Translations under genes and position numbers: made by a program
Source: Oceanicaulis sp. MMSF_3324
GTDB lineage: Bacteria > Pseudomonadota > Alphaproteobacteria > Caulobacterales > Maricaulaceae
DNA: 64,000 nt
Assembly (NCBI RefSeq): GCF_030733545.1
Contig: NZ_JASHIU010000003.1
Span: 186,001 to 250,000, forward strand
Direction: 5' to 3'
Part shown: one piece after another, positions 1 through 64,000 of the stretch
Layout of the letters: every line of letters starts with the position of its first letter
Numbering within the stretch: the stretch's first letter is position 1
Notes under the pieces: model-generated
What the model was told of the DNA's origin: nothing
Seen by the model: the letters and a program-made list of their open reading frames with translations, nothing else
Database searches by the model: none

Positions 1-1631
1 ACCGATGCAGGGCCGAGTGCGACCTCGCTCAATGTGTATGAGGCTTCGCCAATCCGGGCCTCGATGGCCTCGCCCTGGCGCTCCAGCGACACCGACAGCC
101 GGGCCTCATCAGCCTGGAAGCCCATTTCGATCACGGCCTCTGCATTGGCGCGGAAGCCGTCGGCGACCGACCAGGGGTCTGCGTCACCGGCAAACAGACC
201 TGCGCCTTCGGTCAGGCCCAGTGCCGCAGCCACATAACTGAAAGCCGGCGGAGATTTCGGCGCCAGGTCTTCAAGCCGGGCGTCAATGAAACGCGTATCC
301 ACATTGCCGGCACGGAAATCGGCATGGGTCAGCGCCCGGCGCAGGAAGCCGGCATTGGTCTTGACGGGGAACACCCGCACATCATGGTCCAGCACCGCCA
401 CGAGGCGGTCAATGGCGTCTTCACGCGTATCGCCAAAGGTGATCAGCTTGGCGATCATCGGGTCATAGTGCAGCGACACCTCGCCGCCCTGGCGCACGCC
501 GGAATCCGTACGCACGCCCTGCGCCAGATCCGTTTCCGGCAGGTCCAGGAAATCGAGCTGGCCGATGGAGGGCAGGAAGCCGGTGGCCGGATCTTCGGCG
601 TAGAGCCGGGCTTCCATGGCCCAGCCCTTGAGATGGATATGGTCCTGCTCGGGCACCGAACCGCCAGACGCCACACGCAGCTGAAGCTCGACAAGGTCCA
701 TGCCGGTGACCTGTTCGGTGACCGGGTGCTCCACCTGCAGGCGGGTATTCATCTCCATAAAGTAGAAGCCGTCCTCGCGCAGCGGGCCGGAACCGTCCAC
801 GATGAACTCAATGGTGCCTGCACCCACATAATCCACGGCCTGAGCGGCGCGAACGGCGGCCGAGCACATGGCGGCGCGCACATTCGGCGTCATGCCCGGC
901 GCGGGCGCTTCCTCGATGACCTTCTGGTGGCGGCGCTGAAGCGAACAGTCGCGCTCGAAGAAATGCACCACCCGGCCCCGGCTGTCGCCAAAGACCTGGA
1001 CCTCGATATGGCGTGGGCTGGCGATGAATTTCTCGATCAGCACACGCTCATCGCCAAAGCTCGACGCGGCTTCGCGCTTGCAGCTTTCCAGCGCTTCCAG
1101 GAAGGCGTCGGACGCCTCGACCTTGCGCATGCCTTTGCCGCCGCCGCCAGCGACCGCTTTGATCAGCACCGGATATCCGATCTCGTCGGCCCGGGCCTTG
1201 AGATAGTCCGGCTCCTGATTCTCGCCGTGATAGCCCGGCGTGACGGGCACGCCCGCCTCTTCCATCAGCTTCTTGGCGCGGTCCTTCAGGCCCATCGCCT
1301 CGATCGCTTCGGCTGACGGCCCCACAAAGGTCACCCCCGCCTTGGCGCAGGCGCGGGCGAAGTCCGCATTCTCGGACAGGAAGCCATAGCCGGGATGGAT
1401 CGCATCCGCGCCCGTCTCCTTCGCCGCCTTCAGGATGAGGTCCGCTTTGAGATAGCTTTCACGCGCCGGCGGCGGGCCCAGCAGCACAGCTTCATCGGCC
1501 ATGCGCACATGGGGCGCGTTCGCATCCGCTTCGGAATAGACCGCAACGGTCGCAATGCCCAGACGGTGAGCCGAGCGCATGACGCGGCAGGCGATTTCAC
1601 CCCGGTTGGCGATCAGAAGCTTTTTCATCAT
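1..1631 (-). CDS. liuD: Methylcrotonyl-CoA carboxylase alpha subunit, biotin carboxylase part (3' end outside window)
   Basis: This is the ATP-dependent biotin-carboxylating subunit of 3-methylcrotonyl-CoA carboxylase, acting in leucine degradation together with LiuB. The reading frame stays open for 543 codons to the left edge, so the C-terminal end with the biotinyl domain (roughly 120 residues in the family) is missing. The N-terminal biotin carboxylase domain starts with LLIANRGEIA. The ATP-grasp glycine loop GGGGKGM lies at residues 162-168, and the EMNTRLQVEHPVTE active-site strand follows. Two adjacent ATGs (1631 and 1628) could start it and neither has a clear Shine-Dalgarno. I assign MCC rather than propionyl-CoA carboxylase because liuC, liuB and liuA lie nearby and a second alpha subunit (23108-25138) looks like PccA. 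Confidence 0.88.
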   Translation of the reverse strand, partial: MMKKLLIANRGEIACRVMRSAHRLGIATVAVYSEADANAPHVRMADEAVLLGPPPARESYLKADLILKAAKETGADAIHPGYGFLSENADFARACAKAGVTFVGPSAEAIEAMGLKDRAKKLMEEAGVPVTPGYHGENQEPDYLKARADEIGYPVLIKAVAGGGGKGMRKVEASDAFLEALESCKREAASSFGDERVLIEKFIASPRHIEVQVFGDSRGRVVHFFERDCSLQRRHQKVIEEAPAPGMTPNVRAAMCSAAVRAAQAVDYVGAGTIEFIVDGSGPLREDGFYFMEMNTRLQVEHPVTEQVTGMDLVELQLRVASGGSVPEQDHIHLKGWAMEARLYAEDPATGFLPSIGQLDFLDLPETDLAQGVRTDSGVRQGGEVSLHYDPMIAKLITFGDTREDAIDRLVAVLDHDVRVFPVKTNAGFLRRALTHADFRAGNVDTRFIDARLEDLAPKSPPAFSYVAAALGLTEGAGLFAGDADPWSVADGFRANAEAVIEMGFQADEARLSVSLERQGEAIEARIGEASYTLSEVALGPAS

Positions 1632-1699
1632 GGGCTGGCATCCATTGCGTTGAAAGCTGATGGCGCCGGTTTTGGGCCAAGCCGGGCCCGTGTGCAAGC

Positions 1700-2578
1700 T
1701 TAGCTCTGTTTATCAGGACGTTCGGCGCCTCGGGTCAGCACCACGAGCACGAAACTGATCTGCATCAGGAGAAACCAGCTGCCCAGCTTAGCGAGTGACA
1801 CCATGCGCCATTGATGCTCCTGGCCGGGATAGCTCCAGGCGCGGGCGAACGTGCCGATATTCTCGGCGAACCAGATAAACAGCGCGACCAGAACGAGCCC
1901 CAGAAGCAAGGGCATGAAGCGATGGGCGCGGTCGGGCCTGAACCAGATCACGCAAGGGCCGTAGATCAGGGCGCTGGCGGCGAACAGCGCCCAGCGGATA
2001 TCGGTCACATAATGATGGCTGAAAAAGTTGATATAGACGGCGACCGCCAGAAGCGCTTGCGCCCAGATGGGCGGAAAGCGGTCAAAGCGGAAATCGAAGA
2101 TGCGCCAGACCCGCGCCATATAGCTGCCGACGCTGGCGTACATGAACCCCGAAAACAAAGGTACGCCCCAGATCGCGAACAGCGCTGCGTCCGCGTCGGG
2201 ATAGACCCAGGAGCCCGCCTGGACCTTGAATATCTCCATGGCCGTGCCGACCACGTGGAAGACGGCGATCACCCGCACTTCGGCCCAGCTTTCCAGCCGG
2301 AAGGCGATCATGCCCAGCTGGATCGCAATCGCGCCCAGAGTGATGACATCAAACCGGTGAAGCGGCGCATCAACGGGATAGACCAGATACACGCCCAGAA
2401 TGAGCGCCAGCATCAGCCCGCCGAACAGGCAGGCCCAGCCCTGCTTGATCCCGAAAGCGAGAAACTCGAAGGCGGCGAGCGAAACCGGCCCCCTCACCCA
2501 GCGGGCGCGCAGGGCCTCCCGCTCGCGATGGAACCAGGCTTCAAGATCGCGCAGGCCCAAACGGTCTAGTCCGCCCAA
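1700..2578 (-). CDS. DUF817 family integral membrane protein
   Basis: This is a predicted inner-membrane protein of about 290 residues with seven or eight hydrophobic helices and conserved-looking signatures such as FGIKQGWACLFG, MEIFKVQAGSW and YINFFSHHY. These match my memory of the DUF817 (YoaT-like) family, whose function is not known. The longest frame starts at a TTG inside the last codons of liuC, overlapping it by 13 bases. A second TTG at 2560 would just clear the liuC stop, so the exact start is uncertain. The overlap or near-contact implies co-transcription with liuC and liuD, but nothing in the protein suggests a role in leucine catabolism. Confidence 0.75.
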   Translation of the reverse strand: MGGLDRLGLRDLEAWFHREREALRARWVRGPVSLAAFEFLAFGIKQGWACLFGGLMLALILGVYLVYPVDAPLHRFDVITLGAIAIQLGMIAFRLESWAEVRVIAVFHVVGTAMEIFKVQAGSWVYPDADAALFAIWGVPLFSGFMYASVGSYMARVWRIFDFRFDRFPPIWAQALLAVAVYINFFSHHYVTDIRWALFAASALIYGPCVIWFRPDRAHRFMPLLLGLVLVALFIWFAENIGTFARAWSYPGQEHQWRMVSLAKLGSWFLLMQISFVLVVLTRGAERPDKQS

Positions 2579-3363
2579 TAGGGTTTGCGTTTTTCCAGGA
2601 AGGCGGCGAGGCCTTCGCGGCCCTCATCGCTGACCCGGCGATCGGCGATCTGGTGAGCGGTCTTGCGCAAGAGGTCGTCATTGATCTCACGACCGGCGAC
2701 CATATCCACCAGCGCCTTGGCGTCGCGCACCGCGCCCGGCGCGGTCTGGAAGGCGAGCTTGCCCAGATATTCCATCATGTCATCAAGCTCATCCGCGCTC
2801 TCGACCACATATTGCGCCAGGCCGATCTTGTGGGCGAACTCGCCGTCAAAGCCCTCGCCCGTGGCGAACAGGGCGCGGGCATAGCGCGGGCCGATGGCGC
2901 GCACCACAAAGGGCGAGATAGTGGCCGGGGTCAGGCCCAGGCGCACTTCGGAAAAGCGGATCTTCGCGTCCTTGACCGCAACCGCCACATCACACGCCGC
3001 CATCAGGCCGGCGCCGCCGCCCATGGCCGCGCCCTGCACCAGGGCGATGGTGGTCTGGGGCAGATCGTGCAGACGCTTGAGCATGCGCGCGAGATTGAGC
3101 GCATCGACCTGGTTGTCGTCATGGGTCCAGTCGGCTGCCGCCTTCATCCATTCCAGATCCGCGCCGGCGGAAAAGCTGCGGCCCGCGCCGCGCAGGAATA
3201 CCACCCGCGCCTCGTCGGCATTCGCGCGCAGCGTCTCGAAGATGTCGGACAGGCGCGCAATGATGTCGGCGTTGAAGGCGTTGTGCTTGTCAGGCCGGTT
3301 GAGCGTGACGATGGCGGCGCCGCCAGGAGTTACATCGAGCAGGACTTCGTTTTCAGCAGCCAT
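2566..3363 (-). CDS. liuC: Enoyl-CoA hydratase family, probable methylglutaconyl-CoA hydratase
   Basis: This 265-residue crotonase probably hydrates 3-methylglutaconyl-CoA to HMG-CoA, the step after methylcrotonyl-CoA carboxylase. The CoA/oxyanion-hole segments are visible: SAGADLEWMK near residue 66 and GAAMGGGAGLMAACD near 112. The segment FSEVRLGLTPATISPFV carries the catalytic-type glutamate and resembles the LiuC/AUH group more than generic EchA. The start at 3363 is preceded by an AAAAGGCG Shine-Dalgarno. It lies upstream of the DUF817 gene and liuD on the same strand. The substrate is inferred from neighbours liuD, liuB and liuA; the crotonase fold itself is secure. Confidence 0.85.
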   Translation of the reverse strand: MAAENEVLLDVTPGGAAIVTLNRPDKHNAFNADIIARLSDIFETLRANADEARVVFLRGAGRSFSAGADLEWMKAAADWTHDDNQVDALNLARMLKRLHDLPQTTIALVQGAAMGGGAGLMAACDVAVAVKDAKIRFSEVRLGLTPATISPFVVRAIGPRYARALFATGEGFDGEFAHKIGLAQYVVESADELDDMMEYLGKLAFQTAPGAVRDAKALVDMVAGREINDDLLRKTAHQIADRRVSDEGREGLAAFLEKRKPYWAD

Positions 3364-3457
3364 CAGACATCGCCTTTTCGCTAGCAGTCAGTATCCCCTC
3401 CTGATTACGGCGCCACGCGCGTGCGGCCAAGCCGTGACGGTGCGTCCAAATGACGAA

Positions 3458-3486
3458 GGCCCGCCGCCCTTAACGGACGGCGGGCC
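3458..3486 (-). terminator. GC-rich hairpin downstream of small membrane protein gene
   Basis: A 9-bp perfect stem (GGCCCGCCG / CGGCGGGCC) with an 11-nt loop lies just after the stop of the gene at 3511-3885. On the minus strand it is followed by TTCGTCATTTGG, a weak T-rich tail. It probably ends the transcript of the two small membrane protein genes and separates them from liuC. Confidence 0.55.
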
Positions 3487-3510
3487 TGTCTGACCCCGAA
3501 AGACGGCGTC

Positions 3511-3885
3511 CTAGCGCGGCAGCACGATCGCCTTGATGATGTACAGCACGGTCAGGCCGACCAGATAGGCCACGCCCAGAAACGCGATGTACTGCCAGTA
3601 GAGCATGTCGGTCACCGGCGGAATCGCGAAGCTTGCGCCGTCGCGCACCATGGGCAGCACCACATCCACGATCACGTGCACGATGGCCGCCAGAACGGTG
3701 AAGATCAGAATGGCGGCGTATTCCTGCATCAGCAGCGCCATCACAAGGCCGATCACGCCCATCTGCACGCCCAGGAAGATCCAGTTGATGGAGCCGCCAT
3801 CGCCATGCATGGAGTATTGAAGTCCGGCCATGAGCCAGGACCAGACGGGCTCGATATAAGCCCAGATTTGATCGATATATTCCAT
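3511..3885 (-). CDS. Small membrane protein, paralogue of 4045-4362
   Basis: A 124-residue protein of unknown function with three hydrophobic helices (about residues 36-55, 58-80 and 95-118). I chose the ATG at 3885 because GAGGGG sits six bases upstream; the frame is open further upstream but without signals. The C-terminal half (DVVLPMVRDGASFAIPPV, then YWQYIAFLGVAYLVG) clearly resembles the adjacent protein encoded at 4045-4362. The two look like products of an old tandem duplication. I recognise no domain with a known function. Confidence 0.75.
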   Translation of the reverse strand: MEYIDQIWAYIEPVWSWLMAGLQYSMHGDGGSINWIFLGVQMGVIGLVMALLMQEYAAILIFTVLAAIVHVIVDVVLPMVRDGASFAIPPVTDMLYWQYIAFLGVAYLVGLTVLYIIKAIVLPR

Positions 3886-4044
3886 AGTCATCCCCTCGCC
3901 AGCCAGCCTGTCAGAAGGCCGCCACTGCCCGGAGCGTGCCAAGAAGTTAACAAAAATCAAGCAAAACTCTTGTTGCACCGCCAAAAAAACGACAATGAAG
4001 ACAAGGCTCGATCCGCCTTTCGCAGGCGTGTTTCAGGCTTGATG

Positions 4045-4362
4045 TTAACGCTTGAAGAGCAAGCGCTTGATGATCGCAAAGATCGAGATCACCACCAGAT
4101 AGCCGACCAGCACCACGGCGGCGTAACGCCAGTAATCGCCTTCCAGAATCGGTGGCAGACGCAAGGCAGCGCCATTGGCGATCACCGGGATCAGGATGTC
4201 GACCGCCAGATGTATGACCGTTGCGGCCAGCACGATCACCGGCAGGCGCTTGAGATCGGGCAGCACAATCGCCGCGACCAGCGCGATCAGCAGCCCCTGC
4301 ACGGCGTTGATCTCGTTAAAGCCCGCCCGCATGAAGTCGAGCACGTCGTTGAGCACTTCCAT
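4045..4362 (-). CDS. Small membrane protein, paralogue of 3511-3885
   Basis: A 105-residue protein of unknown function with three predicted helices. Its C-terminal half (DILIPVIANGAALRLPP, then YWRYAAVVLVGYLVV and a basic end KRLLFKR) aligns with the neighbouring 3511-3885 product, including the D-P-x-G-A-PP-YW-Y spacing. The start at 4362 is favoured over an in-frame ATG at 4374 because GGGGGA lies at normal distance only from the former. The 159-base gap to its paralogue contains A/T-rich sequence including GTTAAC, so the downstream copy may have its own promoter. Confidence 0.72.
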   Translation of the reverse strand: MEVLNDVLDFMRAGFNEINAVQGLLIALVAAIVLPDLKRLPVIVLAATVIHLAVDILIPVIANGAALRLPPILEGDYWRYAAVVLVGYLVVISIFAIIKRLLFKR

Positions 4363-4398
4363 GATGTCCCCCATTAACCGTATGGGGGTGTTCTACCC

Positions 4399-4983
4399 TT
4401 ATCGCGCCGCCTGTCCTAGGGCCTGCGTTCTCTCCAGCATGCGCGCGCGGGCTTTCTCGCTGACCTGGACACCGCCGAACACGGTATGACGCACCGGCTT
4501 GAAGCCGGAGATTTTCAACAGCCCCGCTACCAGCGCCTTCACCGAGTGCGCCCCGAACAACAGCCTGTAGGCGAAACCGGGCATGCCCATGGTCAGGATC
4601 AGGCGCGCAGACTTGCCCTTCATGCGCTGCGCCGGCCAGCCGGCGCCATTCGCGCTTGTGGCCAGGAAGAATTCCCCACTGGCCGCATGCTCGAAGAACG
4701 CCTTGGTCTTGGCCGGAATTTCGCCCAGCCAGAGCGGGTAGATCAGTACCAGATGATCGGCTTCCGCCATGGCGGTGCGCACGGGTTCGAACGCTGCCGG
4801 CGGCGGCGTCTCGAAGTCCTGAGGCGATGAGAGAAACCCGAACTCGATCGCGCCCACATCAAACCGGTCCACGATATGCCCCGCCTCCTGCGCGCCGGTC
4901 TGATAGGCGTCAGTCAGCGCATGACAGAACCGCTCCGGCGAGGGATCGGGATGGCCGTTGATCAGGCAGATACGCTTGGGCAT
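4399..4983 (-). CDS. NAD(P)H-dependent flavodoxin-fold oxidoreductase (quinone reductase family)
   Basis: A 194-residue flavodoxin-like protein of the NQO/MdaB/KefF superfamily, predicted to be a soluble FMN or FAD two-electron quinone reductase. The N-terminal strand and phosphate-binding loop ICLINGHPDPS is typical. LIYPLWLGEIPAKTKAFFEH near residues 80-100 is the family's active-site WxxxPAxxKxFFD-type segment, and LTMGMPGFAYR near 130 fits the flavin-contact region. A Shine-Dalgarno CGGAGC precedes the start. It stands 77 bases downstream of parE on the same strand. The substrate cannot be told from sequence. Confidence 0.8.
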   Translation of the reverse strand: MPKRICLINGHPDPSPERFCHALTDAYQTGAQEAGHIVDRFDVGAIEFGFLSSPQDFETPPPAAFEPVRTAMAEADHLVLIYPLWLGEIPAKTKAFFEHAASGEFFLATSANGAGWPAQRMKGKSARLILTMGMPGFAYRLLFGAHSVKALVAGLLKISGFKPVRHTVFGGVQVSEKARARMLERTQALGQAAR

Positions 4984-5060
4984 GGGCTGTGCTCCGATAG
5001 CCCTTCACCCTACCACACCCTATGCTAGGCAGAATGTGACGCAGTGTAATACCGAGCCCG

Positions 5061-5354
5061 CTAAGGCGCCGGACCCTTCCAGTCCTCACGAACATGACGA
5101 ACCCTAAGGATGAAAACCTGCTCATCCTCTTCGACCAGATAAATGATGATGTGACGACCGTGTGGATGACACCGGACAGGAGGTGATATCTCAAGCCGTT
5201 CCCGTGCCGAGAACGGGTGGTCCGCGAGAAACTCAAGGGCCCCTGTAAGAGTCTGAAAGTAGCGCTCCGCTTGCTCATCACCGAACAGGCTCAAGCCTCG
5301 CGCATAGATATCGATCAGATCGTTTTCCGCAGCCTGGCTCAGTCTATATCCCAC
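5061..5354 (-). CDS. parE: Type II toxin, RelE/ParE superfamily
   Basis: A 97-residue ParE-type toxin. It has the family pattern of an N-terminal helix pair (LSQAAENDLIDIYARG, then DEQAERYFQTL) followed by a beta-sheet with RCHPHGRHIIIYLVE and ILRVRHVRED. ParE toxins usually poison DNA gyrase, while RelE relatives cut mRNA; the RelE catalytic residues are not obvious, so ParE is preferred. It starts with GTG, five bases after the parD stop, and so is translated with its antitoxin. Nothing suggests the toxin is broken. Confidence 0.9.
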   Translation of the reverse strand: MGYRLSQAAENDLIDIYARGLSLFGDEQAERYFQTLTGALEFLADHPFSARERLEISPPVRCHPHGRHIIIYLVEEDEQVFILRVRHVREDWKGPAP

Positions 5355-5359
5355 GCCGC

Positions 5360-5605
5360 CTACTCGGCAGAGGCAAGCCGGGCGCGTGCGGCCTCGCGGA
5401 TGTCGGTCAGGGAGAGTGTTCCTGTCCCGCTCTCCAGCGCTTCTGTGACCAGTCCTTGCATGTGGGCGATCTTCGCCTGACGGTCCTGATCTCGACGGAT
5501 CAGGTCCCGAACATAATCGCTGGCATTGCTATACCGGCCATTGCCGGACTGGTCTTCGACCCAAGCCTTCATCGCATCGGGGAGTGAGACATTCATTGTC
5601 GCCAT
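5360..5605 (-). CDS. parD: Type II antitoxin, ParD family (ribbon-helix-helix)
   Basis: An 81-residue antitoxin. The N-terminal part (MATMNVSLPDAMKAWVEDQ, then YSNASDYVRDLIRRDQ) is the ParD ribbon-helix-helix DNA-binding domain. The C-terminal half is the helical tail that wraps the toxin. The ATG at 5605 is preceded by AAGGAG, while the longer frame from 5635 has no signal. It is first in the parDE pair and probably represses its own promoter through the TGGCA sites just upstream (5630-5654). Confidence 0.9.
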   Translation of the reverse strand: MATMNVSLPDAMKAWVEDQSGNGRYSNASDYVRDLIRRDQDRQAKIAHMQGLVTEALESGTGTLSLTDIREAARARLASAE

Positions 5606-5629
5606 GGCGTGCTCCTTGAAACACCACCA

Positions 5630-5654
5630 TGGCACAAATTGGCAAATTTTGCCA
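5630..5654. promoter_or_regulatory. Probable ParD operator between liuB and parD
   Basis: A perfect 7-bp inverted repeat around one base (TGGCAAA-T-TTTGCCA, 5640-5654) lies in the 51-base gap between the liuB stop and the parD start. A further TGGCA half-site sits at 5630. The three half-sites begin exactly 10 bases apart (5630, 5640, 5650), which puts them on one face of the helix. This is the arrangement expected for cooperative ribbon-helix-helix binding. The sequence is seen directly; binding by ParD is inferred. Confidence 0.6.
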
Positions 5655-5656
5655 TC

Positions 5657-7264
5657 CTACATCCGGAAGACGCCGAACTTGGTGTCCTCGATCGGGGCGT
5701 TCAGTGCGGCTGACAGGGCCAGGCTTACCGCGCGGCGGGTGTCTTCGGGCGCGATCACACCGTCATCCCAGATACGGGCGGTGGAGTAATAGGGCGAGCC
5801 CTCTTCCTCGTATTTCTCACGGATCGGCTGCTTGAAGCTTTCCTCGGCCTCCGCGCTCCAGTCTTCGCCACGCGCTTCCATGCCGTCGCGCTTGACGGTG
5901 GCGAGCACGCTGGCGGCCTGTTCACCGCCCATCACCGAGATGCGGGCGTTCGGCCACATGAACAGGAAGCGCGGACCAAAGGCGCGGCCGCACATGCCGT
6001 AATTGCCGGCGCCGTAGGAGCCGCCGATCACGACAGTGATCTTGGGCACCTTGGCGGTGGACACCGCGGTCACGAGCTTGGCGCCGTCCTTGGCAATGCC
6101 ACCAGACTCGTATTTCGAACCCACCATGAATCCGGTGATATTCTGCAGGAACAGAAGCGGGATCTTGCGCTGGCAGCACAGCTCGATGAAATGCGCGCCT
6201 TTCAGGGCGCTTTCCGAGAACAGCACGCCATTATTGGCGATGATGCCCACGGGCATGCCATGCAGACGGGCAAAGCCGGTCACCAGCGTTTCGCCATAGA
6301 GCTTCTTGAACTCGTCAAATTCAGAGCCATCCACCAGACGCGCGATAACCTCGCGCACATCAAAGGGCTGACGCGTATCGACGGGGATCACGCCGCCCAG
6401 CTCCTTGGGGTCGAGACGCGGTTCGCGCGGCTCTTCCAGGAAAACCTGCTTGGGTTTGACGGTGTTGAGCCCGGCCACAATGCGGCGGGCGATCTGCAGC
6501 GCGTGATCATCATCAGCGGCGTAATGGTCCACCACGCCGGATTCGCGGGCGTGAACGTCCGCGCCGCCCAGATCCTCGGCCGAGATCACTTCGCCCGTCG
6601 CCGCCTTCACCAGCGGCGGCCCGCCCAGAAAGATCGTGCCCTGCTTGCGCACGATCACGGTTTCATCGGACATGGCCGGCACATAGGCGCCGCCCGCGGT
6701 GCAGCTGCCCATCACGACCGCAATCTGGGGGATGCCTTCAGAGGACAGATTGGCCTGATTGAAGAAGATGCGCCCGAAATGCTCCTTGTCGGGAAACACT
6801 TCTGCCTGGTGGGGCAGGTTCGCACCGCCGGAGTCCACGAGATAGATGCAAGGCAGGCAATTCTCGCGCGCCACTTCCTGGGCACGCAGATGCTTCTTCA
6901 CCGTCATCGGATAATAGGTGCCGCCCTTCACCGTGGCGTCATTGCAGACGATGACGCATTCGCGGCCCGACACCCGTCCAATGCCGGTGATCATGCCGGC
7001 GCCATGCACATCGCCGTCATACATCTCGTTCGCGGCGAGCGCGCTCAACTCCAGAAACGGCGAGCCCGGATCAAGCAGGCGCTGCACCCGGTCGCGCGAC
7101 AGAAGCTTGCCGCGCTTGAGATGCTTTTCCCGCGCCCGCTCATTGCCGCCCTTGGCGGCTTCAGCAGTCTTCTCCCGCAACTCGGCGACCAGCTTGGCCA
7201 TCGCCTCGGCATTGGCCTTGAAGCTGTCCGAGGACGCATCGAGTTGGGTATGAAGTTCGGTCAT
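5657..7264 (-). CDS. liuB: Methylcrotonyl-CoA carboxylase beta subunit (carboxyltransferase)
   Basis: This 535-residue carboxyltransferase moves CO2 from biotin on LiuD to 3-methylcrotonyl-CoA. The two crotonase-like halves are visible. The acyl-CoA-binding segment [17 protein letters not shown] and the oxyanion-type glycines in [17 protein letters not shown] are in the N half. [24 protein letters not shown] and [16 protein letters not shown] are in the C half. SGGAN and SKYE favour MCC beta over propionyl-CoA carboxylase beta. The start at 7264 (MTELHTQL) gives the usual family length; the frame extends to 7342 without homology. parDE follows directly on the same strand. Confidence 0.93.
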
Positions 7265-7404
7265 GGCGCGAAATATCCGTCTGGTGAACAAGACTGATGC
7301 GCTGCTTAGCGCGCCGAGCCCCCATCGCGCAACGCTTTGCATCCGATCTGCTCTCAGCGCGCATCATCCGGACATAACACTCAAAACACGTCTGGGAGGT
7401 CACC

Positions 7405-8208
7405 TTGCTTACTGCACTCACACTCGCCACAGCACTCCTCACCACGCCGGTTCAGACCGAATGGATCGAGACCGACGCCACACCCATCGAGGTGATGGTG
7501 CTGGGCAGCTACCATTTCACCGGCGGCGGTCAGGATCTGCACAATGCGGAAGTGGACGACCACCTGTCGCCGGAACGGCAAGCCGAGATTGCTGACGTTC
7601 TTGACGCGCTTGCGGATTTTGCGCCCTCGAAAGTCATGGTCGAGCTGACGCCAGAGCATGAAGCCGAATTCAATGCCGCCTATCAGGCCTATCTGGCTGG
7701 CGAGCGCGCCCTCACCGTTAATGAACGCCAGCAATTGGGCATGCGTCTGGCAGCCCGTCTGGGCCATGAACGGCTTTATGCCATCGATCAGGCCTCTGAC
7801 ATGGACTTTGAAGGCATGATGACGGCGGCGGCCGAGGCTGGGCAAAACCGTCTTCAGGGCGAATTCGCCAATTTCAACGCCGCGGTCCCGACTTTGATGG
7901 CCGACATGGAAAGCGGCACGGTGATGGAGCGCCTCCGCGCTTCCAATTCCCAATTCGCCCATGACGCCCATGGCCTGTATCTGACGCTGGCGCAGATGGG
8001 CACTATCGAGGAGCCCATCGGCGTTTCAGAGATGGGCGAATGGTGGACCCGCAACCTGGCGATCTTCGCCAATGCCGCCCGCCATGCTGAACCGGGCGAC
8101 CGTCTGCTTTTGATCTATGGCGCCGGCCACAAACATCTTCTGGAGCAATTCTTTGAAGATGCGCCCGGTTTCCGGATCGTCGATCCGCTCGACACGCTCG
8201 AGGAATAA
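7405..8208 (+). CDS. DUF5694 domain protein, probably exported
   Basis: A 267-residue protein of a family I recall as DUF5694, with no established function. It starts with TTG behind a strong GGGAGGT Shine-Dalgarno. A short hydrophobic start (LLTALTLATALLTTPVQT after the initiator) suggests a signal peptide. Family-type motifs are VMVLGSYHFTGGGQD near residue 31, MVELTPEHE near 77, the aspartate-bearing YAIDQASDMDFEG, and the C-terminal LLLIYGAGHKHLLEQFF. The H/D/E pattern and the GAGH motif resemble the TraB/ChaN/EreA-like fold, so a hydrolase role is possible but unproven. It is divergent from liuB. Confidence 0.75.
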   Translation: MLTALTLATALLTTPVQTEWIETDATPIEVMVLGSYHFTGGGQDLHNAEVDDHLSPERQAEIADVLDALADFAPSKVMVELTPEHEAEFNAAYQAYLAGERALTVNERQQLGMRLAARLGHERLYAIDQASDMDFEGMMTAAAEAGQNRLQGEFANFNAAVPTLMADMESGTVMERLRASNSQFAHDAHGLYLTLAQMGTIEEPIGVSEMGEWWTRNLAIFANAARHAEPGDRLLLIYGAGHKHLLEQFFEDAPGFRIVDPLDTLEE

Positions 8209-8281
8209 TCACAAACACGCAGCCAGACTGCTTGTTCACGCCTTAAGGGCTCGGCATGGTGTCTCCCACGGAGGAGACACC

Positions 8282-9121
8282 ATGACGGAATACACCAGCT
8301 TCAAGGTCAGCCAGGACGGCCCCATCGCCCGGATCACCCTGAACCGGCCCGACAAGCGCAACACCATGACCCCGGCCTTCTGGGCGGAGCTGCCGCAAGC
8401 GGTGAACGCCCTGTCCGACGCCGGCGAAACCCGCGTTCTGATTCTCGATGCGGAAGGCCCGGTCTACACCGCCGGCATGGACATTTCGGTCTTTACGGAC
8501 GCCAATGCGCTGAAGACCGACACCGCCTCCCTGCGCGAAGCCTTCATGACGGCGGCGACGGCGTTGCAAGACAGCTTCACCGCGTTTGAAAAGGCCCGCT
8601 TCCCGGTCATCGCCGCGATCCAGGGGCCGTGCGTGGGCGGCGGCGTCGACATGATCTGCGCCGCGGACATGCGCTACGGGACCGATGACGCCTGGCTCAG
8701 GATCGAGGAAACCAATATCGGCATGTTCGCCGATGTGGGCACGCTGCAGCGCCTGCCCGGCCTGATCCCCGAAGGCGTGGCCCGTGAGCTGGCCTATACC
8801 GGCGAAACCCTGAGCGCGGATCGCGCCGAACGGCTGGGTCTCTACAACGCCGTACTGCCTGATGGTGAAGCGCTCAAAGCGCATGTGGATCGGATCGCCC
8901 ACTCCATCGCCCAAAAGGCGCCCTTGACGATCTCGGGCATCAAGCGCTCCTTCCTCTATGCACGCGACCACACGGTGTCCGACAGTCTGGAGCACGCCAT
9001 GACGCTTCAGGCCTCCTTGTGGAGCCCCGAAGACATCATGGAGGCCATGACGGCGCGCGGCGAAAAGCGCGAGGGTGAGTTCAAGGCGTTGACCCCGGTC
9101 AAGCGCATGGGACAATCCTAG
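8282..9121 (+). CDS. Crotonase, probable delta3,5-delta2,4-dienoyl-CoA isomerase
   Basis: A 279-residue crotonase. Its closest recognisable pattern is the eukaryotic ECH1 isomerase, which moves double bonds in 3,5-dienoyl-CoA during unsaturated fatty-acid oxidation. The three acidic residues of that enzyme appear in the expected places: Asp129 in AADMRY, Glu143 in RIEETNIG and Asp151 in FADVGTLQRLP. VYTAGMDIS and GPCVGGGVD form the oxyanion hole. The ATG at 8282 has GGAGGAGA just upstream. It lies 31 bases before the patatin gene, so the two may be co-transcribed as a lipid-handling pair. Ordinary enoyl-CoA hydratase is the alternative. Confidence 0.85.
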   Translation: MTEYTSFKVSQDGPIARITLNRPDKRNTMTPAFWAELPQAVNALSDAGETRVLILDAEGPVYTAGMDISVFTDANALKTDTASLREAFMTAATALQDSFTAFEKARFPVIAAIQGPCVGGGVDMICAADMRYGTDDAWLRIEETNIGMFADVGTLQRLPGLIPEGVARELAYTGETLSADRAERLGLYNAVLPDGEALKAHVDRIAHSIAQKAPLTISGIKRSFLYARDHTVSDSLEHAMTLQASLWSPEDIMEAMTARGEKREGEFKALTPVKRMGQS

Positions 9122-9151
9122 AAGAGAGGTGCTGCATCCAAAGGACAGGTC

Positions 9152-10876
9152 ATGAACCTGGGACTGAGCATTCTGCCGTTTTTCAATCGGGTCGAAAAAG
9201 CCGCGCTCCGTGCTGTGGAGGCGGAAGTGGAATGGTTCTGTCTGCCTGCGGGCCAGACCCTGTTCGAAGAGGGCGAGGTCGCCGATTCCTTCTATCTCGT
9301 CCGCTCGGGCGCCCTGGCCGCGTTCCGGCGCGGGGCCGATGCGCGCCCCGAACTGGTCGGCCATATCCGTGCGGGCGAACCCATCGGTGAAATGGCGCTG
9401 GTCGAGGACCGGCCCCATTCCGCCAGCGTTTACGCCCTGCGTGATTCAGAGCTTGTCAGACTGCCCAAGGCGGCGTTCGACAAGCTGACCAACAAGCATG
9501 CCTCGCTGATGCGCGAGCTGAGCAAGATGATGCTGTCGCGGATCCGGGCGGGGGAATCCTATCGCCGGTCCGAACCGCGGGTCTTCGCGCTCATCTCCAC
9601 CTCCCCGACCATTGATCTGGAATACCGCAGCGGCAAGCTCAGAAGCGCGCTCAAGGAGATGGGAGTCTCCTCGATCGCCTGCGGGGAGGAATGCTCGGAC
9701 TGGCCGGGCCCGCGCCTGGACAAGCTCGAGGCCGAGCATGACATCGTCATCCTGCAGGCCCGGCTGGGCGATTCCAACTGGGCGCGGCGCGCCATGGCCC
9801 GCGCGGACCGCATCTGGATGATGGCCCGCGCTGATGCGCGCCCCTCCATTCCGCTCATGCCCGAAGACCCTTCGCCCGCCGCCCGGCTGAAGCTGATCGA
9901 CATGGTGATGGTTCACAATGAAGGCGTCCGCCAGGCGGCAAACCCGTCTGAATGGATCGCCGCGGCCGATGCGGCGCGCTGTTTTCACTGGCGTCAGCAC
10001 AATGCCAGCGATGTGCGCCACATGGCGCGGACCATGTCCGGCAAATCGGTCGGGCTGGTGCTGTCCGGCGGCGGCTCGCGCGCCTATGCGCATGTGGGTG
10101 CGATCCGCGCTTTCCGGGAAGCCGGTGTGGAATTTGATTTCTATGGCGGCGCGTCCATGGGCGGCATCATCGCCGCAGGCGCGGCCATGGGCTGGGACAT
10201 GGACGAGCTTGAGGACCGCATGCGCCGGGCGTTTGTGGCGTCCAACCCGTTGAGCGACTGGGTGATGCCGGTGGTCAGCCTGACCAAGGGCAAGCGCGTG
10301 GACCGGCGGCTGAACGAGCATTTCGGCGAGGTGGACATTTCCGAGCTGCCCCGCCCCTTCTTCTGCGTCTCCTCCAACCTGTCCACGGGCGCGACCCGCA
10401 TTCACCGCACGGGACAGCTGTCACGGGCCTTGCGCGCCTCGATCTCCATTCCCGGGCTGTTGCCGCCCATTGTGGACGGGGATGACGTGCTGGTGGATGG
10501 CGCCGTGTTCAACAATTTCCCGATCCAGGAACTCAAGGCCTATCACCGCGGGGTGAATGTGGGCTGTGACGTGACGCGCAATAATGCGATCAATCCGGAC
10601 GATTTCCGCGATGTGCCCAGCTTCACCGGCTGGGTGGCGCGCCATGGCCTGTCCGACCCGCCGCCCATCGCCAGCCTGCTGATGCGAGCCGCGACGGTGG
10701 GCACGCTCGAACAGCATTCGATCACCCGCCGGGCGGCGGACATCCTGGTCCTGCCCGAGCTCGATCTCGACATGCGCGAATGGAAGCGCTTCGACGAAGC
10801 GGTGGAGGCCGGCTACACCAGCGCCAAGCGCCTGATGGAGGAGATGCCGAACGCCCTGGCGCGCCGGTTCGGCTAA
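9152..10876 (+). CDS. Patatin-like phospholipase with N-terminal cyclic-nucleotide-binding domain
   Basis: A 574-residue predicted esterase/phospholipase of the NTE (neuropathy target esterase) type. Residues about 10-130 form a cNMP-binding domain (FEEGEVADSFYLVRSGALA, GEPIGEMALVEDRPHSASVYA). A middle linker of about 160 residues follows. The patatin domain from about residue 298 has the glycine-rich GGGSR loop (306-310), nucleophile Ser335 in GASMG, and the dyad Asp449 in VDGAVFNNFP. All catalytic elements are present. AGGACAGGT precedes the start. It is probably membrane-associated and may be controlled by a cyclic nucleotide, although the phosphate-binding cassette is not canonical. Confidence 0.9.
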   Translation: MNLGLSILPFFNRVEKAALRAVEAEVEWFCLPAGQTLFEEGEVADSFYLVRSGALAAFRRGADARPELVGHIRAGEPIGEMALVEDRPHSASVYALRDSELVRLPKAAFDKLTNKHASLMRELSKMMLSRIRAGESYRRSEPRVFALISTSPTIDLEYRSGKLRSALKEMGVSSIACGEECSDWPGPRLDKLEAEHDIVILQARLGDSNWARRAMARADRIWMMARADARPSIPLMPEDPSPAARLKLIDMVMVHNEGVRQAANPSEWIAAADAARCFHWRQHNASDVRHMARTMSGKSVGLVLSGGGSRAYAHVGAIRAFREAGVEFDFYGGASMGGIIAAGAAMGWDMDELEDRMRRAFVASNPLSDWVMPVVSLTKGKRVDRRLNEHFGEVDISELPRPFFCVSSNLSTGATRIHRTGQLSRALRASISIPGLLPPIVDGDDVLVDGAVFNNFPIQELKAYHRGVNVGCDVTRNNAINPDDFRDVPSFTGWVARHGLSDPPPIASLLMRAATVGTLEQHSITRRAADILVLPELDLDMREWKRFDEAVEAGYTSAKRLMEEMPNALARRFG

Positions 10877-10963
10877 CCGTCTTGCGTGCTGCAGCGCAAT
10901 GAAACCGGATCGCCCCTTGCCGCGTTCCAGTGTCAGGTTTCAAGCAAGCAACAGGAGCGCGCA

Positions 10964-11791
10964 ATGACCGAGCGGACCCAAGCCAATGGCGCTGATATCC
11001 CGAAATTGGGCTTCGGCACCTGGAAACTCGAGGGTGAAGACGCAACGCGCGGCGTGACCACGGCGCTCAAGACCGGCTATCGCCATATCGATACGGCTCA
11101 GGCCTATGACAACGAGGCCGAAGTGGGCGACGGCCTGAAGCAATCAGGCCTCAAGCGCGACGAGATTTTCCTGACCACGAAGGTCTGGCGGGACAATTTC
11201 CGCGATGGAGACCTTCAGAAATCCGTCGCTGAAAGCCTCGACAAGCTTAAGACCGACTATGTCGACCTCTTGCTGCTGCACTGGCCGGTGCCGGAAGTGC
11301 CGATTCAGGAGACGATGAAAGCGCTCAACGAGCTCAAGGATGAGGGACGCGTCAAACATATCGGCGTTTCCAACTTCACTGTGGACCTGGTTGATGAGGC
11401 GCGCGCCCACTCCAACGCGCCACTGGCGGTCAACCAGGTCGAATACCATCCCTATCTCGATCAGAACGCCGTTCTGAGCGCCTGCCGAGCGGCCGGCATG
11501 GCCATGACGGCCTACTCGCCGATCGCCCAGGGCAAGGTGTTTGACGATGAGGTCATCACCGACATCGCCAAAAAGCACGATGTGTCCCCGGCCCAGGTCG
11601 TCCTGCGCTGGCTGGTTGATCAGGAGAGCGTGGTCGCCATTCCGCGCAGCTCCAGCGATGATCACATCAAATCCAATTTCGAGATCGCCGGAATCACGTT
11701 GAGCGAAGAGGATACCGGCCGCATCAACGCCCTCAGGAGTTCTGAAGGTCGTCTGATCGATCCCGACTGGGCGCCCGACTGGGACAAGTAG
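10964..11791 (+). CDS. Aldo/keto reductase
   Basis: A 275-residue NADPH-dependent aldo/keto reductase of the 2,5-diketo-D-gluconate reductase group. The catalytic tetrad is complete: Asp43 and Tyr48 in HIDTAQAYDNE, Lys73 in TTKVW and His106 in LLLLHWP. IGVSNF, NQVEYHPYL and the cofactor motif AIPRSSSDDHIKSN are all present. The ATG at 10964 has ACAGGAG in front; the frame upstream to 10886 is unrelated. A strong terminator follows. The natural substrate cannot be read from sequence, but small aldehydes or methylglyoxal are usual for this group. Confidence 0.92.
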   Translation: MTERTQANGADIPKLGFGTWKLEGEDATRGVTTALKTGYRHIDTAQAYDNEAEVGDGLKQSGLKRDEIFLTTKVWRDNFRDGDLQKSVAESLDKLKTDYVDLLLLHWPVPEVPIQETMKALNELKDEGRVKHIGVSNFTVDLVDEARAHSNAPLAVNQVEYHPYLDQNAVLSACRAAGMAMTAYSPIAQGKVFDDEVITDIAKKHDVSPAQVVLRWLVDQESVVAIPRSSSDDHIKSNFEIAGITLSEEDTGRINALRSSEGRLIDPDWAPDWDK

Positions 11792-11810
11792 GCTCAGCCG
11801 AGCCGTATGC

Positions 11811-11845
11811 AAAAAACCCCGCGCCAATGGCGCGGGGTTTTTCTT
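11811..11845. terminator. Bidirectional intrinsic terminator between aldo/keto reductase and DUF1311 genes
   Basis: A 9-bp perfect stem (CCCCGCGCC / GGCGCGGGG) with a 3-nt loop has six As on its left and TTTTTTCTT on its right. It can therefore end both the plus-strand aldo/keto reductase transcript and the minus-strand gene whose stop overlaps its right edge. Confidence 0.9.
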
Positions 11846-12314
11846 AGAGCGAGGCGTTCATCAGCTGGTCTTCAAGCTGCAGCGCGCGCACCGCCGTGAT
11901 CTGATTGATGCAATAGGCGTGGGAAATGCCGCTCATGGAGCCGCCCGCATAGGCCATCGCACGCTGGTCGCATTCCGCATCCCGAAACTGGATCCACACA
12001 CGCTGAACCTGCTGGGTGGCGTCTCGCTGCTGTTGCAGGCCATTGGCTTGCATGGTTGCGCGCAAGTCGCCGTAAGCCGCATTCAATCGAGCGTCCCAGA
12101 TGGCGGCTTCGCGCCGCGCGCAAGCGATCATGCCCTGGGTCGTGTACCCGTCCTCGCTTTCGTCTTCGCACATCCTGCTGATTTCATTGATGCAAGAAGC
12201 CGGCGTTTCCGTTGAATCGATGCAGTTCTGCAAGATCGCAACGTCGTTATTGACCGGCGCCGTCGGCTTGGCCGCCTGGCTGACAAGCGCGAGCGAGAAC
12301 AGTTCGATGAGCAT
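11844..12314 (-). CDS. Exported DUF1311/LprI-like protein
   Basis: A 156-residue protein with a short signal-peptide-like start and a C-terminal DUF1311 (lysozyme-inhibitor LprI-type) domain. The domain's pattern is clear: C-A-R-x-E-A-x-x-W-D-x-x-L-N-x-x-Y near residues 66-80, QRVWIQFRDAECDQ near 105, and a last cysteine in YCINQITAVRALQLED. Six cysteines in all suggest disulphides in the periplasm. A GGGGGTG Shine-Dalgarno precedes the start, and a perfect 12-bp palindrome lies ten bases further up. Lysozyme inhibition is known only for some relatives, so the role is open. Confidence 0.78.
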   Translation of the reverse strand: MLIELFSLALVSQAAKPTAPVNNDVAILQNCIDSTETPASCINEISRMCEDESEDGYTTQGMIACARREAAIWDARLNAAYGDLRATMQANGLQQQRDATQQVQRVWIQFRDAECDQRAMAYAGGSMSGISHAYCINQITAVRALQLEDQLMNASL

Positions 12315-12322
12315 TTACACCC

Positions 12323-12334
12323 CCATTGCAATGG
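12323..12334. promoter_or_regulatory. 12-bp palindrome upstream of the DUF1311 gene
   Basis: CCATTGCAATGG is a perfect palindrome ending just upstream of the Shine-Dalgarno of the DUF1311 gene. It could be an operator or a chance event. The rest of 12335-12551 holds no gene I can support. Confidence 0.25.
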
Positions 12335-12551
12335 CCCTTTGTGCATGGGCTTTGCGCCAGCCTACGCACCGAAAACGCATTGAACCCCAAAAGGGTTAAA
12401 AGGTTCGCACAACTCACGGGCGAAGCGCCCCAACAGCGCCCGCGCTCGCTGCGTAATGTGAATCCCGCCACAGCGGTCTCGCCCGCTCCCAGGGCACGGA
12501 GCATGGCCGGAAAGGCATATCCCGATCAGGCGAATAGCGCTCCGGAGACTG

Positions 12552-13295
12552 TCAGCCTTCAGGCGACCAGAAAGGATGGCCCAGTGTCTGATTGCGCATG
12601 GTGTGATCATCCTGATTGCCATAGGCGGGAAACCCGCCCGCATCCTTGAGCAGGCGGGCCGCATGCATCAGGTTCCAGCTCAGAATGGTCGCGTTCTTCT
12701 GGGTGAAGGCGTTCTGCCGGCCCGCTTGCGTGCCGTCTTCCCCCGCATCGCCATAGCTCAATCCCGGACCGATCTCGCCGATCCAGCCGGCATCGGCCTG
12801 GGGCGGAATGGTGTAGCCGATATGGGAGAGCGCGTATTGCAGCGTCATGGCGGTATGCTTGACCCCATCCTCATTGCCGGTGATCACGCAGCCGCCCGTC
12901 TTGCCGTAATAGACAAACTGGCCGTTCTCCTGTCGCTGGCCGGATTGGGCGTAAAGCCGTTCGATCAGAACCCGTGCGACCGAGCTTTCCTCGCCCAGCC
13001 AGAGCGGCGTGCCGATCACCAGAATATCCGCCGCCTTCACCTGCCTCCAGATTTTCGGCCAGTCATCGCGGTCCCAGCCCTGTTCAGTCATATCCGGCTG
13101 GACGCCGAAGGCGATCTGGTGATCCACAAGACGAACCGTCTCAACGCTGACGCCCTGCCCTGTCATGATCGTACGACACACATCCATCAGATCATCGGTG
13201 TGTGACGCTTCGGGGGACCGTTTGAGCGTGCAGTTGATAAAGAGCGCCTTGAGATCGTCATACCGGGCGGGCGGGGAGCTTTGGGTGTCGGCCAT
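12552..13295 (-). CDS. Flavodoxin-family NADPH-dependent FMN reductase
   Basis: A 247-residue flavodoxin-fold protein. The FMN phosphate loop is ALFINCTLKRSPEASHTDDLM, and KAADILVIGTPLWLGEESSVARVLIERL near residues 88-115 is the second flavin loop and dimer helix typical of WrbA/IsiF-like FMN reductases. VYYGKTGGCVITGNEDG near 128 fits the third flavin contact. It is distinct from the other flavodoxin-fold gene at 4399-4983. It lies between liuA and the DUF1311 gene. The electron acceptor is unknown. Confidence 0.82.
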   Translation of the reverse strand: MADTQSSPPARYDDLKALFINCTLKRSPEASHTDDLMDVCRTIMTGQGVSVETVRLVDHQIAFGVQPDMTEQGWDRDDWPKIWRQVKAADILVIGTPLWLGEESSVARVLIERLYAQSGQRQENGQFVYYGKTGGCVITGNEDGVKHTAMTLQYALSHIGYTIPPQADAGWIGEIGPGLSYGDAGEDGTQAGRQNAFTQKNATILSWNLMHAARLLKDAGGFPAYGNQDDHTMRNQTLGHPFWSPEG

Positions 13296-13319
13296 CAGGT
13301 TTCTCTCATTGCAAAGAAA

Positions 13320-13347
13320 AAAGGCCCGCGCCGGAGCGCGGGCCTTT
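13320..13347 (-). terminator. Intrinsic terminator, second after liuA
   Basis: A 12-bp perfect stem (AAAGGCCCGCGC / GCGCGGGCCTTT) with a CGGA loop is followed on the minus strand by TTTTCTTTGC. It is a textbook terminator for transcription coming from higher coordinates, but it lies about 180 bases past the liuA stop and after a first terminator at 13480-13507. Confidence 0.85.
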
Positions 13348-13479
13348 CAAGTCCGGGGGAACGTCGTTGCTTCGACACCCTAACAACGCATCGCCGACCG
13401 TTTCGTTGCATCATGGACTCAAAACGCCTCACAGCGTCTGGCAGGCTTCAACAGCCGCCCCTATGCCCCAAAACAGGAA
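13348..13479. other. Gene-free island between two terminators
   Basis: These 132 bases lie between two minus-strand terminators and contain no supported reading frame. They may be only the spacer after liuA. They could also hold a short non-coding RNA that ends at the 13320-13347 terminator. No clear promoter is visible, so this is only a flag. Confidence 0.25.
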
Positions 13480-13507
13480 CGGCCCGCCTGAGGGATCAGA
13501 CGGGCCG
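13480..13507 (-). terminator. Hairpin directly after liuA
   Basis: A 7-bp perfect stem (CGGCCCG / CGGGCCG) with a 14-nt loop lies 23 bases past the liuA stop. On the minus strand TCCTGTTTTGGGG follows. It is a moderate intrinsic terminator. Confidence 0.6.
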
Positions 13508-13530
13508 CTCTGACTAAAGTGCCGGGTCGC

Positions 13531-14703
13531 TTAGCGCGTCGCGTTGAACAGCTCGCGGCCAATCAGCATGCGGCGAACCTCGCTGGTGCCGGCGCCGATC
13601 TCGTAGAGCTTGGCGTCACGGAGCAGGCGGCCCGTCGGGTACTCATTGATATAGCCATTGCCGCCCAGGATCTGGATGGCGTCCAGCGCACACTGGGTAG
13701 CCGCCTCGGCGGCGAACAGGATCACGCCGGCTGCGTCCTGGCGCGTGGTCTTGCCCGCATCACAGGCTTGCGCCACGGCGTATACATAGGCGCGAGACGC
13801 GTTCATGCGGGTGTACATGTCGGCGATCTTGCCCTGGATCAGTTGGAACTCGCCGATCGGCTGGCCGAACTGCTTGCGCTCGTGCACGTACGGCATCACC
13901 ACATCCATGGCGGCCTGCATGATGCCGACCGGACCGGACGCCAGCACGGCGCGCTCATAATCGAGCCCGCTCATCAGCACACGAACGCCGCCGCCGACCT
14001 GGCCGAGCACATTCTCTTCGGGCACTTCACAGTCTTCAAAGACCAGCTCGCCGGTTTCAGAACCGCGCATGCCCAGCTTGTCGAGCTTCTGGGCGATGGA
14101 GAAGCCCTTCATCCCCTTCTCGATCAGGAAGGCGGTGATGCCTTTGGAACCCGCTTCGGGATCGGTCTTGGCGTAGACCACCAGGGTGTCCGCGCTCGGA
14201 CCATTGGTGATCCACATCTTGTTGCCGTTGAGGACGTAGTGATCGCCCTTTTTCACGGCTTTCAGACGCATGGACACGACATCGGAACCCGCGCCGGGTT
14301 CGGACATGGCCAGCGCGCCCACATGCTCGCCGGAGATCAGCTTGGGCAGGTATTTGCGCTTCTGCTCTTCGGTCCCGTTCAGACGGATCTGGTTGACGCA
14401 CAGATTGGAGTGCGCGCCATAGCTCAGGCCTACCGAGGCGCTGGCGCGGGAGATCTCTTCCATGGCGATGCAGTGTTCCACATAGCCCAGCCCGGAACCG
14501 CCATACTCTTCCTCGACGGTCAGGCCCAGAAGGCCCAGTTCACCCATCTTGGTCCAGAGATCTGCAGGGAACTCGTCCTTCGCGTCGATCTCGGCGGCGC
14601 GCGGAGCGATATGATCGGACGCGAACGACTGCACGGTATCGCGCAGCATGTCCGCGGTGTCGCCGAGCGGGAACTCGAGCGAGGGATACTGGTTCGAAAT
14701 CAT
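13531..14703 (-). CDS. liuA: Isovaleryl-CoA dehydrogenase
   Basis: This 390-residue FAD acyl-CoA dehydrogenase oxidises isovaleryl-CoA to 3-methylcrotonyl-CoA, the first CoA-ester step of leucine degradation. Two features separate it from other family members. The catalytic glutamate is at the IVD position (Glu250 in [13 protein letters not shown]). The usual acyl-CoA dehydrogenase glutamate near residue 370 is replaced in [10 protein letters not shown], as in [14 protein letters not shown] and KMWITNGP are flavin/substrate loops. The start at 14703 gives standard length. It lies 70 bases after spmX on the same strand. Confidence 0.93.
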
Positions 14704-14773
14704 AGACGGCCAGATACCACGCGCGTCGGGCGCGTCAAGTTCGCACAAATCTCGCCAAAAACAGTCCTGCCCG

Positions 14774-16654
14774 CTACTTCTCGTTGCGGCGACCAATGAT
14801 GAACCAGGCCGAAGCCGCGCTCAGGAGCACGCCGGCGCCGAACACCGTGGGCCCAAGCGGCGAGTAGGCCAGCCCCAGCTCCATATAGGCGTCCATGTTC
14901 GCCGCGATATCCCAGCCGCCCAGGCCGACCATGACGCCGCCCAGAGCCAGCGAGGAAATGAACATGATATCCCCGCCCCGGCGTTGTGACGGCTCGGGAT
15001 CGTCCAGACCCGCGGTTTCACCGCCCGTCACCACAGCCGGGTCGAGCACCTCGATATCCTCATGAATATCCGAATGCGGCTCGTCCACATCCTTGTCCGG
15101 ATGATCCGGGCCCTCGATATCCCCGGACAGGCCCGGCGCGGACGCCGGCGCCAGCGCCGGATGCGGCGGCGCGGAGAACACCTGAAGGCCTGAAGGCTTG
15201 GCGTCTTCGGTGATGGCCGCGTCCGTACCCTCTTCGGCGTCCTCGGACACCTCGACGGAAAGCGCATTGTCCTTGTCAGCGAGCTCGGCCGGACGCCCGC
15301 TCACTTCGGTATCAGCCGAAGCGGCCTGCGGCAGAGATTCAGGCGCAATCGGCGTCACCTTGATGCTCGACACCTGAAGAGCGCTCTGCAGCGGGCTCAA
15401 CGGCACTGACGGCGCGCTGAACAGGCTTGATGAAGCCGGGTTCGGACGAACTTGAGGTTCGGGCGCGTCGTCAACCGGATTGGAGGCGCGCGGCGATTCC
15501 AGGCCCACATGAGCGGTCGACAGGAAGCTGTAGCCCAGCTGGGTCGTCTCTTCAGCGGTCTCGACCGGCGCGGCGGCGATGCTGGCGGACACCTGCTTGG
15601 CCATGCGGGCCATGACTTCGGTAATCGCCGCGTCCTGGGCCGCCTTGACCGCTTCGGATTTGGTGTCGTCTTCCTCGTCCGTCGCAGCCAGGGCCGTCGG
15701 TTCTTCAGGCGTCACTTCGACCTGGGCCGACTCTGCACTCGGCTCTGCGGCGTCTTCGTCATCGGCTTCCGTCGCCGCTTCAACAGCGTCTTCAGGGCCC
15801 TCAGCAGCGTCGTCAGCCTCTGCAACAGTGTCGGCACCACCCTCTGCATCCGTGGAGATAGCGTCCGCGCTCGGCTCGGGCGCCTCAACCGGCTCGGCGG
15901 CAGGCTCGATTTCCTCCAGAGCCAGCCGCTCGACCGGAAGCGCAGCGTCGTCCTCGTCAGGCAGCTCGAAGGCGATATCAAGCTCGACCAGTGCGGGCGT
16001 ATCAGCCTCCGGTTCCGAAGGGCCCTCGTCAGCCGCGACCGGCTCACCCTCGGCTTCGGCCTGGGGCTCCTCAACAACAGCCGTCTCGACCTCCGCCTCA
16101 ACGGCGACAGGCGCAGGCTCGCTTGCCGTTTCAGGCTCAGTAACGGGTTCAGGCGCGGCCTTCACCGGTGTTGCCGGCGTATCAATGACGGCGGCGCTGT
16201 CTTCAAGCCCAATCAGATAGAGCGCTTTTTCAGCCGCCCGGCGCGACACCAGACGATCAGACACCACCAGGCGTCCGTCCTGTTCAGCGCGAACCCAGGT
16301 CTCGATGGCGGCGGCCGCTTCGCGGTGACGACCATCGCGCGCCAGACGCGCCACGTCAGACACCTTGAACGCTCGCAGGCCAACCGACAGGGCGAACGAG
16401 ACCAGGGCGTCGCGCATGGGCGCGGCCATCTCGGCGCCGACGCTGGCGTCCAGCGTCTGCTCGGCCCGCATCACGTCGTAGATCAGCAGGAGTTCTGCGT
16501 CTTCGGGCTTGAGCGCCACGCCTTCCTTCGCAGCAGCGGTGTGGCCATAGCCCACCACCCAGCGTTTGCCACGCCGTTCGGCCGTTGCCAGGAAAGGCTC
16601 GTGAGCCTTGATCAGGTCGCGCGCGGCGCGGGTCGATTTCAAACGCGGTGTCAT
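14774..16654 (-). CDS. spmX: SpmX-like polar scaffold: muramidase-fold domain, long acidic linker, two C-terminal membrane helices
   Basis: A 626-residue protein with the architecture of Caulobacter SpmX, the stalk-pole protein that recruits and activates the DivJ histidine kinase. Residues 1-150 are a T4-lysozyme-like (GH24) domain with Glu19 (KAHEPF), VGYGHT, and the family ending [12 protein letters not shown]. There is no signal peptide. Residues about 155-555 are a low-complexity acidic linker very rich in E, D, A, P and V. Two hydrophobic helices (about 563-582 and 601-619) end the protein. This places the lysozyme-like domain in the cytoplasm as a docking module, as known for SpmX. The linker is longer than in C. 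crescentus SpmX (about 430 residues in total, from memory). A phage lysozyme is excluded by the linker and helices. Confidence 0.88.
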
Positions 16655-16722
16655 CGCTGTCCCGTTTCGAAACGGTTGGGTCTTAGGTTAAGAACCGCGA
16701 TGCAAACTCAGGACCGTCCGGG

Positions 16723-17706
16723 CTATGACGGCGAGAAAATGTCCACCGCGTCCAAGGCCGTAAAGGGTGCGAAGAAGCCTGCGCCGGATCCGCCGCCAAT
16801 TAACCAAATGCCGTCATCAAGCGTCACAACGCCTGATTCTGTGCGGGGCGCGGGCATGTCAGGCAGGCTGCGCCAGACCTCGGCGTCCGCATCCAGAACG
16901 ACATGAGAGGCGAGCGTGCGCCGCATGTCCGCGCTCCGTCCGCCAAAGACATGGATGTGCCCGTCCAGCACCGCAGCGGCGTGACCCGCACGCGGCTCGG
17001 GCAGATCCGGCGCCCGGCGCCAGCTTTGGGACACTGTATGGTAAACATCGACCCGAGGGGTGGCCTGCCCGTTTTGGGCGCCGCCAATCAGCCAGAGCTC
17101 TTCTCCCACCGCCACCGCAGCCGCGCCACGGCGATTGATCTCGACGGGCGCTTCCAGAGCGCTCCAGCTTTGCGTATCGGGCGCGTAGACGAACAGGCCC
17201 GGCGCGCCGTCCTCCCCGCCCAGAGCGTAAAGCTGATCATTCAGCGCCACGAGCGAAAGGCTCGCCTTCGGCCCCGGCAGTGCGGTCTCGCCGCTCCAGG
17301 CATCGGTGAGCGGGTCATAGGACCAGACGCTGTCGATGGGCTCGGCGCCGCCATCCGATGAATAGCCGCCCGCCACCCAGATCCGGTCTTCCAGCACGGC
17401 CATGCCGAAGCGCTCCAGCCCGACCGGCAGCGGTTTGAGGACGCGCCAGACCCCCACTTCGGGGTCATAGACTTCCAGGGCGTCGCGCGGATTGGCGAGC
17501 CCGGCCCCGCCGGCCGCATAGACCCGGCCATCCAGGACGGTGGCGGACAGGCCCGCGCGCGCCTGATCCAGCCGCGGCCCCAGGCTCCACGGCCCGGACA
17601 GGCGCAGGCCGCTGTCAAAGATCGGGCTCTCTGACACGGGCTCTTGCGCGGCCAGAGGCGACAGCCCGGCCAGCGCGATGAGGATCGCCAAAGCGGTCTT
17701 TTTCAT
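16723..17706 (-). CDS. Secreted Kelch-repeat beta-propeller protein
   Basis: A 327-residue protein with a clear signal peptide (KKTALAILIALAGLSPLAAQ, cleavage near residue 20) followed by six Kelch-type repeats of about 48 residues. Each has a YAAGG-, WVAGG-, YALGG-, WLIGG- or HVFGG-like double glycine and a later W (VWRVLKPLP, AWSGETALP, SWSALEAP, SWRRAPDLP, VWRSLPDMP). It should form a six-bladed propeller in the periplasm, possibly for carbohydrate or protein binding. The glyoxal-oxidase-type copper ligands are not evident. It follows mgtE on the same strand. Confidence 0.85.
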   Translation of the reverse strand: MKKTALAILIALAGLSPLAAQEPVSESPIFDSGLRLSGPWSLGPRLDQARAGLSATVLDGRVYAAGGAGLANPRDALEVYDPEVGVWRVLKPLPVGLERFGMAVLEDRIWVAGGYSSDGGAEPIDSVWSYDPLTDAWSGETALPGPKASLSLVALNDQLYALGGEDGAPGLFVYAPDTQSWSALEAPVEINRRGAAAVAVGEELWLIGGAQNGQATPRVDVYHTVSQSWRRAPDLPEPRAGHAAAVLDGHIHVFGGRSADMRRTLASHVVLDADAEVWRSLPDMPAPRTESGVVTLDDGIWLIGGGSGAGFFAPFTALDAVDIFSPS

Positions 17707-17753
17707 GTCAGGGCCTCCGTCAGGAACTCAATCGCCTTATACGTTGCGACAGA

Positions 17754-19142
17754 TTAAAGCAGAACAAGGGCGCCCAGGCCCAAAAACACGACAAATCCCA
17801 CCACATCGGTCACGGTGGTCACGAAAACGGACGAGGCGACAGCCGGGTCAGCGCCGAAATGCTTGAGCCCCAGAGGCACCAGCACCCCGGCCAAACCGGC
17901 GATAGCAAGATTGATCACCATGGCGATCGCGATGACGTAGCCCAGCTGCGGTTCCTGGAACCAGACTGCGGCGATCACCCCCATGACGACCGCAAAGATG
18001 AGTCCGTTCACGAGCCCCGCCGCGGCTTCACGCCAGACAAAGCGTAACGAGTTCGCGCCGGTCAGGTCGCGCGTGGCGAGCGCGCGCACGGCGACGGCCA
18101 GCGATTGGGTGCCGGCGTTACCGCCCATGGATGCGACGATCGGCATCAGCACCGCAAGCGCCACCAATTGGGCGATGGCCTGGTCAAACAGGGCGATGAC
18201 GAGCGAGGCCAGAACCGCGGTGCCCAGATTGACCAGCAGCCAGGGCGCGCGCGATTTCACCGATTCCCAGACCGTGTCGGCAAGGCCCGCCTCGTTCACC
18301 CCGGCGAGCGCCAGCAGGTCTTCCTTGTTCTCTTCCTGGATGACGTCGACGATATCGTCGACGGTCAGCATGCCCTTCAGCCGCCCGGAATCGTCCACGA
18401 CCGGCGCCGAGATCAGGTGGTATTTCTCAAACAGATAGGCGGCGTCTTCCTGATCATCCTCGGGCCGGATTGTGATCTTCGCCGACTCCATCAACTCCGA
18501 CAGCGGGGTCTGACGCTGGGACCGCATCAGGCGGCTCACCGGCACGGCGCCAATAGGACGGAAGCCTTCATCCACGATGAAGACCTCGAAGAACAGATCC
18601 GGCAGCTCTTCGCCCGCCAGACGCATATGGTCGATCGTGTGCCCCACGGTCCAGAAGGACGGCGCAGCGACGAACTCGCGTTGCATCAGGCGGCCGGCGG
18701 TCTCCTCTTCAAAGGAGAGCGAGGCTTCGAGATGTTCGCGGTCTTCCGCGGACACCGCCGCCAGAACCGCTTCACGCACTTCAGGCTCAAGCTCCTCGAC
18801 GACCATGGTCTTGTCGTCGGAATCCAGTTCCTCGAGCGCTTCGACGATCTGCTGGGGCTCGAGCAGCTCAAAAATCCCCGCTCGGGTGTCATAGCCGATC
18901 TCGGCCAGCACCTCGCCGGTGAACACCGACGAATCAAGCTCCGCCAGATGACGCTGCTGATCCCAGCTCAACTGCTCGATCAGGTCGGCGACATCGGCCG
19001 GGTGCAAGGGTTCAAGCAGCTGCCGGATGAGTACAGGGTCTTCATCGGCGATCGCGCCGATCAACTCCACAAGCACGCCCTCGGGCAGGTCCATGCCGGC
19101 GGTCACTTCATCACGGTGCAGCTCTTCAACCGGTTGCGTCAT
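17754..19142 (-). CDS. mgtE: Magnesium transporter MgtE
   Basis: A 462-residue inner-membrane Mg2+ channel/transporter. An acidic N-terminal helical domain (about residues 20-130, with HPADVADLIEQLSWDQ) and a pair of CBS domains (about 135-260, with MQREFVA, PVSRLMRSQ and GMLTVDDIVDVIQEE) make up the cytosolic Mg2+ sensor. Five membrane helices follow from about 285. The pore signature PIVASMGGNAGTQSLAVAVRALATRDL is complete. The start at 19142 has GCGAGG in front; the longer frame to 19184 is not supported. Confidence 0.93.
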   Translation of the reverse strand: MTQPVEELHRDEVTAGMDLPEGVLVELIGAIADEDPVLIRQLLEPLHPADVADLIEQLSWDQQRHLAELDSSVFTGEVLAEIGYDTRAGIFELLEPQQIVEALEELDSDDKTMVVEELEPEVREAVLAAVSAEDREHLEASLSFEEETAGRLMQREFVAAPSFWTVGHTIDHMRLAGEELPDLFFEVFIVDEGFRPIGAVPVSRLMRSQRQTPLSELMESAKITIRPEDDQEDAAYLFEKYHLISAPVVDDSGRLKGMLTVDDIVDVIQEENKEDLLALAGVNEAGLADTVWESVKSRAPWLLVNLGTAVLASLVIALFDQAIAQLVALAVLMPIVASMGGNAGTQSLAVAVRALATRDLTGANSLRFVWREAAAGLVNGLIFAVVMGVIAAVWFQEPQLGYVIAIAMVINLAIAGLAGVLVPLGLKHFGADPAVASSVFVTTVTDVVGFVVFLGLGALVLL

Positions 19143-19247
19143 GGCGCCTCGCGTCTGTCTGAGGGGGAAACAGGGTGCAGACAATACGATAGGCGTGAGG
19201 CGCGACGAAATCGAGACAGCGAATGCGGTTGATGCGAAAAAACAAAA

Positions 19248-19272
19248 AAGCCTGACGCGTTGCGTCAGGCTT
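19248..19272 (-). terminator. Intrinsic terminator of tRNA-Leu
   Basis: An 11-bp perfect stem (AAGCCTGACGC / GCGTCAGGCTT) with a 3-nt loop is followed on the minus strand by TTTTTGTTTTTTC. It sits 31 bases past the CCA end of the tRNA and upstream of mgtE, so it ends the tRNA transcript. Confidence 0.9.
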
Positions 19273-19303
19273 GTCTGTCATCGCCCTCGGGGAGCGAGAA
19301 ATA

Positions 19304-19390
19304 TGGTGCGGCCGAGAAGACTCGAACTTCCACGGGAGTTACCCCACAGCGACCTCAACGCTGCGCGTCTACCAATTCCGCCACGGCCGC
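19304..19390 (-). tRNA. tRNA-Leu(GAG)
   Basis: An 87-base tRNA with the CCA end encoded (19304-19306). The acceptor stem pairs GCGGCCG (from 19390) with CGGCCGC. The T arm carries GTTCGAGTC. The anticodon stem CAGCG...CGCTG encloses TTGAGGT, with anticodon GAG at 19354-19356 reading CUC/CUU. A long variable arm (GTGGGGTAACTCCCGT region) marks it as class II leucine tRNA. It is transcribed on the minus strand with its own terminator. Confidence 0.96.
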
Positions 19391-19405
19391 GAATTGGGAA
19401 GCGGG

Positions 19406-19434
19406 CATGTACCAACCCCCGACCCGCTTGTGAA
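19406..19434 (-). promoter_or_regulatory. Candidate sigma-70-type promoter for tRNA-Leu
   Basis: On the minus strand TTCACA (19434-19429) and TACATG (19411-19406) are 17 bases apart. The -10 ends 15 bases before the tRNA 5' end. The -35 matches consensus at five of six bases and the -10 at three. The position is right; no transcript data are available. Confidence 0.4.
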
Positions 19435-19451
19435 GCCCCCATGTGCTGGGC

Positions 19452-19697
19452 TTATGCAGCAAAATAGTCGTGAACGTCGGCTGCATCAGTGATCGAGACC
19501 GCCACGCGATCACCCTGAATGATGATCTCGCCACGCGCGATCGGGTGATTATTGGCCAGAATCCACACTTCATCATGCTCAGCGGCGTCCAGCGGAATCA
19601 CCGCGCCCCGCCCCATGCGCAGGAACTGGTGAATAGGCAGCTTGGACCGGCCCAGAAGCACGGAAATTTCAACCTGAACGGCGCCGAGTTGGCTCAT
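19452..19697 (-). CDS. Short SpoA-domain protein, FliN-like flagellar motor switch
   Basis: An 81-residue protein that is essentially one SpoA domain. VQVEISVLLGRSKLPIHQFLRMGRGAVIPLD and NNHPIARGEIIIQGDRVAVSITDAAD match the FliN C-ring pattern (ISVLLG, GRGAVIPLD, ARGEIIxxxxxxAVxI). FliN homologues form the flagellar C-ring and type III export platform. No other flagellar gene is present nearby. A GTG at 19757 would add 20 residues (MSQYAHGKG...) and has a slightly better upstream GGAA; the ATG at 19697 is the conservative choice. It could be the only FliN or a second divergent copy. Confidence 0.72.
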   Translation of the reverse strand: MSQLGAVQVEISVLLGRSKLPIHQFLRMGRGAVIPLDAAEHDEVWILANNHPIARGEIIIQGDRVAVSITDAADVHDYFAA

Positions 19698-19800
19698 GGA
19701 GTGTGCATCACTGTTGCTGTAGGGCGCATGACCCTTGCCATGCGCGTATTGGCTCACGATGTTCCGCTACGGTTTCTCGACAGTTAAAGGCGTGCAAAAC

Positions 19801-20478
19801 ATGACGGACACGATCGGCTGGGCGGTCTCCGAGACCCGCATCCCCTACCCCGACGCCGTGGCGGCCATGGAAGCGCGCGCCGAAGCTATCGCCCGTGGCG
19901 AGGCTGGGGAGCTGATCTGGCTGCTCGAGCATGATCCGCTCTACACCGCCGGCACCAGCGCCAAGCCCGAAGACCTGCAGGATCCTGAACGATTCCCGGT
20001 TCATGCGACAGGCCGCGGGGGTGAGTACACCTATCACGGCCCCGGGCAACGCGTGGCCTATGTGATGTTGGACCTGCGCGAGCGCGGCCGGGATGCACGC
20101 AAATTCGTGCGCGATCTCGAGCAATGGATCATCGATACGCTCGACAGCTTCAATGTCACCGGCGAGCGCCGTTGCGGACGCGTGGGCGTCTGGGTCGATC
20201 GCACCCAACCCGGCGGACCCGAGCGCGAGGACAAGATCGCCGCCATCGGCATCCGCCTGCGCCGCTGGGTGTCGTTTCACGGCATTGCGCTGAATGTGGA
20301 GCCGGACCTGTCACACTTTGGCGGCATCACGCCCTGCGGCATCTCTGACCCGCGCTATGGCGTGACCAGCCTTGTGGACCTGGGACTGCCCGTGACGCTG
20401 GATGATGCCGACCTGGCGCTCAAGCAGGCGTTTGAAGGCGTGTTCGGCGCCACCCATCGCGAAGACCCGCCCGTCTAG
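19801..20478 (+). CDS. lipB: Octanoyltransferase LipB
   Basis: This 225-residue enzyme transfers octanoate from acyl-carrier protein to lipoyl domains, the first step of lipoate synthesis. [12 protein letters not shown] (residues 72-83), catalytic Lys145 ([11 protein letters not shown]) and acyl-accepting Cys179 ([10 protein letters not shown]) are all present. The ATG at 19801 starts the conserved part; upstream codons are unsupported. It is divergent from the SpoA gene and converges with 20485-21000, leaving only six bases between stops. Confidence 0.95.
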
Positions 20479-20484
20479 CCGCGC

Positions 20485-21000
20485 CTAGCGACGGGCCGTC
20501 CAATAGCCCACTGCGGCCAGCACCAGCCAGAAGCCCCAAACGGAGGGCCAGGCGCCTGATTGCAGGATGGCCATGGCGAATTCAGGGTCCGAGCTGAGAC
20601 GGTTCTGATAGGCCTGCTGGATGACGGGATCGCTCGCGGCTGCCTGGACCGCCGCCGGGTCATTCATATTCACGCCCTGATCTTCCAGAAACGCGACAAA
20701 CTGCGGATAGGCGCGGATCGCCATCGCGAACAGCCCCGTGAGCATCTTCACCACCGTGGCCCCTGCCAGCACGCCCAGGGCCAGGAACGCGGGTTTGCCC
20801 AACGTTCGGTAGCGGTTGATGAACACCGTGCTGACAAAGAAGGCGATCACCAGCCAGGACAGCAAGCCCGCCGCCGGCGAAAAGCTGATCCGGACCGCAT
20901 CCAGCGCCGCGATCACGCCCAGGCCGATCCAGAATTCGTCCTCGGTGGAGCGGAAAACCGGCATGAAGGCCGTCTTCAGATCAAAGCTGGGCTGGGTCAC
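20485..21000 (-). CDS. Membrane protein, divergent DUF805-like
   Basis: A 171-residue protein with four predicted helices. It begins with GTG behind GAGGA. The layout copies the two DUF805 proteins encoded just upstream. There is an aromatic FW near the first helix, and INRYRTLGKP stands where DUF805 proteins have KRLHDAGKSG. A polar insertion of about 50 residues precedes the last helix. The similarity is weak but the position and architecture suggest a decayed or diverged third paralogue. The function is unknown. Confidence 0.6.
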   Translation of the reverse strand: MTQPSFDLKTAFMPVFRSTEDEFWIGLGVIAALDAVRISFSPAAGLLSWLVIAFFVSTVFINRYRTLGKPAFLALGVLAGATVVKMLTGLFAMAIRAYPQFVAFLEDQGVNMNDPAAVQAAASDPVIQQAYQNRLSSDPEFAMAILQSGAWPSVWGFWLVLAAVGYWTARR

Positions 21001-21089
21001 GCTGGTTCCTCATAGACAAACGCGCGCCCCGGTATGAAACGGAGCGCGCGTCCATGGCAAGCCCGCCCTGCGCTGCAGGGCGGATTCAA
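21001..21089 (-). terminator. Two adjacent GC-rich hairpins downstream of a DUF805 gene
   Basis: The space between two minus-strand genes holds CCGCCCTG/CAGGGCGG (21063-21070 with 21076-21083) and ACGCGCGC/GCGCGCGT (21020-21027 with 21044-21051). Only the second is followed by a short TTTGTC run. One or both may attenuate transcription from 21090-21665 into 20485-21000. Confidence 0.4.
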
Positions 21090-21665
21090 TCACTGCTGAT
21101 CGGGATCTTCCGGCGTCTCGACCGGGGATTCGGCGGGCATGGCCTCCGGCGCGCCCTCGGCGCCCGGAACCGGACCATAGCGGTTCTCTTCCGGGTCCTG
21201 CTTGAGCACGGCGTTGGCGCCGAAAATCATGCCGATGGACACAAGCGCGCTCAGAATCGCGCTGGGCAGCGCCGTGGCTTGAGACGAGGCTTCGCTGGCT
21301 TGCATGATGGCGTCGGGATTACCCGTCTCCATGGCGGCGGCCATCATCCGGGCGGATTCGCCGCCGAACATCACCGTGACGATCTGGTTGACGATCATCA
21401 GCAGGACGAACCAGACCACCAGCGCCACAAGAAAAAGCCAGCCGGACTTACCGGCATCGTGCAGGCGTTTGGACCAGATGCAGACCCATGGATAGATCAA
21501 CGCCAGGCTGACGATCAGGGACAGGGCCCCTGCGGCAACGACCGGTAGGAACAGCGGCGTCAGTCCGATGACAAAAGCGATCGCAACCAGCACAAGGCCG
21601 GCTTTCTGGAAGTCCGCCGGCGCCATCCGGCCGTTTGCAGACATCATGGAGGCTACAAGGCTCAT
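21090..21665 (-). CDS. DUF805 family membrane protein
   Basis: A 191-residue inner-membrane protein. DUF805 hallmarks are an N-terminal GRMAPADFQKAG segment, paired helices, and IWSKRLHDAGKSGWLFLV near residue 65. The C-terminal tail is proline/glutamate rich (ENRYGPVPG...). GAGGGG precedes the ATG. It belongs to a minus-strand group of three similar genes (20485-22346). The family has no fixed function; small relatives are common near stress and phage genes. Confidence 0.8.
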   Translation of the reverse strand: MSLVASMMSANGRMAPADFQKAGLVLVAIAFVIGLTPLFLPVVAAGALSLIVSLALIYPWVCIWSKRLHDAGKSGWLFLVALVVWFVLLMIVNQIVTVMFGGESARMMAAAMETGNPDAIMQASEASSQATALPSAILSALVSIGMIFGANAVLKQDPEENRYGPVPGAEGAPEAMPAESPVETPEDPDQQ

Positions 21666-21785
21666 GGGGTCCCCTCAGTATCAGAATGAGTCTGGTGCGT
21701 TTCATTATTCCCGCCGGGGCGGGTAACCGATCACCATCCTCTCTTGATCCGCGATCAAGGGCAATGGCGAACCGGGCGAAAACGC

Positions 21786-22346
21786 CTAGCCTTCCGCAGG
21801 GGGCGCGCCTGCGGACCGTGTCGCCGCCTGCGTGTAACGGGCCGATTTCGGCGCCGGGCCATAAGCGTTGTCATCCGGGTCCGCCGACAGAACGCCCACC
21901 CAGATCGTATAGACCAGCCAGGTCAGCGCCGAGAGCGACCAGAAGAGCAACAGGCCGCCAGCCGCGATGACGCCGCCGCTCACCAGCTGCGCCGTGGCCT
22001 GGGGCGACAGATCTCCCGATTCCAGCGCTTCCCAACCGCCCGGCTTGCCGACGACATCCAGGAAGGGCGCGATGGCGGCCCCACCGGCGGCGACCACGCC
22101 AAAGCCGAGCAAGGACAGTGAAATCGCCCAGGGAATCAGATGGATCCAGCCGGTCTTTCCGGCATCGTGCAGACGCTTGGCCGGCACCACCGCCCCCACA
22201 TACAACAGGCCGAGAAAGACGAGCCCGCCAATGAAGGGCACCGGGGTCAGGAACAGATTGGCCAGCACCACAATAAGCATGCCCAACCAGTATTCGTTCT
22301 GGCCGATGCGTCCATGGGGACTGAAGAGGATGTGACCGAGATTCAT
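21786..22346 (-). CDS. DUF805 family membrane protein
   Basis: A 186-residue inner-membrane protein with a complete DUF805 pattern: LFSPHGRIGQNEYWLGML at residues 7-24, then VPAKRLHDAGKTGWIHLIPW near 55-75, and a tail DPDDNAYGPAPKS like that of the neighbouring paralogue (DPEENRYGPVPG). GGGAG precedes the ATG. It is the first gene of the three-gene minus-strand group; 120 bases separate it from the next. Duplication from a common ancestor is the simplest explanation. Confidence 0.85.
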   Translation of the reverse strand: MNLGHILFSPHGRIGQNEYWLGMLIVVLANLFLTPVPFIGGLVFLGLLYVGAVVPAKRLHDAGKTGWIHLIPWAISLSLLGFGVVAAGGAAIAPFLDVVGKPGGWEALESGDLSPQATAQLVSGGVIAAGGLLLFWSLSALTWLVYTIWVGVLSADPDDNAYGPAPKSARYTQAATRSAGAPPAEG

Positions 22347-22578
22347 TCAAGGCTCCCAGAATTGATCTTACAGCCTGCCCTTTTGTGCGGCAGTGCGTCA
22401 AATGAAGTCTAGGTAAGCTCAGGCGCAGCTCGATCGTTTAGGTGTTAACTCGCGCTTCATGGCGTCAGGGCGATACCTTGCTTTCACGTCCCAAGCGGGC
22501 TTTGCTGGGGACAAGGTTTTTTGATTCCAGTCACGCGCTCAAATGCTTGCAGCGCAGCACACTATGAAGGGGCAGGCC

Positions 22579-23031
22579 ATGAAAGGCGCCATTCTCGAAT
22601 ACAATCCCGCCTCCGGCTCCGGCCTGATCAGCGGCAATGACGGGACCCGCTATACCTTCAAGGGCACCGAATTCCGCGGAGATGTGACGAAAATCAAGAT
22701 CGGCGTCGAAGTCGATTTCGAAGTCAGCGAAGCGGGCGGCGAAGCGATCAACATCTTCCCGCTCAGCGTTCCCGCTGCGGGCAACAAGAACAAGATCGTC
22801 GCCGGCCTTCTGGCGATTTTCCTCGGCGGCCTCGGCATCCACAAGTTCTATCTGGGCTTCGCCGGTCCGGGCATCATCATGCTGCTGGTCTGGCTGTTCG
22901 GCTGGATCCTGTTCGGCATCCCGACCCTGATCATCGGCCTCATCGCCCTGATCGAAGGCATCATCTACCTGACCAAGGATGACGACGCCTTCACCGAGAC
23001 CTATGAGGTCCAGAAAAAGGGCTGGTTCTAG
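22579..23031 (+). CDS. TM2-domain protein with N-terminal cold-shock/OB-like domain
   Basis: A 150-residue protein. Residues 1-62 (MKGAILEYNPASGSGLIS, then GTRYTFKGTEF and GVEVDFEV) look like a small cold-shock or OB fold. After a GNKNK linker comes a TM2 domain: two helices with LAIFLGGLGIHKFYLGF and a W/F/P turn, ending in short polar residues. The ATG at 22579 is chosen because AAGGGG precedes it; two earlier in-frame starts (22543, 22564) lack signals. The gene stands alone with a strong terminator behind it. The function is unknown. Confidence 0.8.
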   Translation: MKGAILEYNPASGSGLISGNDGTRYTFKGTEFRGDVTKIKIGVEVDFEVSEAGGEAINIFPLSVPAAGNKNKIVAGLLAIFLGGLGIHKFYLGFAGPGIIMLLVWLFGWILFGIPTLIIGLIALIEGIIYLTKDDDAFTETYEVQKKGWF

Positions 23032-23052
23032 ACCCTGCCGCACCGGCCAAAG

Positions 23053-23086
23053 AAAAAGGCTGCGCTCAGACGAGCGCAGCCTTTTT
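23053..23086. terminator. Bidirectional intrinsic terminator between TM2 gene and pccA
   Basis: A 15-bp A/T-flanked stem whose GC core is GGCTGCGCTC / GAGCGCAGCC has a 4-nt AGAC loop. AAAAA lies on one side and TTTTTT on the other. It can end both converging transcripts. Confidence 0.92.
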
Positions 23087-23107
23087 TGTGTCTGTTGAGC
23101 TGTCCGA

Positions 23108-25138
23108 CTATTCGAACTCGATGAGAAGCTCGTCTGCGGCGACCGACGCGCCCGCTTCGCAATTGACGGACTTGATGACGCCATCGAGCTCGGCCCGCAG
23201 CACGTTTTCCATCTTCATGGCTTCAACCACCATCAGCGCCTCACCGGCCTTGACCTCCTGGCCGGCCTCGACGGCGATGGAGACCACAAGGCCGGGCATC
23301 GGGCTGGTGATCAGCTTGGCGGTGTCCACTGGCTCTTTTTCCGGCAAGCGAGCATGCAGCTCGGCGATGCGCGGGGTGCAAACCAGCGCATCCGCCTGAT
23401 AACCGCGATGGCGCAGCTTGTAGCCTTCGGTGCGATCCGCCACGAAGAGTGAGAAATCCTGCCCGTCGAGCGTGCCTTCAAACATGTGCTCGCCTGGCTT
23501 CCAGCTGGTCGTCAGAACCACAGGCTCGGCGATCAGGCCCGGCGCCCACAGCTCTGCGCCGGCCTCATCCAGATCCATGGCGCCTTCGGGGATGCGCAGC
23601 TCCACCGGGAAGCTCTGATTGTCAAAGATCACCACCCATTCATGCGCCTCGCCCTCTTCGGGCAACGGGGCAATGCGACCGGACACGCGCGCGGCGCGCT
23701 CGACGAACACCGTGTGCATGAAGGCGGCGGCGGCGGCCATCACCTTGAGCTGGAACTCGGTCGGCGCGGTGCCATGGAAGCCTTCGGGGAAATGCTCGTC
23801 GATATAGCCGGTATGGATGCGGCCCGCCTTGAAATCGGGTTCGTCCAGCACCGCCGACAGGAAGGGGGCGTTGGACTGCAGCCCGTCCACATGCAGCCGG
23901 TCCAGGGTTTCAGCCAGGGCGTCGATCGCCGCTTCGCGGTTGTCGCCATACCCGATCACCTTGGCGATCATCGGGTCATAGAACATGGAAATCTCGTCGC
24001 CTTCGCGCACGCCGGAATCAATGCGCAACGCGCCATTGCCGATCGGGCCTTCCAGCGGCTCGGAATAATGCTTCAGACGGCCAATCGAGGGCAGGAAGCC
24101 GCGATACGGGTCTTCGGCATAAAGGCGCGCTTCCACGGCCCAGCCCTTGATGGTCATGTCGGATTGCTTGAAGCCCAGCTCCTGGCCGGACGCCACACGG
24201 ATCATCTGCTCCACAAGGTCGATATCGTGGGTCAGCTCGGTGACCGGGTGCTCCACCTGCAGGCGGGTATTCATTTCCAGGAAGTAGAAATTGCGATCCG
24301 GGTCGACGATGAATTCGACCGTGCCGGCGCTGTCATAATCCACCGCCTTGGCCAGCGCGACGGCCTGCTCGCCCATCTTCTGGCGGGTCGCCTCGTCCAG
24401 GAACGGGGACGGCGCCTCTTCCAGCACCTTCTGGTTCCGGCGCTGAACCGAGCATTCGCGCTCGTTGAGATGGACCACATGGCCGTGCTTGTCGCCCAGC
24501 ACCTGGATTTCGATATGGCGCGGCTTCTCGACGAATTTCTCGATCAGGATGCGATCATCGCCAAAGGAGGATTTGGCTTCGTTGCGCGCCGCCTTGAAGC
24601 CCTCGCGGACTTCTTCATCAGAGCGCGCAATGCGCATGCCCTTGCCGCCGCCGCCCGCGGAGGCCTTGATCATCACCGGATACCCGATGTCATTGGCGAC
24701 CTCGACCGCCTGCTGGTCATCCTCGATCTCGCCCTTGAAGCCCGGAACGGTGCTGACGCCGGCTTCAGCCGCCAGCTTCTTGGATTCCAGCTTGTCGCCC
24801 ATGGCCGAGATGGCGTGCGGGTTGGGCCCGATCCAGGCGATGTTCTTTTCCGCCAGCGCCTTGGGGAAGGCGGCGTTTTCAGACAGGAAGCCGAAACCGG
24901 GGTGAACCGCATCCGCGCCCGTATCCACACAGGCCTGGATGATCTTGTCCATCTGCAGATAGGATTCGCCCGGCGCAGGCGGGCCGATGAACACCGCCTC
25001 ATCGGCCATTTCCACCGCCAGCGTGTCTGCATCCGCTTCGGAATAGACCGCCACGGTGGGAATGCCCAACCGCTTGCAGGTCTTGATGACGCGCACAGCA
25101 ATTTCGCCGCGGTTGGCGATGAGGATCTTGTTGAACAT
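23108..25138 (-). CDS. pccA: Propionyl-CoA carboxylase alpha subunit
   Basis: This 676-residue biotin-dependent carboxylase subunit carboxylates biotin for conversion of propionyl-CoA to methylmalonyl-CoA. The biotin carboxylase domain (ILIANRGEIA at 5-14, GGGGKGM near 165, EMNTRLQVEHPVTE near 290) is followed by the BT linker domain and a C-terminal biotinyl domain with VEAMKMEN (biotin on Lys642). The length and the ERECSVQRRNQKVLEEAPSPF loop fit PccA better than MCC alpha. The beta subunit is not in this window. The stop lies just past the 23053-23086 terminator. Confidence 0.9.
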   Translation of the reverse strand: MFNKILIANRGEIAVRVIKTCKRLGIPTVAVYSEADADTLAVEMADEAVFIGPPAPGESYLQMDKIIQACVDTGADAVHPGFGFLSENAAFPKALAEKNIAWIGPNPHAISAMGDKLESKKLAAEAGVSTVPGFKGEIEDDQQAVEVANDIGYPVMIKASAGGGGKGMRIARSDEEVREGFKAARNEAKSSFGDDRILIEKFVEKPRHIEIQVLGDKHGHVVHLNERECSVQRRNQKVLEEAPSPFLDEATRQKMGEQAVALAKAVDYDSAGTVEFIVDPDRNFYFLEMNTRLQVEHPVTELTHDIDLVEQMIRVASGQELGFKQSDMTIKGWAVEARLYAEDPYRGFLPSIGRLKHYSEPLEGPIGNGALRIDSGVREGDEISMFYDPMIAKVIGYGDNREAAIDALAETLDRLHVDGLQSNAPFLSAVLDEPDFKAGRIHTGYIDEHFPEGFHGTAPTEFQLKVMAAAAAFMHTVFVERAARVSGRIAPLPEEGEAHEWVVIFDNQSFPVELRIPEGAMDLDEAGAELWAPGLIAEPVVLTTSWKPGEHMFEGTLDGQDFSLFVADRTEGYKLRHRGYQADALVCTPRIAELHARLPEKEPVDTAKLITSPMPGLVVSIAVEAGQEVKAGEALMVVEAMKMENVLRAELDGVIKSVNCEAGASVAADELLIEFE

Positions 25139-25222
25139 GTCCGGTCCTGTGGAACTTCTGATTTATGTGCCGCCGGTTTAGCGCGCCCCGGATGCAGTCG
25201 GCAAGTCGGCGTGGATGTTCGT

Positions 25223-25729
25223 CTAATCCTGATCCGGTTTGCGTCTGGACGTCTGGCGGCTTTCAAACAGCTCCGCCTCATCCTGCCGGCGCTCCAGCCA
25301 TTGAAACTCGACAGAACGCATCCGGCTGACCACCTGCAGCAGGAAGGCTGTGGACCAGCCCAGCAGCAAGAAGCCGTTCGCGCTTTCGATCGCCGCCAGA
25401 ACCCGCCAGCCCGGCTCCAGCACGATGTCGCCATAGCCCACCGTGGTGAAGGTCGAGGTGGAGAAATACAGCGCCGCTTCAAACGTATCGATGACGCCGC
25501 CGAGCCGATACAGCACGGCATAGACCCAGATCTCGAGCGTGTGCAGGAAGAACAGGGTCAGGACCACGGCCAGGATCAGCCCCATCTGCCACCAGGCGGC
25601 GCCGGTATGGCTCGACCGCCCTTCCCGCTTGCGCATGACGACGATCAGGGCGGACAGACCCGCCACATGGATGGCGGTGGTCAGAACCACCATGAGAGTG
25701 GACAGGAACAGATACGGGGCAAGGGTCAA
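25223..25729 (-). CDS. Two-helix potassium channel protein
   Basis: A 168-residue inner-membrane protein with an intact K+ selectivity filter TVGYGD (residues 96-101) between a pore helix and the last helix. It has an extra N-terminal helix and a cytosolic tail of about 35 charged residues but no RCK domain. The probable start is TTG at 25729 with GGAGAG in front. It could be a simple KcsA-like channel. It lies 40 bases after ppx on the same strand and may be co-transcribed with it. Confidence 0.82.
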   Translation of the reverse strand: MTLAPYLFLSTLMVVLTTAIHVAGLSALIVVMRKREGRSSHTGAAWWQMGLILAVVLTLFFLHTLEIWVYAVLYRLGGVIDTFEAALYFSTSTFTTVGYGDIVLEPGWRVLAAIESANGFLLLGWSTAFLLQVVSRMRSVEFQWLERRQDEAELFESRQTSRRKPDQD

Positions 25730-25769
25730 ACCGGTCTCTCCCCGGGCCCGAGAGTGGGCCCACTCAGCT

Positions 25770-27293
25770 TCAGATGTCCGCCTCGGCCTTCAGCTCCATG
25801 ACCGCGCAGAACTGCTCGAAGCGGCGCAGGGCGCGCTCCACGATCAGATCCCCCGAATCCGGGGATGGCGTAATGACCAGGGCGTCATCGGTTCGCGTCA
25901 ATGAAAACGCCTTGAGCAATTGCCCGGTGCGGCCGGACAGGGCCGCGCCAAAGCGCATGCCCAGCCCCAGGCGCAGCGCCGCCGTGCGCTGGGCTTCATC
26001 CAGGAGCTGGGAAGACACGCAATCCTCCGCCCGGCTTGTCTTGCCTTCATAGCGATGATGCAGCGCCAGGGCGAGAAAGGCCCGTTCGGCATGGCTCAAA
26101 CCGCCAATCGGCGCATAGAGCACCTGGGTGAAAGCCAGATCGCCGCGATGGTCAGGATGCAGGCGCGCGCCAATATCGCTCAAACGGCCCGCCGCGGCGC
26201 GCAAGCGCCGGTCCTGCTGCTCACCGAAGACCGGCGCTTCCGCCGCGAAGGCCGGCTCCAGCCAGTCCGCCAGCGCCGGGCCGAACTTCGGCTCGGGCGA
26301 TGTGGCCAGCGCCATGATCTCCGCGCCGCTCAGTAACGGATCGCCTTCCACGACCACAGAGGGGTCACTGACGCACACCACGCCTTCGCGCAGACCATAG
26401 GCGGAGAAGACCACGCGCTTGAACCCGCCCGCCTTCATAACCCGTTCCAACAACAAGGCGGCATAGGGCAGCGTCGCGGCGCGTTTGGACGACACGCCAG
26501 GCACGGAGGCCAGCGAGGCTTCGCTCTGGTTCTTGGCGAAATCCGCGGTCTTGCGCACCTGTTCGAGATTGAGCTCGTACTCGTGCAACAGGCGCAAGGG
26601 ATAATTGCGCATGCTCATGGACAGGTTGGCGAAGGACCGCCAGGCGCCGCCGACGGCATAGAAGGTATCGCCTTCCTGGCTCAACACGGAGGCGGCGCGC
26701 TCCAGTTCGGCATCCACGCGCGCCTGCAAGGCATCGGCCTTGGAACCTGCCGCGTTCACCGCCAGCGGGCCAAGCGGCAGCGTGACCGCTTTCTTGATAG
26801 CGCGCCCTTTGAGACGGGTCAGCTCCAGGCTGGAGCCGCCCAGATCGCCCGCAACGCCGTACGCATCGCCCACGCCCGCCAGAACCCCGAGCGAGGAATA
26901 CCGCCCCTCTTCCTCTCCGCTCAGCACATCGATCACGAGGCCCGTCTCGCGCCGGACGCGCTCGACGAAGTCCGGGCCGTCCTCGCATTCGCGTACGGCG
27001 GCGGTGGCCACCACGCCGCGCGTGGTTACGCCCTTGGCGTCCAGAAGCCGGGTGAAGCGGATCAGCGTGCGCAGCGCTGCTTCGACGCCTTCGGGATTGA
27101 GCCGGCCTGTGTCCGACGCGCCCTTGCCCAGCCCCGCCATGGTCTTCTCGTTGAAGACCGGCCAGAGCACCCGGCCTTCGACCCGGAACTGGACCAGACG
27201 GATCGAGTTTGAGCCCACATCGATGACGGCCACATCCCGGCCCTTGAGCTGTGGCTCGGCATCGCCGAACCCGAAGATGTCACGCACCCCCAT
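25770..27293 (-). CDS. ppx: Exopolyphosphatase, Ppx/GppA family
   Basis: A 507-residue enzyme that removes phosphate from polyphosphate (or pppGpp). The actin-like ATPase fold motifs are VAVIDVGSNSIRLVQF near 21, the catalytic glutamate in ATAAVRECEDG near 121, GEEEGRYSSLGV near 150 and GDLGGSSLEL near 168. A C-terminal HD-like helical part follows. It starts one base inside the ppk stop codon (TGATG overlap), so ppk and ppx are translationally coupled. Polyphosphate synthesis and breakdown are thus encoded together. Confidence 0.92.
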   Translation of the reverse strand: MGVRDIFGFGDAEPQLKGRDVAVIDVGSNSIRLVQFRVEGRVLWPVFNEKTMAGLGKGASDTGRLNPEGVEAALRTLIRFTRLLDAKGVTTRGVVATAAVRECEDGPDFVERVRRETGLVIDVLSGEEEGRYSSLGVLAGVGDAYGVAGDLGGSSLELTRLKGRAIKKAVTLPLGPLAVNAAGSKADALQARVDAELERAASVLSQEGDTFYAVGGAWRSFANLSMSMRNYPLRLLHEYELNLEQVRKTADFAKNQSEASLASVPGVSSKRAATLPYAALLLERVMKAGGFKRVVFSAYGLREGVVCVSDPSVVVEGDPLLSGAEIMALATSPEPKFGPALADWLEPAFAAEAPVFGEQQDRRLRAAAGRLSDIGARLHPDHRGDLAFTQVLYAPIGGLSHAERAFLALALHHRYEGKTSRAEDCVSSQLLDEAQRTAALRLGLGMRFGAALSGRTGQLLKAFSLTRTDDALVITPSPDSGDLIVERALRRFEQFCAVMELKAEADI

Positions 27294-29485
27294 CAGTCGC
27301 GCGGACCCACATGGGGAAAGGCGGGCGGCTGGTCCTGCTTGAGCGCTTCGCCGCGCCCGGACAGGGAGGGATTGGTCATGAAATAGGCGTGAGCGGAGAA
27401 CGGATCGTCCACCCCGTCCGCATCAAAGCGGGTATAGGTGCCGTCCGGGTTCATGTACCAGGTCTGGGTCTCGTCATTGAGGTTGGCGACCATGATCTGA
27501 TCGAGCACCTGTCGATGTACGGTCGGGTTCTCGATCGGGCACAGCGTCTCGATCCGGCGATCAAGATTGCGCGGCATCCAGTCCGCCGACGAGATGTAGA
27601 CTTCCGCCTGCGGGCTGGGCATGGGCGCGCCATTGGCGAAACAGGCAATGCGCGAATGCTCCAGGAAGCGCCCGACGATCGATTTGACGCGGATATTCTC
27701 CGACAGGCCCGGCACACCCGGCTTGAGACAGCAGATGCCGCGCATGATCAGCTCGACGCGCACGCCCGCCTGGCTGGCTTCATAGAGCTTGTCGATGACG
27801 CGCGGATGCACCAGCGAGTTCATCTTCGCCCAGACTCCCGCCGGCTTGCCGGCCCTGGCGTTCTCGATCTCACGATCGATTTTCTCGCAGATGAATTCGA
27901 GCATGTTGATCGGGCTGATCACCAGCTTTTCCAGCTCCTGCGGACGCGCATAACCGGTGACGTAGTTGAAGATGCGCCCCGCGTCGCGGCCAAAGGTCGG
28001 GTCGGCGGTGAACAGCGACAGGTCGGTGTAGATGCGCGCGGTGATCGGGTGGTAATTGCCCGTCCCGAAATGGGCGTAGGTGCGCAATTCGCTGCCTTCG
28101 CGACGCACCACCAGCGAGATCTTGGCGTGGGTCTTGTACTCGATGAAGCCATAAACGACCTGCACGCCCGCCCGCTCGAGATCGCGCGCCCAGCGCAGAT
28201 TGGCCTCTTCGTCAAAGCGCGCCTTCAATTCCACGAGCGCGGTGACGTTCTTGCCTGCCTCCGCCGCCTCGATCAACGCTGCGATGATCGGGGAATCCTT
28301 GGATGTGCGGTACAGCGTCTGCTTGATGGTGATGACGTCCGGATCTCGCGCTGCCTGGCGCAGGAACTCCACCACCACGTCAAAGCTCTCATAGGGGTGG
28401 TGAACGATCAGGTCCTTGGCGCGCACCGCCGCGAAGACATCTCCGCCATGATCCTTGATGCGCTCGGGAAAGCGCGGCTCATAGGGGTCGAATTTCAGCT
28501 CGGGGCGCTCATCGGGGATCATCTGGCCCAGCTGAGCCATGCCCAGCAGCCCGTCCACCAGCTGAACATCCTGTTTCTCGGCATGCAGCTGCTGGGTGAT
28601 GAAGCGACGCAATTCTTCCGGCATGCCCGCTTCGATTTTCAGCCGCACCAGCACGCCGCGGCGGCGTTGCTTGAGAAGCGCCTCGAACTCGCGCACCAGG
28701 TCCTCGGCCTCTTCCTCGATCTCGATATCGCTGTCGCGAATGATGCGGAAGGCGCCCTTGCCGACCAGATCAAAGCCGGGAAAGAGCGCATCCATGAACA
28801 GGATCAGGATGGTCTCAAGCGCGATGAAGCGTTTGACCGGGCGGCCCTGCTCATCCACGCGATCGGTGGGGATCTCGATGAACCGCTTCACCCCGGCCGG
28901 CATGGGCAACAGCGCATTCATGATCCGCCCGTCGCGCTGACGCTTGAGCTTGAGCATCAGGGCGAAACCCAGATTGGGGATGAAGGGGAACGGGTGCGCG
29001 GGGTCGATCGCCAGCGGCGTGATCACCGGCAGGGTGTGCGCCAGGAAATCGTCGCGCAGCCATTCGCGCTCCTTGGCGGTCAGGGTGTCCTGATCCACCA
29101 GCTCCACGCCTTCATTCGCCAACAGGTCCTGCAACTCGCGCCAGGTCTCCTGTTGCGCCGCCATCAGATGCGTGGCGGCGGCGTTGATCTGCTCAAGCTG
29201 CTGGGCCGGCGTACAGCCATCCATGCCCGGCCGGTCCATGCCGTTGCGCACCTGCGCCCGCAGGCCCGCCACGCGAACCATGTAGAATTCGTCCAGATTG
29301 CTGGCCGAGATCGACAGGAAGCGCAGCCGTTCGAGCACCGGATGGCGCGGATTGCGCGCCTCCTCGATGACCCGCCAGTTGAATTGCAGCCAGGACAGCT
29401 CGCGATTGATGAACCGGTCCGGAGACGCCATCAAAGCCTCCACATCGGTCGAGGATCCGGAGGATGAAGGCGCGGCGTCGGTCAT
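27293..29485 (-). CDS. ppk1: Polyphosphate kinase 1
   Basis: A 730-residue kinase that makes polyphosphate from ATP. The N-terminal domain ([33 protein letters not shown]), the middle PHP-like domain ([32 protein letters not shown]) and the C-terminal phospholipase-D-like domain with HPRVIDK and [19 protein letters not shown] are all complete. The ATG at 29485 begins the conserved region; the frame up to 29554 is not conserved. The gene lies 34 bases after hdaA and overlaps ppx by one base. Confidence 0.95.
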
Positions 29486-29519
29486 CACGGGGCTCCAAAC
29501 AGGCGAAGGGCGCGTCGGG

Positions 29520-30188
29520 TCAACTGGATAGGGCTGACAGAGCTTCGCGCGCAAGGGGGCGTGTGACCGGTCCTTTTCGCGCCAAAGCCTCGCGATCGAG
29601 CCAGGCTGTCAGCCGCCTTGCGTAATCAACCGATCGCTCCATGCGATCAAGCAGATATTCAAGAACTCCTGGTGACAACGGCGTGCGCTTGTCCCGGAAC
29701 AGCTTTTCCATCACCTGCCGCAACAGCGCGTCATCAGGCTCGTGCAATACGGCGGTTTCCGTGGCGATCAGGCGCGAGGCCAGGTCCGGCAGACTGACCG
29801 GCCATTCGGCCGGCGATTTCCCCGCCGTCATCAGTACGGTCACCCCTGCATCCCCGGCGGCGCGGTTGAGCAGATGAAACAGCGCGTCTTCATCCACGCC
29901 CTTGTCGCAGTCTTCCACGAGTACCGCCACACCGCGCCCGACAGTCTTCAGCCCCTGGGACAGCGATGCGGCGTCCAGCGCCGTGGCGCGGGTGCGCGCC
30001 GTCCACATATGTGACAGATGGGTCTTGCCACTGCCCGGCGGGCCCACCAGCAGAAGATGGCCCTGCCGCCAGCGCGGCCAGCGATTGACCAGCGCCAGCG
30101 CGGCGGCGTTCGCCTCGCTCACGGCAAAGGCTTCTGCCCGATAATCGGGCTCCAGCACCAGATCGAGTGCGAGTTGTCCTGGCTTCAT
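29520..30188 (-). CDS. hdaA: HdaA, DnaA-like regulator of replication initiation
   Basis: A 222-residue AAA+ protein of the Hda type, which with the DNA clamp stimulates ATP hydrolysis by DnaA after initiation. It begins with a clamp-binding motif QLALDL (residues 5-10), then Walker [10 protein letters not shown] (49-57) and Walker B-like [11 protein letters not shown]. There is no DnaA domain IV, so it cannot bind DnaA boxes. The start codon shares one base with the DUF2066 stop (TAATG), showing coupling. The same neighbourhood of hdaA and ppk is known from Caulobacter (memory, not checked). Confidence 0.9.
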
Positions 30189-31240
30189 TAGCGGCTGCGC
30201 ACCGTCCACCCGAGCGTTTCATCCTCGGCCAGAACCGCGCCACGCGCGCGCAGTTCGGCCATGACCTGTTCGCGCGCGCCGCGATGGGTGATCGTCATCG
30301 CAGCGCCATTGCGCGACACGGCGTCCAGGCGCGCATTCTGAATCAGCGACGCGCCCGTCACCGCCTGTTGCAGCTCACGCCATTCGGCGAGATTGTCAAA
30401 AAGAATGCTCACGTCCAGTTCGGCCACACTGGTGTCCCGCACCACGCTGGCGCGCTTCCAGGCGTCCTCGAGCGGCGCGATGATGGCGCGAGCGGCGGCT
30501 GTGTAATCGCCCTCGACAGTCACGCGCTCAACCGTTTCGCGCTGCACGGCGCCAGTTTCGTCAAAGCTGACGATCACGCCGGCGGCGCGCGTCGCGTTCG
30601 CATCCTGACGCGCGACCAGCACCATCACCTTGCCCAGTCCGGTCATGTCGAGCACCGCCTGGAGCGCCGCCGGATCAAGCGCGGCGATCTCATCCAGAAC
30701 GACCGCATCCTCCGCCACCAGCTCGACCGGGGTCAGGGCGTGCTCGAAGCCGCCCTCATTCCAGGCCTCGTACCAGTCTCCGCCCAGGACGCGCTCGCCG
30801 GTTTCAAGCTCGGTGATCGGGATCAACGCCATGGCTTCGGCCTGGGATTCCACAAAGGGCACGCCCAGACCGGTGAGATAGCGCCGTACGGCGCGCGGAT
30901 CGAAATCGAGGCTGAGCACCCCGCGATACCGGGTCGCCGAGCGTTGCTCATCAGAAATCTGGAGGCCGGCGATCAGACTCGCCGCATCATCGGCGGACAG
31001 AACCAGAAGGTCTGATTCCATCCGGTCTTCAGGCAGGGTCAGGCGTTCGAGAAGCTCGATCGCGCCTTCGGTCTGACCTTGTTGAAGCGCGGTCCGCTGG
31101 GCTTCGGTCGCCGTGTCCGCACGCGCGTCGATTTCAACCCCGTCCACCGTGAACGGGCTGTCGGCGAACGCCGAAACGCTCAACGCCCCGGCCGCCAATC
31201 CCGCCAAAGCCCATTGCGCAGCCTGCCTGATCGCTTGCAT
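30188..31240 (-). CDS. Exported DUF2066 protein
   Basis: A 350-residue protein with a signal peptide ([20 protein letters not shown], cleavage near residue 27) and a DUF2066 domain ([27 protein letters not shown] near 30-55, [19 protein letters not shown] near 103). The ATG at 31240 is preferred because AGGGG lies six bases upstream; an ATG at 31246 abuts that site. It is first in the DUF2066-hdaA-ppk1-ppx run, divergent from purM. Its role is unknown; its persistent linkage to hdaA in this lineage is noteworthy. Confidence 0.82.
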
Positions 31241-31386
31241 GGTCATCCCCTAATGCGCCAGTTCGAGGGCGACTATACGCGCTTGCGCGCTGCGGTGAAC
31301 CCTGTTGCGGCGCCCCGCCCCCTCGCACTTTTCACGATTGCGCGCTATGCACGCGCTTTCCGACGACTTGGCCAAGGGAGCCGCCC

Positions 31387-32424
31387 GTGTCCCAATCCGA
31401 CGCGACCAACACATCCGGACTGACCTATGCCGACGCCGGCGTGAGCATTGATGCAGGCGATGCGCTGGTCCAGGCGATCAAGCCGCTGGCGAAATCCACC
31501 GCGCGTCCGGGCGCCGACACTGGCCTGGGCGGCTTTGGCGGCGCCTTTGATCTCAAGGCCGCAGGCTTCAACGATCCGGTTCTGGTCTCGGGCACCGATG
31601 GCGTCGGCACCAAGCTCAAGCTCGCCATCAGCTCCGGCCTGGTGAACACGGTCGGCATCGATCTGGTGGCCATGTGCGTGAACGACATTCTCGCCCAGGG
31701 CGCCGAGCCGCTCTTCTTCCTGGACTATTTCGCGACCGGAAAGCTCGATCCGGCCCGCGGGGCCGCCGTGGTCGAGGGCATCGCCGAAGGCTGTCGCCAG
31801 TCCGGCTGCGCCCTCATTGGTGGCGAGACCGCCGAAATGCCCGGCATGTATACGGGCGAGGATTTCGATCTGGCGGGCTTTGTCGTCGGCGCCGCCGAGC
31901 GGGGCGCATTGCTGCCGCGCCATGACCTGATGAAGGAAGGCGACGCACTGATCGGCCTCGCCTCCTCGGGCCCGCACTCGAACGGCTATTCCCTGATCCG
32001 CCGGATCATCGATCATGCCGGTCTCGATTTTGACAGCGACGCACCTTTCGCGCCGGGCCGCAAGCTGGCCGAAGCCCTGCTCGAACCCACCCGCATCTAT
32101 GTCAAAGCGCTGATGCCCCTGATCCGCGAAGGCCGCATCAAGGGCCTGGCGCATATCACCGGCGGCGGCATTACCGAGAACACCCCGCGCATGCTGCCGA
32201 ACCACCTCACCTTTGATGTGGATTATGACAGCTTTGAGCGCCCCGCCGTCTTTAAATGGCTGGCCGAGGCAGGCAGTGTGGCCGAAAGCGAGATGCGCCG
32301 GACATTCAATTGCGGCGTCGGCATGATCCTCGCGGTCGAGGCGTCCGAGGCGCACTCGATTTGCGACACGTTAAACGCTGCGGGTGAAACCGCGAGCGTG
32401 ATTGGCGTTTTGAAGGCGAGCTAG
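31387..32424 (+). CDS. purM: Phosphoribosylformylglycinamidine cyclo-ligase (AIR synthetase)
   Basis: This 345-residue enzyme makes AIR from FGAM with ATP in purine synthesis. [39 protein letters not shown] and [16 protein letters not shown] are the family motifs for ATP and substrate binding. It begins with GTG behind AAGGGAG. The purN ATG lies two bases after its stop, so the two are one operon. The 146-base space to the divergent DUF2066 gene must hold both promoters; I could not assign boxes. Confidence 0.97.
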
Positions 32425-32426
32425 GC

Positions 32427-33083
32427 ATGGCGAAAACCAAAGTTGGCGTTTTGATCTCCGGTCGGGGATCAAACCTTCAGGCCTTGCTTGATGCGGCGCA
32501 GGCCGAGGACTTCCCCGCCGAGATCGTCCTCGTCCTGTCCAACAAGGCGGGCGCACAGGGCCTGGAGCGGGCGCGCAAGGTGGGCGTGGCCACCGGCTTC
32601 ATCGATCACACCCTTTATGAAGAGCGCGAGGCGTTCGAGAAGGATCTCGACGCCAAGCTGCGCGAAGCGGGCGTGCAGATCGTCTGCCTGGCCGGTTTCA
32701 TGCGCATTCTCACGCCCTGGTTCGTCGAGAAATGGCGCGACCGGCTGTTGAATATCCATCCTTCGTTGCTGCCCGCCTTCAAGGGCGTGCACACGCATGA
32801 ACGCGCGCTCGAACAGGGCGTGCGGGTTCATGGCTGCAGCGTGCATTTCGTACGCCCGGAAATGGATGATGGCCCGATCATCGGCCAGGCCGTGGTGCCT
32901 GTCATTTCAGGTGATACGCCCGACACCCTGTCCGCGCGCGTTCTGGAAGCCGAGCACAAGCTCTATCCGGCCTGCCTGAAACTGGTCGCAGAGGGCAAGG
33001 CCCGGGTTTCCGCCGAACGGGTCCGCATCGCCGACGGCAGTGAACCGGATAGCGGGACTGTCCTGATCAATCCCTCGGTCTAG
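32427..33083 (+). CDS. purN: Phosphoribosylglycinamide formyltransferase
   Basis: A 218-residue formyltransferase that converts GAR to FGAR using 10-formyl-THF. VLISGRGSNLQAL at residues 8-20 binds the phosphate. The catalytic trio is Asn109, His111 (NIHPSLLPAF) and Asp147 (EMDDGPII). It directly follows purM. It is slightly longer than the E. coli enzyme by a short C-terminal tail. Confidence 0.96.
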   Translation: MAKTKVGVLISGRGSNLQALLDAAQAEDFPAEIVLVLSNKAGAQGLERARKVGVATGFIDHTLYEEREAFEKDLDAKLREAGVQIVCLAGFMRILTPWFVEKWRDRLLNIHPSLLPAFKGVHTHERALEQGVRVHGCSVHFVRPEMDDGPIIGQAVVPVISGDTPDTLSARVLEAEHKLYPACLKLVAEGKARVSAERVRIADGSEPDSGTVLINPSV

Positions 33084-33119
33084 TTCCATCTCACGGTTTC
33101 ACGTGCGAGGACACAAGCC

Positions 33120-34436
33120 ATGAGCGAGACGCCGGCCGACACGGTTTCACAGACCGTCTATTCCGCGCTGTACGATGATGACGAAGCGCGGGTGTGCAAG
33201 GACGTGCCTGAAAGCGCCTGTCAGCACCAGCCGCGCAACTGGGTGTTTTCCACCCTGTCGCTCAGCCTGACCAAGACCGGCGACGCGTTGGTCGACCCCA
33301 AGCTGACCCTCACCTGGCTGCTGGGCGCGTTGGGCGCGCCCGCTTTCCTGGTCGGCCTGCTGGCGCCTGTCCGGGAAGCTGGCGCCCTTCTGCCCCAGCT
33401 CTTCATCGCCGCCGGCATTCGCCAGCGCGAAAAACGCAAACATGTCTGGGCGGCAGGCTCGCTGGGTCAGGCCCTGGCGCTGGTGATCATGGGCGTGATC
33501 GCCCTGACGCTGGACGGTGCGCTCGCCGGTTGGCTGCTCATTGCGCTCGTGGCGGCCTTCGCCGTTTCGCGCAGCCTGTGCTCGGTCAGTCACAAGGATG
33601 TGCTGGGCAAGACGGTCTCCAAAACGCGACGCGGCGCGGTCAGCGGCTACGCCACGACCGTCTCCGGGCTTGTGGCGCTGGCTTTTGGACTGGTTCTGGT
33701 CATCAGCCCGGACACCGGCGCGCCGGTTATTGCCGGCCTGCTGTTTCTCGGCGCCTTGCTGTGGGTGATCGCCGCCCTGGTCTATCTGCAACTGGCCGAA
33801 GCGCCCGGCTCGACCGAAGGCGGCGCCAATGCCTTTCCCGAAGCGATCAAACAAGTGCGTCTTTTGTGGACCGACGTCGATTTCGGCAAGTTCGTCGCCG
33901 CCCGCACCCTGATGATCGCCACCTCCATCGCGCCGCCTTTCCTGGTCTCCGCCGCTCAGGACCGCACGGGCGCGGAGCTCGCCGGACTGGGCGGTTTCCT
34001 GATGGCCTCCGCCGGCGCCGGATTCGTCAGCGGCTGGGCCTGGGGACGGCTGGCGGACAGGTCGAGTCGGTGGGTTCTGGCGGCCGGGGGACTGGCAGGC
34101 GCCCTCGCCTGCCTGTTGAGCGGAAGCAGCCTTCTGATGGATGCGCCCTGGGCTGAACTGATGGTGTTTCACGCGGTCATCCTGTTCATCCTCGCCTTCG
34201 GCCATCAGGGCGTCCGGCTGGGGCGCTCCACCTATCTTGTGGACCTCGCCGACGAAGACACCCGCGCCAGCTACACCGCCGTCTCCAACACGGTTATCGG
34301 CGTGCTTTTGCTCGTTTATGGGCTGGTGATGGGCGGGCTCTATCAACTGGCCGGGCCCTGGGTCATGATCGGTCTTGCCGCGAGCGCCCTGCTCGGCGCC
34401 GGACTCGCCGTTTCTCTCAAACCCGTTTCGGGCTGA
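33120..34436 (+). CDS. MFS-type transporter
   Basis: A 438-residue inner-membrane protein with about twelve hydrophobic helices after a 55-residue polar N terminus (DDDEARVCKDVPESACQHQPRNW). Short signatures such as RQREKRKHVWAAGSLGQ and GWAWGRLADRSSRWVLAAGG resemble major-facilitator loops with paired basic residues. The hydrophilic, cysteine-containing N-terminal extension is unusual. The substrate is unknown. It lies 36 bases past purN and may be read through from that operon. Confidence 0.8.
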   Translation: MSETPADTVSQTVYSALYDDDEARVCKDVPESACQHQPRNWVFSTLSLSLTKTGDALVDPKLTLTWLLGALGAPAFLVGLLAPVREAGALLPQLFIAAGIRQREKRKHVWAAGSLGQALALVIMGVIALTLDGALAGWLLIALVAAFAVSRSLCSVSHKDVLGKTVSKTRRGAVSGYATTVSGLVALAFGLVLVISPDTGAPVIAGLLFLGALLWVIAALVYLQLAEAPGSTEGGANAFPEAIKQVRLLWTDVDFGKFVAARTLMIATSIAPPFLVSAAQDRTGAELAGLGGFLMASAGAGFVSGWAWGRLADRSSRWVLAAGGLAGALACLLSGSSLLMDAPWAELMVFHAVILFILAFGHQGVRLGRSTYLVDLADEDTRASYTAVSNTVIGVLLLVYGLVMGGLYQLAGPWVMIGLAASALLGAGLAVSLKPVSG

Positions 34437-34437
34437 C

Positions 34438-34851
34438 ATGCGCATTACCGACGAGCTGATCATTGATGAAAGCCTGATCACCGAGCGCTTCGTGCGGTCC
34501 TCCGGTCCGGGCGGTCAGCATGTGAACAAGACCGAAAGCGCGGTGCAGCTGCGCTTTGACGTCAACGCCAGCGCGCTGCCCGACGCCCTGAAGCAACGCC
34601 TCAAGCGCATTGCCGGCAATCGCATGACCCAGGAGGGCGTGCTGGTCCTGCATGTGGAGGATCATCGCTCCCAGGAGCGTAATCGCGCCGAAGCGCGCAC
34701 CCGGCTCAAGCGCCTGATCGAACAGGCCAGCCGCAAGCCCAAGCCGCGCCTGAAATCCCGTCCCTCGCTCAATTCGATCAAGCGTCAGAAGGACAAGAAG
34801 GCGAAGAAGAGCCAGACCAAGAGCCTGCGCCAGAAACCGCGTCTGGATTAG
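34438..34851 (+). CDS. arfB: Alternative ribosome-rescue factor ArfB (YaeJ)
   Basis: A 137-residue peptidyl-tRNA hydrolase that frees stalled ribosomes. The GGQ motif (residues 25-27 in RSSGPGGQHVNKTES) is the catalytic element shared with release factors. The tail (KRQKDKKAKKSQTKSLRQK) is basic and reaches the mRNA channel in known ArfB. The ATG lies immediately after the MFS stop, so it is probably co-transcribed. Its stop overlaps the stop of the convergent regulator gene by two bases. Confidence 0.95.
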   Translation: MRITDELIIDESLITERFVRSSGPGGQHVNKTESAVQLRFDVNASALPDALKQRLKRIAGNRMTQEGVLVLHVEDHRSQERNRAEARTRLKRLIEQASRKPKPRLKSRPSLNSIKRQKDKKAKKSQTKSLRQKPRLD

Positions 34852-36080
34852 CGCGCGCAGCGCCCCCCGCCGGCCGCTTCGAGCTCCCGGCACAGGGCCT
34901 CCGCCCCCGGCTCGTCACCACCTGCCCGCAACAGCCTCGCCAGCCCGCTCACAGCCTCGGCGTTCAGCGGATCAAGCGCCAGAACACGGCGATACCATAG
35001 CTCGGCCTGCTGAGGCGCCCCCGCCTCGGCGCGCAAACGCGCCACCGCCAGCCCCACTTCAGAATGCCAGGGCCGGATCGCGACTGGATTAACGGCGTAA
35101 TCGCGCGACATGGCTTCAAAGCTGCGCGCCAGAAGATCCGCCTGTCGGTCAGGATGGCCGGTCAGCTCCTCGAGCTCTGACAGATTGATCATCGCGCCCC
35201 AGTTTTCCGGGTCGATCACCAGCGCCCGGTCATATGCGCGACGCGCCGCGTCAAAGTCCGATTGCGCGGCCTTGATCAGTCCCAGCGCCCGCCAGGCGCG
35301 GGCATGGCCGGGATCAAGCCGGGTCGCCTCTTGCGCCAGGGCTTCGGCGCGCTCAAGCGCAGCCAGGGCGCGCGGCGTGTCCAGAGCGCCCGATTGCAAG
35401 GCCTCGGTCAGGGTGGAGCGGTTCGACGCGCCATCCAGATCCCAACGGATCACACGCTGGGTCAGCGCATTGGCCTGCCCGGCAAGCGCCGCCGCGTTTT
35501 CCGGGTCTTCGCTCAGCACACGCTCGTAAAGCCGCAAGGCCGCTTCATTGTCCGAACGGGTATATTGGGCGTAGAAGCCGTCGGCGCGATCAAGCAGCGC
35601 CAATGTCTCGCCTCGTGTTTGCGAGCCTTGATCCGGCGCTGAGGCCTGCGGGCTTCGCAACAGCACGCTGGCGCCGACCAGAATGACCACCAAAGCCAGG
35701 GCAGAAACCATCAGGACCGGTGCGCTCACCGTGCCGCCCGGCGCTTTCACCGCCTCATCCACAGGTTCGACGGGCGCGATCAGGCGATAGCCGCGACGCG
35801 ATACAGTCTGCACATAGCGCGGGGATTTCGCGTCATCCCCCAGCGCCTGACGCAGTTTCCAGACCGTGCGCGACAGCGCATCCTCATTGACGCTGGCGTC
35901 CGGCCAGAGCGCGGCGGCGATCTCGTCCTTCGAACGCACCTCGCCCTGAGCCCCGGCCAGATAGACCAGAAGGTCCATGACCTGTGGCTCAAGCTCGACC
36001 GGACCGGCCTCGCTCTCGATCCGGTTGATCGCCGGTTCGACCCGGATCGGGCCCATCACAAACGGGGTGTCAGCGCTCAT
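34848..36080 (-). CDS. ToxR/CadC-like membrane regulator with TPR domain
   Basis: A 410-residue protein. Residues 1-104 are an OmpR/PhoB-type winged helix (VELEPQVMDLLVYLAG, DEIAAALWPDASVNEDALSRTVWKLRQALGD, YVQTVSRRGYRLIAPV). One membrane helix lies at about 120-143 (VLMVSALALVVILVGASVLL). The outer part (about 160-405) is made of TPR-like helices with repeated A-x-A-W-x-x-L-G and A-x-x-x-Y-x-R-A-L patterns. Such proteins sense in the periplasm and bind DNA at the membrane. It is divergent from the S41 peptidase gene (132-base gap), a natural candidate target. Confidence 0.87.
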   Translation of the reverse strand: MSADTPFVMGPIRVEPAINRIESEAGPVELEPQVMDLLVYLAGAQGEVRSKDEIAAALWPDASVNEDALSRTVWKLRQALGDDAKSPRYVQTVSRRGYRLIAPVEPVDEAVKAPGGTVSAPVLMVSALALVVILVGASVLLRSPQASAPDQGSQTRGETLALLDRADGFYAQYTRSDNEAALRLYERVLSEDPENAAALAGQANALTQRVIRWDLDGASNRSTLTEALQSGALDTPRALAALERAEALAQEATRLDPGHARAWRALGLIKAAQSDFDAARRAYDRALVIDPENWGAMINLSELEELTGHPDRQADLLARSFEAMSRDYAVNPVAIRPWHSEVGLAVARLRAEAGAPQQAELWYRRVLALDPLNAEAVSGLARLLRAGGDEPGAEALCRELEAAGGGRCAR

Positions 36081-36212
36081 CAGTGCTCAAATCCGTAAAA
36101 GAAGGCAGGGTCAGACAATCAGGAAGTCTCGGTCATGGTCTTTTTGAGCCATCCGGTGTGCCTGAACCCGGCGTCCGCAAGGGGCGCAAGACCCATCAGA
36201 AGAGACTTATCC

Positions 36213-37661
36213 ATGATCATGCGATCCCTTTTCGCCGGACTGTTCGCCAGCCTCCTGATCCCCGCCTGTCAGGCCCAGGACCTGATCGCGCGCGAGGACG
36301 CCCTCGCTGACGCCCATATCCTTTATAATGGGCTTCAGCAGGCTCATTATGACCTGTTCGCGACCACGCCCAAGCCGGTTTACGACCAGTATTATCGCGA
36401 ATTGCAAAACGAGCTCGCCACGCAAGCGATGACTGTGCCGCAGCTGCATCGCGCTTTCCAGCGCTTCGCCGCCCACGCCCATATCGCCCATACCCGGATC
36501 GAAGGGCTCAATCCGGGCTTCTTCGATTATCTCGATGATGACAGCGCCCTGCTCTTCCCGCTGAGCTTTGAGGTGCGTGAGGGCGAGGTGATCATCACCC
36601 AGGCGCCTGCAGACTTTCCGGCGGCCCCCGGCGACCGGATCGTCTCGCTGGATGGCGCGACGAATTCAGACTGGCTGGCGCGCCTGACCCGCAATGTCTC
36701 GGCGGAAACATCGTCTCTGGCCTATGCCCAGATGGAGGGCAGCGAAGCCTATTATGTGTGGTTGGAATACGGGCCGCGCGATGCGTTCACGGTGGGGATT
36801 GAAACCGCGAACGGCCAGTCGCGCACGCTGGAGCTGCCCGCCATCACCTATGAGGCGCTGATGAACCGTGACGGGCTGGCGCGTGTGGATCTGAGCGGTC
36901 GCGACGCGCGCCTGCTGACCGAAGACATCGCCTATCTGCGCCCCGGCCCCTTTTACGACATCGAGGCGCAATCGGCCGAAACCGCCTATCTGCCCGAAGC
37001 CGTCTCCGCGTTTTCCGATTTCGTGGATGAAAGCTTTGAAAACTTCATTCAAGCTGGCGCGGAGGCTGTGATCCTGGACCTGCGCAACAATCCCGGCGGC
37101 AGCAACGCCTTTTCCGATCTGCTGCTGAGCTGGATTGCCGACCGTCCCTTCCGTTTCGCGTCGGACTTCCGCATCCGGATCAGCGAGCAAAGCATCGCCT
37201 CCAACCAGGCGCGCATCGACGCCGGGGACACCGGGCTCTCGCTGACCCTGGCGGAGTTGTATGACGGCGTCCCGCTGGGCGAGACCGTCAGTTTCGAGAT
37301 CGACTATGTCCATCCGCGTGACGGCCAGCGTTTTGAAGGCCGGGTCTATGCCCTTGTGAACCGGCAGAGCTATTCCAACGCCGTGTCCGTCGGCGCCATC
37401 ATCCAGGATTACGGTTTTGGCGACGTGATCGGTGAAGCCACCACCGACATGACCACCACTTATGGCGCCATGGAGCAGTTCACCCTGCCCCGCACCGGGC
37501 TTGTGGTCGGCTATCCCAAGGCGCTGATCATTCGCCCCAATGGCGATGAAACCGCAGCGCCGCTGATCCCGGATACGCGTCTGGCCACGCCGGACATTGG
37601 CGACACTGGCGATCGCGTATTGGCCGACGCCATCGCCCATGTGGAGCGGGCATTGCGGTGA
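36213..37661 (+). CDS. Exported S41-family peptidase
   Basis: A 482-residue protein with an N-terminal signal segment (SLFAGLFASLLIPACQA). It may be a lipoprotein, but LIPAC has proline at -2, so ordinary cleavage is as likely. The C-terminal S41/tail-specific-protease core includes LDLRNNPGGSNAF (residues 288-300) and ALVNRQSYSNAVSVGA (380-395), with Ser388 as probable nucleophile. A central region may be a PDZ-like substrate-binding part. The start at 36213 has AGAAGAGAC in front. The protein is probably periplasmic. Confidence 0.85.
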   Translation: MIMRSLFAGLFASLLIPACQAQDLIAREDALADAHILYNGLQQAHYDLFATTPKPVYDQYYRELQNELATQAMTVPQLHRAFQRFAAHAHIAHTRIEGLNPGFFDYLDDDSALLFPLSFEVREGEVIITQAPADFPAAPGDRIVSLDGATNSDWLARLTRNVSAETSSLAYAQMEGSEAYYVWLEYGPRDAFTVGIETANGQSRTLELPAITYEALMNRDGLARVDLSGRDARLLTEDIAYLRPGPFYDIEAQSAETAYLPEAVSAFSDFVDESFENFIQAGAEAVILDLRNNPGGSNAFSDLLLSWIADRPFRFASDFRIRISEQSIASNQARIDAGDTGLSLTLAELYDGVPLGETVSFEIDYVHPRDGQRFEGRVYALVNRQSYSNAVSVGAIIQDYGFGDVIGEATTDMTTTYGAMEQFTLPRTGLVVGYPKALIIRPNGDETAAPLIPDTRLATPDIGDTGDRVLADAIAHVERALR

Positions 37662-37713
37662 CACAGGCAAGGCTGTGACATAGGCTGAGCCGAAGGAGCA
37701 ACGGGGGGCCAGA

Positions 37714-38622
37714 ATGCATCCATACAAACGCGACCGGGTTCGCGCCTTCATCGCGCATCGATCACTCTGGACCCTCAGCGCCTGCTTCATCCTCTCCTAT
37801 CCGGCCGCAGCCCTGATTGCGAGCGCGCCCTCGACCCTTTTGCGCCTGCATGATGGCCATCAAAGCGCGCTCGGTCATCTCTGGGCCCTGTCACGGGACA
37901 CCCTGTCCTTCCTGTTTTCTCACGACGCCACGGCGCTCGTGAGCGACACCTATCCGGTCATCGTGATGTTTGTGTTGCATGGCTTCGCCATGCTCGCGCC
38001 GGGCTTCTTCTTCGGCGTGGTGGTGTTCAAATACTTCGTTCCGCGCAAGAAGCTGATCATCTGGAGCAAGCGGCTCGATCTCTTTGAACAGGGGAGCGGC
38101 CATGTGCTCTCGCCCATGTTCTACATTGCGTCGCGACTGGATATCGCCAGCCTCAATTTCACCGTCGTGCTGCGCGTTTACGAGAGCCGTTATGAATCGG
38201 GTGAGAATGGCCGCTATCCGCTCAAATCCACGCGCATTCACGCCAGCTGGAGCGAGATGTTCCTGCCCTATCCGTTCGTGCCGTCCACATTCGGCATTCC
38301 GATCGTCCTGTTCGATCCGGCCTCACCGCCGCAAACGCTGAAGCCCGAAACCGTCTATCTGGCGCTGGATGACAACCAGACTCTCAGCCGCCTGCTCTAT
38401 GAGGATGTGGACGTCGACATCGCTCAGGGCGACTGGGCCGAGCTTCATATCCTGGCCCAGGGGCCAGTCCCGGAGCTGGATTCAAATCTGTGCGAAGCGA
38501 CGACCTATGACCTGACCACGGCCTTGCGCACCACTCCGGGCCCACGCCCCCAGACGCCCTATAATCGGGATAAACGCGCCTTTGACGTTTCGCGTGAGGA
38601 ATGGCGCAAATTCAGGAACTGA
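37714..38622 (+). CDS. Two-helix membrane protein with Kir-like C-terminal domain
   Basis: A 302-residue protein. Helices are predicted at about residues 17-41 and 83-108, with a 40-residue loop between them and a long cytosolic tail. The tail pattern recalls bacterial Kir channels: VPRKKLIIWSKRLDLF after helix 2, LNFTVVLRVYE, then ELHILAQG, CEATTYDLTTAL and the ending KRAFDVSREEWRKF. The loop lacks the TxGYG filter, so it is unlikely to conduct K+ in the usual way. I am unsure of this homology; the safe statement is a membrane protein of unknown function. Its end overlaps the convergent DUF1028 gene by 11 bases. Confidence 0.6.
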   Translation: MHPYKRDRVRAFIAHRSLWTLSACFILSYPAAALIASAPSTLLRLHDGHQSALGHLWALSRDTLSFLFSHDATALVSDTYPVIVMFVLHGFAMLAPGFFFGVVVFKYFVPRKKLIIWSKRLDLFEQGSGHVLSPMFYIASRLDIASLNFTVVLRVYESRYESGENGRYPLKSTRIHASWSEMFLPYPFVPSTFGIPIVLFDPASPPQTLKPETVYLALDDNQTLSRLLYEDVDVDIAQGDWAELHILAQGPVPELDSNLCEATTYDLTTALRTTPGPRPQTPYNRDKRAFDVSREEWRKFRN

Positions 38623-39238
38623 CGGACGGTCCCGCCCAATCACGCACCAGTGCCGCCAGTTCATCCAGAGGACGGGGCGACGCATCCACACGAAGATCCA
38701 CGCCGTAATGGGCCGCATTGCGTATGGATGTGACCCGCAGCCCCGCCGCCAGGCGTCCCCGCTTGTCCCCGCCCGCCGCATCGGCGGCGCGCGCTGCGCC
38801 CATGAGCGCATCGGTCAGGCTCTGGCCGTCCTTGATCAGGGCGCGGAATGCCCGGTCCAGCTCCTGAGCGGCGCCGGCCACAACTGTATTGGCGATCACC
38901 AGATGCGTCTCGCCTTGGATATGCACTTCGTCAGAGCCGGAGACAGAAGTCGGGCTGTGCGCCATCGCGCCGTGGCGATCAATGCAGCCCGCCTGAATGC
39001 GATCGGGCCGAACTGCCTGCGCCTTGAGCCGCTCCAGCACTTCACGTGCGGGCAGCCCCTCCATGAGATCAGCCACGGCCTGGGCGAGCAGAACCGGTTC
39101 GGACTCATACTGGGTCGCGAGAACGCCGGCTCCGGGCTGGGCACGCAGCACCACGCCGGCGACGCCCGGATACATGGAAAAGGTGACGCCTCCCATCTGG
39201 TCGTGTTCAGCGTCAAAGGCCAGCAAGGTCAAAGTCAT
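38612..39238 (-). CDS. DUF1028 family protein (Ntn-hydrolase-like)
   Basis: A 208-residue protein matching the DUF1028 pattern: TLTLLAFDAEHDQMGG at the start, then GVVLRAQPGAGVLATQY, a segment with VIANTVV, and AARAADAAGGDKRGRLAAGLRV, with YGVDLRVDASPRPLDEL at the end. The family has an Ntn-hydrolase-like fold and unknown activity. The family usually has a further peptidoglycan-binding domain in longer members; here only the core is present. It has no obvious functional neighbour. Confidence 0.85.
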   Translation of the reverse strand: MTLTLLAFDAEHDQMGGVTFSMYPGVAGVVLRAQPGAGVLATQYESEPVLLAQAVADLMEGLPAREVLERLKAQAVRPDRIQAGCIDRHGAMAHSPTSVSGSDEVHIQGETHLVIANTVVAGAAQELDRAFRALIKDGQSLTDALMGAARAADAAGGDKRGRLAAGLRVTSIRNAAHYGVDLRVDASPRPLDELAALVRDWAGPSVSS

Positions 39239-39301
39239 GTTCGTCCAGCGCCCAATCCGTGCTGCGAAATCGGATTACCAGCCTAGCCAATGACGGCCCA
39301 C

Positions 39302-39331
39302 AAAAAACCCCGGCGGATGGCTCCGCCGGGG
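39302..39331 (-). terminator. Intrinsic terminator of ndk
   Basis: A 10-bp perfect stem (CCCCGGCGGA / TCCGCCGGGG) with a TGGC loop is followed on the minus strand by TTTTTTG. It lies 26 bases after the ndk stop. Confidence 0.9.
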
Positions 39332-39357
39332 TTCGTTTTCAGCTCTGCAGAGGCAGA

Positions 39358-39780
39358 TTAGCCGACGATCTCGTCTTCAGAGAAGAAGAACGGGATTTCC
39401 TGAGCGGCGGTTTCCGGAGCGTCGGAGCCGTGCACGGAGTTGGCTTCGATGGATTCGGCGAACTCCTTGCGGATGGTGCCCGGCGCGGCATCTTCCGGAT
39501 TGGTGGCGCCCATAACTTCGCGGTATTTCGCGATGGCGTCTTCACCTTCGAGAACCTGCACGACCACCGGGCCGGAGATCATGAAGCTCACGAGATCGCC
39601 GAAGAAGGGGCGCTCTTTGTGCACGGCGTAGAAGCCTTCAGCCTGCTCTTTGCTCAGACGGATGCGCTTCTGGGCGATGATGCGCAGGCCGGCTTCCTCG
39701 ATCTTGGCGTTGATGGCGCCGGTGAGGTTACGCGCGGTCGCGTCGGGTTTGATGATGGAGAAGGTGCGCTGGATCGCCAT
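39358..39780 (-). CDS. ndk: Nucleoside diphosphate kinase
   Basis: A 140-residue kinase that balances NTP and dNTP pools by a phosphohistidine mechanism. [13 protein letters not shown] (residues 6-18), the nucleotide-binding [14 protein letters not shown] (91-104) and catalytic His117 in [12 protein letters not shown] are intact. The length is standard for the tetrameric bacterial enzyme. It is a single-gene transcript with its own terminator. Confidence 0.97.
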
Positions 39781-39890
39781 GAGTGATCGTCCCTAACTGG
39801 CCCCTCTACCTTGGAGGGGTGAATGGATTTGCCGCGGCTTATAGCCATGCCGGGCGGGGATGAAAACCCGTGTCCGCCATTGCGGCTGAA

Positions 39891-40655
39891 CTAGTTCGCG
39901 CTCAGCCCGTCAAATCCCGCCATCCGCCAGATTTCATCGGGCGTATAGGCGCTGAGTTCCACAATGCCGAGGCCGGAGCGCGTCATGGCCTGGCGCACCA
40001 GCTCCGCGCCGGTCCGATACCCGACCGCTTCCCGGCCATCGGGATGGGCGAACATCCACGCGCCGTAATCGGCGTTGCGCGGCAGGGCGCGGATCTCTTC
40101 GGACCAGGTCTTGAAGGTTTCCGTATCCAGCGGCGCATAGGCCGTCTCACGCCCCTCATACTGCTCGGCATAGATCTCCGCGAGCCCTTCATTGGCTGCG
40201 GCAATGGCGATTCCGGGGCCATAGGCGTTGTTCTCGATGGTCCAGCCGCGCGCCAGATGATGCATCTCGTGAAGACCTGTGCGCATGAGCCCGTCGCGCG
40301 CCGCCGCTTCAAGCCCGCCCGGATAGGTGACCGATAGTTCCAGGACCAGCCCGCCCGGACGTTGCGCCCGCCCCGTCACGCCGCCCAGCGCATCCACGCT
40401 CGGGCGATGGATGGGGTGTACCTCAATCGTCACGGCCTCGGTGAGCCTGGGGAAGTCCGCTTTCGTAATCTGATACGCGGCATACAGGGTCTCGGTGATC
40501 ACGGCGCGTTCGGCGGGCGTGAACACATGATCCGCACCGGTTTCAAACTGGACGGAGACAGCCGCTTGCGCATTGGAAATCTGCTGGCTGGCGAGGGCCA
40601 CCGCCGTCGTTCCCGACGCGCCCAGCGCAAGGGCGAGCATAAGAGTTCTGAACAT
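39891..40655 (-). CDS. Exported DUF2268-like zinc metallopeptidase
   Basis: A 254-residue protein with a signal peptide (RTLMLALALGASGTTAVALA) and a probable zinc site: HEMHH at residues 129-133 and Glu156 in NEGLAEIYAEQ about 25 residues later. This is the gluzincin-like spacing of DUF2268 proteins (HExxH plus E). The ATG at 40655 is chosen over a TTG six bases earlier. It is probably a periplasmic protease or an inactive relative; the natural substrate is unknown. It is divergent from the ABC-F gene with 156 bases between. Confidence 0.75.
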   Translation of the reverse strand: MFRTLMLALALGASGTTAVALASQQISNAQAAVSVQFETGADHVFTPAERAVITETLYAAYQITKADFPRLTEAVTIEVHPIHRPSVDALGGVTGRAQRPGGLVLELSVTYPGGLEAAARDGLMRTGLHEMHHLARGWTIENNAYGPGIAIAAANEGLAEIYAEQYEGRETAYAPLDTETFKTWSEEIRALPRNADYGAWMFAHPDGREAVGYRTGAELVRQAMTRSGLGIVELSAYTPDEIWRMAGFDGLSAN

Positions 40656-40811
40656 GACCAACCTGTTTGTTGTGTGATTATGCCCTCCTGCCTACGCCCC
40701 GCCTGTTTGGCTCTGGATTACTGGCAGGTGACAAATCGGAAAGCGCCGCAGCAGGCTCAGGCGCGCAATCGACTTGCCCGGCGTCAAAGAGCGCGCTAAC
40801 CGGCACGCCTT

Positions 40812-42692
40812 ATGTTGCACATCAATGACCTCTCCCACCGCATTGACGGACGCCTATTGTTTGATCAGGCGACGCTGTTCCTGCCCGCCAAGACCCGCAT
40901 GGGGCTTGTGGGACGCAACGGTACGGGCAAATCCACCCTGTTCCGCCTGATCCTGGGCGATCAGAGCCCGGATGACGGTTCGGTCAATGTGCAGCCCGGC
41001 GCCCGGATCGGCACAGTGGCGCAGGAAGCGCCTGCGGGTCAGACCTCGGTCATGGACTTCGTCCTCGCCGCCGATCTTGAACGCACCGCCCTGCTCGCCG
41101 AGGCGGAAACCGCAACCGATCCGCATCGGATCGCCGACATCCAGACCCGGCTCGCCGATATTGACGCGCATTCGGCGGAAGCGCGGGCAGGCGCGATCCT
41201 CAATGGTCTGGGGTTTGATACGAAGGACCAGGCGCGCGCCTGCGCCGAGTTCTCCGGCGGCTGGCGCATGCGCGTGGCCATGGCGGCGACCCTGTTCGCC
41301 CAGCCCGACCTTCTGCTGCTGGATGAACCGACCAACTATCTCGACCTTGAGGGCGCGGTCTGGCTGGAAACCCATCTCCAGAAATTTCCCGGCGCGGCCC
41401 TGATCATTTCCCACGACCGCGATCTGCTGAACGCGTCGGTGCATTCCATCGTCCACCTGAAAGACCTGAAACTGTCGGTCTGGGATGGCGGCTATGACCA
41501 GTTCCAGCGCCAGCTGGCTGAGCGGCAGCGCCTGCAGATGAAGATGGTGGAGCGCCAGGAGGACGAGAAACGCCGCCTGCAGGCCTTCGTGGACCGGTTC
41601 AAGGCCAAGGCCAGCAAGGCCAAGCAGGCCCAGTCCCGCGTCAAACGCATCGAGAAGATGCAGCCCATCGCCACCATGGTGGAAGATCCCGTCGCGCCGT
41701 TCGAGTTTCCGAACGCCGAGCGGCGCATGGCCAATCCGCTGGTGAGGTTTGATGAATGTGAGACCGGCTATTCCGAAGACAAGCCGATCCTGAAGAATCT
41801 CGGCATGCGCATCGATATTGATGACCGCATCGGTCTTCTGGGACGCAATGGCGCGGGCAAATCCACCTTCGCCAAGCTGCTGACCGGCGCCTTGCCCATC
41901 ACCTCGGGCGCCATGCGCATGCACAAGAAGGCGGTGGTCGCCCATTTCGCCCAGCACCAGATCGACGCCCTGTCGCCGAACCATTCCGCCTACACGCATG
42001 TGCTCGAGCGCATGGAGGATGCGACAGAGGCCGAGCGTCGCTCCCGCCTCGCCCGCTTCGGCCTGCCCGCCAATCGCCAGGAAACGCCCGCCAAGAACCT
42101 CTCAGGGGGTGAGAAGGCGCGCCTTCTGATGAACCTCATCACCTTTGACGGCGCCCATCTTCTGATCCTCGACGAGCCGACCAACCACCTCGATATTGAC
42201 AGCCGTGAAGCGCTCAAGGCCGCGATCAACGAGTTTGCGGGCGCGGTGGTGATCATCTCCCACGACCGGGATCTGATCGAGAGCTGCGTGGATCGGCTGT
42301 GGCTGGCCGCAGATGGCACGATCAAGCCTTATGACGGGGATGTGGACGACTATCGCCGCGAGCTTCTGGCGGGGGAAGCCAAGCCGCGCGACAAGTCCAG
42401 ACCCATGGGCGGGCAGAAGACCCAGGACCGGCGCGAGGCCGCCGCCGCGCGCGAAAAACTCAAACCTCTCAAGGCGCAAGCGGCCAAATGGGAGAAAGAG
42501 ATTGAACGCCTGAAGGGCGTGCTTGAAAAGATCGACGCGGGTCTCGCCGTGGATGGCCTCTGGGAGAAGGACCCCAATCTCGCGACCGAGCTGACCAAGA
42601 AGCGCTCAAAATGCGTCGATCTCATCGACGAGGCCGAGATGGCCTGGCTGGAAGCGGAAGAAGCCATCGAGGCGGCGCAGAGCGCGGTCTAA
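40812..42692 (+). CDS. ABC-F family ATPase (YheS/Uup-like translation factor)
   Basis: A 626-residue soluble protein with two ABC domains and no membrane part. The first has GLVGRNGTGKST near 33 and FSGGWRMRVAMAATLFAQPDLLLLDEPTNYLD. The second has GLLGRNGAGKST near 345 and LSGGEKARLLMNLITF plus LLILDEPTNHLD. The linker between them is long and basic (RFKAKASKAKQAQSRVKRIEKM), the P-site tRNA-interaction motif of ABC-F proteins. A C-terminal coiled coil (AREKLKPLKAQAAKWEKEIERL) follows. YheS is the closest remembered type by length and linker. Confidence 0.93.
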   Translation: MLHINDLSHRIDGRLLFDQATLFLPAKTRMGLVGRNGTGKSTLFRLILGDQSPDDGSVNVQPGARIGTVAQEAPAGQTSVMDFVLAADLERTALLAEAETATDPHRIADIQTRLADIDAHSAEARAGAILNGLGFDTKDQARACAEFSGGWRMRVAMAATLFAQPDLLLLDEPTNYLDLEGAVWLETHLQKFPGAALIISHDRDLLNASVHSIVHLKDLKLSVWDGGYDQFQRQLAERQRLQMKMVERQEDEKRRLQAFVDRFKAKASKAKQAQSRVKRIEKMQPIATMVEDPVAPFEFPNAERRMANPLVRFDECETGYSEDKPILKNLGMRIDIDDRIGLLGRNGAGKSTFAKLLTGALPITSGAMRMHKKAVVAHFAQHQIDALSPNHSAYTHVLERMEDATEAERRSRLARFGLPANRQETPAKNLSGGEKARLLMNLITFDGAHLLILDEPTNHLDIDSREALKAAINEFAGAVVIISHDRDLIESCVDRLWLAADGTIKPYDGDVDDYRRELLAGEAKPRDKSRPMGGQKTQDRREAAAAREKLKPLKAQAAKWEKEIERLKGVLEKIDAGLAVDGLWEKDPNLATELTKKRSKCVDLIDEAEMAWLEAEEAIEAAQSAV

Positions 42693-42811
42693 ACCACTGC
42701 TGAATACGCCTAAAGTCGCGTGACCTTCGGTCGCCTTGCCCCTGTAGCTTTCCGGTGTCGGAATGGTCCGATCAAGACGTTTGTCAAAACGCGACCCCGG
42801 GGAGTTCTCAG

Positions 42812-44437
42812 TTGAGCCAGATGTATGACACGGGCCTGGACCGTAAGGCCGCCAACCATGTGCCGATCAGCCCGATCAGCTTTCTGACGCGCACCGCCCG
42901 CGCCTATCCTGAAAAGCTCGCCGTGATCCATGGCGATATCCGCCGCAACTGGGGCGAGGTGTATGAGCGTTCGGTTCGGCTCGCCTCGGCGCTGTCAAAG
43001 CGCGGGGTGAAAAAGGGCGACACGGTCGCGGTGATGGCGCCGAACATTCCCGCCTTCGTGGACGCCCATTTCGGCGTGCCCATGTCCGGCGCCGTGCTCA
43101 ACGCGCTCAATATCCGGCTTGATGCGGAAGCCATCGCCTTCATCCTCAAGCATGGCGAGGCGAAGGTGATCCTGGTGGATCGCGAATTCTCCTCGGTCAT
43201 CGCCCGTGCGGTGCAGGAGATCGACACCAAACCCCTGATCATCGATATCGACGACCCGCTGGCCGAGCATGGCGATCTGATTGGCGAGGTCGAGTATGAG
43301 GCCTTCCTCAAGGAGGGCGATCCCGAGTTTGATTTCCATCGCGCCGATGATGAATGGGACGCGATTGCGCTCAACTACACCTCGGGCACGACGGGCGACC
43401 CCAAAGGCGTCGTCACCCATCACCGGGGCGCGTATCTCAACGCCGTGGGCAATGCGATGGAATGGGATATGCCCCATTTCCCGGTCTATCTGTGGACCCT
43501 GCCCATGTTCCACTGCAATGGCTGGTGCTTCCCCTGGACCATCGCAGCCAAGGCGGGTGTCAATGTCTGCCTGCGCCGGGTCGAACCCTTCGCCATCCTC
43601 TCCGCCATCGCCGAGCACAAAGTCACCCATCTGTGCGGCGCGCCCATCGTGATGAGCATGATGATCCAGCTGCCCGAAAAAGAACGGCCGGACTTTGACC
43701 ATCCCGTCGCGATGATGACCGCCGGCGCCTCCCCGCCCGCCACGGTGATTGCGGGCATGGAAGCGATGGGCGTTACCGTCACCCACACCTATGGCCTGAC
43801 CGAGGTCTATGGCCCCTCCATCGCCTGTGCGTGGAAACCCGAATGGGATGATCTGCCGCTGAAAGAGCGCGCCCGCCTGAAGGCGCGTCAGGGCCTGCCG
43901 TACATCACTCAGGAGGACCTGATGGTCGCCAATCCCGAAACCATGGAGCCCCTGCCCTGGGATGGCAAAAGCCTTGGCGAGATCATGATCCGCGGCAATG
44001 CGGTGATGAAAGGGTATCTGAAGAACCCCGCCACCACCGAGAAGAGCTTCAAGGGCGGCTGGTTCCATACCGGCGACCTCGCCGTCACCCATCCTGACGG
44101 GCATGTGGAGATCAAGGACCGCTCAAAGGACATCATCATTTCGGGTGGCGAGAATATCTCCTCGGTCGAGGTGGAGGATGTGCTCTACAGCCATCCGGAC
44201 GTGGCCGCCGCCGCCGTGGTCGCCAAGCCTGACGCCAAATGGGGCGAAACGCCCTGCGCCTTCATCGAGCTGAAGACCGGCGCCAATGTGAGCGAAGCCG
44301 ACATCATCGAATACGCCCGCGAGCATCTGGCGCACTTCAAGGCGCCGCGCCTCGTCGTCTTCGGCGAACTGCCCAAGACCGCCACCGGCAAGATCCAGAA
44401 ATTCATGCTCCGCGATCGCGCACGGGAGATGCATTAG
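42812..44437 (+). CDS. Acyl-CoA synthetase (AMP-binding enzyme)
   Basis: A 541-residue ligase activating a carboxylic acid as acyl-AMP and then acyl-CoA. Family motifs are YTSGTTGDPKGVVTHHRG (the phosphate-binding loop), YGLTEVYGP, GWFHTGDLAVTHPDGHVEIKDRSKDIIISGGENIS, and the catalytic lysine in KTATGKIQKFMLR. A TTG at 42812 is the probable start, seven bases after GGGGAG; the next ATG is at 42821. It belongs to the medium/long-chain or short-chain (3-methylmercaptopropionate-like) group. The substrate is not determined by sequence. Confidence 0.92.
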   Translation: MSQMYDTGLDRKAANHVPISPISFLTRTARAYPEKLAVIHGDIRRNWGEVYERSVRLASALSKRGVKKGDTVAVMAPNIPAFVDAHFGVPMSGAVLNALNIRLDAEAIAFILKHGEAKVILVDREFSSVIARAVQEIDTKPLIIDIDDPLAEHGDLIGEVEYEAFLKEGDPEFDFHRADDEWDAIALNYTSGTTGDPKGVVTHHRGAYLNAVGNAMEWDMPHFPVYLWTLPMFHCNGWCFPWTIAAKAGVNVCLRRVEPFAILSAIAEHKVTHLCGAPIVMSMMIQLPEKERPDFDHPVAMMTAGASPPATVIAGMEAMGVTVTHTYGLTEVYGPSIACAWKPEWDDLPLKERARLKARQGLPYITQEDLMVANPETMEPLPWDGKSLGEIMIRGNAVMKGYLKNPATTEKSFKGGWFHTGDLAVTHPDGHVEIKDRSKDIIISGGENISSVEVEDVLYSHPDVAAAAVVAKPDAKWGETPCAFIELKTGANVSEADIIEYAREHLAHFKAPRLVVFGELPKTATGKIQKFMLRDRAREMH

Positions 44438-44440
44438 GGG

Positions 44441-45028
44441 TTAAAGCAGAAGCTCTTCTGCATACAGCGAACGGATCCAGCCAGGCAGGGTCGGGCGAAC
44501 GACCACACGAGCGCCCCGCTTGAACTCGAGACAGCGTTTGGGCGGGGTGTTCAGCCCTGAATTGTCATAGACAAAGCCCCGGTCCGCTTTCAGCACCGCC
44601 TGACGGATCAGGGCGCCGCAGCGCTCGAACCGGGCGCGGACCTTGTCTTCAGGCACCGGATGGCCCTGCTCGTCCACCCGCGCCTTGACCCGCGCAACGG
44701 ACAGCTCGGGCGTCTCAACGCCCACATGCATGACGATCAGGGTGAAGCCCGCCGCTTTCGCCTCGTCCACGAGCGCCAGTTTGGAAGGATGAGAGAAGAC
44801 GGTTTCGGTGACGAAATCACGCTTCTCAGCGATGAACGCTGCTCGTCGCTCACTGGCGATGCGCGCGGCTTCATAGGAGGCGTCGAGCGCGCCATCCTTC
44901 AGCTCATCTCGCTGGATCAGGTCGGCATTGATGAAGGGGCCGGAGAAGATCGACGCGACGCGCGTGTGATACAGGGTCGACTTGCCCGCCCCATTGGGAC
45001 CGGCCAGCACAATCATGACAGGGGTCAT
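44441..45028 (-). CDS. Zeta-toxin-like P-loop kinase, toxin of second TA pair
   Basis: A 195-residue P-loop protein with Walker A GPNGAGKST (residues 10-18), FINADLIQRDEL near 32-43, a central TETVFSHPSKLALVDEAKAAGF segment and an RARFERCGALIRQAV helix. This is the layout of zeta/PezT-like kinases, which phosphorylate UDP-N-acetylglucosamine and so stop cell-wall synthesis. The ATG overlaps the antitoxin stop by four bases (ATGA), so the two are coupled. It could alternatively be a harmless small-molecule kinase; pairing with a ParD-like protein favours a toxin. Confidence 0.8.
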   Translation of the reverse strand: MTPVMIVLAGPNGAGKSTLYHTRVASIFSGPFINADLIQRDELKDGALDASYEAARIASERRAAFIAEKRDFVTETVFSHPSKLALVDEAKAAGFTLIVMHVGVETPELSVARVKARVDEQGHPVPEDKVRARFERCGALIRQAVLKADRGFVYDNSGLNTPPKRCLEFKRGARVVVRPTLPGWIRSLYAEELLL

Positions 45029-45381
45029 GCAGCAGCGTCGGGAGTCTCGCGCACCAGCTCGCCGTTCTCATCCAGGCCGACGCCCCGGCCCAGCTGACGA
45101 CGCCCCTCAAAGAACGCCTCTTCACCGTCGCTCGGCTCAGCCAGAGCCGCGGAGAAGGCGTCGAGCCAGACATCATGTTCTTCATCAGACAGGGTGCTGG
45201 GAGCCGCCTCGGCCGCCAGAACAGCGTTGATGCGGGCATGGTCGAAATTGCCCGAAGTCTCGATAGCACGGCCGATCCGCACCCAATGGGCGATCTGCCC
45301 GGCGATCGAGCGGCTTTGTCGTTCGGACTCGATCCGGACGAGCTTCATGATGTCATCACTGAGTTTGACAGACTGAGCCAT
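45025..45381 (-). CDS. ParD-like antitoxin of zeta-type TA pair
   Basis: A 118-residue protein. The first 60 residues (VKLSDDIMKLVRIESERQSRSIAGQIAHWVRIGRAIE) resemble the ParD-like antitoxin family (PF11903 as I recall it) and form a ribbon-helix-helix-like DNA-binding domain. The acidic C-terminal part (LSDEEHDVWLDAFSAALAEPSDGEEAFFEG) is the presumed toxin-binding region. AGGAGG precedes the ATG. An imperfect set of inverted CTACC/GGTAG sites just upstream (45391-45418) is the likely operator for self-repression. Confidence 0.82.
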   Translation of the reverse strand: MAQSVKLSDDIMKLVRIESERQSRSIAGQIAHWVRIGRAIETSGNFDHARINAVLAAEAAPSTLSDEEHDVWLDAFSAALAEPSDGEEAFFEGRRQLGRGVGLDENGELVRETPDAAA

Positions 45382-45390
45382 GAGCGCCTC

Positions 45391-45418
45391 CTACCCCTAA
45401 GGTAGCATTTTGCTACCT
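45391..45418. promoter_or_regulatory. Probable operator of the ParD-like/zeta pair
   Basis: A perfect 8-bp inverted repeat (AGGTAGCA-TTT-TGCTACCT, 45400-45418) stands upstream of the antitoxin gene. A further CTACC at 45391 pairs with the same GGTAG to form a second, shorter repeat. It overlaps the candidate -10 box. Repeats of this kind are the usual binding sites of antitoxin repressors; binding is inferred. Confidence 0.6.
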
Positions 45419-45427
45419 CTTGAGCAA
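45399..45427 (-). promoter_or_regulatory. Weak candidate promoter of the ParD-like/zeta pair
   Basis: On the minus strand TTGCTC (45427-45422) and TACCTT (45404-45399) are 17 bases apart. Each matches consensus at only about half of its positions. The reason to list it is position: the inverted repeat covers the -10 and part of the spacer. Confidence 0.3.
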
Positions 45428-45446
45428 ACGGCGTATTAGTCAGGCC

Positions 45447-45749
45447 CTACCCGCACTTCACTTCAATGATCGATCCGTCTTCGCCGACCACGATGTTCAG
45501 GCGGTCGGGGCGGTAATCCATGGTGACCGGATCGCCCTGGCCATAGACACGATGCGGACGCGGCAGGCTGTCGGTATGCACCCCGCCCACGGGCTGGCCG
45601 ACCAGCACCTGATAGGCCTCGGCGGCGCAGAGCTGGGCCTCGGGCGTGGGCACGGGGCCCGCCCCGGCATCCGGGTTCACGGTCGAAGCGGTCGAGGCGC
45701 AGGCGGTCAGGGTCAGACCGGCGGCGAGGATAACGAGTGTACGGATCAT
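45447..45749 (-). CDS. I78-family peptidase inhibitor lipoprotein
   Basis: A 100-residue lipoprotein. The signal peptide ends in LTLTAC with the lipid-modified Cys17. The mature part has CAAEAYQVLVGQPVGG and RPHRVYGQGDPVTMDYRPDRLNIVVGEDGSIIEVKCG, the pattern of I78 serine-peptidase inhibitors, and two cysteines that may form a disulphide. The start overlaps the holC stop by four bases (ATGA), so it is coupled to a replication gene with which it has no obvious functional link. The target protease is unknown. Confidence 0.85.
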   Translation of the reverse strand: MIRTLVILAAGLTLTACASTASTVNPDAGAGPVPTPEAQLCAAEAYQVLVGQPVGGVHTDSLPRPHRVYGQGDPVTMDYRPDRLNIVVGEDGSIIEVKCG

Positions 45750-46195
45750 GCTTTGCGCTCCCAGCGGCCCATTTCATTCTGACGCCAATAGCTAATCGCA
45801 ATATCGGACTTTTTCTGGGCAGCCCAGAGCGCGCGGGCGCGCGCCAGGCTGGTTTCATCGCTGGCTTCAAACATCACCACCACCCGGTCCCAGGCGGACA
45901 CATCGCCCGGATCGGCGCCATCGAGGCAAAACAGCATGCTGGCGGTGTTGGGATTGTCAGTGCGGTCTGACAGCACGATCGGCTGGTGCTCCACATGATC
46001 AGCGTCTGCGCGACCATGGGGCAGGAAGCTGTCATCGCGGAAGGTCCACAAATGACTGTCCAGATGCTCGAGCCGGCTCTCTTCCTGACTGCACACTACA
46101 GCGCGGCCGCCCCGCTCCATCAGCTTGGTCAGAAGTTCCGGCAACGCCTCGTCAACACTGGCGTTTTCCAGATGATAGAACCACAGCTCGGCCAT
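45746..46195 (-). CDS. holC: DNA polymerase III chi subunit
   Basis: A 149-residue protein with the HolC pattern: ELWFYHLENASVDEALPELLTKLMERGGRAVV at the start, LDSHLWTFRDDSFLPHG near 45-60, HQPIVLSDRTDNPN near 70-85 and VVVMFEASDE near 105. HolC links the clamp loader to SSB. AGGACG precedes the ATG. It follows pepA on the same strand, an order common in alphaproteobacteria, with a hairpin in between. Confidence 0.92.
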   Translation of the reverse strand: MAELWFYHLENASVDEALPELLTKLMERGGRAVVCSQEESRLEHLDSHLWTFRDDSFLPHGRADADHVEHQPIVLSDRTDNPNTASMLFCLDGADPGDVSAWDRVVVMFEASDETSLARARALWAAQKKSDIAISYWRQNEMGRWERKA

Positions 46196-46214
46196 GATGC
46201 GTCCTGAATGGCGA

Positions 46215-46239
46215 CGCCCCCGGCGCGTGGCCGGGGGCG
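46215..46239 (-). terminator. GC-rich hairpin between pepA and holC
   Basis: A 10-bp perfect stem (CGCCCCCGGC / GCCGGGGGCG) with a 5-nt GCGTG loop lies just past the pepA stop. No T-run follows on the minus strand, so it may pause or protect the transcript rather than end it. Confidence 0.45.
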
Positions 46240-46252
46240 CTGCGAGAAGGCG

Positions 46253-47722
46253 TTAGCCCTCGTAGTTGTCACGCACCAGACGGTCCAGCAGGCGCACGCC
46301 ATAACCGGTGCCGAAGGTGGGGATGCGCGGATCCTTGGAGCCGGCATTCATGCCGGCGCCGGCGATATCGATGTGGATCCAGGGCTTTTCATTGACGTGA
46401 CGCTTGAGGAATTGCGCCGCGGTGATCGACCCAGCCAGACGACCCTCGCCCACATTCTTCATGTCCGCGTTCGGGGTGTCGATCTGACGATCGTATTCCG
46501 GACCGATCGGCAGACGCCAGACGGTTTCGTCGGACGCCTTGCCCGCTTTCTCCAGCTTGCCGACCAGATCGTCGTCATTGGAGAACACGCCCGCATGCTC
46601 ATGGCCCAGCGCGATCAGAATCGCGCCGGTGAGCGTCGCCAGGTTGATCATGAATTTCGGATCAAAGCGGTCCTGGGTGTACCAGAGCACATCACCCAGG
46701 ACGAGGCGGCCCTCGGCGTCGGTGTTGTGGATCTCGATGGTCTGACCGGACATGGATTTGACGATGTCACCCGGACGCTGGGCATTGCCGTCGGGCATGT
46801 TCTCGACCAGGCCGATCACGCCGATGACATTCGCCTTGGCCTTGCGACCGGCCAGCGCGGCCATCAGGCCGACCACCGCGGCGGACCCGCCCATATCGCC
46901 CTTCATTTCGTCCATGCCCTGGCCCGGCTTCAGCGAGATGCCGCCGGAGTCAAAGGTGACGCCCTTGCCGATGAAGGCGAGCGGCTTGTCGCCATCCTTG
47001 CCGCCATTCCACTTCATGATGACCATCTTGGATTCGCGCACCGAACCCTGGCCGACGCCGAGAAGCGCGTGCATGCCGAGCTTTTCCATCTCGGCCTCGC
47101 CCAGCACTTCAATCTCAAGGCCGAGCTTGCTGAGTTCCTTGCATTTTTCAGCATAGCTTTCCGGATAGAGAACATTCGGCGTCTCGTTCACCAGATCGCG
47201 CGCCATGGTGACGCCATGCGCCACCGGCGCCCAATCCGCCCAGAGCTTTTCAGCCGCATCCGCCTTGTCGGTGACGAATTCGAGGCTTTCGACGGACGGC
47301 TTCTTGTCGTCGCTGAGCTTGGTGCGATAGGTGTCAAAGCGGTAGGCGGCGAGATGGCCGCCCAGCGCGCCGCGGCACAGAAGATCGGCATCGCCGTCCA
47401 GGTGCACGGACACAGCCTTGGCGCCGGAGATCAGAAGCGACTTGATGACGCCCGCGATCGCTTTCTCTGCGCCATTGCCATCCAGCTTGGATTTGTCGCC
47501 CAAGCCGAAGAGCACGATGCGGGTCGCATCCACGCCCGCCGGCGCTGCAATTTCCAGAAGGTCGCCTGCGCCGCCCTTGAAGCGAGACGCCTCGATGGCG
47601 CGGGTCACCGCGCCGGACGTCGCCGAATCAAGCGCCTTCGCAGCGTCCGACAGGGCGCGATCAGCGAAGACCGGCGCTGCAATTGCATCACCCGAAGCGG
47701 AGGCGGCAAACGAGATTTTCAT
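46253..47722 (-). CDS. pepA: Leucyl aminopeptidase PepA
   Basis: A 489-residue M17 cytosolic aminopeptidase. Metal and catalytic motifs are complete: GKGVTFDSGGISLKPGQGMDEMKGDMGGSA, the signature NTDAEGRLVLGD, and LTGAILIALGHEHAGVFSNDD. The start at 47722 (MKISFAASASG) has GGAAAGG in front. It is divergent from lptF with a 156-base gap that must hold both promoters; this divergent pepA/lptFG order is common in proteobacteria. Confidence 0.96.
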   Translation of the reverse strand: MKISFAASASGDAIAAPVFADRALSDAAKALDSATSGAVTRAIEASRFKGGAGDLLEIAAPAGVDATRIVLFGLGDKSKLDGNGAEKAIAGVIKSLLISGAKAVSVHLDGDADLLCRGALGGHLAAYRFDTYRTKLSDDKKPSVESLEFVTDKADAAEKLWADWAPVAHGVTMARDLVNETPNVLYPESYAEKCKELSKLGLEIEVLGEAEMEKLGMHALLGVGQGSVRESKMVIMKWNGGKDGDKPLAFIGKGVTFDSGGISLKPGQGMDEMKGDMGGSAAVVGLMAALAGRKAKANVIGVIGLVENMPDGNAQRPGDIVKSMSGQTIEIHNTDAEGRLVLGDVLWYTQDRFDPKFMINLATLTGAILIALGHEHAGVFSNDDDLVGKLEKAGKASDETVWRLPIGPEYDRQIDTPNADMKNVGEGRLAGSITAAQFLKRHVNEKPWIHIDIAGAGMNAGSKDPRIPTFGTGYGVRLLDRLVRDNYEG

Positions 47723-47878
47723 GGCAAACCTTTCCAGTATCAGCAAGATTTCGGCGCGCGAGACCCGCGCGGCCTGATGGAGAACTCCATGCGAGCAGTG
47801 GTATCGCATCCCAACCCGCGTTAGAAGATGCGGTCTTCATGATTGCGGACTGCCCGACCGACTTCACATTGGCGCCGA

Positions 47879-49003
47879 ATGACCCTGTTTCAACGCTATA
47901 CTTTCAGACAGGCGCTGTGGCCCTTTCTCGGTGCCATGGCGGCGCTGACCGGGCTGGCGGTTCTGACCCAGTCCCTGTCCAATCTTGATCTGATGGCCGA
48001 GCGCGGGGAAACCGCGCTGGTGCTGATCACCATCACCGTGCTGGCCATGCCGCAGGTGATTGCGCTGCTGCTGCCCATCGCCGTCTTCCTCGCGGTCGCG
48101 ATTGCGCTCAATCGCCTGACCAGTGATTCCGAACTGACCGTCGCAGCCGCAGCCGGCATGAGCCGGTTCCAGCGGGTCAGCCCCTTTGTGCGGCTCGCCA
48201 TCTATGTGGTTCTGGTCAATCTAGTGATCAATCTGTTCGTCCAGCCGGCCAGCTTTCGCCTGATGCGTCAGCAGCTGTTCGAGATTCGCACCGATCTCGC
48301 CGCCAGCTTCATGCGCGAAGGCGAGTTCGTGCCGCTGGGCGACCAGGTGACCTTTTATGTGCGCGAGATCAGCGATGACTCCGTGCTCAATGACGTGTTC
48401 ATCATGGATGATCGCACCGGCCAGTCCGCCGCCTACGCGGCGCGGCGCGGCCGCATCGCCGCTTCAGAGCGCGGACCGGTCATGCTGCTCGAGGACGGCG
48501 TGCGCACCCAGGTCGACCAGTCCGGTGTGCTGACCAATCTCAGCTTTGACAGCACCAAGGTCGAGCTCACCCTGTTCGTGGACAACACCGCCTCGCTCTT
48601 TTTCAAGGAGAGCGACAAGTATCTGCCCGAGCTCCTGCGTCCCACCCCCGCCGACATCGCGCGCGCGGGCGGCAAGGGCCGACTCTATGCCGAAGGGCAT
48701 TACCGGCTGTCCGCGCCGCTCTACAATCTCGCTTTCGCGCTGATTGCGCTCGCCGCCTATATGTCCGGCGAGCATCGCCGTATTGGCTATGGCCGCAATC
48801 TCATCATCGCCGGCGCCGGCGCCGTAGTTCTGCGCCTGGTCGGCTTCGCCATTCAGGCGGCGGCGGAATCCGATGACGGCATGAATGCGGTGCAATACCT
48901 CGTCCCCTTGATCGGCATTGGCGCCGCCATCGCCATCATCGGTCGACCGCGCCGCCGCGCCCCGCGCCCCGAACCGGCGCTCGAGGCGGAGGCCCAGACA
49001 TGA
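47879..49003 (+). CDS. lptF: LPS export permease LptF
   Basis: A 374-residue inner-membrane protein, one of the two permeases of the LptB2FGC transporter that extracts lipopolysaccharide. Six helices flank a periplasmic beta-jellyroll (about residues 130-270, EGEFVPLGDQVTFYVREISDD). TLFQRYTFRQALWPFLG at the start is typical. The last base group overlaps the lptG start (ATGA), so the two are coupled. A C-terminal Pro/Arg/Ala tail (RPRRRAPRPEPALE) is cytosolic. Confidence 0.93.
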   Translation: MTLFQRYTFRQALWPFLGAMAALTGLAVLTQSLSNLDLMAERGETALVLITITVLAMPQVIALLLPIAVFLAVAIALNRLTSDSELTVAAAAGMSRFQRVSPFVRLAIYVVLVNLVINLFVQPASFRLMRQQLFEIRTDLAASFMREGEFVPLGDQVTFYVREISDDSVLNDVFIMDDRTGQSAAYAARRGRIAASERGPVMLLEDGVRTQVDQSGVLTNLSFDSTKVELTLFVDNTASLFFKESDKYLPELLRPTPADIARAGGKGRLYAEGHYRLSAPLYNLAFALIALAAYMSGEHRRIGYGRNLIIAGAGAVVLRLVGFAIQAAAESDDGMNAVQYLVPLIGIGAAIAIIGRPRRRAPRPEPALEAEAQT

Positions 49004-50103
49004 TTGGTCGTCTGTGGCGCTATCTGTTCATCCAGACGCTGATCGGTCTGATCGGCGCGGCTGTGATCATCACCGCCGTCATCTTGTTGATCGACTTTGT
49101 CGAAACCTCTCGCGATATCGGCACCCGAGTCGGCATCTCGCCTTTCCAGGCGCTGCATCTGTCGCTGCTCAAGGCGCCATTGCTGGTGCAGGACACCCTG
49201 CCCTTCATCGTCCTGTTCGGGGTGTTGTTCACCTTCTTCCGCCTCAACCGCCGGTCCGAACTGATCGTGATGCGGGCCTCGGGCTATTCCGCCTGGCGTA
49301 TTCTGGCGCCGGTGGCGATTCTCGCCGCCCTGACGGGCGCGATCAGCACCCTGGCGCTCAATCCTCTGGGCGCAGCGTCAAACGCCCGGTTCGAGGCCAC
49401 CCGCGAAGCCCTGTTCGAAGGCGAGGGCCAGTCCAGCGGTGCAGACCAGTCGGGTCCGGTCTGGCTGCGCGAGACCACCGCGACCGGCTACGTCATGATC
49501 ACCGCTCAACAACAAGGCGGCGAAGACGCCAGACTGACCGAGCCGGTCTTTCGCCAATATGTCCTGTCCGAGACAGGGGCGCCTCTGCTCGATCGCCGGA
49601 TCACGGCGGACGAGGCCGAGCTCAATGGCGGCTTCTGGAGCCTGACCAACGCGATTGAATACGCGCCCGGCGGACAAGCCTCCGAACTGGGGGATGTGGC
49701 GCTGCCCACCAATGTGGGCCGTCAGGCACTGTTTGAACGCGCCCGTTCACCCGGCGCAGTCTCATTCTGGCAGTTGCCGGCTGTCATCGCCTCGGCGCGG
49801 GATGCGGGGCTGTCCTCGCTGGCCTACGAGCTGCGCTGGCATGGCCTGCTCGCCCAACCGCTGATGCTGGTTGCGGCGGCGCTGATGGGGATCGCCGCCA
49901 CCTTGCGGCTGCACCGACTGGGCGGGGCCGCCGGGTTCGCCGCCGCCGGGGCGATTGCAGGCTTTATTCTCTATTTCAGCCAGGAACTCATGCTGGGGCT
50001 GGGCGCCTCGGGCGCCATTACGCCCATGACAGCCGCCTGGACCACGCCGGCGCTGTTTTCACTGGCCGGTTTGTTTTTCATCGCCGCCACTGAAGACGGC
50101 TGA
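49000..50103 (+). CDS. lptG: LPS export permease LptG
   Basis: A 367-residue partner of LptF. It starts with GRLWRYLFIQTLIGLIGAAVIITAVILLIDFVE, the N-terminal coupling helix and first membrane helix of LptG. The middle periplasmic jellyroll (about 100-270) and the three C-terminal helices are in place. It overlaps lptF by four bases. LptD follows 70 bases downstream, so inner- and outer-membrane ends of the LPS bridge are encoded together. Confidence 0.93.
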   Translation: MIGRLWRYLFIQTLIGLIGAAVIITAVILLIDFVETSRDIGTRVGISPFQALHLSLLKAPLLVQDTLPFIVLFGVLFTFFRLNRRSELIVMRASGYSAWRILAPVAILAALTGAISTLALNPLGAASNARFEATREALFEGEGQSSGADQSGPVWLRETTATGYVMITAQQQGGEDARLTEPVFRQYVLSETGAPLLDRRITADEAELNGGFWSLTNAIEYAPGGQASELGDVALPTNVGRQALFERARSPGAVSFWQLPAVIASARDAGLSSLAYELRWHGLLAQPLMLVAAALMGIAATLRLHRLGGAAGFAAAGAIAGFILYFSQELMLGLGASGAITPMTAAWTTPALFSLAGLFFIAATEDG

Positions 50104-50173
50104 TGCGTGGACGATGGCGCCCCAATCCGATACAGGACTTACTGGGGCTTGGCCAAGGGACTGAACACCGATC

Positions 50174-52345
50174 ATGAAAGCGTTCTACCGATCTGCGGCG
50201 GCGGCCGCCCTTCTTGCGGCGGCGCCAGCGGCGATGGCCCAGTCCATCAGCAGCGATCGGGTCTATCTGGATGCGGACGAGCTGATCCAGGATCGCGAGC
50301 AAGGTCTTTATATTGCACGCGGAAATGTTCGGGTTCAGACCGGCGATCGCGTCCTGTTCGCTGAAGAGCTGACCTATAATCCCGCCATCAACCGGGTGGT
50401 CGCCAGCGGCGGCGTGCAGATCTTCGACGGGGCCGAACCGGCCCAGTACGCCGAGGAAGTCGAACTGAGCGACGATCTGCGCGAAGGCGTGGCGCGCGGT
50501 TTCACGACGCTTCTTGAAAACAATGGCCGGGCGGCGGCGGGCGCAGCCTTGCGGCGTCCCGACGGCTCGGTCGAGCTCTCAAACGCCTATTACACTGCGT
50601 GCGAGCTGTGCGAGGACGGCGAAGGCGAACCCACCTGGCGGCTGCGCGCCACGCGCGTGGTTCGCGACACCCAGAACAAGGTGATCTATTACCGCAATGT
50701 CCGCCTGGAAGTGCTGGGGCGGCCGATCCTGTATTCCCCGGTCTTCGCCCATGCCGACCCGTCCGCCGAACGCCAGTCGGGCTTTCTGTTTCCGGTTCTG
50801 AACAATTCGAACCGCCTGGGTTTCAGCTATCAGCAGCCCTATCTGTGGGCGATCGGCTCCTCCCAGGAACTGATCATCGCTCCGCGCTACATGGGCAAGG
50901 TGAACCCGCTCCTGCAGCTGGACTGGAGCCGACGCTTCTATTCAGGCGAAATGAACGTCCAGACGAGCTTCACCTATGAGCAGGAGTTCGATCAGGACGG
51001 AAAGTTCGGTGAGGGAGAACTGCGCGGCCATGTGTTCGCTGACGGCCTGTTCCGTTTCAATGAGAACCTGCGTTGGGGGTTTGGCGTCGAGGCGGTGAGC
51101 GAAGATCTCTATCTGCGCCGCTATGACTATGAGGAATCGCCTGATCGCGCCGACGGCCTGTTCACCATCGCCGACCAGCGCATGTTGCTCAATCAGCTGT
51201 TCTTCATCGCGGATGGAGAGCATTTCCACGGCGACGCCACCGCGATCCACTTCAACAAGCTGCAGCTCAATGTCGATGACGACACCCTGCCCTTCATTTC
51301 TCCGCTGATCCGCTTTGGCGCGGAACTGCCTCTGCCCAACTGGGCCGGCGACCTCGATTTCAGCTTCAACACCGTCAACCTCCATCGCAATGCGGGCGAT
51401 GACTATACGCGCGCCAGCCTGGGGCTCGACTGGAGCCGTCCGACGATCCTGCCCGGCGGCCTGCGTGCGGAAGCCTTCGCCATGGGGCGCGCGGATGCGT
51501 ACGCCTTCAACGAAACCGACGCCACGGGCGAAGAGATCGACCAGACCAACACCACGCGCGCCCTGGGCGCGGCGGGTCTGGATCTCAGCCTGCCGTTTGT
51601 CCGCCCCGGTCAGAACGTGAACTGGCTGATCGCGCCGCGGGCTGCGGCGATCTTCGCCAGCAGCGACAATGCCGACCAGACCCCGGTGAATGTGGACAGC
51701 ACCTCGATCGAGTTCCAGCAAAGCCAGCTCTTCGACGCCGCCCGCGCCAATGGCTATGATCTTTGGGAGGACGGCGCCCGGATTGATGTGGGCCTGACCG
51801 TCGCCGCAGACTGGGACAGCGCCCTGCCCGGCGAAGTCGAGGTGTTCGCCGGTCGCAGCTTTCGCCTGGATGGCGATCAGCGCTTTCCGGCCTCAAGCGG
51901 CCTCGCTGACGATGATTCGGATTGGATCGGTCAGATCCAGATTGATCTGGGCCAGTTTGACCTGGATGCGCGGGCCCGGATCGACTCAGAAAGCCATGAA
52001 TTGAACCGGCTGGACCTGACCACCGGGTTCGAAGCCTGGCGCGTCTCCATGAATGCGCGTTACACGCGCCGCACGGACGCCGCCTCCACCCGCCAGCTTG
52101 AAGAACTCACCGCCCAGGCCGGGTTCGCGCTCACTGATGAATGGTCGGTGATCTATAACGGCGTCGTTGATCTTGAAGAGAACGAGATTCGCCGACAGCG
52201 CGCCGGTTTGCAGTATCGAGACGAATGCACGAATCTGCGCGTCCTGTGGGAACGCGACAATATCGACGTCGCCAATCTGGGGCCGAGCAACTCCGTGAAA
52301 CTGGAGATCGTCCTGTTCACCCTGGGCGGGCTGAGTGAAGATTAA
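50174..52345 (+). CDS. lptD: LPS assembly protein LptD
   Basis: A 723-residue outer-membrane barrel that inserts LPS with LptE. The signal peptide ends near AMAQS (residue 23). The periplasmic OstA-like jellyroll (about 25-130) has RVYLDADELIQDREQGLYIARGNV. The barrel starts near 200 and ends with SVKLEIVLFTLGGL. There are only three cysteines: a CxxC pair (ACELCED) after the jellyroll and one near the C terminus (DECTNLRV), a simpler pattern than the four of E. coli. The start is clear behind the upstream gene. Confidence 0.93.
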   Translation: MKAFYRSAAAAALLAAAPAAMAQSISSDRVYLDADELIQDREQGLYIARGNVRVQTGDRVLFAEELTYNPAINRVVASGGVQIFDGAEPAQYAEEVELSDDLREGVARGFTTLLENNGRAAAGAALRRPDGSVELSNAYYTACELCEDGEGEPTWRLRATRVVRDTQNKVIYYRNVRLEVLGRPILYSPVFAHADPSAERQSGFLFPVLNNSNRLGFSYQQPYLWAIGSSQELIIAPRYMGKVNPLLQLDWSRRFYSGEMNVQTSFTYEQEFDQDGKFGEGELRGHVFADGLFRFNENLRWGFGVEAVSEDLYLRRYDYEESPDRADGLFTIADQRMLLNQLFFIADGEHFHGDATAIHFNKLQLNVDDDTLPFISPLIRFGAELPLPNWAGDLDFSFNTVNLHRNAGDDYTRASLGLDWSRPTILPGGLRAEAFAMGRADAYAFNETDATGEEIDQTNTTRALGAAGLDLSLPFVRPGQNVNWLIAPRAAAIFASSDNADQTPVNVDSTSIEFQQSQLFDAARANGYDLWEDGARIDVGLTVAADWDSALPGEVEVFAGRSFRLDGDQRFPASSGLADDDSDWIGQIQIDLGQFDLDARARIDSESHELNRLDLTTGFEAWRVSMNARYTRRTDAASTRQLEELTAQAGFALTDEWSVIYNGVVDLEENEIRRQRAGLQYRDECTNLRVLWERDNIDVANLGPSNSVKLEIVLFTLGGLSED

Positions 52346-52426
52346 CGCCTTACACGCAGTCCGGCGATTGCGTCGGCGCCGTGTATCGGTATCTTGCCTG
52401 AACACCTCTAACCCTATGGTTCTTAC

Positions 52427-53662
52427 ATGGCGTTCCGACTCGCGCTGACTATCCTCGCCGGCATCGCAATGGTGACCGCTGCGCCCACGGCCTCCGCCCA
52501 GCAGGTCGAAGGCATCGCTGCTGTCGTGAACGATCAGCCGATCACCACGCTGGACGTGCGCAACCGCATGCGCCTGATCATTTCCTCGGCTGGCGTCCAG
52601 CCCACCGAAGAAATGCTGACGCGCATCCAGGACCAGGCCATTCGCGGTCTGGTGGACGAGACCTTGCAGCTTCAACAGGCTCAGCAATTCGAGCTGGAAG
52701 TGGATGAGGCCGAGGTTGACGACGCCATCGCCGATATCGCCGCGCGTTCCGGCGCGACGGTCGAAGAGGTCGAAGCCGACCTGGCGGCCAGCGGTATCGA
52801 CATCAATACGCTGCGCCAGCAGGTGAAAGCGGACATCGCCTGGCAGATCCTGGTCAGCGGCCGCTATCGCTCACGCATCCGCATTTCCGATCAGCAGATT
52901 GAAACCGCGCTGGATCGTTTCATCCAGTCGGCCTCCCAGCCGCAATACCGACTGGGTGAAATCTTCATCGAGATCACGCCGCAAGGCGGTGAGGAACGGG
53001 CCGTCGGCATTATCCAGACCGTGTACGAGCAATTGCGTCAGGGCGCGCCTTTCCAGGCCATCGCCAGCCAGTTTTCTGACGCCGCAAGCGCCAGCTCTGG
53101 CGGTGATACCGGATATCTGCCGCTGTCGGGCATCAACGCTCAGGTCGCTGAAACCGTGACCCAGATGGAGCCCGGCCAGATCTCAAACCCGATCCGGATT
53201 CCCGGCGGGTTCCAGATCATCGCCTTGATCGACCGACGAGAAGGTCAGGTCATCGAACAGCTGACCCTGGCCCAGATCACCATTCCCAACTCCCGTCTCA
53301 CCGACGAAAATCGCTCAGCACTGAGCGAGGCGGCCGCGCGTGTCTCGAGCTGCGACGCTCTGGATACGAGCATGGGCGAGATCGACGGCGCCTTCGTGAC
53401 CAATCTGGGTGAAGTCGGCGCCAATGCGCTGGTGCCGACCATTCGCGAAGCCCTGGACGGGCTGGAGCCGGTCGCCGCCACACCGGTGCTGGATACCGCC
53501 GCCGGCGCCCAGGTCTTCGTTCTGTGCGACAAGGCTCTCACCGGCCCTGGCGTGCCCAGCGCGGATCAGGTCGAGAACCAGTTGGTCAACCAGCAGCTGT
53601 CTCTTCTGTCCCGTCGCTGGCTGCGTGACCTGCGCCGCGACGCCACCATCGAGATCCGGTGA
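52427..53662 (+). CDS. surA: SurA-like periplasmic peptidyl-prolyl isomerase/chaperone
   Basis: A 411-residue exported chaperone for outer-membrane proteins such as LptD. The signal peptide ends near APTASAQ (residue 25). The SurA N domain (GIAAVVNDQPITTLDVRNRMRL) is followed by a single parvulin domain (about 175-270, LGEIFIEITPQG, FQAIASQFSDAASASSGGDTGYLP, GQISNPIRIPGGFQII), not two as in E. coli. A C-terminal helix closes the fold. Its stop overlaps the pdxA GTG start by three bases (GTGA). This placement before pdxA is common in proteobacteria. Confidence 0.93.
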   Translation: MAFRLALTILAGIAMVTAAPTASAQQVEGIAAVVNDQPITTLDVRNRMRLIISSAGVQPTEEMLTRIQDQAIRGLVDETLQLQQAQQFELEVDEAEVDDAIADIAARSGATVEEVEADLAASGIDINTLRQQVKADIAWQILVSGRYRSRIRISDQQIETALDRFIQSASQPQYRLGEIFIEITPQGGEERAVGIIQTVYEQLRQGAPFQAIASQFSDAASASSGGDTGYLPLSGINAQVAETVTQMEPGQISNPIRIPGGFQIIALIDRREGQVIEQLTLAQITIPNSRLTDENRSALSEAAARVSSCDALDTSMGEIDGAFVTNLGEVGANALVPTIREALDGLEPVAATPVLDTAAGAQVFVLCDKALTGPGVPSADQVENQLVNQQLSLLSRRWLRDLRRDATIEIR

Positions 53663-54648
53663 GCCGCGCGCCACTGGCCCTGACCCTGGGTGACCCTTCC
53701 GGGGTGGGCCCCGAACTCAGCCTGAAAGCCTGGCGCGAACTCCGCGATGCGGATTTGTGCTTCGTCGTCTATGGCGATCCGGAGCCGCTGATGGCTGCGG
53801 CCCGCCTGCTTGACATGCCGCGCCCGGAACTCGTCAGTTCAACAGACGAAGCCTGCAAGGTGTTCAGCAACTTCCTGCCGGTCATCGCGCTGGACTCGTG
53901 TGAGCAGGCGGCTGAAAACGCGGTGCGTTCGATCGAAGCCGCGGTGGACGCGGTCAAGACGGGACAGGCCAGCGCCGTCGTCACAAACCCCGTCTCCAAA
54001 TCGCGACTTTACGATATCGGCTTCGCCTTTCCCGGACATACCGAGTTCGTCGCCCATCTGACGGCGGACCTCGCCATGGAGGGCGCACGCGGACCGGTTA
54101 TGATGCTGTCGGGCGGTGGATTGAGAACCGCGCTTGTCACCATTCACACGCCTCTGATGGCGGCGATCCAGTCGCTGACGCCTGAAAAGGTGGCGCACAC
54201 CGCGCGGGTCGTCCGCGATGCCCTCAAACGCGATTTCGGCCTTGATGCGCCCCGTCTGGCGCTGGCCGGGCTCAACCCTCATGCCGGAGAGAATGGCGCG
54301 CTTGGCCATGAGGAGCTGGATATCCTGGCGCCCGCGCTGGATCAGCTGCGGGCGGAAGGCATGACCATTTCCGGTCCCCTGCCCCCCGACACCATGTTTC
54401 ATGAAGAGGCACGCGCGCACTATGACGCGGCGGTCTGTCTTTATCACGATCAGGGCCTGATCCCGGTCAAGACGCTGGACTTTCATGGCGGCGTGAACAT
54501 CACCCTGGGCCTGCCGATCATCCGCACCAGTCCCGATCATGGCACCGCCTTTGATATCGCCGGACAGGGCATCGCCCGTCCGGATAGTCTGATCGCTGCC
54601 CTGCGCCAGGCCGACGCTATGGCGCGCTGCCGCGAGGCGGCGGCATGA
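53659..54648 (+). CDS. pdxA: 4-hydroxythreonine-4-phosphate dehydrogenase
   Basis: This 329-residue enzyme takes part in pyridoxal-phosphate synthesis, oxidising 4-phosphohydroxy-threonine with NAD. LGDPSGVGPELSLKAW at residues 9-24, FPGHTEFVAHLTAD (metal His), GLNPHAGENGALGHEELDIL and HDQGLIPVKTLDFHGGVNITLGLPIIRTSPDHGTAFDIAG are the family motifs. GTG is the start. It is coupled to both surA and rsmA by overlapping stop/start codons. Confidence 0.95.
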   Translation: MSRAPLALTLGDPSGVGPELSLKAWRELRDADLCFVVYGDPEPLMAAARLLDMPRPELVSSTDEACKVFSNFLPVIALDSCEQAAENAVRSIEAAVDAVKTGQASAVVTNPVSKSRLYDIGFAFPGHTEFVAHLTADLAMEGARGPVMMLSGGGLRTALVTIHTPLMAAIQSLTPEKVAHTARVVRDALKRDFGLDAPRLALAGLNPHAGENGALGHEELDILAPALDQLRAEGMTISGPLPPDTMFHEEARAHYDAAVCLYHDQGLIPVKTLDFHGGVNITLGLPIIRTSPDHGTAFDIAGQGIARPDSLIAALRQADAMARCREAAA

Positions 54649-55499
54649 GTCTCGATCAACTGCCGCCCCTGCGCGAGGTGATCGCCGAACATGGTCTGGG
54701 CGCGGACAAGCGCTTTGGCCAGCATTACCTTCTGGATCTCAACCTGACCGCCAAGATCGCCCGCCTGTGCGGCGACATGTCCGAGGCCACGGTGTTTGAA
54801 GTCGGCCCCGGACCGGGCGGCCTGACACGCGGCCTTCTGAGTGAAGGCGCCGCGCGGGTCACCGTGATCGAAAAGGATCGCCGCTTCATCCCGGCGCTGG
54901 AACAGATTTCCGACGCGGTTCCGGGCCGGTTCTCGATCATCGAGGCGGACGCCCTGAAAGTGGATGAGAGCGCGCTGCCCCATGAGGGCGCGCGAATCCT
55001 CGCTTCCAACCTGCCCTATAATGTGGGCACGGCGCTGTTGATCAAATGGCTGCAGGCGGATCCGATCTGGTGGACCCGGCTTGTCCTGATGTTCCAGAAG
55101 GAAGTCGCCGAACGCGTGGTGGCCAAAGCGGGCGACAAGCAATATGGCCGCCTGGCCATTCTGGCCTCGGCTGTCGCCAAGTCGCGCTACGCCTTCACCG
55201 TGCCCGCCCGCGCCTTCACGCCGCCGCCCAAGGTGGACAGCGCGGTGGTGGTGCTCGAACCCCTGCCCGAAGACCAGCGCTTCACCGACCTCAAGGCGTT
55301 GTCGATCGTCACCGAGAGCGCGTTCGGCCAACGCCGCAAAACCTTGCGCAAATCGCTGGGCCCCGCGGCCAGCCAGACATCACACAGTGCAGAGGCCTTG
55401 CTGGAGGCAGCTGGCATTGATCCGGGCGCGCGCGCGGAAACCATCGCCCCCGAGAGTTTCTTCACCCTGGCGGAAGCCTGGCGCGCGGCCAGGGCCTGA
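54645..55499 (+). CDS. rsmA: 16S rRNA dimethyladenosine transferase RsmA (KsgA)
   Basis: A 284-residue methyltransferase that dimethylates two adenines near the 3' end of 16S rRNA. KRFGQHYLLDLNLTAKIA near residues 24-41, the SAM-binding VFEVGPGPGGLTRGLL and the catalytic NLPYNVGTALLIKW are all present. A four-base ATGA overlap with pdxA fits the conserved operon. It ends the plus-strand run; 21 bases further on lies the convergent stop of the S9 peptidase. Confidence 0.96.
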   Translation: MSLDQLPPLREVIAEHGLGADKRFGQHYLLDLNLTAKIARLCGDMSEATVFEVGPGPGGLTRGLLSEGAARVTVIEKDRRFIPALEQISDAVPGRFSIIEADALKVDESALPHEGARILASNLPYNVGTALLIKWLQADPIWWTRLVLMFQKEVAERVVAKAGDKQYGRLAILASAVAKSRYAFTVPARAFTPPPKVDSAVVVLEPLPEDQRFTDLKALSIVTESAFGQRRKTLRKSLGPAASQTSHSAEALLEAAGIDPGARAETIAPESFFTLAEAWRAARA

Positions 55500-55520
55500 C
55501 CCTGACCGCGCGAGAGCGTC

Positions 55521-57512
55521 TTACTCTTCAGATGCGGTCGTTCCACCGCCCAGGTGCTCATCGAGGAAGTCCAGATAGGCTTCCGATGCCGTGATGCGGT
55601 TCTCGCGGCGACGGAAGCCATGGCCTTCATCGGGAAAGAGTACGTATTCCACCTCCGCCCCGTTCTCCCGGGCGGCGGCGACCAGCTCATCGCTTTCCAC
55701 CTGCAGCACGCGGGGATCATTGGCGCCCTGCACCACCAGCATGGGGCGGACGATCTGATCCGCATGGAACAGCGGCGAGATGGCGCGGTGGCGTTCGGCG
55801 TCCGTCGCCGGATCGCCCATCTCGTCATACAGCGCCTCGCGGAAGCTGGCCCACCAGGGCGGAATGGATTCCAGGGTCCGGACCCAGTTGGTCACGCCAA
55901 AGATATTGATGCCGGCGTCAAACTCTTCGGGATGAAAGGTCAGCGCCGCTGCCGCGATATAGCCTCCATAAGATCCGCCGATGACAGCCACCGCATCGTC
56001 CCGCACCCAGTCGAGCGAGCGCAGATAATCGCCCGCCGCCACGATGTCACGCAGATCTTCCTCGCCATGGCGGCGATCATCCATGTGGTAGAAAGTCTTG
56101 CCGTAGCCCGATGAGCCGCGATTGTTGGCGGCGTAGACGGCATAACCGTTATTGACGAGATGCTGGATCGCCGCGCTGTACCCCGCGCGGCTCTGACCGC
56201 CCGGACCGCCATGCACCCACACCAGCGCCGGAACAGGCGTATCCGCACTGGCATTGTGCGGTCGATACATGATGCCTGGGATGGTGACGCCATCAAAGCT
56301 GTCAAACCGGACCACTTCGGCCTCCACAAGGTCATGGGGCTCCAGCTCAGGATTGAGCGCTTCTGTCAGCTGGCGGTGCTCACCGGTCTCAAGGTCCACC
56401 CAGTGAATATTATTCGGAGCCACCGAGGAGGTGACGCCAAAGGCCATCTCGGTCTCATCCGCATTGAAGCGGACGCCCGCCAGGTCACCCGAGGGCACGC
56501 TGTCGGGCAGGCTCACGCTCTGGCCCGCTTCGGTGTCCAGCACGGTCACATCGGTGAAGCCGTCATTGTTCACAGCGCTGATGCGATACCGGCCGCTGGG
56601 CGAATAGCCCACATACATGACATCCCAGTCCGCTTCGATCAGCGGCGCGCGTTCGCCCGTATCGATATCATACGACCAGGCCTGGTTCCATTCGCCATGC
56701 TCGTTAGTGGCGTAGATCAAGGCCGAGGAATCCGCCGTGAAATCATAGGCGCCATAAGCGATATTGCCGTCATGCTCGGTGATCAGGACCGGCGCTTCAT
56801 CCGAACTCAGATTCGCCAGAAGAATGTCGCTATCCGCCGAAGTGCGCGCACGGGTCAGGGCCAGCCAACGTCCGTCCGGGCTGATCGCTCTGATCTCCAG
56901 CGCATCAGAGTTCTCGAAGACCAGGGTGCGCTCATAGGTCTCCGCATCATAGGCATAAAGGTCGAACGCGCTGGAATCGCGCTCATTGGTGGCGATCCAG
57001 AAGGCCGAGCCATCCTCGGACCAGCCTGCAAAGCTCGCCTTGACGTTCTCGCCCGGGGTCAGGTCCACCAGCTCGCCTTCAGAGTGACGCACGAACACAT
57101 GGTTCAGCTCATCCCCGCCATTGTCGGCCGTGACAAGAATCCGCTCGTCATTGGGAAACCAGGTCAGTGCGAAAGTCGCGTCGGTTTCGGACGTCGTCAG
57201 CGCCCGCTTGGTCCCGGTTTCAGGGTTCAGCGCATAGGCGTTGAACACGCCGGTCTCATCGGAGGAGATCAGAATGTCCCCGCTCAGATGCGAGAAGGCG
57301 TACCCGCCGCCACCCGCGATCGAATAGGACGTGGTGTTGAAGAAGACTTCGGCCGAATGGCCCAGCGTGGGCTCGGCCTGGGTTTGCGTCGCCGTCGCAC
57401 TCGTCGCCGCCGTTTCCGTAACAGCGCCCGATGTGGCGATGACTGTGCCTTCCCCACATGCGGACAGGGCGAAGACACTGGCGACAATCAGCAGGCTGCA
57501 TTTGAAGGTCAT
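55521..57512 (-). CDS. S9-family serine peptidase lipoprotein
   Basis: A 663-residue prolyl-oligopeptidase/acylaminoacyl-peptidase-like enzyme. The signal peptide ends with LSAC (lipid on Cys19), giving an anchored periplasmic or outer-membrane protein. The first 400 residues are a WD40-type beta-propeller with repeated [14 protein letters not shown]- and [10 protein letters not shown]-like strands. The C-terminal alpha/beta hydrolase has nucleophile Ser in [12 protein letters not shown], Asp in [12 protein letters not shown] and His in PDEGHGFRR. The start at 57512 fits the lipobox; the longer frame to 57620 does not. Confidence 0.93.
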
Positions 57513-57620
57513 TATTCCCCTCCCCGGGATAGGATGAACAGATACGCTACCATGCGGGGAAACCGAGTCGAGCCGGTATTGAGTCGCGCCAAGGGGCCTT
57601 GGCATCGCCCATGACGCCAA

Positions 57621-58880
57621 TCAGCCCAGAAAACCCATCCGGTCTGCTGACTGCTTGAGACGGTCGCGATCGCCTTCAAACTCGACGGTCGCCATGGCGC
57701 GCGACAGAATTTCTCGCGCCAAGGTCTCGACATCCTCTTCATAAAGCGCCCGATCCTGCGCCTTGAGCCCGGACAGCGCGCTTAACAGGGTCTGGGTGAT
57801 GACCGGGCGATCGGCGCCATCAAAGGCGATGGGATGAAAGCCGCAGCGCAAGGCGCGCCGCACCGCAATGCCGGGCAGGAAGATACGCTGGTCCGGCGCA
57901 TGCGCGTCCTTGTTCGACTGTCGGCGTTCATCCAGCGTCAGCGCCCATTTGTGCAGAACACGCTCTATGGCGCGAATGACATGGATCGCCGTGCCCGGAT
58001 CGTTGACGCCGGGCGAGAGCGCTTTCGAGGCGATTTCGGACAGGACCGTCAGGCCGAAGCAGGGATCGGAGTGAAAGTCCCGGTCCGAACCCAGATTGAA
58101 GCAGGCGCACAAGGCGTCTTCACACGCCGGATCCACCGCTTTGGACAACCGGGCCAGAGGCGCGCCCGCATCGGCGAAATCGCCGGGCGCGGCCTTCACG
58201 ACGAGCTTGAGATCCAGACGCTCACACAGGCTCTGAAGGTCTTCCAGAGCCACGTTCTGCACAAAGCCGGGCGTCTTGGGGTACAGGTCGACCCCGTCCC
58301 TGAATTCAGGCAGCTTGGGCACATCCCTGGCCACCGGGGCGTTATCAAATGCGATTTGCGCGGCGTCTTCCACGCGCCGGATCGCCTCGGTGACATCACC
58401 CAGTCGCGACAGGCGTTGAAGCCAGCGGATCAGGGTCGCCACCACGATCACCACCAACAGAACGGTCAGACCAAACAGGATCATCCGCCCGGCGGGCGAA
58501 TACAGATCGAGCCGGGTGCCGATCACGCCCAGAAGACTGAACAGGAAAGCGCCGATGAAGGTGGAGATGGCGTTCTGGGCCGCCGCGTCCTCGACCAGCA
58601 AGGTCCGGGCCCGGGGAGTGGCCGAACTCGAGGCGGACTGGAGCGCGGACACCATAGTGGAAAGCGAGAAGATCGCCACCGCCAACAGGCTGGAGGCGAG
58701 AATGGTCAGCACCGCCTCATTGGTCTCCGCCGAGATCAGTTCCTTCCACTCGAACGGCAGGAACGGATCAATGATCGGGGTCAGGAATACGGTGAAGGCC
58801 GCGCCGGCGGCATAGGCGGCGGGACGCAACCAGATCGACCGGAGCACGCGATTGACGAGAAACTCGGCCCTGGACAGCAT
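57621..58880 (-). CDS. DUF2254 family membrane protein
   Basis: A 419-residue inner-membrane protein with four helices (about residues 20-36, 57-81, 106-124 and 133-154) and a large cytosolic C-terminal part of about 260 residues. Family signatures are LLAVAIFSLSTMVSALQSASSSATPRA near 65-91, DNAPVARDVP and SDPCFGLTVLSEIASKALSPGVNDPGTA. DUF2254 has no established function; a channel-like role has been discussed. It stands between gmk and the S9 peptidase. Confidence 0.85.
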   Translation of the reverse strand: MLSRAEFLVNRVLRSIWLRPAAYAAGAAFTVFLTPIIDPFLPFEWKELISAETNEAVLTILASSLLAVAIFSLSTMVSALQSASSSATPRARTLLVEDAAAQNAISTFIGAFLFSLLGVIGTRLDLYSPAGRMILFGLTVLLVVIVVATLIRWLQRLSRLGDVTEAIRRVEDAAQIAFDNAPVARDVPKLPEFRDGVDLYPKTPGFVQNVALEDLQSLCERLDLKLVVKAAPGDFADAGAPLARLSKAVDPACEDALCACFNLGSDRDFHSDPCFGLTVLSEIASKALSPGVNDPGTAIHVIRAIERVLHKWALTLDERRQSNKDAHAPDQRIFLPGIAVRRALRCGFHPIAFDGADRPVITQTLLSALSGLKAQDRALYEEDVETLAREILSRAMATVEFEGDRDRLKQSADRMGFLG

Positions 58881-58942
58881 GGTGTCGGACGCCCCTTGAA
58901 TTCACTCAGCAGAGCTTAACGCGCAATCTGGCGCGCGGTTCC

Positions 58943-59599
58943 CTACTCCTCCATCAACGCGTCGACAAAACCTTCGAGCCAGGGGTGACGGGAGCGTTTC
59001 AAACGTTCGGCGTGCAGAATCAGGCTGAGCTTCTCAAGCGCGCGGGAGAAGTCGTCATTGATGACGACATAATCATACTCGCTCCAGTGCTCGATCTCGG
59101 CCTTCGCCCGGTTCATCCGGCCTTCGATGATCTCATCGCTGTCCTGGGCGCGCTTGTGCAGACGATCCCTGAGAAGCTTCAGCGAGGGCGGCAGGATGAA
59201 GACCCGAACCACATCGGCCGGCGCGCTCTCAGCCAGCGCCTGGGCGCCCTGCCAGTCAATGTCGAAGACCACGTCCCGGCCTTCGTCGAGCGCCTCCTCG
59301 ACCGGGCCTTTCGGGGTGCCGTAATAATGGTCAAACACCTTGGCCCATTCATAGAACTCGTTCGTCTTCGTCTTCGCGATGAAGTCGTCCTGTTCCATGA
59401 AGTAATAGTCTTCGCCATGCTTCTCGCCCGGACGCGGATCGCGCGTGGTGGCCGACACCGACAGCACCAGATCCGGGTTCATGGTCAGAAGCCGTTTGGA
59501 AAGGGTCGTCTTGCCCGCGCCGGACGGGCTGGACAGGACCAGCATGAAGCCGCGACGCTGGCCGCGGAAGACCGGACCGGTCAGATGATCACCCTGCAT
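58943..59599 (-). CDS. gmk: Guanylate kinase
   Basis: This 218-residue kinase turns GMP into GDP. SSPSGAGKTTL (P-loop, residues 24-34), the GMP-binding SATTRDPRPGEKHGEDYYF and DIDWQGAQAL are typical. The first 15 residues (MQGDHLTGPVFRGQR) are an extension seen in alphaproteobacteria. It follows yicC with a five-base gap and is the last gene of the fabG-to-gmk run. Confidence 0.97.
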   Translation of the reverse strand: MQGDHLTGPVFRGQRRGFMLVLSSPSGAGKTTLSKRLLTMNPDLVLSVSATTRDPRPGEKHGEDYYFMEQDDFIAKTKTNEFYEWAKVFDHYYGTPKGPVEEALDEGRDVVFDIDWQGAQALAESAPADVVRVFILPPSLKLLRDRLHKRAQDSDEIIEGRMNRAKAEIEHWSEYDYVVINDDFSRALEKLSLILHAERLKRSRHPWLEGFVDALMEE

Positions 59600-59604
59600 G
59601 GCGC

Positions 59605-60486
59605 TTACTCCACATTCTGGACCTGCTCACGCAGGCGGTCGACGGTCGCCTTGAGCGCCAGTCCGATATTGGTCAGCTGGGTGTCCGCGGATTTCGAACA
59701 CAGCGTGTTGGCTTCCCGATTGAATTCCTGGGAGAGGAAATCGAGTTTGCGGCCACAGGGTGATCCGCCGTCAATGAGGGCGTGAGCGCTGTCGATATGG
59801 GCCTTGAGCCGATCGAGCTCTTCACGCACATCCGCTTTCACCGCCATCATGGCCGCTTCCTGCGCCAGACGGTCCGGATCCACGCCGCCGGACATCAGCT
59901 CGTCCAGCTTGGCCTGAAGCCGCGCCTTGATGGCGTCCGGCATAGCCGCCGCGCATTGCGCCGCCTGTGCGCGCAGATCCGTGATTTCTTCCAGATGCCC
60001 GTTAAGCACCGAGATCAGGGCCGAGCCCTCTTCAAGCCGCGCCGCCTTGAGGTCATCGAGCGCGGTTTCCACCACCTCGACGACCGCTGCGTCACGCGCT
60101 TTCGCCTCGTCTTCATCAAGGGCTGTGTCTTCAGAGGTGATCACACCCTTCAGCGCCAGCAACTCACCCACGGACGCCGCCCGCACGCCGCCCTTGTCCA
60201 CAAGATCCTGGGTGGCCTTGATATAGGCTTCGAGCTGGGCGCGATCGATGCGCGCCGCGCTCTCCCCTTCGGGATTGGCCAGTGTCACATTGATCGAGAC
60301 CGATCCGCGATTGAAGCGCGCCTTGGCCAGCTCCCGGATCGGGGTCTCAACCGTATCGAGCCCCTGCGGCAGACGCAGGCGGACATCCAGCCCCTTGCCA
60401 TTGACCGAACGGGCTTCCACAGAAATGGAGCCGTACGCGCCCGACCGTTCGGCTCGGGCGAAACCTGTCATGCCTGACAGCGTCAT
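59605..60486 (-). CDS. YicC-family endoribonuclease
   Basis: A 293-residue protein with N-terminal YicC domain (MTLSGMTGFARAE, then ISVEARSVNGKGLDVRLRLP) and C-terminal DUF1732 domain (GSPCGRKLDFLSQEFNREANTLCSKSAD). E. coli YicC is an RNA-degrading enzyme acting on small RNA; the conserved HNKGLD-like segment is SVNGKGLDVRLRLP here. It lies between mltG and gmk, the usual alphaproteobacterial place. Confidence 0.92.
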   Translation of the reverse strand: MTLSGMTGFARAERSGAYGSISVEARSVNGKGLDVRLRLPQGLDTVETPIRELAKARFNRGSVSINVTLANPEGESAARIDRAQLEAYIKATQDLVDKGGVRAASVGELLALKGVITSEDTALDEDEAKARDAAVVEVVETALDDLKAARLEEGSALISVLNGHLEEITDLRAQAAQCAAAMPDAIKARLQAKLDELMSGGVDPDRLAQEAAMMAVKADVREELDRLKAHIDSAHALIDGGSPCGRKLDFLSQEFNREANTLCSKSADTQLTNIGLALKATVDRLREQVQNVE

Positions 60487-60501
60487 TGCGATTACCTCCC
60501 G

Positions 60502-61554
60502 CTAGCCCCCTTGGGCGCGTTCGCGTTCGATCCGGCGCCATTGCGCCACGTTGCGGTTGTGCTCGGCCAGGCTGGCGGCGAAAGCGTGCCCGCCCGTACC
60601 ATCCGCCACGAAATACAGATACCGGCCTTCCGGCGGGTTCAGGACCGCAGCGATGGCGTCCCGTCCCGGATTGGAAATCGGCGTCGGCGGCAAACCGTCG
60701 ATCTGATAGGTATTGTAGGGATTATCAGCATTGTCGAGCTCGGAGCGCCGAATGCCGCGCCCCAGCGCTTCGCCCTGGGAAATGCCGTAAATGATGGTCG
60801 GATCGCTCTGAAGCCGCATGCCGCGACGCATGCGGTTCACGAAGACCGACGCCACCATCGGGCGTTCATGAGCGATACCGGTCTCCTTCTCCACCACGGA
60901 AGCAAGGATGATCGCCTCTTCGCGCGTGTCAAAGGGCAGGTCTTCGGCCCGGTTCGGCCACAACTCGTCCAGAAGCGCGTCCTGCGCCGCTTCCATGCGA
61001 TCAATCAGCGCCTGGCGGTCATCGCCCCGGCTGACCAGATAGGTTTCGGGCAGCAGGGCGCCCTCTTCGGGTATGCGGGTGATCTCACCGGTCATGACCG
61101 CGCTCGCCTCGACGATGCGCACGATCATGGCTGTGGTCAGCCCTTCGGCCGCGGTCACCGGATACTGAATGGTCTGCCCCGAGCGCAGTATGTCGTAGAT
61201 CTGCGCCATGGACGCGGCTTCGGGAATGGCGAATTCGCCCGCCTGAAGGTCGCGATCCCCGCCATCAATCATGACCATGAGGCGGAACAGGCGCGCATCG
61301 TCGACAAGGCCTTCGCGCTCGAGCTGATTGGCGATGGAGATCAGGCCCGAACCGCGCGGCAGTAACACGGTTTCTTCCGCGCCCGCAGGTCCGGGCGCGA
61401 CGAATTGCTGGTTGATCCAGACCCAGCCGCCATAGGCGGCGCCGGCGGCCAGCAGCGCCAGGACCACAAGGATCCCGAGCAGCCACAGCAACAGGCGCGC
61501 AAAGCCCCCGCGCTTCTTTTCAAGTTCAGAGGCGGGGGATTGCGTCTCGCCCAT
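60502..61554 (-). CDS. mltG: Endolytic murein transglycosylase MltG
   Basis: A 350-residue inner-membrane enzyme that cuts nascent peptidoglycan glycan chains. One N-terminal helix (about residues 20-46) is followed by a LysM-like region (LLPRGSGLISIANQLEREGLV) and the YceG catalytic domain. The catalytic glutamate lies in ILASVVEKETG near residue 220. The C-terminal part has LQSDPTIIYG, YNTYQIDGLPPTPISNPG and FVADGTGGHAFA. Start and helix agree with the family. It follows fabF by 14 bases. Confidence 0.95.
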   Translation of the reverse strand: MGETQSPASELEKKRGGFARLLLWLLGILVVLALLAAGAAYGGWVWINQQFVAPGPAGAEETVLLPRGSGLISIANQLEREGLVDDARLFRLMVMIDGGDRDLQAGEFAIPEAASMAQIYDILRSGQTIQYPVTAAEGLTTAMIVRIVEASAVMTGEITRIPEEGALLPETYLVSRGDDRQALIDRMEAAQDALLDELWPNRAEDLPFDTREEAIILASVVEKETGIAHERPMVASVFVNRMRRGMRLQSDPTIIYGISQGEALGRGIRRSELDNADNPYNTYQIDGLPPTPISNPGRDAIAAVLNPPEGRYLYFVADGTGGHAFAASLAEHNRNVAQWRRIERERAQGG

Positions 61555-61568
61555 TCAAGATCCAGACG

Positions 61569-62858
61569 TTAGTCAGCCTTGGCGAAGACGACCGAGGCGT
61601 TGGTGCCGCCAAAGCCGAACGAGTTCGACAGAACTGCCGAGATCTCTTTCTTCACCGGCGCTTTCGGCGCGAGATTGATCGCCGTCTCAACCGACGGATT
61701 GTCCAGATTGAGGGTCGGCGGGCAGATCCCGTCGCGCATGGCCAGAATGGAGAACACCGCTTCCACAGCGCCCGCGGCGCCCAGAAGGTGGCCGATCGCG
61801 GACTTGGTGGAGCTCATCACCAGATCGGAGGCGGCATCGCCGAACAGACGCTCGACGGCGCCCAGCTCGATCTCGTCGCCCTTGGGCGTGGAGGTGCCAT
61901 GGGCGTTCACATAGCCGATATCGGCCGGGCTCAGACCGGCGCTCTTGAGCGCAGCGGTCATGGAGCGGAAGCCGCCATCGCCATCATCGGCCGGGGCCGT
62001 GATGTGATAGGCGTCGCCGGACAGGCCATAGCCGCGCACTTCAGCGTAGATGGTCGCGCCGCGAGCCTTGGCCGCTTCATATTCTTCAAGCACGACAACG
62101 CCCGCGCCTTCGCCCATGACGAAACCGTCACGGTCCTTGTCCCAGGGACGGGACGCGGCTTTGGGGGCGTCGTTGAAACCGGTGGACAAAGCCCGGGCGG
62201 CGCCGAAGCCGCCATAGCCCAGACGGGTGATCGCGCTTTCCGCGCCACCCGCCACCATCATGTCCGCATCGCCATAGGCGATCAGACGGGCCGCATCGCC
62301 AATGGCGTGCGCGCCGGTGGAACAGGCGGTCACCACGGCGTGGTTCGGGCCTTTCAGGCCATGACGGATCGAGACCTGGCCCGAGGCGAGGTTGATCAGC
62401 ATGGCGGGAATGACGAACGGGCTGAGCTTGCGCGGGCCGCGTTCATGCAGGGTGACCGAAGCGTCATAGATGGTCTGAAGACCGCCAATGCCGGACCCGA
62501 TCAGAACGCCAGCGCGTTCCTTGGCCTCTTCATTCTCGGCTTTCCAGCCGGAATGGGCGAGCGCTTCGTCCGCCGCCGCGATGCCGTAAAGGATGAACTC
62601 GTCGATGCGCTTGCGCTCACGCGCCGGCATGACGGCATCCGGGTCGAACGAGCCGGGGACGTCTTCGCCCCCGCCGTTGCGCCCGTCGACGCGCGGGATA
62701 ATGCCCGCAACGTGACTGGACAGATCGGACACATCAAAGTGTTCGATCTTCGCCAAGCCTGAATCGCCAGCAAGAATGCGCGACCAGACATGCTCAGTTC
62801 CGCAGCCGAGCGGGGACACAAGCCCCAACCCGGTCACGACGACGCGACGCTTCGACAT
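61569..62858 (-). CDS. fabF: Beta-ketoacyl-ACP synthase II
   Basis: This 429-residue condensing enzyme elongates fatty acids, including the temperature-sensitive C16:1 to C18:1 step. The active-site Cys179 (VTACSTGAHAIGDA) is matched by two histidines in NAHGTSTPKGD and KSAIGHLLGAAGAVE. The end SNSFGFGGTNASVVF is typical. An insertion with Gly/Asp/Glu around residues 58-75 (GRNGGGEDVPGS) makes it slightly longer than E. coli FabF. It follows acpP closely. Confidence 0.97.
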   Translation of the reverse strand: MSKRRVVVTGLGLVSPLGCGTEHVWSRILAGDSGLAKIEHFDVSDLSSHVAGIIPRVDGRNGGGEDVPGSFDPDAVMPARERKRIDEFILYGIAAADEALAHSGWKAENEEAKERAGVLIGSGIGGLQTIYDASVTLHERGPRKLSPFVIPAMLINLASGQVSIRHGLKGPNHAVVTACSTGAHAIGDAARLIAYGDADMMVAGGAESAITRLGYGGFGAARALSTGFNDAPKAASRPWDKDRDGFVMGEGAGVVVLEEYEAAKARGATIYAEVRGYGLSGDAYHITAPADDGDGGFRSMTAALKSAGLSPADIGYVNAHGTSTPKGDEIELGAVERLFGDAASDLVMSSTKSAIGHLLGAAGAVEAVFSILAMRDGICPPTLNLDNPSVETAINLAPKAPVKKEISAVLSNSFGFGGTNASVVFAKAD

Positions 62859-62874
62859 GAGAACTCGCTCCGGC

Positions 62875-63111
62875 TTAGCCGAGCTTTTCGGAGATGAACT
62901 TCACCGCATCGCCGACGGTCTGGATGTGCTCGGCAGCATCGTCGGGGATTTCGATATCGAATTCTTCTTCGAACGCCATGACCAGCTCGACATTGTCGAG
63001 GGAGTCAGCGCCCAGATCGTCGATGAAGGAGGCCTTCTCGGTGACTTTTTCAGCTTCAACGTCGAGATGCTCGACAACGATCTTTTTAACGCGCTCAAGA
63101 ACGTCGGACAT
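62875..63111 (-). CDS. acpP: Acyl carrier protein
   Basis: This 78-residue protein carries growing acyl chains on phosphopantetheine attached to Ser37 in [18 protein letters not shown]. The acidic second helix and length are standard. It stands between fabG and fabF, the classic fatty-acid operon order. It is separated from fabG by 190 bases, so it may also have its own promoter. Confidence 0.98.
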
Positions 63112-63301
63112 GTCGGTCCCTTTTCAAAAATCTATCTGTTTTGCGGACATCCCGGCGGGCGTCGCGCTTCCGTAGGTGTTGTTTACGCAAGGAGGGATCA
63201 AGTCCTCCCTGTGAAGCGTGCGGGCTGATAACACGCCGAAAACTCGTACGCCAGCCGCACACTGTCTGGCAAGTCGGTCCGGGCGCCCGGACCAAACGAG
63301 T

Positions 63302-64000
63302 CTAGATCATCGCCATACCGCCGTTCACGTGCAAGGTCTGACCCGTCACATAACCGGCTTCCGCACTGGCGAGATAAACGCACGCAGCTGCAATATCGCT
63401 CCCATTGCCCAGCTTGCCGGCGGGAATCGTGGAGAGAATCGCCGCTTTCTGGTCGTCGGTCAGCGCATCTGTCATCGGCGATTCGATAAAGCCCGGCGCC
63501 ACGCAGTTCGCCGTCACGCCGCGTGAAGCGACTTCCTGGGCCAGCGCCTTGGTGAACCCGATCATGCCCGCCTTGGACGCGGCGTAATTGGTCTGACCGG
63601 CATTGCCGGTGACCCCGACAACGGACGTGATGCCGATGATGCGGCCGAAACGCTGCTTCATCATTCCGCGCATCGCCGCCTTGCACAGACGATAATGGGC
63701 TTCCAGATTGACCTTGATGACGGTTTCCCAGTCCTCGTCCTTCATCCGCATCAGCAGCTGATCGCGGGTGACGCCCGCATTGGAGATCAGGATATCGAGG
63801 CCGTCGAGCGCCTCGGACGCCTGCTTGGGCAACGCGTCCACGCTGTCCGCATCCGACAGGTTCGCCGGGCACACCGCCACGCGATCGCCCAGCTCCGACG
63901 CCAGCTCGTTGAGCACGGCTTCACGTGTGCCCGACAGCGCCACAGAGGCGCCCGCGGCATGCAGGTCCCGCGCAATTTGCGAACCCAGACCGCCGGTCGC
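63302..64000 (-). CDS. fabG: 3-oxoacyl-ACP reductase (5' end outside window)
   Basis: This short-chain dehydrogenase reduces 3-oxoacyl-ACP. The frame runs off the right edge, where codons give ATGGLGSQIARDLHAAG, the NADPH-binding glycine motif that starts near residue 12. Thus only about a dozen residues are missing. The catalytic Tyr-Lys pair lies in NYAASKAGMIGFTKA. GFIESPMTDALTDDQKAAIL and YVTGQTLHVNGGMAMI at the end are typical of FabG. An internal ATG at 63943 is not the true start. Confidence 0.95.
   Translation of the reverse strand, partial: ATGGLGSQIARDLHAAGASVALSGTREAVLNELASELGDRVAVCPANLSDADSVDALPKQASEALDGLDILISNAGVTRDQLLMRMKDEDWETVIKVNLEAHYRLCKAAMRGMMKQRFGRIIGITSVVGVTGNAGQTNYAASKAGMIGFTKALAQEVASRGVTANCVAPGFIESPMTDALTDDQKAAILSTIPAGKLGNGSDIAAACVYLASAEAGYVTGQTLHVNGGMAMI

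Follow-up and report, generated by a model that had tools for sequence, protein, structure and literature searches.

A single-copy SpmX orthologue in Oceanicaulis sp. MMSF_3324: its conserved locus and its motif-bearing acidic linker

The spmX locus of Oceanicaulis sp. MMSF_3324 was analysed within a stretch of 64,000 nucleotides, referred to here as the window (contig NZ_JASHIU010000003.1, positions 186,001 to 250,000 of the forward strand). The genes of the locus and the main parts of the SpmX protein are given below in window coordinates:

13531-14697, minus strand: isovaleryl-CoA dehydrogenase gene (liuA type, an acyl-CoA dehydrogenase), the conserved downstream neighbour of spmX
14774-16654, minus strand: spmX orthologue, 626 aa, recognised from its open reading frame, PF00959, the NCBIfam SpmX model, and sequence and fold matches to PDB entry 6h9d
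14780-14974, minus strand: two C-terminal transmembrane helices, residues 561-585 and 600-625, predicted from hydropathy and AlphaFold2
14975-16204, minus strand: disordered linker, residues 151-560, acidic and rich in Pro and Ala
16205-16654, minus strand: muramidase-like domain, residues 1-150
16701-16716, minus strand: sigma54-type -24/-12 promoter-like element CGGTCCTGAGTTTGCA (GG-N10-GC), between spmX and the kelch gene, which lie 68 bp apart
16723-17706, minus strand: kelch-repeat protein gene with a signal-peptide-like start, the upstream neighbour in Maricaulaceae
17754-19184, minus strand: MgtE magnesium transporter gene, upstream, also kept in Caulobacter and Asticcacaulis

SpmX descends from a phage lysozyme that was domesticated into a scaffold for cell polarity, a case already known. 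It marks one pole of dimorphic bacteria, many of them stalked, and roles in condensate formation and, for Asticcacaulis, in the placing of the stalk have been ascribed to its linker. In the window, the spmX reading frame runs from an ATG at 16654 down to a stop codon at 14774. Residues 29-142 match Pfam Phage_lysozyme (PF00959, E 3.3e-19), Glu19 is present, and the N-terminal 60 residues contain no signal-like hydrophobic stretch (15-residue Kyte-Doolittle means reach at most 0.65). In the AlphaFold2 model, built on 35 aligned orthologues, the pLDDT is mostly above 90 in the muramidase domain and mostly below 50 in the linker, and the two C-terminal helices have block values of 81-96. The linker, taken as residues 151-561, consists of about 411 residues, including 100 D or E, 15 K or R and 48 P; an automatic cut was used for linker lengths across species, by which the window linker measures 413 aa. 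Reading frame, Pfam, hydropathy and AlphaFold2 agree on the order proposed in an earlier note on this DNA, i.e., a lysozyme-like domain with Glu19, an acidic linker and two C-terminal membrane helices. They also bear out its statements that the protein lacks a signal peptide and has 626 residues, some 400 of them in the linker. The length of about 430 aa given there for C. crescentus SpmX is likewise in line with the NCBIfam model, which has 430 positions, and with the 411-437 aa of most Caulobacter-type orthologues. The architecture is not due to chance, since it is conserved throughout the order, as are the domain and the locus. Of the genomes sampled, 113 of 119 in the family and 244 of 249 in the order carry a relative of the domain. 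The genome under study contains a single copy of the spmX-like domain.

The gene order kelch-spmX-liuA recurs in 14 of the 15 named Maricaulaceae loci, the remaining locus ending before liuA. The longer order lipB-mgtE-kelch-spmX-liuA is found in Oceanicaulis, Marinicauda and others, and mgtE is missing from some Maricaulaceae loci (e.g., those of Alkalicaulis and Glycocaulis). All five Caulobacter-type loci examined show the order mgtE-spmX-liuA-patatin without the kelch gene, and mgtE-spmX is kept in Asticcacaulis, with liuA outside the stretch examined; a kelch gene between mgtE and spmX was not found in the loci of either genus. Judged from these gene orders, mgtE-spmX-liuA-patatin is the ancestral locus, retained in Caulobacter. 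The proximity to liuA, rather than to a cell-cycle gene, had been pointed out as unusual. The neighbour is indeed of the isovaleryl-CoA dehydrogenase kind, but it is an ancestral neighbour of spmX, also present in Caulobacter, and the adjacency therefore supports spmX orthology. A displaced or newly acquired gene beside liuA is ruled out, the locus being ancestral.

Elsewhere in the window, a lysozyme-inhibitor gene of the LprI family is located at 11844-12314, about 2.5 kb from spmX. It is poorly conserved (31-47%) and was not found at most relatives' loci, and its closeness to spmX is probably a coincidence. Three consecutive look-alike genes for small membrane proteins, DUF805-like by appearance, occupy positions 20485-22346 and are variably kept in relatives.

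The affiliation of the muramidase-like domain was assessed by sequence, predicted fold and phylogeny. The top match in a PDB sequence search was the SpmX muramidase of A. excentricus (6h9d, E 1e-25), ahead of the next lysozyme at 4e-8, and a fold search with the AlphaFold2 model again placed 6h9d first (TM 0.82 by target length); the similarity of residues 1-150 to SpmX muramidase domains, on which the earlier note had made its assignment depend, is thereby evident. Identity in the domain is 65-96% to core Maricaulaceae, with Oceanicaulis sp. HTCC2633 as the nearest named genome (96%) and further named matches in Woodsholea, Glycocaulis, Marinicauda and Alkalicaulis, and about 40% to the SpmX proteins of Caulobacter and Asticcacaulis. 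The NCBIfam SpmX model (NF051871) scores the window protein at 85.6 bits, Asticcacaulis SpmX at 211 bits and Caulobacter-type proteins at 736-843 bits. The first two fall below the cut-off of 700 bits, which is a naming threshold and not a biological defining feature; it is genus-narrow, because Asticcacaulis SpmX also lies far below it. In a 68-row tree, the window protein is positioned inside the Maricaulaceae SpmX group with support of 100/100, and four phage lysozymes cluster with other lysozymes of relatives, outside that group. Within this sequence tree the place of the window protein is settled, the deepest SpmX branching being left unsettled.

Examination of the E-8-D/C-5-T triad of phage lysozymes shows that only the Glu is retained in the window protein: Val33 stands where the Thr would be, and the Asp/Cys is missing, a loss shared with other SpmX rows. 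On the aligned sequences, these losses fit a binding rather than a lytic domain; in Caulobacter SpmX, lysozyme activity was undetectable (PMC5347347). Pfam Phage_lysozyme and PHROG endolysin matches would accord with a cell-wall-active endolysin of phage or GTA origin that only looks like SpmX, as would the weak similarity to BgtA, a GTA endolysin model (53 bits; its cut-off is 315), but such an identity is virtually excluded by the tree, by the absence of the catalytic Asp/Cys and Thr and of a signal peptide, by a conserved housekeeping locus with no phage or lysis-cassette setting, and by the low similarity of the closest protein in a phage search (34% identity, 66 bits, against 40-96% to SpmX), so that the closer kinship with phage endolysins contemplated in the earlier note does not hold. 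The assignment of the window protein to SpmX is well supported: the sequence, the predicted structure, the position in the tree, the conserved synteny and the promoter-like element all favour it.

Other lysozyme-like proteins were noted among the relatives. Unlike SpmX, the second lysozyme proteins found in some Maricaulaceae (L158, L159, L160 and L164; open frames of about 658-709 aa) have two tandem muramidase domains, the first of which keeps an E..TYLD..T active-site pattern that the second has lost. Two short-linker proteins of family f5 (L114 and L115) branch beside the phage group in the 68-row tree; perhaps they were captured separately, or they reflect domestication at an early stage.

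The promoter-like element upstream of spmX has counterparts in nearly all spmX orthologues, in which a GG-N10-GC element starts at roughly -54 to -70, counted from the start codon. At least 9 of the 12 consensus positions are matched in 53 of 90 loci, compared to 3.2 expected from shuffles. The window element matches 8 of the 12, a score reached by 3% of shuffles, and the argument therefore rests on the conserved position in related sequences. The occurrence of a sigma54-type element at a similar place across relatives suggests conserved timing. TacA acts with sigma54. In C. crescentus, spmX is a TacA target (PMC7010744). The present genome codes for a sigma54-type response regulator (L149) whose layout fits a sigma54 activator; no model names it, and it may be the TacA of this species. 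A perfect palindrome, CCGTTTCGAAACGG, was also observed at window positions 16662-16675, just before the spmX start codon, and akin sequences ending CGGAACGGGACA are conserved there across many Maricaulaceae orthologues, possibly as a leader or regulator site.

The linker had been singled out in the earlier note as very long. It is about 1.9 times as long as the linker of most Caulobacter-type proteins (about 190-225 aa), and when 87 complete, distinct orthologues are ranked by linker length (median 278 aa) it shares places 15 to 17. The SpmX proteins of the sister species have 596 and 643 aa, that of Woodsholea has 853 (linker 635), those of genus g9 have up to 840 (linker 652) and those of Asticcacaulis 810-844 (linkers 588-622); the shortest orthologue candidates are the two family f5 proteins mentioned above (323 aa, linker about 92). 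Of the 113 family members, whose open frames have a median of 493 aa, 21 (19%) equal or exceed the 626 aa of the window protein. The linker is thus no anomaly, its length being shared with the sister species, and its status as an outlier is ruled out by the length distributions of family and order. Growth of the linker by tandem duplication was also considered and rejected, as the gene contains just one trivial 8-bp repeat.

Alignment of core Maricaulaceae SpmX revealed five short conserved motifs in the linker, which map as follows:

15962-15994, minus strand: motif M1 (VELDIAF), residues 221-231
15578-15661, minus strand: isolated linker helix, residues 332-359, with motif M2 (VMARMA; residues 339-358)
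15518-15541, minus strand: motif M3, QLGYSFLS (LGYSFL), residues 372-379
15095-15172, minus strand: motif M4 (APPHP..GLSGD), residues 495-520
15017-15052, minus strand: juxtamembrane motif M5 (LDPAVV), residues 535-546

With matrices made without the window protein and its two sister species, each motif scores higher, exactly at its aligned place, than all of 1000 shuffled versions of the window linker; M5, the weakest of the five, does so narrowly (16.8 bits, best shuffle 15.5). The motifs are present in 22-23 of the 23 core orthologues, and their order is kept in all 26 proteins with at least four of them; the matrices for these two counts omit only the protein being scored, and close relatives help. 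M2 falls within the sole linker helix predicted with confidence by AlphaFold2 (block pLDDT 72-86). Its core, V-x-A-R-M/L, occurs in 13 of 16 Caulobacter-type orthologues (e.g., AAAAVSARLEAIL; 0.16 expected from shuffles), a count that overstates the evidence, given that the orthologues are closely related and that both groups had been viewed before the pattern was picked. The M2 core was not found in Asticcacaulis, in distant genera of the family or in families f4 and f5, and M1, M3, M4 and M5 were essentially not found in Caulobacteraceae. A study of C. crescentus SpmX (PMC5347347) proposes that a 19-residue proline-free helix aids oligomerisation; the M2 helix resembles the element described there and may be the same helix. 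Among the core orthologues, the length of the acidic M1-M2 spacer correlates with total length (0.95, a value in which one very long Woodsholea protein weighs heavily), and most of the length differences appear to come from this spacer, which precedes the helix.

These observations bear on the proposal, made in the earlier note, that linker expansion reflects a different polarity programme. The Asticcacaulis linker has grown by more than 370 aa, stalk position in that genus is set by the linker or membrane region of SpmX, and the protein has been co-opted for stalk placement (review PMC4460556). By this precedent, a linker nearly twice that of Caulobacter might signify an altered polarity or stalk-placement programme in the present species. 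We consider this quite unlikely, however, as short and long linkers coexist within one genus and family and carry an identical series of motifs, length follows mostly one acidic spacer, and the Asticcacaulis linker is of another kind, with 16-17% K+R and without the M2 motif. No evidence of a different programme emerged; PopZ and a DivJ-like kinase are encoded in the genome, and the promoter element is conserved.

PopZ, DivJ and other partners were sought in the genome by family searches. PopZ was detected with 163 bits (cut-off 125), and the kinase L128 aligns with almost the entire DivJ model (positions 2-528 of 531; 279 bits, below the Caulobacter-specific cut-off of 1000); the other kinases scanned match this model in the catalytic part only. 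A CckA-like kinase is also present (641 bits). PopZ and the DivJ-like kinase are thus observed in the same genome as the orthologue, with its architecture, conserved locus, promoter-like element and conserved motifs. In Caulobacter, the SpmX lysozyme domain has PopZ and DivJ as binding partners, oligomerisation requires the linker (PMC5347347), and the linker forms condensates with PopZ (PMC8849385). In Hyphomonas, DivJ foci need SpmX (PMC7200025).

The explanation we favour, and hold to be highly probable, is that the window gene is an spmX orthologue whose sigma54-timed product binds PopZ at one pole, self-assembles and concentrates a DivJ-type kinase; for binding, localisation, assembly and timing it draws on the work on Caulobacter, Asticcacaulis and Hyphomonas. 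A sigma54 promoter of the TacA type would drive the gene at the swarmer-to-stalked transition. The SpmX protein would sit in the inner membrane via the two C-terminal helices, with the long N-terminal part in the cytoplasm, and the non-lytic lysozyme-like domain would bind PopZ at one pole. The isolated linker helix would help SpmX to self-assemble, and SpmX would concentrate the DivJ-type histidine kinase at that pole. The acidic linker would serve as a flexible, condensate-prone spacer with short conserved contact motifs, its length varying mostly in the acidic stretch before the helix, and a new polarity programme would not be needed.

A variant with some, if small, chance of being correct is that SpmX acts here mainly as a PopZ-bound pole organiser with a small role in DivJ signalling, DivJ/PleC mattering less outside Caulobacter. 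The DivJ/PleC-DivK module has minor effects only in H. neptunium (PMC7200025), and the DivJ-like kinase found here is divergent; the H. neptunium DivJ, however, still requires SpmX for its polar focus (PMC7200025). More tentatively, and at somewhat less than even chances, the linker could be a beads-on-a-string scaffold, in which M1-M5 dock or assemble and evolution tunes the reach from the pole-binding domain to the motifs by lengthening one acidic spacer. The motif chain itself is a modest, testable addition to the known picture of SpmX. As a candidate for the proposed C. crescentus oligomerisation element, the helix common to Maricaulaceae and Caulobacter is specific and open to mutation, and the linkers of natural orthologues, which span about 90 to 650 aa, form a series for separating the binding, assembly and length-setting parts. 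With a false anomaly removed, a sharper question is left, one testable detail of which is where linker length is free to change.

The window protein can be compared with four known systems. Other Maricaulaceae SpmX proteins (Oceanicaulis HTCC2633, Woodsholea, Glycocaulis and Marinicauda) share with it the 65-96% identical muramidase domain, the five linker motifs in the same order, the kelch-spmX-liuA locus and the promoter element, and differ in the lengths of the inter-motif spacers (totals of 439-853 aa). Caulobacter SpmX (NF051871; L062-L075) has the same domain order, Glu19, an acidic proline-rich linker with the helix motif V-x-A-R-L, the mgtE-spmX-liuA-patatin locus and the promoter element, whereas its linker is about half as long, M1, M3, M4 and M5 were not detected in it, no kelch gene precedes spmX, and the window protein, unlike the Caulobacter-type proteins, lies below the NCBIfam naming cut-off. 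GH24 phage endolysins (P22, R21 and APSE P13) possess the lysozyme fold and the catalytic Glu, but the window domain is without the Asp/Cys and Thr of their triad, and the protein has a linker and a membrane anchor and no lysis cassette. Asticcacaulis SpmX (6h9d; L048-L050), the closest structural match, has a muramidase domain of the same fold, 40-41% identical and with Glu19, a long linker, two C-terminal membrane helices, mgtE upstream and the promoter element; unlike that of the window protein, its linker of 588-622 aa is nearly charge-balanced (21% D+E, 16-17% K+R), and M2 was not found in it.
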